DNA from: a virus
Virus record (IMG/VR): IMGVR_UViG_3300028589_000029
Coordinates: 1 to 32,215 of that record
Length of the DNA stretch: 32,215 nt
Reading direction: 5' to 3' (one strand)
The notes below the pieces were generated by a model that saw nothing but the letters and a program-made list of their open reading frames with translations, searched no databases and was not told the DNA's origin. This document shows, piece after piece, positions 1 through 32,215 of the stretch. Positions within the stretch are counted from its first letter, which is position 1, and every line of letters begins with the position of its first letter. Made by a program: the position numbers and the translations under genes.

Positions 1-82
1 GGGGAGGGCTCTCAGGGGTGCGCCCGGTTCAGAGACATGCTTTGGTCACACTGCGTGATACGTCGCCCGGTGACCATGGGTG

Positions 83-109
83 AGCCCTTGGCCGTGTTGA
101 CCAAGGGCT
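83..109 (-). terminator. Hairpin downstream of the leftward gene cluster
   Basis: The arms AGCCCTTGG (83-91) and CCAAGGGCT (101-109) pair perfectly over 9 bp around a 9-base loop. The hairpin starts 15 bases past the stop codon of the last leftward gene, which is where a terminator would sit. No T-run follows it on the minus strand, so a 3'-end stabilising hairpin is equally possible. The remaining bases 1-82 show nothing I can name. Confidence 0.4.
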
Positions 110-123
110 ACCGCTTCCGACGC

Positions 124-384
124 TTACGCTGTGCCGCGCACCTGAACGACGACCATGCTCACGATGGTGTCACTGCTGCCTAGCTCCACTTCTGCAACAC
201 CTCGCGCCGCGCATGCCTGCCGAATCTCGCTGGCCGTGTCCGCCGAAAGGTACGTGTCATGGTCGGTGATGAGCCAGACCGCTAGCTCCTTGAACGTGTC
301 GAATCGTTCGTTGCTGTTGGTGTTGTCGGAGTGTTCCGCCCATGCCATGTAACCGGGGTTCGGTGTCGAGACGATATCAGTCAT
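124..384 (-). CDS. Hypothetical protein, 86 aa (leftward gene 3)
   Basis: I do not recognise this protein. It is a small, mostly polar, acidic sequence (begins MTDIVSTPNPGYMAWAEH) with no membrane segment and no cysteine motif. The ATG start at 384 is supported by an AAGGGAG ribosome binding site just upstream on the minus strand. It is the last of three closely spaced leftward genes (935 to 124) that diverge from the terminase genes, so they probably form one transcription unit starting in the 936-1030 gap. A hairpin follows the stop. Small genes at a phage genome end facing away from packaging genes are often host-interaction or regulatory genes, but nothing in the sequence proves that here. 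Confidence 0.65.
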   Translation of the reverse strand: MTDIVSTPNPGYMAWAEHSDNTNSNERFDTFKELAVWLITDHDTYLSADTASEIRQACAARGVAEVELGSSDTIVSMVVVQVRGTA

Positions 385-430
385 GGTGACTCCCTTGTGG
401 TGGTGCTACTGCGCTGACTATACCAGTCAC

Positions 431-616
431 CTACCGGGCGATGAGGTCCAGCAGGTTGCGACTAAGGCAGTAGGTACGACCGTCGTCGCCGAGCACATAC
501 GCGCCGACCGGCGTGACGCGCTGGACGGTTCCGGGGACTCCGGGGTGGCGACTCTCGGCGTTGGTGGCTACGCGGCTCAGGTATGGGCGCAGCGTGGCGT
601 ACTCAGCAGGTGTCAT
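431..616 (-). CDS. Hypothetical protein, 61 aa (leftward gene 2)
   Basis: Unrecognised small protein. The N-terminal third (PAEYATLRPYLSRVAT) looks helical, and the C-terminal part (VTPVGAYVLGDDGRTYCLS) looks like two or three beta strands, giving a small alpha-beta fold. The ATG start has an AAAGGGAC ribosome binding site upstream. It lies 13 bases downstream of the preceding leftward gene and about 46 bases before the next, consistent with an operon. No function is assigned. Confidence 0.6.
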   Translation of the reverse strand: MTPAEYATLRPYLSRVATNAESRHPGVPGTVQRVTPVGAYVLGDDGRTYCLSRNLLDLIAR

Positions 617-629
617 GGGGGTGTCCCTT

Positions 630-935
630 TCAGGCCGTGCGGTAGATGGTTTCCAGGGTGTTCACAGAGCACGTGACGGAGCCCCGCCCGTTCGCCCGGT
701 ATTCGCTGTGCGTGAGGCGCAGGGACGCGATCACGATTCGCTCGCTGTCCCCGTCATCCCAGTGCATCCACCCGTGAGAGGGGGCAGTTGCGAGAGCGCC
801 GATTGCTTCCCAGACAGTCAGTGTGTAGATACCGTCCCGCTTGTCACGGTCGGCGTTCAGGCTGAGGCGCTCGCCGTTCTTGTCGTACGCGGTGACCTCG
901 TAGTGCGTGTCGTCGTACACCGGTCCGTCGTCCAT
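630..935 (-). CDS. Hypothetical protein, 101 aa (leftward gene 1)
   Basis: Unrecognised protein, probably rich in beta strands, with an acidic N-terminus (MDDGPVYDDTHYEVTAYD). The mid-section contains HGWMHWDDGDSERIVIASL. No catalytic motif is visible. The ATG at 935 is preceded by a GGAG-type ribosome binding site. It is the first gene of the leftward cluster, and its 5' side faces the small terminase across a roughly 95-base divergent gap, so its promoter is expected in 936-1001. Confidence 0.6.
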   Translation of the reverse strand: MDDGPVYDDTHYEVTAYDKNGERLSLNADRDKRDGIYTLTVWEAIGALATAPSHGWMHWDDGDSERIVIASLRLTHSEYRANGRGSVTCSVNTLETIYRTA

Positions 936-1001
936 CGTTGCTCCGTTCCGCTGTGTTGTTGAGGGCGCCAGTCAAGCATAGTCCGCGCGCGCAGCGCAAC
1001 C
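936..1001. promoter_or_regulatory. Divergent intergenic gap, probable promoter region
   Basis: This gap separates the leftward genes from the rightward terminase operon, so promoters for both directions are expected here or in the adjacent repeat. A CATAGT box at 977-982 could be a rightward -10, but the only -35-like hexamer, TTGTTG at 956-961, is 15 bases away, which is short. I cannot place either promoter with certainty. Confidence 0.3.
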
Positions 1002-1023
1002 CACATACTGAAATGAGTAGGTG
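1002..1023 (+). repeat. Palindromic repeat copy 1 (GAAATG orientation, imperfect)
   Basis: The left arm is CACATACT (one change from consensus), the centre GAAATG and the right arm AGTAGGTG. The flanks do not extend the stem. The right arm supplies AGGTG 8 bases before the ATG of the small terminase and may act as its ribosome binding site, so binding or folding at this copy could affect translation as well as transcription. Confidence 0.85.
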
Positions 1024-1030
1024 ATGACCC

Positions 1031-1495
1031 ATGGCTAGAGGCGGACCGCGCGCTAACTCTGGGCCCGTGCCTACCAGTACGGCGCGCAGCCACAAGGCTA
1101 AGCAGGATGCTGCCGGTTGGGTCACGCTTCCCGCTGAGGGCCGTGACGGCTACCTCCCGGCCTTCCCGCTGATCGACCCCAGCGCGCGTGAGTACGAGCT
1201 GTGGGAGCGCCTTTGGGACCTCCCGCAGGCTGTCCAGTGGGAGACCCTAAATCTTGAATTTGAGGTAGCCGCCTATGTCCGGCTGCTGGCCCGCGCGGAG
1301 CTGCCTAAGTCGTCGTCGCTGATTTGGTCTCAGGTCAAGATGACCGGCGAGTCGCTAGGGCTCACGGCTGCTGGCATGCTGCGTAACAAGTGGCTTGTTG
1401 GCACGGTGGACGCCGAGGACGACGCGCCTGCCCCTGATACGCATCCGGGTGTCGCGTCGCTGACGGATCGCCTACGGGCGGTGAACGGTGGCTGA
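1031..1495 (+). CDS. Terminase small subunit
   Basis: Putative small terminase, the DNA-recognition subunit that hands the genome to the large subunit. The N-terminus (MARGGPRANSGPVP) is basic and glycine-rich, as in many actinophage small terminases. The C-terminal half contains ESLGLTAAGMLRNKW (around residues 107-121), matching the conserved LGLTPxxRxRLRW-type signature of that family. At 154 aa the length is normal. The ATG follows the AGGTGA of repeat copy 1. The 3' end overlaps the large terminase start by 8 bases, a usual arrangement for translationally coupled terminase subunits. The assignment rests on the signature plus position; the family is divergent. Confidence 0.8.
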   Translation: MARGGPRANSGPVPTSTARSHKAKQDAAGWVTLPAEGRDGYLPAFPLIDPSAREYELWERLWDLPQAVQWETLNLEFEVAAYVRLLARAELPKSSSLIWSQVKMTGESLGLTAAGMLRNKWLVGTVDAEDDAPAPDTHPGVASLTDRLRAVNGG

Positions 1496-3083
1496 CGGCA
1501 AGCTAATGCTCGTGACGCTGGCATGGATTGAGCACCACGCCGTTGTGCCCGATGGCTTTGCCCAGGGTGCACGGTTCACGTTGCTGCCATGGCAGTTGAA
1601 GGTGGCGAGCAACCTGTACACCGTTCGCCCGGACGCTGAGGTGGGCCAAAAGTCAACGGCGTTTGTCTACCGGCGCGCTCAGGTCATCATGTCGCAGAAA
1701 AGCGGTAAGGGTCCGTTCGCTGCGGCGGTTGTCCTGGCTGAGGCTGCTGGACCTACCGTCTTCAATGGGTTCGCTGAGGGTGACGAGATTTACCGCTGTC
1801 ATCACCACGGGTGTCCGTGTGGCTGGGTTTATGCCTATGCCCCCGGCGAGCCTATGGGTGTTCCGCAGCCCACGCCGCTGATTCAGCTCCTCGCGACGTC
1901 GGAAGATCAGGTTGCCAACGTCTACCGGCCGCTTACTGCGATGGTCAAGCATGGCGCGCTCGGCGCTGTGATGAGTGTCCGAGAGGGTTTCATCCGCGTA
2001 GGCACTGAGGGCCGCATTGACGTTGTGACGTCCTCTGCGCAGTCCCGACTAGGTAACCCCATCACGTTCGCGATTCAGGACGAGACAGGGACGTATACAG
2101 CCACGAACAAGATGATCAAAGTTGCTGAGACGATGCGCCGTGGTCTTGCTGGTATGTCCGGCCGGAGCATGGAAACCAGCAACGCCTTTGATCCGTCGGA
2201 AGCATCGACGGCGCAGCGTACGTATGAGTCCAGCGCTGAGGATGTCTACCGGTACTTCCCTCAGGCACCGCCCACGCTGAGTTACCGCAACAAGGTGGAG
2301 CGGCGGCGCATTCACAAGATTGTGTACGGGGATTGCCCGCACATTGACTTGGATGCCATTGAGGCTGAGGCCAGTGAGTTGGCTGAGACTGACCCTGCAC
2401 AGGCTGAGCGGTTCTTCGGTAACCGAATCGTCGCGGGTACCGGGGCATGGGCTGACGCCGCTTCATGGGACGCACGAGAGGCGCCGCAGCCTGAGCCTAA
2501 GCGGGGCACCCGTGTGGTGCTGGGCTTTGACGGTTCGGACATTGGCGACTGGACAGGCATCCGGGCGGAGACGCTGGACGGCTACCAGTTCACGCCGACG
2601 TACGGGCCTGAGCGCCGCAAGACGGTTTGGAATCCCGCTGAGTTCGGGGGCCAGGTGCCACGCCTTGAGGTGGACGCTGCCGTTGACGAACTGATGCGCC
2701 GGTATGACGTTGCAGTCATGTACTGCGATCCGCCGTACTGGGAGTCAGAGGTTGACACGTGGGCGGAAAAGCATGGCGAAAAGAAAGTGATTCGCTGGCA
2801 GACGCGCCGCATTGTGCAGATGCATGCAGCGTGTGAGCGCCTCAAGGTGGACATGCAGAAAGCGGATTCGTCGTTCACTCATGACGGGTGTGACATTGCG
2901 TCATCGCATGTGAAGAACGCCCGCGCTGCTGCCCGTCCTCAGGACCGGTACGTACTGCGCAAGGCGAGCGACGCGCAAAAGATCGATATGTGCGTGACGT
3001 CCATTCTGGCCCATGAAGCTGCGATGGATGTTCGGGCTGCTGGCAAGAAGGTTGCCCGTAAGAACTATTTCTATTCCGCCTAG
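1488..3083 (+). CDS. Terminase large subunit (ATPase and nuclease)
   Basis: Packaging motor that translocates DNA into the prohead and cuts concatemers. Its 531 aa contain a deviant Walker A, SQKSGKGP (residues 69-76), and a Walker B ending in D198-E199 (FAIQDET). A C-terminal RNase H-like nuclease has acidic residues at D348 (LGFDGSD), D414 (YCDPPYW) and D500 (QKID). A loop CHHHGCPCGW (104-113) between the ATPase motifs carries clustered Cys and His and may bind zinc. GTG at 1488 is the longest start, overlapping the small subunit; an ATG at 1506 is an alternative. Downstream lies the portal, as expected. Product assignment is firm. Confidence 0.95.
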   Translation: MADGKLMLVTLAWIEHHAVVPDGFAQGARFTLLPWQLKVASNLYTVRPDAEVGQKSTAFVYRRAQVIMSQKSGKGPFAAAVVLAEAAGPTVFNGFAEGDEIYRCHHHGCPCGWVYAYAPGEPMGVPQPTPLIQLLATSEDQVANVYRPLTAMVKHGALGAVMSVREGFIRVGTEGRIDVVTSSAQSRLGNPITFAIQDETGTYTATNKMIKVAETMRRGLAGMSGRSMETSNAFDPSEASTAQRTYESSAEDVYRYFPQAPPTLSYRNKVERRRIHKIVYGDCPHIDLDAIEAEASELAETDPAQAERFFGNRIVAGTGAWADAASWDAREAPQPEPKRGTRVVLGFDGSDIGDWTGIRAETLDGYQFTPTYGPERRKTVWNPAEFGGQVPRLEVDAAVDELMRRYDVAVMYCDPPYWESEVDTWAEKHGEKKVIRWQTRRIVQMHAACERLKVDMQKADSSFTHDGCDIASSHVKNARAAARPQDRYVLRKASDAQKIDMCVTSILAHEAAMDVRAAGKKVARKNYFYSA

Positions 3084-3084
3084 C

Positions 3085-3119
3085 CGCGCAATGCGGGGGC
3101 AACCCTTCCCGCAATGGAG
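3085..3119 (+). repeat. Duplicated 35-base leader element, copy A (before portal)
   Basis: CGCGCAATGCG, then 13 variable bases, then CCGCAATGGAG. The same 11 + 13 + 11 layout is found at 5511-5545 before the scaffold gene. The final GGAG is the ribosome binding site of the portal gene. The identical ends and spacing with a different middle suggest a conserved leader, possibly a promoter or an mRNA element. Confidence 0.7.
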
Positions 3120-3127
3120 TGCACAGC

Positions 3128-4603
3128 GTGGCTACTGAATCTGAGGCACGGAACCTAGTCTCTCTCCTTGAGAACGAACTACTCTCGCGCCGCCCAAGCA
3201 TCGACACGAACAATGGCTACTACCGGGGCGCGCAGCCTCTCAAGTACGCCAGCGAGGAGTTCCGCCGCTACCACGGTGACCGCTACAGGGGCTTTGCTGA
3301 CAACTGGGTGCAGGTGGTCAGTGATGCCCCCGTGGAGCGGCTGACGGTAGTGGGCGTGCATCCTGCCAAGTCTGCTGACACAGATGAGGAATCGTGGCGG
3401 GTGTGGCAGGAGAACGGCCTAGACGCTGATTCACAGCTAGGGTTCCTGGGCGCTGTCAACGCTGGCCGTAGTTTCGTTCTGGTGTGGGGTAACCCGGACG
3501 ATGAGTCAACGCCAGAGGTCACGTTTGAGGATGCCACACAGTGCATCATTGCGTATCAGCCTGGCAGTCGTCGGCGTAGACGTGCGGCGCTTAAGCGCTG
3601 GGTTGATGGTGAGCGGGAGTTCGCCACGCTGTATCTGCCGGATGAGGTATGGAAGTTCGAGCGAGGCATGCTCGGCGCTTCTGACAAGTCGCCCGGTATG
3701 AAGCAAGTGGACGAGGAGCTAGAGCGCTGGCTCCCGCGTGACACCGGTTACGAGCCGAATCCGCAGCCTAACCCCATGGGCGTCGTGCCGATGGTGGAGC
3801 TACCTAACCGGCCGCTGCTTACGCACGAGCCGGTCAGTGATGTGTCGGGTGTCATCGCCATGCAGGACGCAATCAATCTGCTATGGGCGCAGCTTTTCAC
3901 AGCGAGTGACTACGCGTCGTTCCCGCAGCGAATAGTCCTGGGCGCTGAGCGTCCGGTGATTCCGGTGCTGGACGAGAATGGAAACGTGATCGGCGAAAAG
4001 CCGGTTGACCTTTCCAAGTTCGCTGTTGACCGTGTGCTGTTCATCACTGGTGAGGATGCCAAGATTGATGAATTCTCAGCGGCCAACCTAGACGCGTACA
4101 CATCGGTGATTGAGCGAGCCGTGGGGCACATCGCTGCCCAGACGCGCACGCCGCAGCACTACCTAGCTGGGTCCATGACCAACATCTCAGGCGACGCGCT
4201 GACTGCGGCTGAGACTGGCCTAGTCAAGCGTGTTGAGGAAAAGCAGATTTGGTTCGGGCAGGCACTGCGGGAAATGTTCCGGCTGGTGGCGCTGGCTCAG
4301 GGTAACGACGGTAAGGCTGCTGCAATGGCAGGCGGACGCGTTATGTGGGCCGACGCTGAGACCCGTTCGCATTCGCAGCTAGCGGACGCGCTTATCAAAC
4401 TCAAGCAGATTGGTTTCCCGTTCGAGTTCCTCGCGCTCAAGTACGGCCTTACGCCGACTGAGATTGCGGAGATCCTCATCATGCGTGAGCGTGAGTCGCA
4501 GCTTGACCCCGTGGGGGCAATGACTGCCCTCATGGCGCGCGACCCTGCAACGTCGAGTATCGCGCCGGAGGATGACGCCGATGTGGAGTCCGATAGCGCG
4601 TAG
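3128..4603 (+). CDS. Portal protein (SPP1 gp6-like)
   Basis: The portal forms the dodecameric ring at the unique capsid vertex through which DNA passes and to which the terminase docks. This 491-aa protein has the size and layout of the SPP1 gp6-type portal family: an acidic N-terminus, a mid-region VSGVIAMQDAINLLWAQL, and a C-terminal section with TRTPQHYLAGSMTNISGDAL and a long helical stem (AAETGLVKRVEEKQ). I chose GTG 3128 over the upstream GTG 3119 because GGAG at 3116-3119 lies 8 bases before 3128 but overlaps 3119. It lies directly after the large terminase and overlaps the MuF gene by 23 bases. Confidence 0.92.
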   Translation: MATESEARNLVSLLENELLSRRPSIDTNNGYYRGAQPLKYASEEFRRYHGDRYRGFADNWVQVVSDAPVERLTVVGVHPAKSADTDEESWRVWQENGLDADSQLGFLGAVNAGRSFVLVWGNPDDESTPEVTFEDATQCIIAYQPGSRRRRRAALKRWVDGEREFATLYLPDEVWKFERGMLGASDKSPGMKQVDEELERWLPRDTGYEPNPQPNPMGVVPMVELPNRPLLTHEPVSDVSGVIAMQDAINLLWAQLFTASDYASFPQRIVLGAERPVIPVLDENGNVIGEKPVDLSKFAVDRVLFITGEDAKIDEFSAANLDAYTSVIERAVGHIAAQTRTPQHYLAGSMTNISGDALTAAETGLVKRVEEKQIWFGQALREMFRLVALAQGNDGKAAAMAGGRVMWADAETRSHSQLADALIKLKQIGFPFEFLALKYGLTPTEIAEILIMRERESQLDPVGAMTALMARDPATSSIAPEDDADVESDSA

Positions 4604-5483
4604 GCATCAGGAAGCTAGGGCGGCGCTGGCGGACACTACCGCCCGTGCCGTTCTGGCTGAGTGGGCAAAGGTCAAGCCTGAGTCAGTGGCGCGTGATTGG
4701 GCGGCGCTGCTGCCTAGGGTCACGGCTTTCGTTCAGGCTGGCCAGCTCCACGCCGCTGAGGGGTCGCACACCTTCATGCGTGAGTTGCTCGGCGATGAGG
4801 CCAAGGAAGCGCCGCAGGTGGTGCCTGAGCAATTCGCATCGCAGACGCCGGACGGCCGAGACGCTATGGGACTACTGGCCCGCGCAGCGCCTAACGCGAT
4901 CAGCGCACAGCGCAGAGGTTTCAGCCCGCGTGCCGCAATGGCCCGTGCCGCTGCTTTCCTTGACATGGCAGTGCGCACGGTTGTTGCTGACACTGGGCGT
5001 CAGGCCGATCAGGTGGCCATGGTGGGGAACCTTGGTGTGACTGCCTACATCCGCGTGGTGGAGCTACCGGCGTGCGCCCGGTGCATCATCCTTGCCGGTC
5101 GTGAGTACGGCGTTTCCAATGGGTTTCTCCGGCATCCTCGCTGCGACTGCACCATGGAGCCTGTGACCAGGAAGCACACGCCTAGGCCGCTGAGTCCCGA
5201 AGATCTCATTGACAAGATGCCAGCCGCTCAGCGCCGCAAGGTGTTGGGGGAGGCTGGCGCTAAGGCTGTTGCTGACGGTGCCCGGTTGTCCTCAGTGGTC
5301 AACGCGCGCAAGTCGATGGCTCAAGTTGAGATGTTCGGCAAGCGGGTGCAGGTCACGTATGTGGGCACTGGTAGCCGCAAGAACCCTAAGCCACCCCGGT
5401 TGATGCCGGAGGAGATTTACCGTCAGGCTGAGTCGCGGGAGCACGCGATACGGCTGCTGTATAAGAACGGTTTTCTGACGTAG
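4581..5483 (+). CDS. MuF-like minor head / capsid maturation protein
   Basis: 300-aa protein in the standard place after the portal. It carries the hallmark of actinophage MuF-like proteins: PACARCIIL (two cysteines, about residues 165 and 168) followed by RHPRCDC (His and two cysteines, about 185-190), probably a zinc site. The N-terminal two thirds are helical and alanine-rich. The family is associated with portals and early head assembly; some members carry a protease or toxin domain, but none is obvious here, so a protease role is not claimed. GGAGG at 4567-4571 is 9 bases before ATG 4581 and abuts the upstream ATG 4572, so 4581 is preferred. Its stop codon touches repeat copy 2. Confidence 0.85.
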   Translation: MWSPIARRHQEARAALADTTARAVLAEWAKVKPESVARDWAALLPRVTAFVQAGQLHAAEGSHTFMRELLGDEAKEAPQVVPEQFASQTPDGRDAMGLLARAAPNAISAQRRGFSPRAAMARAAAFLDMAVRTVVADTGRQADQVAMVGNLGVTAYIRVVELPACARCIILAGREYGVSNGFLRHPRCDCTMEPVTRKHTPRPLSPEDLIDKMPAAQRRKVLGEAGAKAVADGARLSSVVNARKSMAQVEMFGKRVQVTYVGTGSRKNPKPPRLMPEEIYRQAESREHAIRLLYKNGFLT

Positions 5484-5505
5484 CACCTACTCATTTCAGT
5501 AGGTA
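5484..5505 (-). repeat. Palindromic repeat copy 2 (CATTTC orientation)
   Basis: Arm CACCTACT, centre CATTTC, arm AGTAGGTA (last base off consensus). Read on the minus strand it is the usual GAAATG form. The flanks do not lengthen the stem. It lies directly after the MuF stop codon and before the leader element of the scaffold gene. Confidence 0.9.
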
Positions 5506-5510
5506 CACAG

Positions 5511-5545
5511 CGCGCAATGCGCATTCACTTACCCCCGCAATGGAG
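5511..5545 (+). repeat. Duplicated 35-base leader element, copy B (before scaffold)
   Basis: The ends match copy A at 3085-3119: CGCGCAATGCG, 13 variable bases, CCGCAATGGAG. The last bases form the GGAGG ribosome binding site of the scaffold gene, 9 bases before its ATG. It follows repeat copy 2 directly. Confidence 0.7.
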
Positions 5546-5555
5546 GAACGCAAGC

Positions 5556-6179
5556 ATGCCCGAAAACATTGATGAGTCCACTGAGGTTGTCCCGGTTGTT
5601 GATGGCGAGGTGGACCCTGGGTCCGTCCCTGAGGATGACGAGACGACTCCGGGCGCTGAGGCGCTGGGTGATGCGGGCAAGCGTGCGCTTGATTCGATGA
5701 AGGCTAAGTGGCGCGCTGAGCGAGACAAGCGGCGTGAACTTGAGGAGCAGCTAACTGCTAGCTCCACCCCTGCGGGCGATGCTGAGACTCCGGACGTTGA
5801 CGCCATTCGGCGTGACGCTGTGAAGGCTGCTAACGCCCGTGTGCTTCGGTCTGAGGTCAAGGCGGCTGCTGCTGGCAAGTTCGCCGATCCGTCCGATGCG
5901 TTTCTTTACCTAGACCTATCCGCCTTTGAGGTGGATGAGAATGGTGAGATTGACAGCGAGGAAATCGCTGACGCCATTCAGGAAGTGCTAGTAGCTAAGC
6001 CCTATCTTGCGGCCGCAACGGTCAAGCGATTCCAGGGGACTGGCGACGGTGGCGCGGCGCGCAATGCGTCTGGCCCGGCACAGCTAACGAGGGATGACCT
6101 CAAGGGCATGAGTCCTGAGGCGATCTCCAAGGCTAAGCAAGACGGGCGACTCGCCAATCTGCTTACCGGCAAGGCGTAG
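5556..6179 (+). CDS. Capsid scaffolding protein
   Basis: 207-aa protein with the composition of siphovirus scaffolds. It has a strongly acidic N-terminus (PENIDESTEVV, many D/E in the first 45 residues), a charged coiled-coil segment (MKAKWRAERDKRRELEEQL, about residues 50-70) and a small C-terminal helical domain. It sits just upstream of the major capsid protein, where the scaffold is normally encoded. It would line the inside of the prohead and be removed before packaging. GGAGG at 5542-5546 fixes the start at ATG 5556 rather than the in-frame ATG 5517. No protease signature is visible. Confidence 0.88.
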   Translation: MPENIDESTEVVPVVDGEVDPGSVPEDDETTPGAEALGDAGKRALDSMKAKWRAERDKRRELEEQLTASSTPAGDAETPDVDAIRRDAVKAANARVLRSEVKAAAAGKFADPSDAFLYLDLSAFEVDENGEIDSEEIADAIQEVLVAKPYLAAATVKRFQGTGDGGAARNASGPAQLTRDDLKGMSPEAISKAKQDGRLANLLTGKA

Positions 6180-6225
6180 TGCGCAATCCGCGCGACTAAC
6201 TCTGAACTAAACGAAAGGCCAATCC

Positions 6226-7065
6226 ATGGCTATCACTAGCTTTATCCCTGAGATTTGGAACGCTCAGCTATTTACCGACTTCCGCGAGCAGACTGTTGCC
6301 GCTTCGCTGGCTAACCGGGAGTACGAGGGTAACGCGACTGCGGGCAACGTCGTTCGCATCAACTCCGCTACTGCGGTTGCCATCAACAACTACGCGACCG
6401 GTGAGGGTGGCGTTCCGCGTACCACGGCTGCGGACGCTGTTTCGACCACGTCGCAGGATCTCCTGATTGACCAGGAGAAGTCGTTCGACTTCTACATTGA
6501 CGACATCGACAAGGCGCAGGCTGCGGGCAGCATGGACGCTTTCACGCGTTCGGCTGGTGAGGGTCTCGCTGAGGATGCTGACAAGTTTATCCTCGCTGCG
6601 GCTGTCACTGCTGCGAACGCTGGCAACGTCGAGACTGGTACGGCGCTGACCACGGGTGACGCTGCGTTCAACGTTCTGCGTGACCTGCGTAAGGCGCTGA
6701 ACAAGAACAAGGTTCCGCAGGGTCAGCGTGTGGCGATTGTCAACGCTGAGTTTGAGGCCATCCTGCTGGACGCCGCGTCCAAGCTGACGGCGGTTGACAC
6801 CAGCGGTTCGCCTGCTGGTCTGCGTGAGGCGTCGCTAGGTCGCATTCTTGGGTTCGACATCTACGTGTCTGAGAACCTGCCGACCGTTGCTCAGCAGCAG
6901 GTTCTAGCGTTCTACCGTCCGGCCCTGGCCTACGTTTCTCAGATTGAGAAGACTGAGGCCATGCGCGCCAACGACAAGTTCGCGGACCGTCTGCGTGGCC
7001 TGCACGTCTACGGCGGAAAGGTTGTTCGGCCTACCGCTGTTGGTGTGTGGACCGCCACGGCCTAG
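6226..7065 (+). CDS. Major capsid protein (HK97 fold)
   Basis: The 279-aa shell subunit. The N-terminus (MAITSFIPEIWNAQLFTDF, then ANREYEGNATAGNVVRI) and the spine-helix region (SFDFYIDDIDKAQAAGSMDAF) are typical of a large group of actinophage HK97-fold capsid proteins. The short N-terminal arm suggests that no long delta domain is fused, which fits a separate scaffold gene upstream. The ATG follows a GAAAGG ribosome binding site. Codon use is very regular (GCT, CGT, AAC, AAG), as expected for the most abundant structural protein. Repeat copy 3 follows the stop and may end the transcript. Confidence 0.95.
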   Translation: MAITSFIPEIWNAQLFTDFREQTVAASLANREYEGNATAGNVVRINSATAVAINNYATGEGGVPRTTAADAVSTTSQDLLIDQEKSFDFYIDDIDKAQAAGSMDAFTRSAGEGLAEDADKFILAAAVTAANAGNVETGTALTTGDAAFNVLRDLRKALNKNKVPQGQRVAIVNAEFEAILLDAASKLTAVDTSGSPAGLREASLGRILGFDIYVSENLPTVAQQQVLAFYRPALAYVSQIEKTEAMRANDKFADRLRGLHVYGGKVVRPTAVGVWTATA

Positions 7066-7080
7066 TCGTTCCTAGCGGGT

Positions 7081-7110
7081 GGGGCACCTACTGAAATGAG
7101 TGGGTGCCCC
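7081..7110 (+). repeat. Palindromic repeat copy 3 with paired flanks
   Basis: The core is 7085-7106 (CACCTACT, GAAATG, AGTGGGTG; one A-to-G change keeps pairing as a G-U wobble in RNA). GGGG before and CCCC after lengthen the stem to 12 bp. It lies 15 bases after the capsid gene stop, a good position for a terminator or mRNA 3'-end hairpin, although no T-run follows. Confidence 0.9.
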
Positions 7111-7139
7111 TCCCACTTCCTACTACCCAGGGGGTTTGT

Positions 7140-7304
7140 GTGGCGTTTGTGATCGGGCCGAATGGCCGTAAGAACTTTGTTCCTGACGACGTTGCCGAGT
7201 GTCTAGTTGGTTCGGGGGAGCGGGGCTGGCAGATTGCGCCGGAACCTAAGCCTGAGCCCAAGCCAGCCACTACGCGGGCAACGCGTAAGACGACTGCCAA
7301 GTAA
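7140..7304 (+). CDS. Small head-region protein, 54 aa
   Basis: Short protein (MAFVIGPNGRKNFVP...) of a type commonly found between the capsid gene and the first head-tail connector in actinophages. The first 35 residues look like a small beta domain ending in GSGERGWQIAPE, followed by a Pro/Lys/Thr-rich tail (PKPEPKPATTRATRKTTAK). I prefer GTG 7140, preceded by GGGGG at 7130-7134, over ATG 7104, which lies inside the repeat hairpin. Its role is not known; decoration or connector assistance is a guess. Confidence 0.7.
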   Translation: MAFVIGPNGRKNFVPDDVAECLVGSGERGWQIAPEPKPEPKPATTRATRKTTAK

Positions 7305-7318
7305 GGGTGTGAGGGACG

Positions 7319-7897
7319 ATGGCACTAGCACCGCTGGCGACTGTCGCTGATATTGAGGTGCGCGGTGTAACCGTTGCTCCTGCTGAGGTTGCGGTCACTG
7401 AGGTCTATCTTGCAGTGGCGTCGTCCCTGGTTCGCGCTGCTGCTGGCTGTCCTATCAGCGAGGAGATCAGCACGGTTGCTGTTGAGGGGCATGCGGGTAC
7501 TCGGCTCGTGCTACCTGGCCAGCCCGTAACGGCTGTCTCAGACGTGTTCGTTGATGGGGTGGCAGTCTCGGACTACCGGCTCACGAACGGCGCTCTGTGG
7601 CGCTCTCAGGGCTGGGCTGGCCACAGTGCACCGCCCGTTGTGGAACTGACCATGACGCACGGTCTACCGGACGTTCCGGCCGACATCGTCGAGATGGTTT
7701 GTCGCATGGCCGTTCAGGCGCTGCTGGCTTTCCGTGAGGGAGATCCTGCACAGCGTCGGGTAGACAGTGAACGCATCGGCGATTACGCAGCTGAGTATTC
7801 CGACGCTGAGACTGGCGTTATGGCGTTGACTGATGTTCAGACCCGCCAGCTTGCTGCGAGGTTCGGCAATACCGCAGCGATGGTGAGGCTGGTATGA
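7319..7897 (+). CDS. Head-tail connector / adaptor (HK97 gp6-like)
   Basis: 192-aa protein in the position of the HK97 gp6 or SPP1 gp15 adaptor ring under the portal. The N-terminal helical part (TVADIEVRGVTVAPAEVAVTEVYLAVASSLVRAAAGCPI) is the usual feature of this family. A beta-rich middle (TRLVLPGQPVTAVSDVFVDGV) and helices near the C-terminus (VEMVCRMAVQALLAF) follow. The end overlaps the next gene by 4 bases (ATGA), so translation is probably coupled. The family is divergent; the assignment uses pattern and order. Confidence 0.8.
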   Translation: MALAPLATVADIEVRGVTVAPAEVAVTEVYLAVASSLVRAAAGCPISEEISTVAVEGHAGTRLVLPGQPVTAVSDVFVDGVAVSDYRLTNGALWRSQGWAGHSAPPVVELTMTHGLPDVPADIVEMVCRMAVQALLAFREGDPAQRRVDSERIGDYAAEYSDAETGVMALTDVQTRQLAARFGNTAAMVRLV

Positions 7898-8226
7898 GTC
7901 GTGTTGCTCGGCTGCTGAACACGTCTGCGGATGTGTGGCGCGAGACTCGCACGGCTGACGGTATGGGCGGGTGGGTGTCCGGGTGGAGCCAGGTTGGTTC
8001 TGTCCGGGCGCGGTTCTCGCAGCCGTCTGCGACTGAGCGCGTGCGCGCTGATCAGGCTGGTGCGGATCGCTCGCACATTGTGTACCTACTCCCAACCGCC
8101 GACGTGCGCAGGGGTGATGAGCTGCGGCGAGGTGCTGACACGTACGACGTGCTTGCCACCTTTGAGCCGTCTGAGCCTGGCACGTATCTGCGCGCTGACT
8201 GCCGCATGAGGCAGGTGGGTGTCTAG
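7894..8226 (+). CDS. Head closure / stopper protein
   Basis: 110-aa small beta-barrel-like protein in the slot of SPP1 gp16 or HK97 gp7-type stoppers. It includes SADVWRETRTADGMGGWVSGW near the N-terminus, which resembles the head-tail joining family pattern, and a C-terminal GDELRRGADTYDVLA. It would close the connector channel to hold packaged DNA. It shares ATGA with the previous gene and its stop overlaps the next GTG by one base. Confidence 0.78.
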   Translation: MSRVARLLNTSADVWRETRTADGMGGWVSGWSQVGSVRARFSQPSATERVRADQAGADRSHIVYLLPTADVRRGDELRRGADTYDVLATFEPSEPGTYLRADCRMRQVGV

Positions 8227-8603
8227 TGGCGCGAGGTTTCGTCACTGCGCGGATATCGGGCATGGGGCGCGTGCTGCGTGCTCTACGTCTGCTGCCGCGC
8301 GAGGTGAACGACGCGAGGAGCGAGGCTCTTGACGAGTGGGCCAAGGATCTAGAAAAGACCGCGAAGGATCTAGCCCCCGTTCGGCGTGGCGTGCTGCGGG
8401 ACCACATCGAATCGCAGGTGGCTCATAACGCTGGTGTCGCTTTCGTGCGCGTGGTGGGTGGTCTCGATTACCCGTACTACGTCGAGAAAGGAACCAGCAA
8501 GATGGAGGCGCAGCCTTTCCTAGGGCCAGCCGCAGCGATTCATAGGCGCACGGGTGAGCGCGCGTTGCAGCGCATTGTTCCTGGCCGATTGGGGCGTGGC
8601 TAA
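8226..8603 (+). CDS. Tail completion / neck protein (HK97 gp10-like)
   Basis: 125 aa. The central helix (ALDEWAKDLEKTAKDLAPVRRGVLRDHI) followed by strands and the C-terminal YYVEKGTSKMEAQPFLGPA is the typical signature of the HK97 gp10-like family: a Y-V-E-x-GT element then a P-x-L-x-P-A element. These proteins join the tail tube to the head connector. Start GTG 8226 overlaps the previous stop (TAGTG), and the end overlaps the next start (TAATG), as in an operon of coupled genes. Confidence 0.82.
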   Translation: MARGFVTARISGMGRVLRALRLLPREVNDARSEALDEWAKDLEKTAKDLAPVRRGVLRDHIESQVAHNAGVAFVRVVGGLDYPYYVEKGTSKMEAQPFLGPAAAIHRRTGERALQRIVPGRLGRG

Positions 8604-9007
8604 TGGCTACTGCCCTACGTCCGTTGCAGTCCGCTGTGTACGCGAAGCTGACGGCCCATGCCCCGCTTATGGCTCGGGTGTCGGGTGTGTTTGATGAGGT
8701 GCCCGAACCGGCCCCGTATCCGTATGTGTCGTTCGGCGCTGTCACTGAGGTGGCCAGCGATGCCCACGACCGTCAGGGGCTAGAGGTGACAATGGTGCTG
8801 CATGTCTGGTCCAAGTATCCGGGCAACGCTGAGGCGGCTGACATCTTCGCTGCCCTTGACGCCGCGTTGGACCGTCAGCCGATCACGGTTGCTGGTTTTA
8901 CTGATGTGTCTCTCGCGCATGTACAGCACCAGTTCATACCCGATCCGGACCCGGATATCCGCCATGTGAATGCGGAGTATCGGGTTTGGCTCACTCGCAC
9001 CTACTGA
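8603..9007 (+). CDS. Tail terminator (DUF3168-like)
   Basis: 134-aa protein with the pattern of the DUF3168/gpU group: an N-terminal helix (LQSAVYAKLTA), then PYPYVSFGAVTEVASDAHD, then VLHVWSKYPGNAEAADIFAALDAAL and a final strand. It would cap the tail tube to stop growth and join it to the head. The last codons and the TGA stop lie inside repeat copy 4, so the palindrome is partly coding here. Confidence 0.85.
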   Translation: MATALRPLQSAVYAKLTAHAPLMARVSGVFDEVPEPAPYPYVSFGAVTEVASDAHDRQGLEVTMVLHVWSKYPGNAEAADIFAALDAALDRQPITVAGFTDVSLAHVQHQFIPDPDPDIRHVNAEYRVWLTRTY

Positions 9008-9019
9008 AATCAGTAGGTG
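8998..9019 (+). repeat. Palindromic repeat copy 4 (GAAATC variant)
   Basis: Arms CACCTACT and AGTAGGTG with centre GAAATC, which makes the dyad fully symmetrical (10 bp each side of AA). G before and C after add one pair, and TTTCT follows, giving a terminator-like arrangement. It overlaps the end of the tail terminator gene, whose TGA stop is inside the repeat. Confidence 0.9.
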
Positions 9020-9042
9020 CTTTCTCATAGAGAGGTTCCCCC

Positions 9043-9465
9043 ATGGCGGGACTAGATGCTTTCGGTATCTCGCTACAGCGTGGCGACGGTACTACGCCGG
9101 GCGAGGTGTTTACCGCGCTGGCGAATGTGACCAGCGTGAGCGGCCCGGAGATTGAGCGCGAGGCGTACGACGTTACCGCGCACGATTCGCCGGATGGATG
9201 GCGTGAGTTCATCGGTGGTCTCAAGGATGGCGGCGAGGTGTCCATTGAGGTCAACTACGACCCGCGTGTTCACGATGACCTAGTCGCAGACTTTGATGAC
9301 CCGGACCCGCGCAACTACAAGCTGGTGTTCCCCAAGAACTACGGCACGTGGGAACTGTCCCTACTGCTGACGGGCTTTTCTCAGGAAGCGCCCGTAGACG
9401 GACAGCTAGCCGCTGAAATGACTTTCAAGGTGTCGGGCAAGCCGACCATTACCCCCGGAGCGTAA
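9043..9465 (+). CDS. Major tail (tube) protein
   Basis: 140-aa tail tube subunit, placed between the tail terminator and the chaperone genes as usual. The sequence has the tube-protein pattern: TALANVTSVSGPEIEREAYDVTAHDSPDGWREFIGGL, then a strand-rich GGEVSIEVNYDP and a C-terminal AAEMTFKVSGKPTI. The W-R-E/D-F-I-x-G-L motif with a preceding T-A-H-D-S-P is very common in tail tube proteins of Gram-positive phages. The start ATG has an AGAGAGG ribosome binding site. It follows repeat copy 4, so it could start a separate transcript. Confidence 0.9.
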   Translation: MAGLDAFGISLQRGDGTTPGEVFTALANVTSVSGPEIEREAYDVTAHDSPDGWREFIGGLKDGGEVSIEVNYDPRVHDDLVADFDDPDPRNYKLVFPKNYGTWELSLLLTGFSQEAPVDGQLAAEMTFKVSGKPTITPGA

Positions 9466-9468
9466 CCC

Positions 9469-9834
9469 ATGTACCTTTCCGCTGATCAGATTCTCGGCGC
9501 CGATGACCTCAAGTCTGAGGACGTTTCGGTTCCTGAGTGGGGTGGGACCGTTCGCGTTCGGGGTATGTCCGGCGCCGCTCGTGACAAGTTCGAGTCGTCC
9601 ATGCTTAAGGATTCCATGGATGGCATCAACAAGGATAAGGCGCTAGACAACTACCGTGCCCGACTGGCTGCACTCTGTCTGATCGACGGAGAGGGCAAGC
9701 GCCTTTTCCGGTCTGAGGCTGAGACTAAGCGTTTGGGTGAAAAGTCCGCTGAGGCGCTGTCGCGTGTCGCAGAGGTTGCCACTCGTCTATCGGGTCTCGG
9801 TTCTGAGGACGTCAAGGAGCTAACGGGAAACTGA
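9469..9834 (+). CDS. Tail assembly chaperone, short form (G-like)
   Basis: 121-aa protein, equivalent to lambda gpG. It lies between the tail tube and tape measure genes and ends at a TGA immediately after a GGGAAAC slippery heptamer. The sequence begins MYLSADQILGADDLKSEDV and is helical and charged at the C-terminus. It would coat the tape measure protein during tail assembly and is not part of the virion. The main product stops at 9834; a minority would shift into the -1 frame (see the next entry). Confidence 0.88.
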   Translation: MYLSADQILGADDLKSEDVSVPEWGGTVRVRGMSGAARDKFESSMLKDSMDGINKDKALDNYRARLAALCLIDGEGKRLFRSEAETKRLGEKSAEALSRVAEVATRLSGLGSEDVKELTGN

Positions 9835-10166
9835 GCGACCGGCCAGAGCGTCAGTTCTACTTTCGTCTGGCCGGTCATCTCGGTATGCCCGTGGGGGAGT
9901 TGCTCGCTCGTACGTCGTCTTTCGAGATTACCGAATGGATGGCGTACGAGCGGCTGACTGGCCCGCTTGATTCTCGTTTGCGTGGGGATATCAGCGCGTC
10001 CATTGTCGCTGCCACGGTGGCCAATTCGCAGGGGGCTAAGCGAAAGCTAAAGCCTGCCGACTTTGTGCCCACGTGGTTCAAGCGCAAGAAGACGGTTGAT
10101 GAAGTATGGGCGGAAGTCCTCAAGGCGAACGCTGCATTGGGTGGCACTGTCCGCGACAAGGAGTGA
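9469..10166 (+). CDS. Tail assembly chaperone, frameshifted long form (GT-like)
   Basis: Programmed -1 frameshift product. The 0-frame codons around the site read ACG GGA AAC TGA, so G GGA AAC (9825-9831) is a canonical X XXY YYZ heptamer directly before the stop. After slippage, translation continues from 9831 as LSDRPERQFYFRLAGHLG... through the open frame that ends at TGA 10164-10166, giving about 232 aa. The downstream frame has no well-placed start of its own (first ATG 9885 lacks a clear ribosome binding site), which supports expression by frameshifting. Known G/GT systems behave this way; efficiency cannot be read from sequence. The stop overlaps repeat copy 5. Confidence 0.85.
9825..9831 (+). 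promoter_or_regulatory. -1 ribosomal slippery site GGGAAAC
   Basis: The heptamer G GGA AAC is in the correct phase relative to the upstream frame and is followed at once by TGA. This is the recoding signal for the tail chaperone pair. The GC-rich stretch after it (GCGACCGGCCAGAGC, then GGCCGGTC at 9869-9876) contains complementary GACCGGCC and GGCCGGTC segments that could form a stimulatory stem. Confidence 0.85.
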
Positions 10167-10194
10167 GGCACCTACTGAAATGAGTAGGTGCCTC
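10165..10194 (+). repeat. Palindromic repeat copy 5 with paired flanks
   Basis: Core 10169-10190 (CACCTACT, GAAATG, AGTAGGTG) extended by GAGG and CCTC to a 12-bp stem, then TTATTGTG. It starts inside the stop codon of the long chaperone frame and precedes the tape measure gene. The T-rich tail makes it one of the more terminator-like copies. Confidence 0.92.
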
Positions 10195-10215
10195 TTATTG
10201 TGAAGGGGGTGTCCC

Positions 10216-11982
10216 ATGGCCACACTGGCGAGTATGACAGTGCGGCTAGGTATCGACACTAGCCAGCTAGCAGCGGGAGCAAGGCAAGCGGCGGCTACGG
10301 CGCAGCGCATCGGGCAGAGCATTCAGAACGGCGTTGCCACTGGTTCGCGTAATGCGGGCAAGGCGCTGCTTACCGTGGGTGCGACGGGTGGCAAGGTGCT
10401 GGCTGTCATGTCTGCGGGTGCAGTGGGTGCGGCTGCGTCGCTCGCTGGCGTCGGGCTGGCGTTCGCCGGTATCGGTATTGCTGCCGCCGCGCAGAGCGAG
10501 CAAGTGAAGACAGCGTTTAGCGGGTTGAAGGAGCACGTTACTGCAACCATGCAGGAGCTAGCTAAGCCAATCGTTGCCCCGCTGGCGGCGTCGGCAAAGC
10601 AGCTACAGGGGATTTTCGATGACCTAGCTCCGCAGATTGGGGCAGTGTTCGAAACGGTCGGCCCAATGATTCAGCCGCTAGTTGCTGGCATTGGTGAGTT
10701 CGCGTCTGGTCTACTGTCCGGTGTCGTTCCTGCTATGCAGGCAATGCAGCCGGTTATGGAGTCTTTCGGCGGATTCCTCGGATCGGTCGGTTCTGCGCTG
10801 GGTGGATTCATTGAGGGGCTGACCAGCGGAATAGGCGAGGCGGCTGGTGTATTCGATGCACTAGGCGCAACTCTGAATTCCGTTCTGCCGTTCCTCGGCG
10901 AGCTAATGGGGCAGATGCTGGCTATTGCTGGCCCGATCCTGAGCAAGCTCCTGAGTGCGCTGGGTCCCGTTCTGACAGCGCTAGGCGACGCTTTGCAGCC
11001 GATCCTAGTTGCGCTGGGTCCCGTGCTGGACGCGCTTGTTGATGCGGTGCTGGCGCTCGTTATGGCGTTCCTGCCGCTGCTGCCGCCGATCAGTCAGCTA
11101 GTCGTTGCACTGCTGCCGGTTCTTACGCCGATCCTTACGGCCCTGGTTCCGCTCTTTGCGGCGCTGGGCGAAATCATCAACGCGCTCGTTCCGATCCTTA
11201 CGCCGATCATCACGCTGGTGGGTGAGCTGGCGACTATCCTCGCCGAGCACCTCGCCGGGTTCATCACTACCGTGGTCGTTCCCGCTATTCAGATGATTGC
11301 CGCTCTGCTGTCTGGCGATTTCAGCAAGGCTTGGGAACTGGCAAAGACGGTTGTTGTCAATGCCGCTAAGTTCGTTGTTGACACGATCACGCAGCTACCT
11401 CAGAAGCTATGGGCGGCGCTACAGCCGCTTGCCTCAAAGCTATGGGACGCTGCGAAGCGTGGCGCTGACAAGATGTGGCAGGCGATAAAGGATGGCGTTG
11501 GCAAGGCTATCGACTGGGTGAAGTCGCTGCCCGGTAAGGCTAAGACGGCGCTAGGCAATATCGGCTCCACGCTCATGAGCGCCGGTAAGAATCTCATTAA
11601 GGGATTCATTGACGGAATCATGGGCATGTTTGGTTCCGTCCGCAGCAAGCTGGGTGAGCTGACCGGAATGCTTCCTGACTGGAAGGGTCCGGCGACGCTT
11701 GACGCGAAGATCCTCACTCCCGCTGGTATGTCGGTTCTCCGGGGCTTCATGCACGGTATTGACAATCAGGCGCCTGCACTGCGTAAGCAGCTACAGGGGC
11801 TGACTGCTGACATTCCTGGGATGGTCGCTGACGTTTCCCCTAAGGGTGTGTTCAGCGCGTCTCAGCGGACGGAGCAGCGTCTCCGGCTGGACGTGACCGG
11901 ATCGGATGAAGACATGAAGCGGCTAATCCGTCGCATCGTTCGAGTGGATGGGCGGGGTTCCGCTCAGACCGCGTTTGGATAG
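10216..11982 (+). CDS. Tape measure protein
   Basis: 588-aa protein that sets tail length and is threaded through the tube. It has an N-terminal alpha-helical segment (MTVRLGIDTSQLAAGARQAAATAQRI), a glycine/alanine-rich hydrophobic stretch (about residues 55-95) and a long middle of hydrophobic heptad-like repeats with recurring LxPVLxAL and LxPILTxL elements (about 235-370). The C-terminal part has amphipathic helices (KDGVGKAIDWVKSLPGK; SAGKNLIKGFIDGIMG) often seen in actinophage tape measures. By the usual rule of about 0.15 nm per residue, the tail would be roughly 90 nm, which is short. The start has a GAAGGGGG ribosome binding site. No lytic domain is visible. Confidence 0.93.
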   Translation: MATLASMTVRLGIDTSQLAAGARQAAATAQRIGQSIQNGVATGSRNAGKALLTVGATGGKVLAVMSAGAVGAAASLAGVGLAFAGIGIAAAAQSEQVKTAFSGLKEHVTATMQELAKPIVAPLAASAKQLQGIFDDLAPQIGAVFETVGPMIQPLVAGIGEFASGLLSGVVPAMQAMQPVMESFGGFLGSVGSALGGFIEGLTSGIGEAAGVFDALGATLNSVLPFLGELMGQMLAIAGPILSKLLSALGPVLTALGDALQPILVALGPVLDALVDAVLALVMAFLPLLPPISQLVVALLPVLTPILTALVPLFAALGEIINALVPILTPIITLVGELATILAEHLAGFITTVVVPAIQMIAALLSGDFSKAWELAKTVVVNAAKFVVDTITQLPQKLWAALQPLASKLWDAAKRGADKMWQAIKDGVGKAIDWVKSLPGKAKTALGNIGSTLMSAGKNLIKGFIDGIMGMFGSVRSKLGELTGMLPDWKGPATLDAKILTPAGMSVLRGFMHGIDNQAPALRKQLQGLTADIPGMVADVSPKGVFSASQRTEQRLRLDVTGSDEDMKRLIRRIVRVDGRGSAQTAFG

Positions 11983-11993
11983 GAGTCTTACAC

Positions 11994-14900
11994 ATGGCGT
12001 TTCCCCTGGACATTCACACTGAGTTGCTGATTGATGGTGCCTGGCAGGATGTTTCAGGGGACGTCTACAACCGTGAGGCGCTGCGGATTTCTCATGGTCG
12101 TGCCGATGAGGGTGGGCGCGCGGATGTCAGTAAGGCAACGTTCCTACTGAACAACCGGGGCGGTAAGTATTCTCCCCGTAACCCGCGCTCCCCTCTCTTC
12201 GGGAAGATCGGCCGTAACACTCCGGTGCGTATCAGCATCGACGGTGGCGAGTCGTACCTTGAGACGGATGGTGCACCGGCCAACATTGCCAGCACTCCGC
12301 ACAACGCAGCGTTCCACCCCACTACTTCGCTGGACCTTCGCGCTGAGGTGTCGCCGGACAACTGGCGGCTACGTGGTGGGAACCAGACGCTTATCGGTAA
12401 GTGGGAGCCAACGGGTAATCAGTGCTCGTACATGATGCGGGTCTCTTACGATCCCAGCACGGGTAACCACAACCTTTCCATGCTGTGGTCGACGGATGGC
12501 ACCCCGGGTGGTATGCGGCAGGTGTTCGCCAGCATCGGCTGGCCCATGCCCCGGTACGCGGTGCGCTGGGTCCTGGCGCAGGCTACGGGCACAGCGACCA
12601 TGTATATGGCTCGTACGCTTGACGGACCGTGGCAGGAGATCACCTCTGTGAGCACGGGTGTTGCTGAACCCATCTTCAACTCCTCGGCTCCCTTGGAGAT
12701 AGCTCCGGGCGACACGACGTCTGAGCCGGACCGTGTGCCGTTCGCTGGCCGTGGTCACCGGTTCGCGGTAGTCATCAACGGCGCTGAGGTGGCGTCTCCC
12801 GACTTCCGGCACCTCGCCCCGGGTATTACCTCGTTTACCGACTCAAAGGCCCGTACGTGGGCGCTCAGCGGCACGGCGCGTATCGCCAACCGACACACCC
12901 GCTTTGAGGGCGAGATTGCCTCATGGCCCTCCCGCTGGGAGCCGTCCGGTACTGACGCGTGGGTGCCCGTTCAGGCTGCGGGTATCCGGCGCCGCCTGAG
13001 CCAGGGTGTCAAGGCGCTAGATTCCACACTGCGCCGCCGCATCCCGTCCGGCAACCCGATCGCCTACTGGCCTCTGGAAGAGGGGGCAGGCGCAACCCAG
13101 GGCTACAGCCCGATTCCCAACGTCAAGCCCCTGCGGGTTATCGGCGCCGAGTTCGCCGCTGACGATTCGTTGGGCGGGTCCAGCGCTCTGCCCAAGTTCA
13201 CTGGCACGACTGGTCAGTTCACTGCTGACGTGCCCCCTAGTCGCAAGCTGGGATGGCATGTGGAAATGCCGTTCTTCATTCCCGCGATCACGGCGACGGA
13301 ACGCGAGTTCTTCCGTGTGCGGGTGGCTGGTGCTGGCACGGTGGGTGCTACGTCTAACAACACGGTTGCTGCCGTCGCTGCCCTGGTGAGCACAGCGGGT
13401 GTGAAGGTTGCGGCGCTGAATGATGACAGTGAGATCCTCGGCCACTTCCTTCTGACGACTGCCGGTGCTGTCACTGCGTTCGTTGGCAAGTGGAACCGGC
13501 TACAGCTATTCACCACCACGGACGGCGGGACGTCGTACCTGAATCTCCGCTGGGTCGATATCGTCAACGGCGGTTTCTGGCACGCCCGTACCGTCATGAC
13601 TGGCTCGCCCGGTCGTGTCACTCAGGTGCGGTGCAACGCTGGCCCGAACATTCCCGATGTGTCGCTGGGTCACCTCGCTGTGTTCGACACTGCGGGAACC
13701 GTGGCGGCAGGTGGTGCAGTCAACACAACCACGCCCGGCACAACGATCTATGCGGGTGCCGACGATGGCTTCATAAATGAGGCCGTGTGCGCACGCATGG
13801 AGCGCATCTGTGATGAGGAGGGCATAGCTCACCGCATTAGCGCGATTCAGGGTGTGTTCACCATGGGCCCTCAGCGTCCGCGCACGGTGCTTGAGATCCT
13901 TGACGAGTGCGCCGATGTCGATCAGGGCATGGTGTTTGATGCGCGCGACAAGCGGGCCATTGCGTACCGGGGTCGGGGTGATCTGTATAACCAAACGCCT
14001 GCCATGACGCTTGATTACGCGGGTGGCCAGCGCGAGGTTGCTGTGCCGTTTGAGCCGGTCGAAGATGACCAGAACCTACGGAACGACGTGACTCGCGTTC
14101 GCTCTGGCGGTGCAGAGTTTCGCGCTGTGCTTGAGGACGGGCCGCTGTCAATTCAGCCTCCGCCGCTGGGCGTGGGTACCTACGATGAGTCAGTGGAGAT
14201 CAATCCGTACAGCGATACGCAGCTACGGGATATCACCGGTTGGGCGCTGCACCTTGGTACGTGGGATGAGGCGCGTTTCCCCGTTGTGAACATGCGGCTG
14301 CACGGTGCACCTCACCTTGTGGACGCGTGGCTAGGGCTTGAGCTGCTGGACCGCATCGACGTTGTGAATCCGCCGGAGTATCTGCCAGCGGGTGACGTGC
14401 GGTTGATGGTCCAGGGTTACGAGGAGGAGCTAACGCTTACCACGTGGGACGTGACGCTGAACTGTTCGCCGTACGGTCCGTACGATGTTGCGGTTGTTGA
14501 CGACCCGGACCTAGGGCGCGCTGACACGTCGGGCAGTGTGGTCACTGTTGACACCCCTGCGACGTCGCCAACTATCCCTGTAACGACGCTTGTTGGTCCT
14601 CCGTGGGTTACTGGCAACGGAAGCGATTTCCCGTTCTCGGCCTCTGTGGCTGGCGAGGTGGTCACGGTCACAAGCATCACTCAGGACATGGCCGACTCGT
14701 TCAACCGCACTGTTACCAACGGTTGGGGCACAGCGAGCACCGGGCAGGCATGGGTTAACACGGGTGGCACTACCACCAACTATGCCGTGAGCGCTGGCAC
14801 GGGCAGGCACATCATGGCCACAACGAACCTGACTCGCACGTCACTGGTTCCGCTGGCTGGAGCTGACGTTGATGTGCAGTGCGGCATGGCGTTCTCGGCC

Positions 14901-15392
14901 GTTCCGACGCTGGCAGATGGTCAGCTTTACCTTGAGGTGCGGAGCGCTGACGCCACGCACAGCTACCTCGCTCGGCTGCGACTGACGCCAACGGGCGTGC
15001 TATCGCTGACGATTCGCAAGCGGGATGCGGCGGAAACGCTGATCAGTGACACGTTCACTGTGCCCGGCACCTATGTGGCTGGCACGTTCTACAACGTCCG
15101 GTTCTCTGTCATTGGCAGCGAGCTACGGGCGCGCGTGTGGGCTGAGGGTACGGCTGAGCCTGCTGCCTGGCAGGTGTCGGCAACCGATGTGAGGTTCTCG
15201 GCGGCTGGCCTAGTGGGTGTCCGCTCGAACCTTGGAGCGGTTGGCAATGCGCCGATTACGGGTAGCTTCAAGAACTTCGCTGTCCTGAACCAGCAGACGA
15301 TGCACGTGCTGCGTACTGCGAGTGGGCCCGCGAAGTTTCAGGTTGCTGGTGGTGCCGTTGGGCTGACGCACCCCTCATTCACTTCTTACTAG
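11994..15392 (+). CDS. Large minor tail protein with lectin-like domains
   Basis: 1132-aa baseplate or tail-tip protein directly after the tape measure. Residues 1-90 (DIHTELLIDGAWQDVSGDVYNREALRISHGRADEGGRADVS) resemble the N-terminus of many Streptomyces-phage minor tail proteins. Three regions look like concanavalin/laminin-G-type jelly rolls: about 95-280, about 350-580 (begins NPIAYWPLEEGAGA) and about 895-1120 (begins DSFNRTVTNGWGTASTGQAW). A middle section around 600-830 (RMERICDEEGIAHRI... DDQNLRNDVTRVRSGG) resembles the tail-tip scaffold part of such proteins. One gene seems to combine distal-tail, tail-lysin-position and receptor-binding parts that other phages split. The domain calls are pattern-based. 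Confidence 0.85.
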   Translation: MAFPLDIHTELLIDGAWQDVSGDVYNREALRISHGRADEGGRADVSKATFLLNNRGGKYSPRNPRSPLFGKIGRNTPVRISIDGGESYLETDGAPANIASTPHNAAFHPTTSLDLRAEVSPDNWRLRGGNQTLIGKWEPTGNQCSYMMRVSYDPSTGNHNLSMLWSTDGTPGGMRQVFASIGWPMPRYAVRWVLAQATGTATMYMARTLDGPWQEITSVSTGVAEPIFNSSAPLEIAPGDTTSEPDRVPFAGRGHRFAVVINGAEVASPDFRHLAPGITSFTDSKARTWALSGTARIANRHTRFEGEIASWPSRWEPSGTDAWVPVQAAGIRRRLSQGVKALDSTLRRRIPSGNPIAYWPLEEGAGATQGYSPIPNVKPLRVIGAEFAADDSLGGSSALPKFTGTTGQFTADVPPSRKLGWHVEMPFFIPAITATEREFFRVRVAGAGTVGATSNNTVAAVAALVSTAGVKVAALNDDSEILGHFLLTTAGAVTAFVGKWNRLQLFTTTDGGTSYLNLRWVDIVNGGFWHARTVMTGSPGRVTQVRCNAGPNIPDVSLGHLAVFDTAGTVAAGGAVNTTTPGTTIYAGADDGFINEAVCARMERICDEEGIAHRISAIQGVFTMGPQRPRTVLEILDECADVDQGMVFDARDKRAIAYRGRGDLYNQTPAMTLDYAGGQREVAVPFEPVEDDQNLRNDVTRVRSGGAEFRAVLEDGPLSIQPPPLGVGTYDESVEINPYSDTQLRDITGWALHLGTWDEARFPVVNMRLHGAPHLVDAWLGLELLDRIDVVNPPEYLPAGDVRLMVQGYEEELTLTTWDVTLNCSPYGPYDVAVVDDPDLGRADTSGSVVTVDTPATSPTIPVTTLVGPPWVTGNGSDFPFSASVAGEVVTVTSITQDMADSFNRTVTNGWGTASTGQAWVNTGGTTTNYAVSAGTGRHIMATTNLTRTSLVPLAGADVDVQCGMAFSAVPTLADGQLYLEVRSADATHSYLARLRLTPTGVLSLTIRKRDAAETLISDTFTVPGTYVAGTFYNVRFSVIGSELRARVWAEGTAEPAAWQVSATDVRFSAAGLVGVRSNLGAVGNAPITGSFKNFAVLNQQTMHVLRTASGPAKFQVAGGAVGLTHPSFTSY

Positions 15393-15402
15393 GGAGCATG
15401 TT

Positions 15403-15729
15403 TTGACTGTACCGGCTACGGCCTGGCGGGCAGGAATGCGGATTACCGCTGAGCGCCTGCTAGCCCGCAATGACCAGCAGCGAATAGAGCAAGTGGCATT
15501 TACCGCTCAGTCGTCCTATCAGCAGTCGGTGACGTTCGATGAGCCGTTCCCAACGATCCCGTCCGTTCAGGTGGAGATCATGTCAGGTGCTGGCGTGACT
15601 GCTGGGTTTGAGGCGCGGCCGATCAGCGTGAGCACCACGGGCTTTACCATCTTCATTCGCCGGAGCGATGGGACGACCACCACGGCCACGTGGGATGCGC
15701 AGCCCGTTAGCTGGCACGCTTCCGTTTAG
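15403..15729 (+). CDS. Small minor tail protein, H-type-lectin-like
   Basis: 108-aa protein. The motif QSVTFDEPFPTIPSVQVEI followed by ARPISVSTTGFTIFIRR matches the strand pattern of H-type lectin domains (V-x-F-x-x-P-F-x-x-x-P, then G-F-T-I), which are common as sugar-binding parts of actinophage tail tips. It is probably part of the receptor-binding apparatus. The start is TTG 15403: AGGGAG at 15391-15396 sits 6 bases upstream, while the nearby ATG 15398 runs into a stop after two codons. Confidence 0.75.
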   Translation: MTVPATAWRAGMRITAERLLARNDQQRIEQVAFTAQSSYQQSVTFDEPFPTIPSVQVEIMSGAGVTAGFEARPISVSTTGFTIFIRRSDGTTTTATWDAQPVSWHASV

Positions 15730-15739
15730 TTCGTTCACT

Positions 15740-15775
15740 GGCGAGGCACCTACTGAAATGAGTAGGTGCCTCGCC
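15740..15775 (+). repeat. Palindromic repeat copy 6 with long paired flanks
   Basis: Core 15747-15768 (CACCTACT, GAAATG, AGTAGGTG). GGCGAGG before and CCTCGCC after lengthen the perfect stem to 15 bp, followed by CCTTT. It lies 10 bases past the stop of the tail gene and just before the endolysin gene, so it could end the tail transcript. Confidence 0.95.
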
Positions 15776-15793
15776 CCTTTGAGAGGTTTCACC

Positions 15794-16738
15794 ATGGCAA
15801 CTCCCATGACTGCCGCGCAGCTAGTCGCGCAGCTCAAGAAGCATGGCGTCCGTTACGCCGAGTACAAGAACTGGCGGACTCACAACCGTAACCATAAGGG
15901 CGCGTGGGGGCCGGTCCATGGCCTCATGGTTCACCACACCGGCAGTGACAGCAAGGATCAGCGCGAGCTGCTTTACGCGGGTCTCGCCTCGCTGCCTGGC
16001 CCGCTGTCTCACTTCGGGCTAGCCCAGGACGGCACCGTTCACCTGATCGGGTGGGGTCGGGCGAATCACGCTGGCATGGGTGACGATGATGTCCTGGCGG
16101 CTGTCATTAACGAGACTGCCATCCCGACTGACAACGAGTCGAACACGGATGGCAACGCGCGATTCTACGGCGTGGAGATTTGGTACTCCGGTAGTCACAA
16201 GATGACTGCCGCCCAGTACGCTTCCCTGCGCAAGCTGGCTGCTGCCATCTGCGATTTCCACGGCTGGAATGAGGGCAGCGTGATCGGGCACGGCGAGTGG
16301 GGTAGCCCTGGCAAGTGGGACCCGGGTTACGCTCCGGGCAAGATGTACGCCATGGACGCTGTGCGCGCTGACATCGCCGTGACTATCAAGGCTGGTGCCC
16401 CTAAGCCGGTTAAGCCTACGGCGCCCAAGCCAACTCCGCCCAAGGCTAAGCCGGTCGTTGACCTCTCGCGCGTAATCAAGGCGCGTGCCGCTGATCTTCC
16501 TGCCGCGACTGGTCACAAGACGTGGCCCGAAGATGTGAAGCGGGTGGAGCAGGCTCTCCATGCTGAGGGGCTGCTAGCCAAGCAGTGGGTTGACGGGTCG
16601 TGGGGCACCAAGACTCAGGCCGCTTACGATGCGTTCCGCCGCAAGATCGGCCTTAAGGGCAGCGATGCAACGGGCGCCCCTGGGATGGTGTCGCTGTCTC
16701 GTCTGGGTGCCCGGCACGGGTGGACGGTAAAGCCATGA
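15794..16738 (+). CDS. Endolysin: N-acetylmuramoyl-L-alanine amidase with PG-binding domain
   Basis: 314-aa lysin. An N-terminal Amidase_2/PGRP domain (about 1-190) has zinc ligands in VHHTG (H47 or H48), VIGHGEW (H166) and KWDPG (D176), plus a conserved NHAG (H92). It cleaves the bond between MurNAc and L-alanine. A Pro/Lys-rich linker follows (about 200-222). The C-terminal domain (about 245-312: VKRVEQALHAEGLL, VDGSWGTKTQAAYDAFRR) is a PG_binding_1 module. There is no signal peptide, so release needs a holin. ATG 15794 has a GAGAGG ribosome binding site; the same frame stays open back to 15668 but would have to read through the repeat. The end overlaps the next start (ATGA). Confidence 0.95.
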   Translation: MATPMTAAQLVAQLKKHGVRYAEYKNWRTHNRNHKGAWGPVHGLMVHHTGSDSKDQRELLYAGLASLPGPLSHFGLAQDGTVHLIGWGRANHAGMGDDDVLAAVINETAIPTDNESNTDGNARFYGVEIWYSGSHKMTAAQYASLRKLAAAICDFHGWNEGSVIGHGEWGSPGKWDPGYAPGKMYAMDAVRADIAVTIKAGAPKPVKPTAPKPTPPKAKPVVDLSRVIKARAADLPAATGHKTWPEDVKRVEQALHAEGLLAKQWVDGSWGTKTQAAYDAFRRKIGLKGSDATGAPGMVSLSRLGARHGWTVKP

Positions 16739-16974
16739 CCGATGACAACCGCGACTCACTAGGGGTCACCATTTCAGCGCGCGAAATCTACGACCAAATC
16801 GTTGGTCTGAGGGATGACGTGCGCTCACTCGTCCAGTCGAACGAGAACGTACACCAGACCCTTGACGACCATGAGGAGCGGCTGCGCACCATTGAGCGAT
16901 GGAAGTACAGCATTCCGGCCGCTGTAGTTACCGCGCTGATCAGTGCTGGCGTGGCCGTCTCCAAGACTGTCTAG
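16735..16974 (+). CDS. XhlA-like coiled-coil membrane protein (holin accessory)
   Basis: 79-aa protein with a helical, charged region (about residues 15-52: REIYDQIVGLRDDVRSLVQS, TLDDHEERLRTIERW), then a single C-terminal membrane helix (about 56-77: IPAAVVTALISAGVAVSKTV). This topology matches XhlA-type proteins that work with a holin in lysis. It starts at ATG 16735, sharing ATGA with the endolysin, and so is expressed with it. A minor alternative is the GTG at 16720, but the coupled ATG is better placed. Its stop codon abuts repeat copy 7. Confidence 0.75.
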   Translation: MTDDNRDSLGVTISAREIYDQIVGLRDDVRSLVQSNENVHQTLDDHEERLRTIERWKYSIPAAVVTALISAGVAVSKTV

Positions 16975-16996
16975 CACCTACTGAAATGAGTAGGGG
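16975..16996 (+). repeat. Palindromic repeat copy 7 (degenerate right arm)
   Basis: Arm CACCTACT, centre GAAATG, then AGTAGGGG, in which one base has changed. No extended flank pairing. It lies between the XhlA-like gene and the holin candidate, immediately after the stop codon. Confidence 0.85.
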
Positions 16997-17018
16997 CACA
17001 CCCGATAGGAGGTACAGC

Positions 17019-17174
17019 GTGAGGCTGAGGAACGCACTGGCTTACGTGCGACTACACAAGGTTCAGCTAGGCGTACTGGTGGTCGTGGCTGTTGGGGTTG
17101 CTGAGAGGTACGTCCCCGGCTTTCCGGCAGACGATGTGCTGCGGGTGGGGGCCGCACTGCTCGGCATGGCCTGA
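17019..17174 (+). CDS. Holin candidate, 51 aa
   Basis: Short membrane protein. The sequence starts MRLRNALAYVRLHKVQ (basic), then LGVLVVVAVGVAERYVP (first hydrophobic segment), then VLRVGAALLGMA (short second hydrophobic stretch). It would be a class II or III type holin or a membrane accessory. GTG 17019 is backed by a perfect AGGAGG (17007-17012) 6 bases upstream; the same frame is open further upstream but has no good start. Its position, next to endolysin and XhlA-like genes, is the main support. No experimental inference about pore formation can be made from the sequence alone. Confidence 0.65.
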   Translation: MRLRNALAYVRLHKVQLGVLVVVAVGVAERYVPGFPADDVLRVGAALLGMA

Positions 17175-17175
17175 G

Positions 17176-17192
17176 GTAACCGGCTCCCTAGG
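17176..17192 (+). repeat. Conserved GTAACC-type intergenic motif, copy a
   Basis: GTAACCGGCTCCCTAGG follows the holin candidate stop. It shares GTAACCG plus a CCCTAG block with copies at 21185, 23610, 28440 and 30244. Its right part also forms the left arm of the dNMP kinase leader hairpin. Confidence 0.45.
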
Positions 17193-17219
17193 AGAGGGTA
17201 GAGACACTTTCCTAGGGAG
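17184..17219 (+). promoter_or_regulatory. Hairpin that can sequester the dNMP kinase ribosome binding site
   Basis: CTCCCTAGG (17184-17192) pairs perfectly with CCTAGGGAG (17211-17219) over 9 bp with an 18-base loop. The right arm contains AGGGAGG, the ribosome binding site (17214-17220) 4 bases before the GTG start at 17225. Folding would hide the site and reduce translation. It may be a simple leader hairpin or a protein-controlled switch; the sequence cannot tell. Confidence 0.55.
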
Positions 17220-17224
17220 GCTCA

Positions 17225-17785
17225 GTGCGCAACATCGGACTGATTGGCAAGGCTCGCAGCGGGAAGGACACAGCGGCCAACGCCCTGGTTCGCGAACGCT
17301 CCTATACGCGACTGGCGTTCGCTGATCCGTTGAAAGCGATGGTCCTCGGTACCGACCCGTTTGTTCCGACCGGATGGGGCCTCAGTGTCCGGCTGCAAGC
17401 GCTGATCGCTGACGTCGGGTGGGAGTACGCGAAGGACACCTACCCTGAGGTGCGGCGGCTGCTACAGCGAACGGGGCAGGCGGTGCGTGAACTGGACGAT
17501 GATTTCTGGCTGGCGGCGATGCGTAAGAAGCTGAACGCCGCTGAGTCGTGGAACCTGCCTGTGGTGGTCACCGATGTGCGGTACCCGAATGAGGCGGACA
17601 TGCTGCGTTCCCGGGGCTTCACCCTGGTTCGCATCGTCCGGCCCACTGGCACAGCGAAAACGATCGGCGAGGCACGCGCTGCGATGCATGCCAGCGAGAC
17701 GGCCCTAGACGACTACCGCGCTGACGTGGTGCTGACCAACGATGGAACCGTGGACGCCCTTACCCAGGGGGTGATCCGCATCTAG
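17225..17785 (+). CDS. Deoxynucleoside monophosphate kinase
   Basis: 186-aa P-loop kinase. The motif GKARSGKDT (residues 8-16) is a Walker A with the D-T pair typical of phage dNMP kinases (GRARSGKDT-like). Later elements include a lid/LID-like AFADPLKAM, RRLLQRTGQ and PVVVTDVRYPNEADMLRSRGFTLVRIVRP (about 110-140), a conserved D-x-R-x-x-N-E of this family. It would phosphorylate dNMPs to dNDPs in the cytoplasm, feeding phage DNA synthesis. It works with ThyX and dCMP deaminase encoded downstream. Start GTG 17225 follows the sequestering hairpin; a strong terminator follows the stop. Confidence 0.88.
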   Translation: MRNIGLIGKARSGKDTAANALVRERSYTRLAFADPLKAMVLGTDPFVPTGWGLSVRLQALIADVGWEYAKDTYPEVRRLLQRTGQAVRELDDDFWLAAMRKKLNAAESWNLPVVVTDVRYPNEADMLRSRGFTLVRIVRPTGTAKTIGEARAAMHASETALDDYRADVVLTNDGTVDALTQGVIRI

Positions 17786-17790
17786 CTCTA

Positions 17791-17831
17791 AGCCCCCGGC
17801 TTGCACTCTGGTGCAGGTTCGGGGGCTTTTT
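17791..17831 (+). terminator. Rho-independent terminator after dNMP kinase
   Basis: AGCCCCCG (17791-17798) pairs with CGGGGGCT (17820-17827), and an inner TTGCAC/GTGCAG pair extends it. TTTTT follows at 17827-17831. It lies right after the kinase stop. Nearly the same hairpin recurs at 18346. Confidence 0.9.
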
Positions 17832-17844
17832 GCTGTGCTGCGAC

Positions 17845-17874
17845 TGGACAAGCGGCGCTCCTGTCCTTCATAGT
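17845..17874 (+). promoter_or_regulatory. Candidate promoter for the 141-aa gene
   Basis: TGGACA (17845-17850) and CATAGT (17869-17874) are separated by 18 bases and follow a terminator, so a new promoter is expected here. A dyad GGACA (17846-17850) and TGTCC (17862-17866) overlaps the -35 and could be an operator. The hexamer match is only moderate. Confidence 0.4.
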
Positions 17875-17908
17875 GGAGACACACCAACAGCAACGAGGGG
17901 CGGACGAG

Positions 17909-18334
17909 ATGCAGATCACGACCACGCAGACCAACGGCAAGCACTACGCGCGGGTCGCTGACGGAGACCGCATCGCGTACGTCTCTCCGGGCTACCACAC
18001 AGCAGGCATGGCGCAGAGTGCGGCAAAGTGCTGGATAGCTTTCCATGGGAAGGGCAGCGAAATGGGAAAGATCGTGGTTGACCTGAACGAGGTTTACACC
18101 TCACGCGGCGCCGGTCGTTCGGGGCTTGAGTACATGAATGTTCCGGCTGGGCGGGTAGCCAGGCGCGTTGCGTCAGCGTACGAGTACGGCCAGACGGTAG
18201 AGATCCGGACGAGCATGCTCGGCACCCCGTACATCCAGATCAGTGACGGGAAGGGGTCGTCCTACGCACAGTTCCATATCGGCCCGGTGTTCGCTCACTA
18301 CGCACACAACAAGCGTTGGAACGAATCGGCCTAA
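17909..18334 (+). CDS. Hypothetical protein, 141 aa, own transcription unit
   Basis: I do not recognise this protein. It begins MQITTTQTNGKHYARVADGDRI and is mixed alpha-beta, with no membrane segment and two scattered aromatic patches (YVSPGYHTAGMAQSAAKCWIAFHGKG; FAHYAHNKRWNESA). ATG 17909 has GAGGGG 8 bases upstream; the longer in-frame start at 17801 would lie inside the terminator and is rejected. The gene is isolated: near-identical terminators lie on both sides and a candidate promoter stands before it. That gives it control separate from both neighbours, as seen for cargo or moron genes, but no function is proposed. Confidence 0.75.
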   Translation: MQITTTQTNGKHYARVADGDRIAYVSPGYHTAGMAQSAAKCWIAFHGKGSEMGKIVVDLNEVYTSRGAGRSGLEYMNVPAGRVARRVASAYEYGQTVEIRTSMLGTPYIQISDGKGSSYAQFHIGPVFAHYAHNKRWNESA

Positions 18335-18345
18335 CCCCGGAGCCC

Positions 18346-18384
18346 CCCCCCGGCTTGCACTCCTGGTGCAGGTCCGGGGGGTTT
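18346..18384 (+). terminator. Terminator after the 141-aa gene (copy of the one at 17791)
   Basis: CCCCCCGG (18346-18353) pairs with CCGGGGGG (18374-18381); the loop region again contains TTGCAC and GGTGCAGG. TTT follows at 18382-18384. Its loop is almost identical to that of the terminator before the gene, which points to duplication. Confidence 0.85.
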
Positions 18385-18409
18385 CTGCGTTGGGCGCTGG
18401 CGACACGCG

Positions 18410-18431
18410 CACATACTCATTTCAGTAGGTG
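18410..18431 (-). repeat. Palindromic repeat copy 8 (CATTTC orientation)
   Basis: CACATACT, CATTTC, AGTAGGTG. The left arm has the same CACATACT change as copy 1. No extended stem. It sits just upstream of a candidate promoter (18434-18460), so it could act as an operator. Confidence 0.85.
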
Positions 18432-18433
18432 GC

Positions 18434-18460
18434 TTGCGCGGGGTCGGGTATCCCTGTAAT
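18434..18460 (+). promoter_or_regulatory. Candidate promoter next to repeat copy 8
   Basis: TTGCGC (18434-18439) and TGTAAT (18455-18460) with a 15-base gap; shifting the -35 by one base gives 16. The -10 is good, the -35 weak. It lies after a terminator and 3 bases after the palindrome, upstream of the 409-aa gene, so a promoter is expected here. Confidence 0.4.
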
Positions 18461-18503
18461 GTCTTCCTTGCAAGCACGGAGCGACACACAAAGGGGCGGG
18501 GCA

Positions 18504-19733
18504 ATGAACGTACAGCGCGGGCGGGGCAAGGTTCACGCGACGGACACCACCCCCGGTTTCCTGGCCGGTCCGGCTTGCGGCGGGAACCTTTCCGCTGAGG
18601 GCTACCGCAAGACGACCGCTGCGGTTGACTGCAAGAAGTGCCTTACCATCCTGGCTAAGGCTGACGACAAGGGAGAGACCATGGCAGCGAAGAAGGACGA
18701 GACCACCACCACGGCAGCAAAGCCGGAGAACGACGCGAAGGTGGACCAGATCACGGCCAACATTGAGCGCGCCCGTTCGCTGGCTGAGGCCGAGAACACG
18801 GAGGGTCTGGCGGCGCTGAACAAGGAGACTGAGGAGCTGATTAGCAGCCTGCCGACGCGTGGCAAGGCTGGCGACTCGCAGACGTGGGCTCAGGCCAAGC
18901 AGGCTTTCCGTAACAGCTTCCGCGAGGCTGCGACGCTCACGGCCAAGGAGGAACCCACCCCCACTACCGCCGTGGTTGTCGTCGAGACGCGCGACTACAA
19001 AGAAGCTGCGGGTGTCTCCGAACTGGTGACGCTGGGCGCCGAAAAGTTCGCCGATGGTGTCCGTGTCCACCTTAAGGCCGCTGACCTGGCTAAGGATGTT
19101 GCCCGCGTGCTGCTGGACATGCGCGTCAGGATGCTGGACAAGGAAGGCCGCCCTGACATCCTGGCCAAGTCTCACGGTGCCAAGCAGGCAAGCAAGGATA
19201 TGTACGCCAGCGCCGGTCAGATGTTCCTTGCGAACAACCCTGAGGCCAGCAAGTTCGACGCAAAGCAGGCTGTAAACAAGCTGATCAAGTCGGTTCAGAA
19301 CCAGATGCCGACCGTTCGCGCTGAGTACCTGCGTGAGCTGGACAACGACGCTGCGGAAGCTAAGCGGTTCGAGGGGCTGGCTCTCCCGGCGGGTGTCGCT
19401 GAGGATGCACCGCTGTCCACAAAGGTGGCTGCTGCCTATGAGGTGGAGTTGGTCAGCCGGTACGAGCTGGACAAGGCACGCAGCGAAAACGGCGAGGACG
19501 ACGAGACCACGGCCAACGGTGGGGGCAACGGTGGGGGCAACGGTGCTCCTGCGGAGGTGGAGCCTCAGACTCCCGCTCAGGTCATCGGCGCTTTCTTTGC
19601 CAGCGCTGAGGAGAGCGTCACGGCCGCTGAGCAGACGTTGAAGGAAGCGAACGACGCTGAGGCCAAGGAAGCGGCCAAGGCTCGCATTGACGCCCTGATC
19701 GCCCACCTCGCCACCGTTAAGGCCGGTCTCTAA
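18504..19733 (+). CDS. Hypothetical protein, 409 aa, with N-terminal zinc-ribbon-like segment
   Basis: Function unknown. Residues 1-59 contain H11, C25, C43 and C46 (VHAT, PACGG, VDCKKCL), a small zinc-ribbon pattern of a type found as short stand-alone proteins in Streptomyces and its phages. From M60 (ATG 18681, with its own AGGGAGAG ribosome binding site) begins a Thr/Lys-rich, then helical, acidic protein. A glycine/asparagine linker (GGGNGGGNG, about residues 334-345) separates a final helical hairpin (about 355-409). ATG 18504 has an AAGGGG site. Both starts look usable, so two products (409 and 350 aa) may be made. A terminator follows. A structural or DNA-linked role is possible but not shown. 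Confidence 0.75.
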   Translation: MNVQRGRGKVHATDTTPGFLAGPACGGNLSAEGYRKTTAAVDCKKCLTILAKADDKGETMAAKKDETTTTAAKPENDAKVDQITANIERARSLAEAENTEGLAALNKETEELISSLPTRGKAGDSQTWAQAKQAFRNSFREAATLTAKEEPTPTTAVVVVETRDYKEAAGVSELVTLGAEKFADGVRVHLKAADLAKDVARVLLDMRVRMLDKEGRPDILAKSHGAKQASKDMYASAGQMFLANNPEASKFDAKQAVNKLIKSVQNQMPTVRAEYLRELDNDAAEAKRFEGLALPAGVAEDAPLSTKVAAAYEVELVSRYELDKARSENGEDDETTANGGGNGGGNGAPAEVEPQTPAQVIGAFFASAEESVTAAEQTLKEANDAEAKEAAKARIDALIAHLATVKAGL

Positions 19734-19748
19734 CCAACCCACCTAGCC

Positions 19749-19781
19749 TGGCCCCTGTCTCACGCTGAGACAGGGGCCATT
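19749..19781 (+). terminator. Terminator, 14-bp perfect stem
   Basis: TGGCCCCTGTCTCA (19749-19762) pairs perfectly with TGAGACAGGGGCCA (19766-19779) around CGC. Only TT follows. It lies 16 bases past the stop of the 409-aa gene. Confidence 0.85.
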
Positions 19782-19800
19782 CCCTGATCGGAGCATCACG

Positions 19801-20067
19801 GTGTTTACTGCACGGGTCGTGCGGTTGCAGGATGGTTGGCTGGTAGCGGAACGCCCATTTGATTCAGCGGACATGGCGGCGCGGCATCTGCTGCTCCTGT
19901 TGTCGATGGTCAAGTGGGACGGGGACAGGGATGAGGCGCTGGCGACGCTGGCGGGTGGGGTGCCCATTGAGTGGAAGGGCATGTCCTACCGCGTGGTACT
20001 GCCAACGGCAATCACGGAACTGATCGAAGAAGTACGAAAGGTAGGGGAGTCGCATGGACGCCGGTAG
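19801..20067 (+). CDS. Hypothetical protein, 88 aa
   Basis: Unrecognised small protein. The first half (VVRLQDGWLVAERPFDSADMAARHLLLLL) looks like two strands and a helix, and the second half (GVPIEWKGMSYRVVLPTAITELIEEVRKV) like strands and a C-terminal amphipathic helix. The start is GTG 19801 with GGAG 7 bases upstream. It is enclosed by terminators before (19749) and after (20099), so it is either a single-gene unit or depends on read-through. No function assigned. Confidence 0.65.
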   Translation: MFTARVVRLQDGWLVAERPFDSADMAARHLLLLLSMVKWDGDRDEALATLAGGVPIEWKGMSYRVVLPTAITELIEEVRKVGESHGRR

Positions 20068-20098
20068 CGACGCCTAGCCGCCCCTCTAAGAGCCTCCC

Positions 20099-20135
20099 AG
20101 CCCCGTTCGGCCCCCGTGGTCGGGCGGGGCTTTTT
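20099..20135 (+). terminator. Rho-independent terminator
   Basis: AGCCCCG (20099-20105) pairs with CGGGGCT (20125-20131), with inner complementary CGGCCC/CGGGC bases, and TTTTT follows at 20131-20135. It ends the unit upstream of the replication genes. Confidence 0.88.
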
Positions 20136-20294
20136 CATGCCCTCAGACGGCCGCTCAGCCGTTCGGCCCCCGGTACACAGCGAGGCAGGCTGCAAGCAAA
20201 GAATGTAGAGGTGTAAAAATGCACTGCATCTCAGTACCTCTATGAAAACTCTATGGGTAAACCGGACTCAGCCTCATTCGTACATTCCTGCACT
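20136..20294. promoter_or_regulatory. AT-richer regulatory gap ahead of the replication module
   Basis: The stretch 20195-20290 is visibly richer in A and T than its surroundings. It contains a dyad TAGAGGT (20206-20212) and ACCTCTA (20236-20242) enclosing a second dyad ATGCA-C-TGCAT (20219-20229). CTATG is repeated at 20240-20244 and again at 20251-20255. A promoter, operator or replication start is plausible because a terminator lies before it and replication genes after it. I see no clear -35/-10 pair. Confidence 0.45.
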
Positions 20295-20340
20295 GGTACC
20301 CCACTCGCTAGACCACCTATGTAGAGACCACCTCACATAG
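20242..20340 (+). CDS. Possible leader ORF, 32 aa (weak)
   Basis: An open frame starting MKTLWVNRTQPHSYIPAL ends with a TAG at 20338-20340, one base before the GGAG of the exonuclease gene. Its ATG overlaps the stop of a still shorter frame (ATG 20219, eight residues MHCISVPL) that has an AGAGGTG ribosome binding site. The arrangement looks like a translated leader coupled to the exonuclease gene, but so short a frame may arise by chance. It contains the conserved intergenic motif copy b. Confidence 0.2.
   Translation: MKTLWVNRTQPHSYIPALVPHSLDHLCRDHLT
20295..20321 (+). repeat. Conserved GTAACC-type intergenic motif, copy b
   Basis: GGTACCCCACTCGC followed by TAGACCACCTATG. It shares the CTCGCTAGACC / TATG block and the following GTAGAGACC with copies at 21185 and 30244 (ACTAGACCACTTATG; CCTAGACCC with CAATGAAGAGACC). 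Upstream of the exonuclease gene. Confidence 0.5.
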
Positions 20341-20351
20341 GGAGTGCAGCG

Positions 20352-21188
20352 TTGAACATCGACACCACCAAGGGGAAGGGGCCCCGGTTCTATTTCGATA
20401 CCGAGCGCCCTGAGGTCAAGTACCCAGGGGTTACCAGCATCGTCAGCATGTTGCCTAAGCCGTTCCTACAGTTCTGGTCAGCCAAGATGGCTGCGGAGCT
20501 GGCCGTTGACTCGCACGGCTTCATACAGGAGATCTTGGCCCGTGGTGGTCGGGCGGCTGCTGTGCAGTACGTCAGTGGCGCGGCCAGCCGGTACACAAAG
20601 GTGCGGTCGGAGATCGGCAGCGAGGCGCATGACATGTTCGAGCGCATGATTCACGGCGAGGACGTCCGGCGCGTGTCGCGGGATATGGAGCCGTACAAGC
20701 GCCATTTCGCTGAGTTCCTTGACGTGGTCCAGCCGGAGCTAGTGCGCGCTGAGCAAGTGGCGTGGTCGGACACCCACAAGTACGCCGGTTCATTTGATGC
20801 CATCCTGCGAGTGCGGCTGGACGACAAGGGTAAGCCAGACCCGCACGGGGAGGTCGCTCAGGTGATGGTGGACTGGAAGACTTCCAAGTCCACCTATCCG
20901 GAGGTGGCGTTGCAGATGGCTGCGTACGCCAATGCGGAGACTGTCGTTTCTCCCGATGGTGTCGCTGAGCCCATGCCGGAGTTTGATGGCGCTGCGGTTC
21001 TCCACATCACTCCGGATCAGTGGGCGTTCAAGCCGGTTCAGATTGCCGAGCCAGTGTTCGAGCACTTCTTGCACCTGCGCGCGTCGTTCGACTGGGACCG
21101 CGAGGTGTCTAAGCGCGTGCTGGGTGACCCCATTGCGCAGAGCACGGGCGGACTGGTGACGGGTACCGCACGGCGAGCCAGCCGGTAA
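20352..21188 (+). CDS. Cas4/RecB-like exonuclease (PD-(D/E)XK)
   Basis: 278-aa nuclease of the type placed at the front of actinophage replication modules. The active-site pattern is complete: H93 in GSEAHD, E134, D149 in GSFDA, D174-W-K176 in MVDWKTSKS, then Q188 in LQMAAY with Y192, the QhxxY motif of RecB-family nucleases. It probably degrades or resects DNA ends for replication or recombination. The four-cysteine iron-sulfur cluster of true Cas4 is absent. The start is TTG 20352 with GGAG 7 bases upstream; no ATG lies close by. Its TAA stop lies inside intergenic motif copy c. Confidence 0.87.
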   Translation: MNIDTTKGKGPRFYFDTERPEVKYPGVTSIVSMLPKPFLQFWSAKMAAELAVDSHGFIQEILARGGRAAAVQYVSGAASRYTKVRSEIGSEAHDMFERMIHGEDVRRVSRDMEPYKRHFAEFLDVVQPELVRAEQVAWSDTHKYAGSFDAILRVRLDDKGKPDPHGEVAQVMVDWKTSKSTYPEVALQMAAYANAETVVSPDGVAEPMPEFDGAAVLHITPDQWAFKPVQIAEPVFEHFLHLRASFDWDREVSKRVLGDPIAQSTGGLVTGTARRASR

Positions 21189-21210
21189 CCGACCCACTAG
21201 ACCACTTATG
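21185..21210 (+). repeat. Conserved GTAACC-type intergenic motif, copy c
   Basis: GTAACCGACCCACTAGACC then ACTTATG. It overlaps the stop codon of the exonuclease gene (TAA at 21186-21188). The closest relatives are copies b and f. Confidence 0.55.
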
Positions 21211-21211
21211 A

Positions 21212-21273
21212 GAGAGGCAACCGGGGTTCCGAACCGGCGAAAGCGCCGAGATATTCCCCCGGTTGCCCCTCTC
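21212..21273 (+). promoter_or_regulatory. Long structured leader before the gp3-like gene
   Basis: GGCAACCGGGG (21216-21226) pairs perfectly over 11 bp with CCCCGGTTGCC (21257-21267); GAGA and TCTC outside can extend it with a small bulge. The enclosed bases form two smaller hairpins, GGTT-CCG-AACC (21225-21235) and GGCG-AAAG-CGCC (21236-21247), so the whole can fold as a junction. The CCTCTCCTCTC after it is pyrimidine-rich but has no T-run. It could be a terminator, a structured 5' leader, or a small RNA. Confidence 0.6.
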
Positions 21274-21310
21274 CTCTCAGCTTGCATTTCACCCTTGGAG
21301 GGAAACCCGT

Positions 21311-22039
21311 ATGGCGCTGCGCATTTTCGATACCGACCCGGACGCTAAGCCCAAGGAAAAGGCGACCACCACCTACACCCCTGCGGCGTTCCAGCTCCGC
21401 ACTGGCATGCAGGTGCCGGATGAGCGCAACCCCAAGCGCATGAAGGGGATCAGCCTCCCGAACTGGCGGGCTGTCACGGAAGATGAGTCCGTGGCCGATG
21501 CGCTGGCCGAGCTGTACGGCGGTACGGCTGAGGAGTTCGACCCCACTAAGGCGCTCCCGTGGCACGTGCTGACGCCGACCAACTCCATTGAGGTTGTCAT
21601 TGATGGCAGCAAGGCCATTGAGGACAAGCTGATTCAGTGGGGCGGCGTAGGTGGTCCGGTCCATGAGTGCGATGGTGAGTTCTTCCTTTCTCCGCCTGAG
21701 GACAAGGGGGAACCGTGCGGGTGCCCGTCAACGCTCAAGGAGCGCAAGCAGCGCGCATCGAACAACCGGGGCCCGAAGCCTGCCATTACTGTTGAGTTCA
21801 CTCTCGCTGGTGCTGGCGAGGACCTCGGCAAGGGCAAGCTGATCGCAACGGCGTGGTCCACGGCTGAGGTGATTCACAACGTCAAGAACGAACTTGACGC
21901 CGTAGGTGGACCGGCCCTTTGCCGACTGGTCATCGAACATGTGGAGTACACCAGCAAGGTGCACGGTCTGGTGTCGTACTACTGGCCGAACATTGAGGTT
22001 CTCGGTTCGTACAACGATGCCATTGCCGATGAGCGCTGA
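21311..22039 (+). CDS. phiC31 gp3-like protein (recombination directionality factor family)
   Basis: 242-aa protein, the same size class as phiC31 gp3 (244 aa as I recall). The opening MALRIFDTDPDAKPK, a following GMQV block, then WRAVTEDESVADALAELYGG, VVIDGSKAIEDKLIQWG, HECDG and CGCP fit this family. Cysteines C120, C136 and C138 suggest a metal site. In phiC31, gp3 binds the serine integrase and switches it to excision. Homologues also occur in replication modules of phages, as here beside the exonuclease, so a replication role is equally likely. No integrase is in the window. GGAGG at 21296-21300 supports ATG 21311 over the upstream ATG 21263, which lies in the structured leader. Confidence 0.8.
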   Translation: MALRIFDTDPDAKPKEKATTTYTPAAFQLRTGMQVPDERNPKRMKGISLPNWRAVTEDESVADALAELYGGTAEEFDPTKALPWHVLTPTNSIEVVIDGSKAIEDKLIQWGGVGGPVHECDGEFFLSPPEDKGEPCGCPSTLKERKQRASNNRGPKPAITVEFTLAGAGEDLGKGKLIATAWSTAEVIHNVKNELDAVGGPALCRLVIEHVEYTSKVHGLVSYYWPNIEVLGSYNDAIADER

Positions 22040-22178
22040 GGTGAAGGGTGCCCCGGACGATGCGATCCGGGGCCCCCTTTGGGGTTGGCCACCTGCCGAC
22101 CGTAAGGCCGTTATCGCTGAGCGCCGCCGCAGGTTCGGCGTGTTCGACGATGACGAGATTGACCCTGAATACTCCTAA
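22029..22178 (+). CDS. Hypothetical protein, 49 aa
   Basis: Small charged protein (MSAEVKGAPDDAIRGPLWGW, then PADRKAVIAERRRRFGVF, then an acidic tail DDDEIDPEYS). The ATG overlaps the end of the gp3-like gene by 11 bases, so it is likely translated by coupling. The basic central helix followed by an acidic tail is similar to small nucleic-acid-associated proteins, but nothing more specific can be said. Its coding sequence contains a strong GC hairpin (22051-22072). Confidence 0.6.
   Translation: MSAEVKGAPDDAIRGPLWGWPPADRKAVIAERRRRFGVFDDDEIDPEYS
22051..22080 (+). terminator. Terminator-like hairpin inside the 49-aa gene
   Basis: CCCCGGA (22051-22057) and TCCGGGG (22066-22072) pair over 7 bp with an 8-base loop, then CCCCCTTT. 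It lies just after the gp3-like stop, as a terminator would, but within the next small ORF. It may reduce transcription into downstream genes. No full T-run. Confidence 0.4.
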
Positions 22179-22184
22179 CCCTTT

Positions 22185-22214
22185 GCCCCGTTCCGGCTGA
22201 CGCTGGTTCGGGGC
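22185..22214 (+). terminator. Weak hairpin between small genes
   Basis: GCCCCG (22185-22190) and CGGGGC (22209-22214) pair over 6 bp around an 18-base loop. It follows the 49-aa gene stop and precedes the next gene. Only TTG follows, so it is a weak terminator at best. Confidence 0.35.
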
Positions 22215-22239
22215 TTGAGGTGGTGGGAGGAGAGACCCC

Positions 22240-22602
22240 ATGGCATTCATCATCTTTGACCCAGCACGTGATCCTAGGAGAGAGAACATGTCCGTGACTT
22301 TCACCCCCGGCACCAAGGTTCAGTACAGCGGAATGGTTGACCCCGCTGAGATCATCTCCGGTCCCCACTCCACGACGTACGGCCGGAACCGTTACCTGAT
22401 CCGTAAGGCTGACGGCAACGTGTCGCTGGTGTTCACGGGTGAGCTGACGGCCGTTGTGTCGCGTGTGCAGAAGATGGCTGATCAGCTTGCCCGCGAGGTG
22501 TATGGCTGCCCGTTCCACGCGCTGAACCCCGCCACTAAGGCGCTCGTTCGGACTAAGGCTGCGCGGCTGCTGATCGTCGCTGACGAGAGCCGGGGTAAGT
22601 GA
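22240..22602 (+). CDS. Hypothetical protein, 120 aa (two possible starts)
   Basis: Unrecognised protein with a beta-rich N-terminal part (FTPGTKVQYSGMVDPAEIISGP, then YGRNRYLIRKADGNVSLVF), suggesting a small barrel, and a helical C-terminal part (KMADQLAREVYGCPFHALNPATKALVRTKAARLL). ATG 22240 has GGAGGAGAG upstream, and in-frame ATG 22288 has AGGAGAG 5 bases upstream. The fold seems to begin at the second ATG (MSVTFTPG), so the true product may be 104 aa; the first 16 residues (MAFIIFDPARDPRREN) look like an extension. It is directly followed by the next gene (TGA then ATG), so it is an operon member. No function assigned. Confidence 0.65.
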   Translation: MAFIIFDPARDPRRENMSVTFTPGTKVQYSGMVDPAEIISGPHSTTYGRNRYLIRKADGNVSLVFTGELTAVVSRVQKMADQLAREVYGCPFHALNPATKALVRTKAARLLIVADESRGK

Positions 22603-22875
22603 ATGGGCAAGCGCGGTGTAGTCACGGACTACGCGGGTGAGGAGCTGTATGAGGGCGACCTGATCGCCTATGCGGCTCGCCAGGGCAACCGTGTGCGGGT
22701 CACTGACGCGATCATTCGGGAGGCCACGGCCAAGCTGGTAGGTGGGCGTCTGCGCCCCATGCTGCTGGTGGAGCCGACCGGCGTTGAGTCCGGGTTTGTG
22801 AAGCGGGACACGTTGGATGCTCAGTGGGTGTCCACGGAACACGTGCGGCTGATTGAGGCGCGCGCAGGTAGGTAG
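22603..22875 (+). CDS. Hypothetical protein, 90 aa
   Basis: Unrecognised small protein, probably a small beta-barrel (EGDLIAYAARQGNRVRVTDAIIRE; GRLRPMLLVEPTG), ending with basic residues. The ATG follows the previous TGA without a gap, indicating translational coupling. A perfect 10-bp terminator follows it. The first half resembles small hypothetical proteins commonly seen beside replication genes in actinophages, but no activity is known. Confidence 0.65.
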   Translation: MGKRGVVTDYAGEELYEGDLIAYAARQGNRVRVTDAIIREATAKLVGGRLRPMLLVEPTGVESGFVKRDTLDAQWVSTEHVRLIEARAGR

Positions 22876-22883
22876 TCGTTGGT

Positions 22884-22921
22884 AAGGGCCGGATGTTTCC
22901 TGACGGAGCGTCCGGCCCTTT
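22884..22921 (+). terminator. Terminator, 10-bp perfect stem
   Basis: AAGGGCCGGA (22884-22893) and TCCGGCCCTT (22911-22920) pair perfectly around a 17-base loop, with a T at 22921 and TGTCGTT after. Palindromic repeat copy 9 lies 11 bases further, showing that the palindrome is not needed as the terminator here. Confidence 0.8.
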
Positions 22922-22931
22922 GTCGTTGGTG

Positions 22932-22953
22932 CACCTACTCATTTCAGTAGGTG
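22932..22953 (-). repeat. Palindromic repeat copy 9 (CATTTC orientation)
   Basis: Perfect CACCTACT, CATTTC, AGTAGGTG. No flanking extension. It is placed between a terminator and the next gene's ribosome binding site, more like an operator position than a terminator. Confidence 0.92.
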
Positions 22954-22966
22954 GGGAAGGGGCCTA

Positions 22967-23149
22967 ATGGGGCGTCAGGTAGGGATTTCGGGTACAGCAG
23001 CACCGGCACTAGGTGACCTCAGGGCATTGGGTCCGGGGGATATCGCGTGGCTGTACGCGGGTGTGGAGCAGCGCGCGGACTGGAGTCGGTATCTAGACGC
23101 GCTGGCGAACGCTGTGACGCGTGGCGCTGACGTGAGGTGGGTGCGGTAA
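22967..23149 (+). CDS. Hypothetical protein, 60 aa
   Basis: Small unrecognised protein (MGRQVGISGTAAPALGDL, then DIAWLYAGVEQRADWSRYLDAL), probably mostly helical in the second half. ATG 22967 has GGGGAAGGGG upstream. The TAA stop shares one base with the ATG of the HNH endonuclease, so the two are probably co-translated. No function assigned. Confidence 0.6.
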   Translation: MGRQVGISGTAAPALGDLRALGPGDIAWLYAGVEQRADWSRYLDALANAVTRGADVRWVR

Positions 23150-23571
23150 TGGAATGCCGACTATGCAAGCGGGATAAGCCCGCTTCCGATTTCCTCGCTG
23201 GCAAGGCCAAGAAACCGTCCAGCACCTGCGCGGCGTGCCGTAAGAAACTGTCTGAGCGGCACCGCAGGAACTACTACGCGAAGCTAGCCCCGGACAAGCG
23301 GCACACGCTGACTCACAAGCGGCGAGCAGATACCTACGGCGTGGAGCACGTCGAGTATTCCCGCACAGCGATCATGCGCCGTTGGGCGTTCACGTGTGCC
23401 TACTGTCCGGCGTCGGCTGAGCATCTAGACCACGTCGTTCCGCTGAGCAAGGGCGGGACTGATACGGAGTCCAACATGCTGCCAGCGTGCGCTAGTTGCA
23501 ACCTGTCCAAGGGGGCTAAGACGTTGGCTGAGTGGGCTGAGTCGTTCGGGCCGGAACCTCCGCCGTTCTGA
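23149..23571 (+). CDS. HNH endonuclease with N-terminal zinc ribbon
   Basis: 140 aa. N-terminal C3-x2-C6 and C27-x2-C30 make a small zinc ribbon. The HNH domain has C83-x2-C86, then EHLDHVVPLSKGG (D94-H95), N109 and C114/C117 with N118 (ACASCNLSKG), all the expected catalytic and zinc positions. Such enzymes are often free-standing homing endonucleases or act in packaging or recombination. ATG 23149 overlaps the previous stop by one base; the upstream GTG at 23137 lies in the previous gene. A close relative, split in two ORFs, is at 29642-30270, with identical stretches of 17-18 bases. A GC-rich hairpin follows. Confidence 0.88.
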   Translation: MECRLCKRDKPASDFLAGKAKKPSSTCAACRKKLSERHRRNYYAKLAPDKRHTLTHKRRADTYGVEHVEYSRTAIMRRWAFTCAYCPASAEHLDHVVPLSKGGTDTESNMLPACASCNLSKGAKTLAEWAESFGPEPPPF

Positions 23572-23577
23572 CTGCTG

Positions 23578-23607
23578 GGGGCGGGGTGACTGTGGTTGCC
23601 CCGCCCC
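23578..23607 (+). terminator. GC-only hairpin after the HNH gene
   Basis: GGGGCGGGG (23578-23586) pairs with CCCCGCCCC (23599-23607) over 9 bp with a 12-base loop. No T-run follows; the GTAACC motif starts 3 bases later. Probably a transcript 3'-end hairpin before the primase gene. Confidence 0.5.
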
Positions 23608-23609
23608 TG

Positions 23610-23631
23610 GTAACCGACTCGCTCACACACC
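23610..23631 (+). repeat. Conserved GTAACC-type intergenic motif, copy d
   Basis: GTAACCGACTCGCTCAC then ACACC. It is identical over GTAACCGACTCGCTCAC to copy e at 28440. It lies 22 bases upstream of the primase-helicase start. Confidence 0.6.
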
Positions 23632-23652
23632 CTTGGAGAGGGGATTTACCTA

Positions 23653-26106
23653 ATGGACATTTCTGCAATCCTTGAGCACTTTGACAACGTCAGCGAGGAG
23701 CAGGACGGTTACCTTGCCAAGTGCCCCGCGCATCCGGACACGCGTCCGTCGCTGCGCCTCTGGGTTGGCGATGATCGAAAGGTGCGCCTCGCGTGCCGGG
23801 CCATGTGCAAGAACGATGACGTGGTAAAGGCTGCGGGTCTGCGCTGGCCGGACATGTTCGACGTGACCGGCGACGCTGTGACGGTGCCCAAGGAGCGGCC
23901 GGAGTTGGTCAGTATCACGAGTGTCGTTCAGCTCCGCATGTGGCTGGACAGCCTGCCGGTCGGCGACGGTTCGTACGCTGAGGACCGGTTCGGGATCACG
24001 ACCCATGACGCTGAGCGGTTGGGGCTGCGGTTCGCTGAGGCCATGCCGTTCCGCAGCGCTGAGGAGTACGACGCTGCGGTTGCCGGGGGGTTCCTGCCGG
24101 GATTCGTTCCCCGCAGCTTTGTTCGCTTCCCGCGCATGGTCGTGCCCCTTGTGGGGTTCGATGGTGTGACGCGCGGTGCTCAGGGCCGTGACTTGTCCGG
24201 CCGTTGCCCTGGCCGCTGGATCTCCCTGTCTAACCCTGAGGGCCAGCGTTGGGCCCCTTACGGCGTGTTCCGGGGCGAGGCTGGCTATGGGGTCACCCTG
24301 GTCACTGAGGGGCCCGGAGACGGCCTTACAGCGGCTGCCGTGGGGTACGACGCGGTTGCCATTCGCGGTGCTGCGCTGGCCGGTTCGCCGGAGCTGATAG
24401 ACGAGCTGGCCGCTGGTCTGCGCGGCACTCAGGTCATCGTTGCTGGCGACAACGACACTGCCGGGAGCACGTTCTCTATCCGGCTGGCTGAGGGGCTCGC
24501 TGCCCACGGCATCGCTGTCTACGTGCTGGCCATTCCCCATGAGGGCGATGACCTTACCGACTGGCGGGAGCGGGACCCTGAGGGATTTGCGGGCGCCCTG
24601 CACCGTGCTGTGAAGGCTGCGACTCTCGCCGTTGCCCGTGACGCTGCTGAGGCGGCAGACCGCAAGGCGGAGGTTGTGAACCGTACCGGGGCGCGTGCTG
24701 TCACCGACTCGGATGGGGCCGACGCTGCCACCCAACTGCGTGCCATGGAGGAGCAGTTCGGCGGAGACGATGGCAACCCGGATGCGGTGAACGCCTACGC
24801 TTTCGCTGCATGGGCCAACGGCGGAGTGAAGTATGCCAAGGGGCTTGGCTTCATGGTGTGGAACGGGAGCGTCTGGGAGTGTGATTTCGACCTACTGCGC
24901 AGCGAGATTCACCGCATGGGCGCTGCGTTGGCGCTGGCAGGAGAGGCCAAGAAAGCTAAGCCGTTCCTGACCACCTCGCGCATTGACGCACTGGTTACGG
25001 AGCTGCGCAGCGTGCCGGGCGTCAAGGTGCTCACTGAGTCGTTCGACGCTAGCCACCATCTGCTGAACTTCCGTAACGGGACGGTGGACCTGCGTACGGG
25101 GCGGCTGCGTCCCCACGACAAGGCTGACCTACTGACGGTACTCCTGCCGATGGACTATGACCCTGAGGCGCAGTGCCCACGCTGGGAAAAGTTCCTGACG
25201 GAGATCTTTATGGGCAGCGTGGACATGGCGCGCTACATGCAGCGGCTGACTGGCTATGGCATCACGGGTAACACGAGTGAGCAGTGTTTCGCTGTGCTCC
25301 ATGGGTCCGGCGCCAATGGCAAGAGCGTGCTCACTGAGACCCTCACGTCAGTGTTCGGGGGCATCACCAAGACAACGCCGTTCGCCACGTTTGAGGACAG
25401 CGGTAGTGGTGGCATCCCGAATGACATTGCAGCGCTGCGAGGTGCTCGCCTTGTCATGGCGTCTGAGGGTGAGTCGGGCAAGCCTATGTCGGAAGCGGTG
25501 CTAAAGCGGGTGACCGGTAAGGACAAGGTGACGGCGCGTTTCCTCCGGCAGGAGTTTTTCACCTTCGCGCCCACGTTCCTGATCATGCTCGCCACGAACC
25601 ACAAGCCCAAGTTCCGGGGGCAGGACGAGGGGCTGTGGCGGCGCGTAAAGCTGATTCCGTTCGAGCGCTACTTTGCGCCTGAGGAGCGGGACTATGACCT
25701 CGACCGAAAGCTGTTGGCTGAGTCGGCGGGGATAGTCGCTTGGGCGGTACGTGGCGCTGTCGAGTGGTACAAGGGCGGGCTACAGGACCCGTCCGCTATC
25801 AGCAACGCGACGCGTGCATTCCGTGAGACCAGTAACACTCTGGACGGATTCTTTCCGGGTGTGGTGGTTGCCGATCCTGCCGCCACGACGAATGGCGCTG
25901 AGGTCTACCACGCTTACCGCGACTGGTGCGAGGCTGAGGGGTTGCAGCCCAAGGAGGTGTGGTCACGCACAGCGCTCTACAGCGCCCTTGAGGAACGGAA
26001 GATCAGCAAGAAGCGGACGTCCAAGGGAATGGCCCTGGTAGGTATCCGACTCGCTCAGACAGTAGTGAAGCCTACCGGCCCCGGAATCTTTGGGAGTGAC
26101 GACTAA
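23653..26106 (+). CDS. DNA primase-helicase (zinc finger, Toprim, SF3 helicase)
   Basis: 817-aa replication protein. Residues about 20-55 hold a CHC2-like zinc finger (C24, H27, C48, C52; KCPAHPDTRPSL). A Toprim domain follows: E219 in VTEGPGDG and D266-N-D268 in GDNDTAG. The C-terminal part is a D5/SF3 helicase: Walker A G551-S558 (GSGANGKS), acidic E605/E607 (MASEGE) and sensor N649 (LATNHKP), with a C-terminal winged-helix-like tail (YHAYRDWCEAEGLQP). It would prime and unwind DNA at the phage fork. ATG 23653 has GGAGAGGGG upstream. Its TAA stop shares one base with a 36-aa membrane ORF. Confidence 0.93.
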   Translation: MDISAILEHFDNVSEEQDGYLAKCPAHPDTRPSLRLWVGDDRKVRLACRAMCKNDDVVKAAGLRWPDMFDVTGDAVTVPKERPELVSITSVVQLRMWLDSLPVGDGSYAEDRFGITTHDAERLGLRFAEAMPFRSAEEYDAAVAGGFLPGFVPRSFVRFPRMVVPLVGFDGVTRGAQGRDLSGRCPGRWISLSNPEGQRWAPYGVFRGEAGYGVTLVTEGPGDGLTAAAVGYDAVAIRGAALAGSPELIDELAAGLRGTQVIVAGDNDTAGSTFSIRLAEGLAAHGIAVYVLAIPHEGDDLTDWRERDPEGFAGALHRAVKAATLAVARDAAEAADRKAEVVNRTGARAVTDSDGADAATQLRAMEEQFGGDDGNPDAVNAYAFAAWANGGVKYAKGLGFMVWNGSVWECDFDLLRSEIHRMGAALALAGEAKKAKPFLTTSRIDALVTELRSVPGVKVLTESFDASHHLLNFRNGTVDLRTGRLRPHDKADLLTVLLPMDYDPEAQCPRWEKFLTEIFMGSVDMARYMQRLTGYGITGNTSEQCFAVLHGSGANGKSVLTETLTSVFGGITKTTPFATFEDSGSGGIPNDIAALRGARLVMASEGESGKPMSEAVLKRVTGKDKVTARFLRQEFFTFAPTFLIMLATNHKPKFRGQDEGLWRRVKLIPFERYFAPEERDYDLDRKLLAESAGIVAWAVRGAVEWYKGGLQDPSAISNATRAFRETSNTLDGFFPGVVVADPAATTNGAEVYHAYRDWCEAEGLQPKEVWSRTALYSALEERKISKKRTSKGMALVGIRLAQTVVKPTGPGIFGSDD

Positions 26107-26216
26107 TGATGAACAAGCTGATACTCGCAGGCGTGTGCATTCTCACGCTGGCTTGGGTGGGCATCGTCGGGACACTGGCAGTGGCCCTCATTCGGTTCGT
26201 GCTCGCACATAGCTAA
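26106..26216 (+). CDS. Small membrane protein, 36 aa
   Basis: Short ORF (MMNKLILAGVCILTLAWVGI, then VGTLAVALIRFVLAHS) consisting almost entirely of one hydrophobic membrane helix with short ends. Its ATG overlaps the TAA stop of the primase-helicase (TAATGATG), so it would be translated by re-initiation. Repeat copy 10 follows. The clean hydrophobic profile and stop-start overlap argue for a real gene, but it is short and I cannot assign a role. Confidence 0.55.
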   Translation: MMNKLILAGVCILTLAWVGIVGTLAVALIRFVLAHS

Positions 26217-26233
26217 GCCCGTACACCAACTCG

Positions 26234-26267
26234 CTGAGCCACCTACTGAAATCAGTAGGTGGCTCAG
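26234..26267 (+). repeat. Palindromic repeat copy 10 with paired flanks (GAAATC variant)
   Basis: Core 26240-26261 (CACCTACT, GAAATC, AGTAGGTG). CTGAGC before and GCTCAG after lengthen the perfect dyad to 16 bp on each side of AA, followed by TTG. The longest perfect arms together with copy 11. A partial intergenic motif (GTACACCAACTCGCTGAG, from 26221) overlaps its left edge. Confidence 0.95.
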
Positions 26268-26286
26268 TTGCGTAAGGGGAGAAACG

Positions 26287-28137
26287 TTGAAGGTTTACCC
26301 GTACCGCGTGGCTGGCGAAAGCGTCACGGTGAAAGTGCCGGAGACGCGCGAGGATCTTGACGCGTTCCGTGATTGGCTGCGAGACGCTAACGCCCGTGGG
26401 CCGGTCGCTGTAGACACTGAGACAACGGGTCTCGATATCTACTCCGCCACGTTCCGGCTGCGCACGGTCCAGTTTGGCGACGCTGACACTGGGTGGGTTA
26501 TCCACTGGGAGCGAGGCGGCTGGTTTATGTCCTACGCCGAACGAGCCCTTGAGTACATTCGTGAGATGCTCATTCACAACGCGCCGTATGACTGGTGTGT
26601 GTTGGACCGGCACACGCGTTTCAGCATTGAGGTTCTCGCGCCGCGCACCATTGACACTCGGCTCCTCGCTGGCCTGATCGATCCTCGCCAGCCGCAGGAA
26701 GGTGGACGGGGCACCGCCCTTAAGCCTCTCAGCGCCTACTATGTCGATCCGTCTGCCCCGGATACTCAGGGCGACCTTACGGCGGTGTTCCGCTCGCTGG
26801 GTCTCACCAAGGCAACCGGCTGGGCGGGTATCCCGCTGGAGCATGACGTCTACAACTTGTACGCGGGGCTTGACGTAATCCTCACGGCGCGCCTGCACCC
26901 GTGCCTAGTCCGTGAGCTGGAGGCGCTTGAGGTTCGGCCGCGTCTCATTCAGTACGAGCACGAGCTAGCGCGCATCTGTGCAGTCATGCAGCGTCGGGGG
27001 CTGATCCTGGACCGGCCTTACGTCGAGAACCTGTCCGCTGAGCTGCTGGAGACTGAGAGCCGGTACGCAGCGATTGCCGCACAGTATGGGGTCACCAAGG
27101 TTGGGGCACCCGCGCAGGTGACCACGGCACTCATGGCCATGGGGGAGGATCTCACGGAGCGCACGGCGTCCGGCAATCCCAAGGCTGACAAGGCTGTCCT
27201 GTGCCGACTGGCTGACCTAGACCAGAACACGTGGGAGCGCATGCACCTGCGGGCCCCTAACCCGCTGGCTGAGGCTGTCCTGAGGAGCAAGCGCGCTGGG
27301 AAGTGGCGCACGTCGTACGCGGACACGTTCCTTGAGACAGCGGATGCCGATGGTCGGGTGCATCCGTTCATTAACTCCATGCTGGCTCGCACGGGGCGTA
27401 TGTCGATCACCCGCCCCGCGTTGCAGACCCTGCCATCGTCCGATCACCTCATCCGGCGTGCGCTGCTGGCCGAACCGGGTCACGTCATGGTGTCCACTGA
27501 CTTTGCTGCTGTTGAGCTGCGGGTCCTGGCGGCGCTGGCGGACGTCAAGCAGATGAAACGGGCTATTGCCAGCGGCGAGGATCTCCACTCGTTCACCGCG
27601 CGCATGGTGTTCGGTCCTGACTTCACTCCGAAGCATCGCAAGATCAGCAAGGGCATCGCGTTCGGCAAGGTGTACGGAGGTGGGGCAGCCACCATTCAGC
27701 GTCAGACCGGTGCGCCTATGGCTGAGGTGCGGTCTGCGCTGGCTGCATATGACCGGGTCTATCCGGAGGTCAAGCGCATGTCAAACCGCTGGCAGCGTGA
27801 GGCGGCTGAGACTGGCATGGTGCATGTGTCTGTGACTGGTCGGCGCCTGCCGCTGGACCGTCACCGTACGTATGCGGTTGTCAACTATGCGTGTCAGAGT
27901 GCGGCGCGTGACGTGCTGGGGCAGTCGCTGCTGAACCTTGAGGAGGCTGGGCTGCTGGACGCGCTCCGCTTGCCTATCCACGATGAGGTGCTGTGCTCGG
28001 TACCTGAGGGTGAGTCAGCGGAGTATGCGCGTGCAATTGAGGAGTGCATGACCTTTGACCTCTTCGGGGTGCAGATTGAGGCGGAGAGCGAGGTTGGTAA
28101 ACGGTCCTGGGGGAGTCTGTACGGTGCCGCTGCTTAG
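26287..28137 (+). CDS. DNA polymerase I-like (family A) with 3'-5' exonuclease
   Basis: 616-aa replicative polymerase. The N-terminal DEDD exonuclease has D43 and E45 in VDTETTGLD. The polymerase palm and fingers follow: ARTGRMS (about 370), motif A D405 in STDFAAVELR, motif B R451, K455, F459 and Y463 in HRKISKGIAFGKVYG, and motif C H565-D566-E567 in PIHDEV. The F459 position corresponds to E. coli F762, as in Pol I. There is no 5'-3' exonuclease domain. The start is TTG 26287 with GGGGAG upstream. It is flanked by repeat copies 10 and 11 and a long non-coding region follows. Confidence 0.95.
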   Translation: MKVYPYRVAGESVTVKVPETREDLDAFRDWLRDANARGPVAVDTETTGLDIYSATFRLRTVQFGDADTGWVIHWERGGWFMSYAERALEYIREMLIHNAPYDWCVLDRHTRFSIEVLAPRTIDTRLLAGLIDPRQPQEGGRGTALKPLSAYYVDPSAPDTQGDLTAVFRSLGLTKATGWAGIPLEHDVYNLYAGLDVILTARLHPCLVRELEALEVRPRLIQYEHELARICAVMQRRGLILDRPYVENLSAELLETESRYAAIAAQYGVTKVGAPAQVTTALMAMGEDLTERTASGNPKADKAVLCRLADLDQNTWERMHLRAPNPLAEAVLRSKRAGKWRTSYADTFLETADADGRVHPFINSMLARTGRMSITRPALQTLPSSDHLIRRALLAEPGHVMVSTDFAAVELRVLAALADVKQMKRAIASGEDLHSFTARMVFGPDFTPKHRKISKGIAFGKVYGGGAATIQRQTGAPMAEVRSALAAYDRVYPEVKRMSNRWQREAAETGMVHVSVTGRRLPLDRHRTYAVVNYACQSAARDVLGQSLLNLEEAGLLDALRLPIHDEVLCSVPEGESAEYARAIEECMTFDLFGVQIEAESEVGKRSWGSLYGAAA

Positions 28138-28177
28138 GTCACCCTGAGTTTGGTGACTGCCGGTAGCTGCAACCGGT

Positions 28178-28215
28178 CCACTCGTCACCTACTGAAATGA
28201 GTAGGTGACGAGTGG
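28178..28215 (+). repeat. Palindromic repeat copy 11 with longest paired flanks
   Basis: Core 28186-28207 (CACCTACT, GAAATG, AGTAGGTG). CCACTCGT before and ACGAGTGG after extend the perfect stem to 16 bp. It is the third of three consecutive hairpins after the polymerase stop. No T-run follows. Confidence 0.95.
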
Positions 28216-28439
28216 GTCACGGCTGGCCGAAAAGTTTCTGACGGCCTGACCAATGGGTTACCTGCGGTATGCAGGTAACACCCCGGTTACGGAGGGCCCC
28301 TCCCTATCATCCTTAGGGATGACATGGGGTTACGCCTTGGATTCCAATACAACCGATGCTGTCGGGCCGTTGTCTAACGGGTGTGAAAGCGGTTGCGTGC
28401 CCGGATGGCGACGCATACGTTTCAGCCATCGCAGCGCAG

Positions 28440-28461
28440 GTAACCGACTCGCTCACCCACC
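28440..28461 (+). repeat. Conserved GTAACC-type intergenic motif, copy e
   Basis: GTAACCGACTCGCTCAC then CCACC, identical to copy d over the first 17 bases. It lies 33 bases upstream of the sigma-like gene start and at the end of the hairpin-dense region. Confidence 0.6.
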
Positions 28462-28493
28462 AGTGAACGTAGTCACCAGGGGAGGGACCCACC

Positions 28494-29645
28494 ATGAGCA
28501 CCATCACAATCGACGACGTCCGGGCCGCAATGAACAACGACCTCGACGCAACCGCGCGGGTCATTGAGGCGACGGACAGCCGAGTCACCGGGCTGGCCAA
28601 CAAGGCGGCGCACGGCATGGCGTCCACGGGGGACCGACTCGATAACTACCGCGAAGAGTTCGCGCAGGTTGGCCGGATCGCTGTGTGGGAAGCGCTGCCC
28701 CGCTTCACTGGTGAGACCCTGGACAGTTTCTTCGCGTTCATCTACGCCACTGTTGAGGGAAAGTTGATGGATGCCACCCGGCAGGAGCGCAACGGCGCCG
28801 CTGGTGTGGACAAGGATGCAACCAAGACTTTCGGCGCGGTGCTCCGTGACATGGCCGATGGCAACGTGTTGCTCGCTGAGCGCCTCTGTCAGACGGCCCT
28901 TCCCGCTGGTAAGCGTCTCAGCGCCGATCGTGCCAACGCTGCCCGCATGGCCTGGCAAGGTGCGGTTTCCCTGGACGCTCCGGCAGCAATGGACGGCTCA
29001 GCTTCGTACTCTGTGCCAAACGGTGTGGGCGAGCACCTTTGGGAGTCGCTGAGTGTCGCCGACGAGATGCCCAAGGTTCTGCCCAAGGTGGGGGCTGGCA
29101 TGGCCGCTGAGGCGCTGGCAGTGCTCCACCGGTACACATCGGCCTACGCGGTCCTGGCGGCGCTCCCTGAGGCCCCTGAGGACGTTGACGCCATTGAGGA
29201 TGCGCTGACTGTTCCGCGTGACGCTGAGGTGCGCCGCTACATCCTGGACGCTGTGCGTATCCTCCGCTCGTACGTGTCCACTGCGACTGATGCTGAGCTG
29301 GCTGAGGATCTCCGCGAGGTGGCTGACGACCGGCGAGACGAGCGGGCAGCAAAGCAGGAGCGGGTAGCGGCTGCACTCTCCCGCATGGGTGCCGGACAGC
29401 GTGCGGTCCTGGTGCACTCTTTCGGCATCGGCGGTGCTGCTGACTTCGGGTGGGGTGACGCTGGGTCCCTGGAAGGGCTGGCGGAGTTCCTTGAGATCAC
29501 CCCGGACAACACCAAGGTGCAGCGCTCCAAGGCTCGCCTCGCGTTCGCCCGGTACTACATCGCGATCGTTGCCACGGATGAGGACGACGCTGCTGAGTGG
29601 GCTGACGCTGCTGCTGCGATGCGCAAGCACGGGGGCCGCAAGTGA
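28494..29645 (+). CDS. RNA polymerase sigma factor-like protein
   Basis: 383-aa protein with sigma-70-like features. Residues about 50-100 (RLDNYREEFAQVGRIAVWEALPRF, then SFFAFIYATVEGKLMDATRQER) match sigma region 2, with the D-L-x-Q-x-G-R-I-A-x-W-x-A-L pattern. A VSLDAPAAMDG segment (about 159-169) resembles the linker before region 4. The C-terminal part (about 292-355: LSRMGAGQRAVLVHSFGIGG, SLEGLAEFLEITPDNTKVQRSKARLAFARYY) fits region 4. The mid-region (about 185-290) is a long helical insert. It would redirect host RNA polymerase to phage promoters. ATG 28494 has a GGGGAGGG ribosome binding site. The similarity is divergent but ordered as expected. Confidence 0.72.
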   Translation: MSTITIDDVRAAMNNDLDATARVIEATDSRVTGLANKAAHGMASTGDRLDNYREEFAQVGRIAVWEALPRFTGETLDSFFAFIYATVEGKLMDATRQERNGAAGVDKDATKTFGAVLRDMADGNVLLAERLCQTALPAGKRLSADRANAARMAWQGAVSLDAPAAMDGSASYSVPNGVGEHLWESLSVADEMPKVLPKVGAGMAAEALAVLHRYTSAYAVLAALPEAPEDVDAIEDALTVPRDAEVRRYILDAVRILRSYVSTATDAELAEDLREVADDRRDERAAKQERVAAALSRMGAGQRAVLVHSFGIGGAADFGWGDAGSLEGLAEFLEITPDNTKVQRSKARLAFARYYIAIVATDEDDAAEWADAAAAMRKHGGRK

Positions 29646-29971
29646 GCAAGGTTTGCCGACAATGCGGAGAGCGTCAGAACCTCGCTGCGTTCATCGCTGA
29701 CGCCCGGTACAAGGGTGGGCACAGGCACCAGTGCCGGAAGTGCTTGAACGCGTACTACGCTGCGGTGCGTGCGGCGGCTCCTAAGCCCCCTCAGTCACCC
29801 AAGCCACCTACGCCCCCTGAGGTGCTGGCTGAGCGTGCTGAGCGGCGCCGGAAGTATCAGCGGGAGTGGCGGGCCAACTGGCGTAAGGCGAATCCTGAAC
29901 GGGCGCGCGAGGAGTGGCGCAAGTACGAAACGCCAGCGTCTGACTTCCTGACTGCCTGGCGGAACAATTGA
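29642..29971 (+). CDS. Zinc-ribbon protein, likely N-terminal half of a split HNH endonuclease
   Basis: 109 aa. The N-terminus (CRQCGERQNLAAFIADARYKGGHRHQCRKCLNAYYAAV) has C-x2-C and C-x2-C like the first 45 residues of the HNH protein at 23149. A proline-rich linker and a charged helix (AERRRKYQREWRANWRKANPERAREEW) follow. There is no HNH motif in this ORF. GTG 29642 shares GTGA with the sigma-like gene stop, and its own stop TGA overlaps the next start (TTGA). Order, overlap and motif content suggest that it works with, or was once fused to, the next ORF. Confidence 0.7.
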   Translation: MSKVCRQCGERQNLAAFIADARYKGGHRHQCRKCLNAYYAAVRAAAPKPPQSPKPPTPPEVLAERAERRRKYQREWRANWRKANPERAREEWRKYETPASDFLTAWRNN

Positions 29972-30270
29972 AGACACCTCCCGCTGTGAGAGTGCGTCGG
30001 TCCCGTATTGGGGTCCGGCGCACTTTGCGTTCCCGTCCGTGCCCGTATAAGCGCTCTGACATCTTCGCGCGCTGGGATGGTGCGTGTTGTTACTGCGACG
30101 CGCCTGCCGAGCATCTAGACCACGTCAAGCCCATATCCAGGGGAGGGGCAGACGTGGCCCGGAACATCGTGCCCGCGTGCGCTGACTGCAACCTGTCCAA
30201 GGGTGCCCGCTCGCTGGCCGACTGGGTGGCTTCATGGGGGCAGGTAACCGACCCCCTAGACCCGCAATGA
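29968..30270 (+). CDS. HNH endonuclease domain protein (C-terminal half)
   Basis: 100 aa. It carries a full HNH core: CCYCDAPAEHLDHVKPISRGG, then NIVPACADCNLSKGARSLADW, with D-H, N and CxxC-N-x-S-K positions matching the HNH at 23149. Two stretches of DNA (GAGCATCTAGACCACGTC at 30109 and TGCAACCTGTCCAAGGG at 30187) are identical to that gene. The start is uncertain: TTG 29968 overlaps the previous stop and has only a weak GGA upstream; GTG 29986 is an alternative. The N-terminus is arginine-rich (RVRRSRIGVRRTLRSR). Its 3' end overlaps motif copy f. Confidence 0.75.
   Translation: MKTPPAVRVRRSRIGVRRTLRSRPCPYKRSDIFARWDGACCYCDAPAEHLDHVKPISRGGADVARNIVPACADCNLSKGARSLADWVASWGQVTDPLDPQ
30244..30269 (+). 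repeat. Conserved GTAACC-type intergenic motif, copy f
   Basis: GTAACCGACCCCCTAGACC then CGCAATG, followed by AAGAGACC. It lies within the last codons of the HNH ORF and 33 bases upstream of the next gene; it aligns with copies b and c. Confidence 0.55.
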
Positions 30271-30301
30271 AGAGACCATCAACCACCTCAGGGGAGCCAC
30301 A

Positions 30302-30475
30302 GTGACCACCTTCAACCTCCGCTCAGGCCACAAGGTCACCACTCAGCGAGTCGGCGACCTTGTCGAGTTCATCACCTACGGAACGACGGGCAACGTGATC
30401 AGCAGTGTCCTGCACCCCATCGCTGAGGCCATCCCGCTCCTGACCAACCTGAGGAGCTGCAACCGTGCCCGCTGA
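30302..30475 (+). CDS. Hypothetical protein, 57 aa
   Basis: Short frame, MTTFNLRSGHKVTTQRVGDL followed by VEFITYGTTGNVISSVLHPI and [17 protein letters not shown]. It may be a small beta-alpha fold with an amphipathic C-terminal helix. GTG 30302 has AGGGGAG about 6 bases upstream. It overlaps the next gene by 11 bases, whose ribosome binding site (GAGGAG) lies within it, so the two form an operon. No recognised family. Confidence 0.6.
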   Translation: MTTFNLRSGHKVTTQRVGDLVEFITYGTTGNVISSVLHPIAEAIPLLTNLRSCNRAR

Positions 30476-30665
30476 ACCACTGTTCAAGCCCCCCACGCTG
30501 ACGTCCGCAGCGCAGCGCAGAGCAGAGGACATGGCCGAACGGCTGGACGCGTGGCGCACCGCTAACCGGGAGATCCGGGCGGCTGGCGGCTGGGATACCC
30601 CGGAGCCTGCGCCGTTCGATGTGCTGCAACTCGCGCAGTTCCTCGCTGGCAATCCTGCCGACTAG
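30465..30665 (+). CDS. Hypothetical protein, 66 aa
   Basis: Unrecognised small protein ([20 protein letters not shown], then [20 protein letters not shown]) with a central charged amphipathic helix and a Pro-rich flank. GTG 30465 has GAGGAG 8 bases upstream. It overlaps the preceding gene and ends one base before repeat copy 12. Confidence 0.6.
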
Positions 30666-30687
30666 CACCTACTCATTTCAGTACGCG
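30666..30687 (-). repeat. Palindromic repeat copy 12 (CATTTC orientation, degenerate)
   Basis: CACCTACT and CATTTC are intact but the right arm is AGTACGCG, so the palindrome is broken after AGTA. It follows the 66-aa gene stop and precedes the ThyX ribosome binding site (GGAGAGAGGGG). Confidence 0.75.
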
Positions 30688-30706
30688 GAGAGAGGGGCAA
30701 TCGCCC

Positions 30707-31399
30707 ATGAAGGTTTCCATCCTGGCAAGCACCGTGCTGAGGGTGCCGGTAATGGAGTACGCCTACGGGTACGACGTAGACCCGGACCTTACGGCTACCG
30801 GGCCCGATGCACTCGGCGAGGCTGCGGGACGCCTCTGCTACAAGTCGTTCAGTCGGCCCAACCCGGCAACGGCTGCGAACGATACCTACCTGGCCAACAT
30901 CCTGGCTCAGGGGCATTACAGCGTGCTGGAGCACGCCTCTGTGTCGTTCCTGGTGCAGGGTGTCAGTCGCGCTCTCCTCGCTGAGCTGACGCGCCATCGT
31001 CACCTGAGTTTCTCCGTGGTGAGTCAGCGCTACGTCAGTTACGCCGACACTGAGCCGGTCATTCCTCCGGCAATCGTCGGTAACACGGTCGGCGAGCACA
31101 TCGTCCGCACGGCCTACACTGACGCGCTTGCCGACTATGAGAACCTGGCGCACCGGTTGGAGTCGCAAGGGCTCAAGCGCAAGGCCGCTCGTGAGGCTGC
31201 GCGTGCGGTGCTCCCCAACGCTGCCCCGGTAGACATGGTGGTGTCCGGCAACCTGCGGGCATGGCGGGACGTGCTCGGCAAGCGGCATCACGTTGCGGCT
31301 GACGCTGAGATCCAGGAGTTCGCCCGGCATGTGCTGCGGCTGCTCCAGCAGATGGCGCCGAACAGTGTGCAGGACATCAGAGAGGAGCCCGCCACGTGA
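30707..31399 (+). CDS. thyX: Flavin-dependent thymidylate synthase ThyX
   Basis: 230-aa enzyme that makes dTMP from dUMP using FAD, NADPH and methylene-tetrahydrofolate. The RHR motif is at residues 96-98 ([16 protein letters not shown]), giving RHR-x7-S106 with R108-Y109; the usual Asn of RHRxxSxN is Ser here. Upstream [13 protein letters not shown] (69-81) and downstream [14 protein letters not shown] match the family. Length is normal. ATG 30707 has GGAGAGAGGGG upstream. The end shares GTGA with the next gene. Together with dNMP kinase and dCMP deaminase it supplies thymidine nucleotides. Confidence 0.93.
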
Positions 31400-31563
31400 G
31401 TGCCATTGAGGCCAGTGAAGAGTATCTGCGTAAGCGGTTCAGCGAGCGCGTGTGGGAGTCTCCGGCCTTGTCGGCGCACCTGCACACGCTGCCTGAGGAT
31501 GAGGCAGACAGGGTCGTCGAGCACCTAGTTGAGGGGATGTTGATTGAGGTGGGAGTGCTGTGA
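31396..31563 (+). CDS. Hypothetical protein, 55 aa
   Basis: Small acidic helical protein ([20 protein letters not shown], then [35 protein letters not shown]). GTG 31396 overlaps the ThyX stop (GTGA) and has AGAGGAG at 31381-31387, so it is co-expressed with ThyX. No known function. It abuts the next ORF. Confidence 0.6.
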
Positions 31564-31740
31564 GTGTGCGGGTGTCCTAATGGCTCCTGCCCCCTGAGTC
31601 TCCGCAGCCGCCTACTCCGCACGGTGGCTTTTAATCTCGGCCTATTCCTCGTTCCGTTCGCCTGCTACCACCTCACGGGGTTTATCGCCCTGTGGGGTGC
31701 GTACAGGGGTTACTGGCCCCTTTACCTGACTGTTTACTAG
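31564..31740 (+). CDS. Small membrane protein, 58 aa
   Basis: The frame reads MCGCPNGSCPLSLRSRLLRT, then VAFNLGLFLVPFACYHLTGF, then IALWGAYRGYWPLYLTVY. After a short cysteine-containing, basic N-terminus there are two hydrophobic segments rich in aromatic residues. GTG 31564 has GGGAG at 31551-31555, 8 bases upstream, and follows the previous stop directly. The clear membrane profile supports it as a real gene. No family recognised. Confidence 0.5.
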   Translation: MCGCPNGSCPLSLRSRLLRTVAFNLGLFLVPFACYHLTGFIALWGAYRGYWPLYLTVY

Positions 31741-31753
31741 GAGAGAACACACC

Positions 31754-31981
31754 ATGACTAAGTGTTCCGTGGCTGATCACCGACCGCTGTTTCATATCCG
31801 CTTCACCGACCGGGACGGCGCCACGTGGGAAACGTTCGGCTCAGACGGCGTGTGCTGCGTGAACGACCCCGATGATGACGACCCAGCCAGTTGGGAGCCC
31901 GGACAACTGATGCAGCTGTCAGAGGTGCAGGCGCGCTATGGGCCGCTGGAGTTCGCGGGATACGGGCGGGTCAATGGATGA
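31754..31981 (+). CDS. Hypothetical protein, 75 aa
   Basis: Unrecognised small protein with an acidic stretch (CCVNDPDDDDPASWEPG, about residues 34-50) and two short beta-like stretches (LFHIRFTDRDGATWETFGSDGV). ATG 31754 has AGGAGAG 8 bases upstream. Its stop overlaps the dCMP deaminase start region by 8 bases, so it belongs to the same operon. Confidence 0.65.
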   Translation: MTKCSVADHRPLFHIRFTDRDGATWETFGSDGVCCVNDPDDDDPASWEPGQLMQLSEVQARYGPLEFAGYGRVNG

Positions 31982-32215
31982 CCAACGCCCCGGATGGGAT
32001 GCCTACTTCATGGCTGGTGCCGAATGGGTAGCCACTCGCGCTGACTGCACCCGTTCCGCCGTAGGCGCCATCCTGGTCAACGCCAACAATGAGGTGCGGG
32101 GCACGGGCTACAACGGCGCTCCTGCTGGCGTTCCTGGCTGCGCTACCGCTGGTGCGTGTCCCCGTGGGCGCCATGGGCGCATCCCGCTGCCGAACATCGT
32201 GGGACTGTTCAACTG
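31974..32215 (+). CDS. dCMP deaminase (partial, cut by window end)
   Basis: The N-terminal 80 residues are typical of phage dCMP deaminases: WDAYFMAGAEWVATRADCTRSAVGAILV, then GTGYNGAPAGVPGCATAG. The zinc-binding HAE and PCxxC motifs would lie beyond the window. The enzyme converts dCMP to dUMP, the substrate of ThyX encoded upstream. ATG 31974 overlaps the previous gene by 8 bases; the nearby ATG 31978 is out of frame and closed. It has no stop in the window. Confidence 0.85.
   Translation, partial: MDDQRPGWDAYFMAGAEWVATRADCTRSAVGAILVNANNEVRGTGYNGAPAGVPGCATAGACPRGRHGRIPLPNIVGLFN

Follow-up and report, generated by a model that had tools for sequence, protein, structure and literature searches.

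What occupies the largest clearly non-coding gap of a Streptomyces phage, between its DNA polymerase gene and its sigma factor gene? The stretch of DNA analysed here (the window) comprises positions 1 to 32,215 of IMG/VR virus record IMGVR_UViG_3300028589_000029, 32,215 nt in all. Gene content and gene order placed it in the phiC31/phiBT1/TG1 group of Streptomyces phages. The closest phage records found were phiBT1, TG1, Vash, Lilbooboo, Rowa and Shaeky, with 70–84% DNA identity in short coding stretches. The window genes follow the phiC31 order: c-type repressor (PF25746; homologue at 18429–19733), exonuclease, P4-family primase-helicase, DNA polymerase I, sigma factor and ThyX. Three of them are used below.

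23653–26106, plus strand: P4-family primase-helicase gene, phiC31 gp9a homologue (TIGR01613, D5_N, Toprim); the proposed initiator.
26287–28137, plus strand: DNA polymerase I family gene, phiC31 gp11 homologue (DNA_pol_A and exonuclease domains, PHROG 17), 5' of the gap.
28494–29645, plus strand: phage sigma factor gene, phiC31 gp12 homologue (TIGR02937, PHROG 15865).

The primase-helicase matched TIGR01613 with 271.8 bits (cut-off 108.7). A first-pass annotation of the window had called the downstream gene sigma-like, and this label was correct: TIGR02937 gave 44.6 bits (cut-off 42.9) and PHROG 15865 matched at E 3e-109. The gap itself extends from the polymerase stop (28137) to the sigma factor ATG (28494), a length of 356 nt (28138–28493). 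As annotated, it directly follows the polymerase gene and is the sole non-coding gap above 300 bases; the runner-up (19734–20351) probably carries a small gene at 19801–20067, and 284 nt then remain. An ORF at 28253–28567 was considered and rejected, as it had no family match and its frame was broken in most relatives. Stops were present in all six frames of the gap in 41–54 of 57 relatives. ARAGORN and Rfam found no tRNA or tRNA-like gene in the gap. Elsewhere, Rfam detected an unannotated tRNA gene just after gp13 in phiC31 (L102, 31424–31510) and phiBT1 (L001, 16413–16486); a tRNA-Gly is annotated at the equivalent position in phage Lilbooboo. A 39-aa ORF annotated within the homologous gap of phage Euratis (L121, 2810–2929) is probably not a gene. 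In the window at 29642–30267, two neighboring ORFs match successive parts of one endonuclease VII/HNH family (PHROG 1035, positions 63–138 and 146–225), representing either a split gene or a frameshift.

The first-pass annotation had described the gap as dense in hairpins, about eight in a row. Perfect stems with loops of 3–12 nt were counted and compared with 300 dinucleotide shuffles. The gap contained nine hairpins with stems of at least 5 bp, against 2.8 ± 1.4 in the shuffles, none of which reached nine. Four stems were at least 6 bp long (0.77 in the shuffles). Both dyads singled out in that annotation were located: the longest palindromic repeat is a perfect 16-bp stem (28178–28193/28200–28215), and the 9-bp stem GTTACCTGC/GCAGGTAAC lies at 28257–28279. 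The folding z-score of the whole gap was −6.2 to −6.9 on the plus strand and −8.0 to −9.4 on the minus strand, and this strength came mostly from the 16-bp hairpin. Without it, 28217–28435 gave −2.2/−3.0, indicating modest structure, and 28285–28435 gave −0.6/−1.3, which is near random. GTTAC/GTAAC occurred at five sites (28257, 28275, 28286, 28329 and 28440); the background in the window was a mean of 0.5 per 356 nt, with a maximum of 5. The proposed GTTAC enrichment was therefore present, but the sites did not form a single array of iterons, as they belong to different elements (the box A hairpin, box C and the early promoter, all described below). As a main reading, the GTTACCTGC dyad as operator of the c repressor was set aside, since the dyad is a single copy in the window where another palindrome is dispersed as expected of an operator.

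The untranslated gap holds three modules: a terminator-like hairpin, a set of phased DNA boxes and an early-promoter motif. The outer two are as follows.

28178–28215: perfect 16-bp hairpin, candidate rho-independent terminator with no T run, 41 nt past the polymerase stop.
28186–28207: copy of a dispersed palindrome, CACCTACT-GAAATG-AGTAGGTG, candidate repressor operator or stoperator inside the 16-bp hairpin.
28439–28475, plus strand: early-promoter motif GGTAACCGACTCGCT... of the sigma gene, repeated before early genes.

The 16-bp hairpin is stable (−37 kcal/mol, z −7.7) and stands shortly after the end of a gene. Its homologue in clade B had a GU:AC ratio of 21:4 on the plus strand, as expected of RNA. 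The same place is annotated as a terminator in phages Shaeky and Shady. These features suggested that the hairpin is a candidate terminator that may end the polymerase transcript. Ingham et al. in 1995 reportedly described rho-independent terminators without a poly-U tail in the early region of phiC31, and conserved inverted repeats have reportedly been described for this phage too. Like those terminators, the hairpin in the gap is a GC-rich stem just past an early gene with no T run; here it is a putative terminator.

The palindrome CACCTACT-6-AGTAGGTG had 12 matches in the window, against 0.11 expected (1002, 5484, 7085, 8998, 10169, 15747, 16975, 18410, 22932, 26240, 28186 and 30666), and its phiC31 analogue, CCTACTCACGTGAGTAGG, had 16 copies. 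The window copies are 22-nt hairpins with the loop GAAATG/GAAATC or the complement, where phiC31 has CACGTG. At 7085, 10169, 15747, 26240 and 28186, the outer arms are complementary yet differ in sequence between copies, which is terminator-like; some of the remaining copies have non-complementary outer arms. One passage of a published account gives phiC31 and L5 many dispersed repressor-binding sites each, 18–30 (PMC4557955). The window palindrome resembles the phiC31 repressor-binding sites and R4/L5-type stoperators in being short, mostly intergenic and present in many copies, and differs from them in that some copies lie in long terminator-like hairpins; the window sites are putative. We read the palindrome as a candidate repressor site, several copies of which, including that at 28186, appear to be built into terminator hairpins. 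The 12-copy family is probably an operator and a terminator combined.

At the other end of the gap, the motif at 28439 belongs to a repeated family. The phiC31 version, GGGTTGCCGACTCCCTTAC, has nine copies about 50–75 nt before genes 52, 1, 2, 3, 9a, 11, 12, 13 and 25. The window version, GGTAACCGACTCGCT, has seven copies before early genes (17175, 20295, 21184, 23609, 26041, 28439 and 30243). It is the same motif family as the phiC31-type early promoters, an assignment made from position and repetition only. Of the GTTAC-like sites, the copy at 28439 is closest to the sigma gene. The sigma gene therefore probably has its own early promoter, and the element to the left is probably not a leader of the sigma gene. 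Early-promoter motifs often had inverted flanking arms, such as CTGCACT..AGTGCAG (window 20288–20350, 26035–26075 and 28439–28475; phiBT1 14930–14985). Around the sigma-gene copy, 7 of the 9 arm pairs covary within the phiC31 clade.

Gaps were gathered from phage records, IMG/VR and Streptomyces prophages, each running from the polymerase gene to a recognizable sigma gene. Among the 93 unique gaps, 91 were 289–724 nt long, and the order polymerase homologue, gap and sigma gene was kept in nearly all relatives checked. In phiC31, the gap occupies 29484–29957. Pairwise DNA similarity between the gaps was mostly lost, so the sequence that they still share stands out. In the window, the strongest conservation was at 28303–28353, an inverted pair of boxes (B and C) followed by ACAAC. 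The complete box module spans about 130 bp. Its spacing was nearly fixed in about 24 independent (effective) lineages, and the intervening sequence was variable.

28252–28270, plus strand: box A, about −76 to −58 from box C and weakly like it, in the 9-bp hairpin 28257–28279.
28303–28325, minus strand: box B, inverted partner of C, consensus CC..T.ATYC.AAGGATGA, in hairpin 28307–28322 in this phage.
28328–28344, plus strand: box C, the most conserved block, GGTTACGCCTTGGATTC, consensus GGTNACGCCTTNGAATC.
28349–28353, plus strand: ACAAC block, conserved at +21 to +25.
28371–28382, plus strand: box D, TGTCTAACGGGT, consensus GGTCTNACGGG, at +43, in hairpin CCGTT-GTCT-AACGG (28367–28380).

Box C was the best site for its position weight matrix (PWM) in the window, with 26.6 bits. 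The runner-up (13.4 bits) lies within the primase coding sequence; it was rejected as a second origin, as it encodes a conserved FDGVT peptide. The box C PWM also peaked at offset −74 as a direct copy (box A, z 5.4) and on the minus strand at −20/−19 (box B, z 6.2/5.3), far above all other offsets. The A–C distance of 74 bp is near seven helical turns. Box B (..ATYCNAAGGATGA) is a clear inverted copy of C, with column information of up to 1.8 bits. Because box A is degenerate, the module differs from a classical iteron array of identical units. The sequence of box D at +43 is GGTCTNAC. Boxes A, B and D each lie in a small hairpin in the window, which explains the hairpins noticed at first.

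The register of the boxes was tested in 57 phages, using a profile trained without the test clade (leave-one-clade-out) and requiring the best position to fall within 1 bp of the expected one. Box A was in register in 38 of the 57 phages, ACAAC in 37 and box D in 42. About 5.5 were expected at random, and a control stretch between A and B gave 19. Box B scored 57/57, a result that is not independent since B helped define the core. Spacing slips between boxes were mostly 1 bp. Spacing that is nearly fixed over 130 bp, with variable intervals and 1-bp slips, fits phased DNA binding better than an RNA with variable helices, we infer.

IMG/VR was then scanned with two core patterns of 19 and 17 fixed bases, both of which matched nearly always between polymerase and sigma genes. 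For the 17-base pattern, 22 of 23 matches lay between the polymerase and sigma genes or adjoined whichever of them was on the contig, two being on contigs that end before the sigma gene. The one match with neither gene (L315) is probably due to chance. A looser core pattern added only unrelated matches. The boxes were present once per genome. Several clades (e.g., L169/L214/L216/L222) kept the gap and had no recognizable box C. Many clades carry an extra 3' half (GCAACGACG, a GCCCCG/CGGGGC hairpin and GTGAC..GTCAC); it is missing in the window, L039, L139 and L155, indicating that the 3' half is not essential to the minimal form. The box element was absent from Rfam, unannotated in the phage records examined and without a match in a plasmid search. 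No earlier account turned up in the open literature searched, a search that older phiC31 papers lay outside. Non-coding regulatory or origin regions beside phage replication genes are, as a kind, already known.

We favor the reading that the box module is a DNA nucleoprotein site, most likely a replication origin used by the phage P4-type primase-helicase, and hold it tentatively, at slightly under an even chance. The polymerase transcript would end at the 16-bp hairpin, and the early promoter at 28439 would drive the sigma gene. The phased boxes, lying between hairpin and promoter, would form a cis-acting DNA element that serves as the origin. Either by itself or together with a partner, the P4-family (superfamily-3) primase-helicase would recognize the boxes, melt the duplex where the core is locally weak and load the phage polymerase, encoded next door.

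Several observations are consistent with an origin. Matches to the core in IMG/VR are nearly confined to the interval between polymerase and sigma genes. The gap lies in or next to the replication module, after the P4-family primase, and has stops in all frames. In seven phages, the 50-bp segment of lowest stability in the gap ranked among the weakest 2–17% of equal-sized bins; in the window, this segment is the B/C core itself (28303–28352, top 2% of bins). Since intergenic DNA is often locally weak, this is weak support. Against an origin, the gap follows the polymerase gene and not the primase gene, and several gap-bearing clades have no recognizable box C. GC/AT skew in five genomes had no minimum at the gap, and its amplitude was mostly within noise; because nearly all genes are on one strand, skew is a weak origin test, and we discarded it as origin evidence. 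The first-pass annotation had offered an origin as one of two explanations for the dyads and short repeats. These repeats are real, the gap is conserved and the register is kept. The particular features it relied on fared less well: the longest dyad is a multi-copy terminator-like hairpin, and the GTTAC sites make no iteron array.

Known origins offer partial parallels. The ori/crr of phage P4 contains iterons. Origins with P4-type or comparable proteins are non-coding and lie in the replication module or just 3' of a replication gene (PMC6356513, PMC4234260, PMC6092414). Streptococcus phage Sfi21 has a 302-bp non-coding ori (PMC6356513), and phage-inducible chromosomal islands (PICIs) have a non-coding ori of this class (PMC6092414). 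In multicopy, the Sfi21 ori lowers phage yield. Like the Sfi21, PICI and P4 origins, the gap is short, non-coding and in or beside a replication module; it appears to hold repeated elements, and the replicon encodes its own dedicated primase/initiator. It differs from them in that its boxes are few, degenerate, in mixed orientation and nearly fixed in spacing, and in that the element, here a putative origin, lies behind the polymerase gene. Plasmid pRN1 encodes a replication protein with an SF3 helicase, and its origin stem-loop comes after a terminator (PMC4234260). The gap has the same arrangement downstream of a replication gene, the candidate terminator first and the proposed origin element next. 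The pRN1 origin, however, is one 100-nt stem-loop with little sequence conservation, whereas the gap keeps sequence boxes and not a fold.

The boxes might instead be regulatory DNA with no replication role, bound by a phage or host transcription regulator, by the repressor or by the sigma factor itself, and controlling either the sigma gene or the boundary between the polymerase and sigma genes. Regulators show fixed phasing just as typically, and in every case the module sits immediately 5' of the sigma early promoter, box C standing at a median of 287 nt before the start codon. The region also includes a copy of the dispersed palindrome, which probably serves the c repressor. However, the boxes occur once per genome, yet about nine early promoters share the promoter motif, and the usual distance to the start of 265–310 nt is long for a simple operator. 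We regard this explanation as possible but doubtful.

The other explanation offered at first was a structured non-coding RNA; a structured leader transcribed from the gap was considered along with it. The many hairpins are in its favor, and clade alignments folded far better than column-shuffled ones (−198 vs −88 and −111 vs −40 kcal/mol). A candidate helix between B and C (about 28309–28318 with 28335–28344) was 76.6% paired, against at most 57% when slid, and on the plus strand A-U had often changed to G-U and C-G to U-G. Strong compensated versions of it occur in divergent clades (L181 and L125). In L181, a divergent relative, the B/C dyad (gap region 4867–5282) is a fully paired inverted repeat of 14 positions with the same 16-nt spacer. 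Covariance folding across relatives, the check that the first-pass annotation had proposed, nevertheless gave a weak result: the covariation score of the helix was reached by 34/500 shuffles, and the count of pairs changed on both sides by 275/500. No other helix was common to all clades, the remaining hairpins being clade-specific. All-clade mutual information from a MAFFT alignment was unusable, as clade effects dominated. Helices shared by both strands had no consistent GU:AC bias (17:26 and 47:25). The z-score of the 225-nt core region averaged about −2 and was near zero in many phages. Rfam 15 gave no gathering-score match in the window gap or in those of phiC31, phiBT1, L107, L141 and L144, and no conserved promoter was found upstream of box A. 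The dyads and the conservation of the gap stood, but in the box module sequence and register were conserved rather than fold, which favors an origin over an RNA. Weak covariation, modest structure and the lack of an Rfam match likewise favor a DNA nucleoprotein site. We consider an RNA unlikely. A more specific form is quite improbable: an RNA not known before, conserved in phiC31-type phages and encoded by the gap, that would use its boxes and B/C hairpin to contact the neighboring sigma factor, the RNA polymerase of the host or the replication machinery. If this were true, phage regulatory RNAs would gain a new class, one tied to the sigma gene.

That the gap is no more than a terminator, an operator for the repressor and a promoter, one after another with spacer between them, is very improbable: these are its best understood parts and account for the longest palindrome and for one of the GTTAC sites, but the most conserved sequence (28303–28353) falls between them and is part of none of the three.

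phiC31 is a model phage and the source of widely used genetic tools, and the most conserved non-coding part of the phiC31-type gap has no annotation in the records searched. If the box module is an origin, it would be the replication start of the whole phage group and would provide a testable match of a P4-type primase to its site. Should it prove to be an RNA or a regulatory site, it would explain how the phage keeps its sigma gene separate from the genes for replication.
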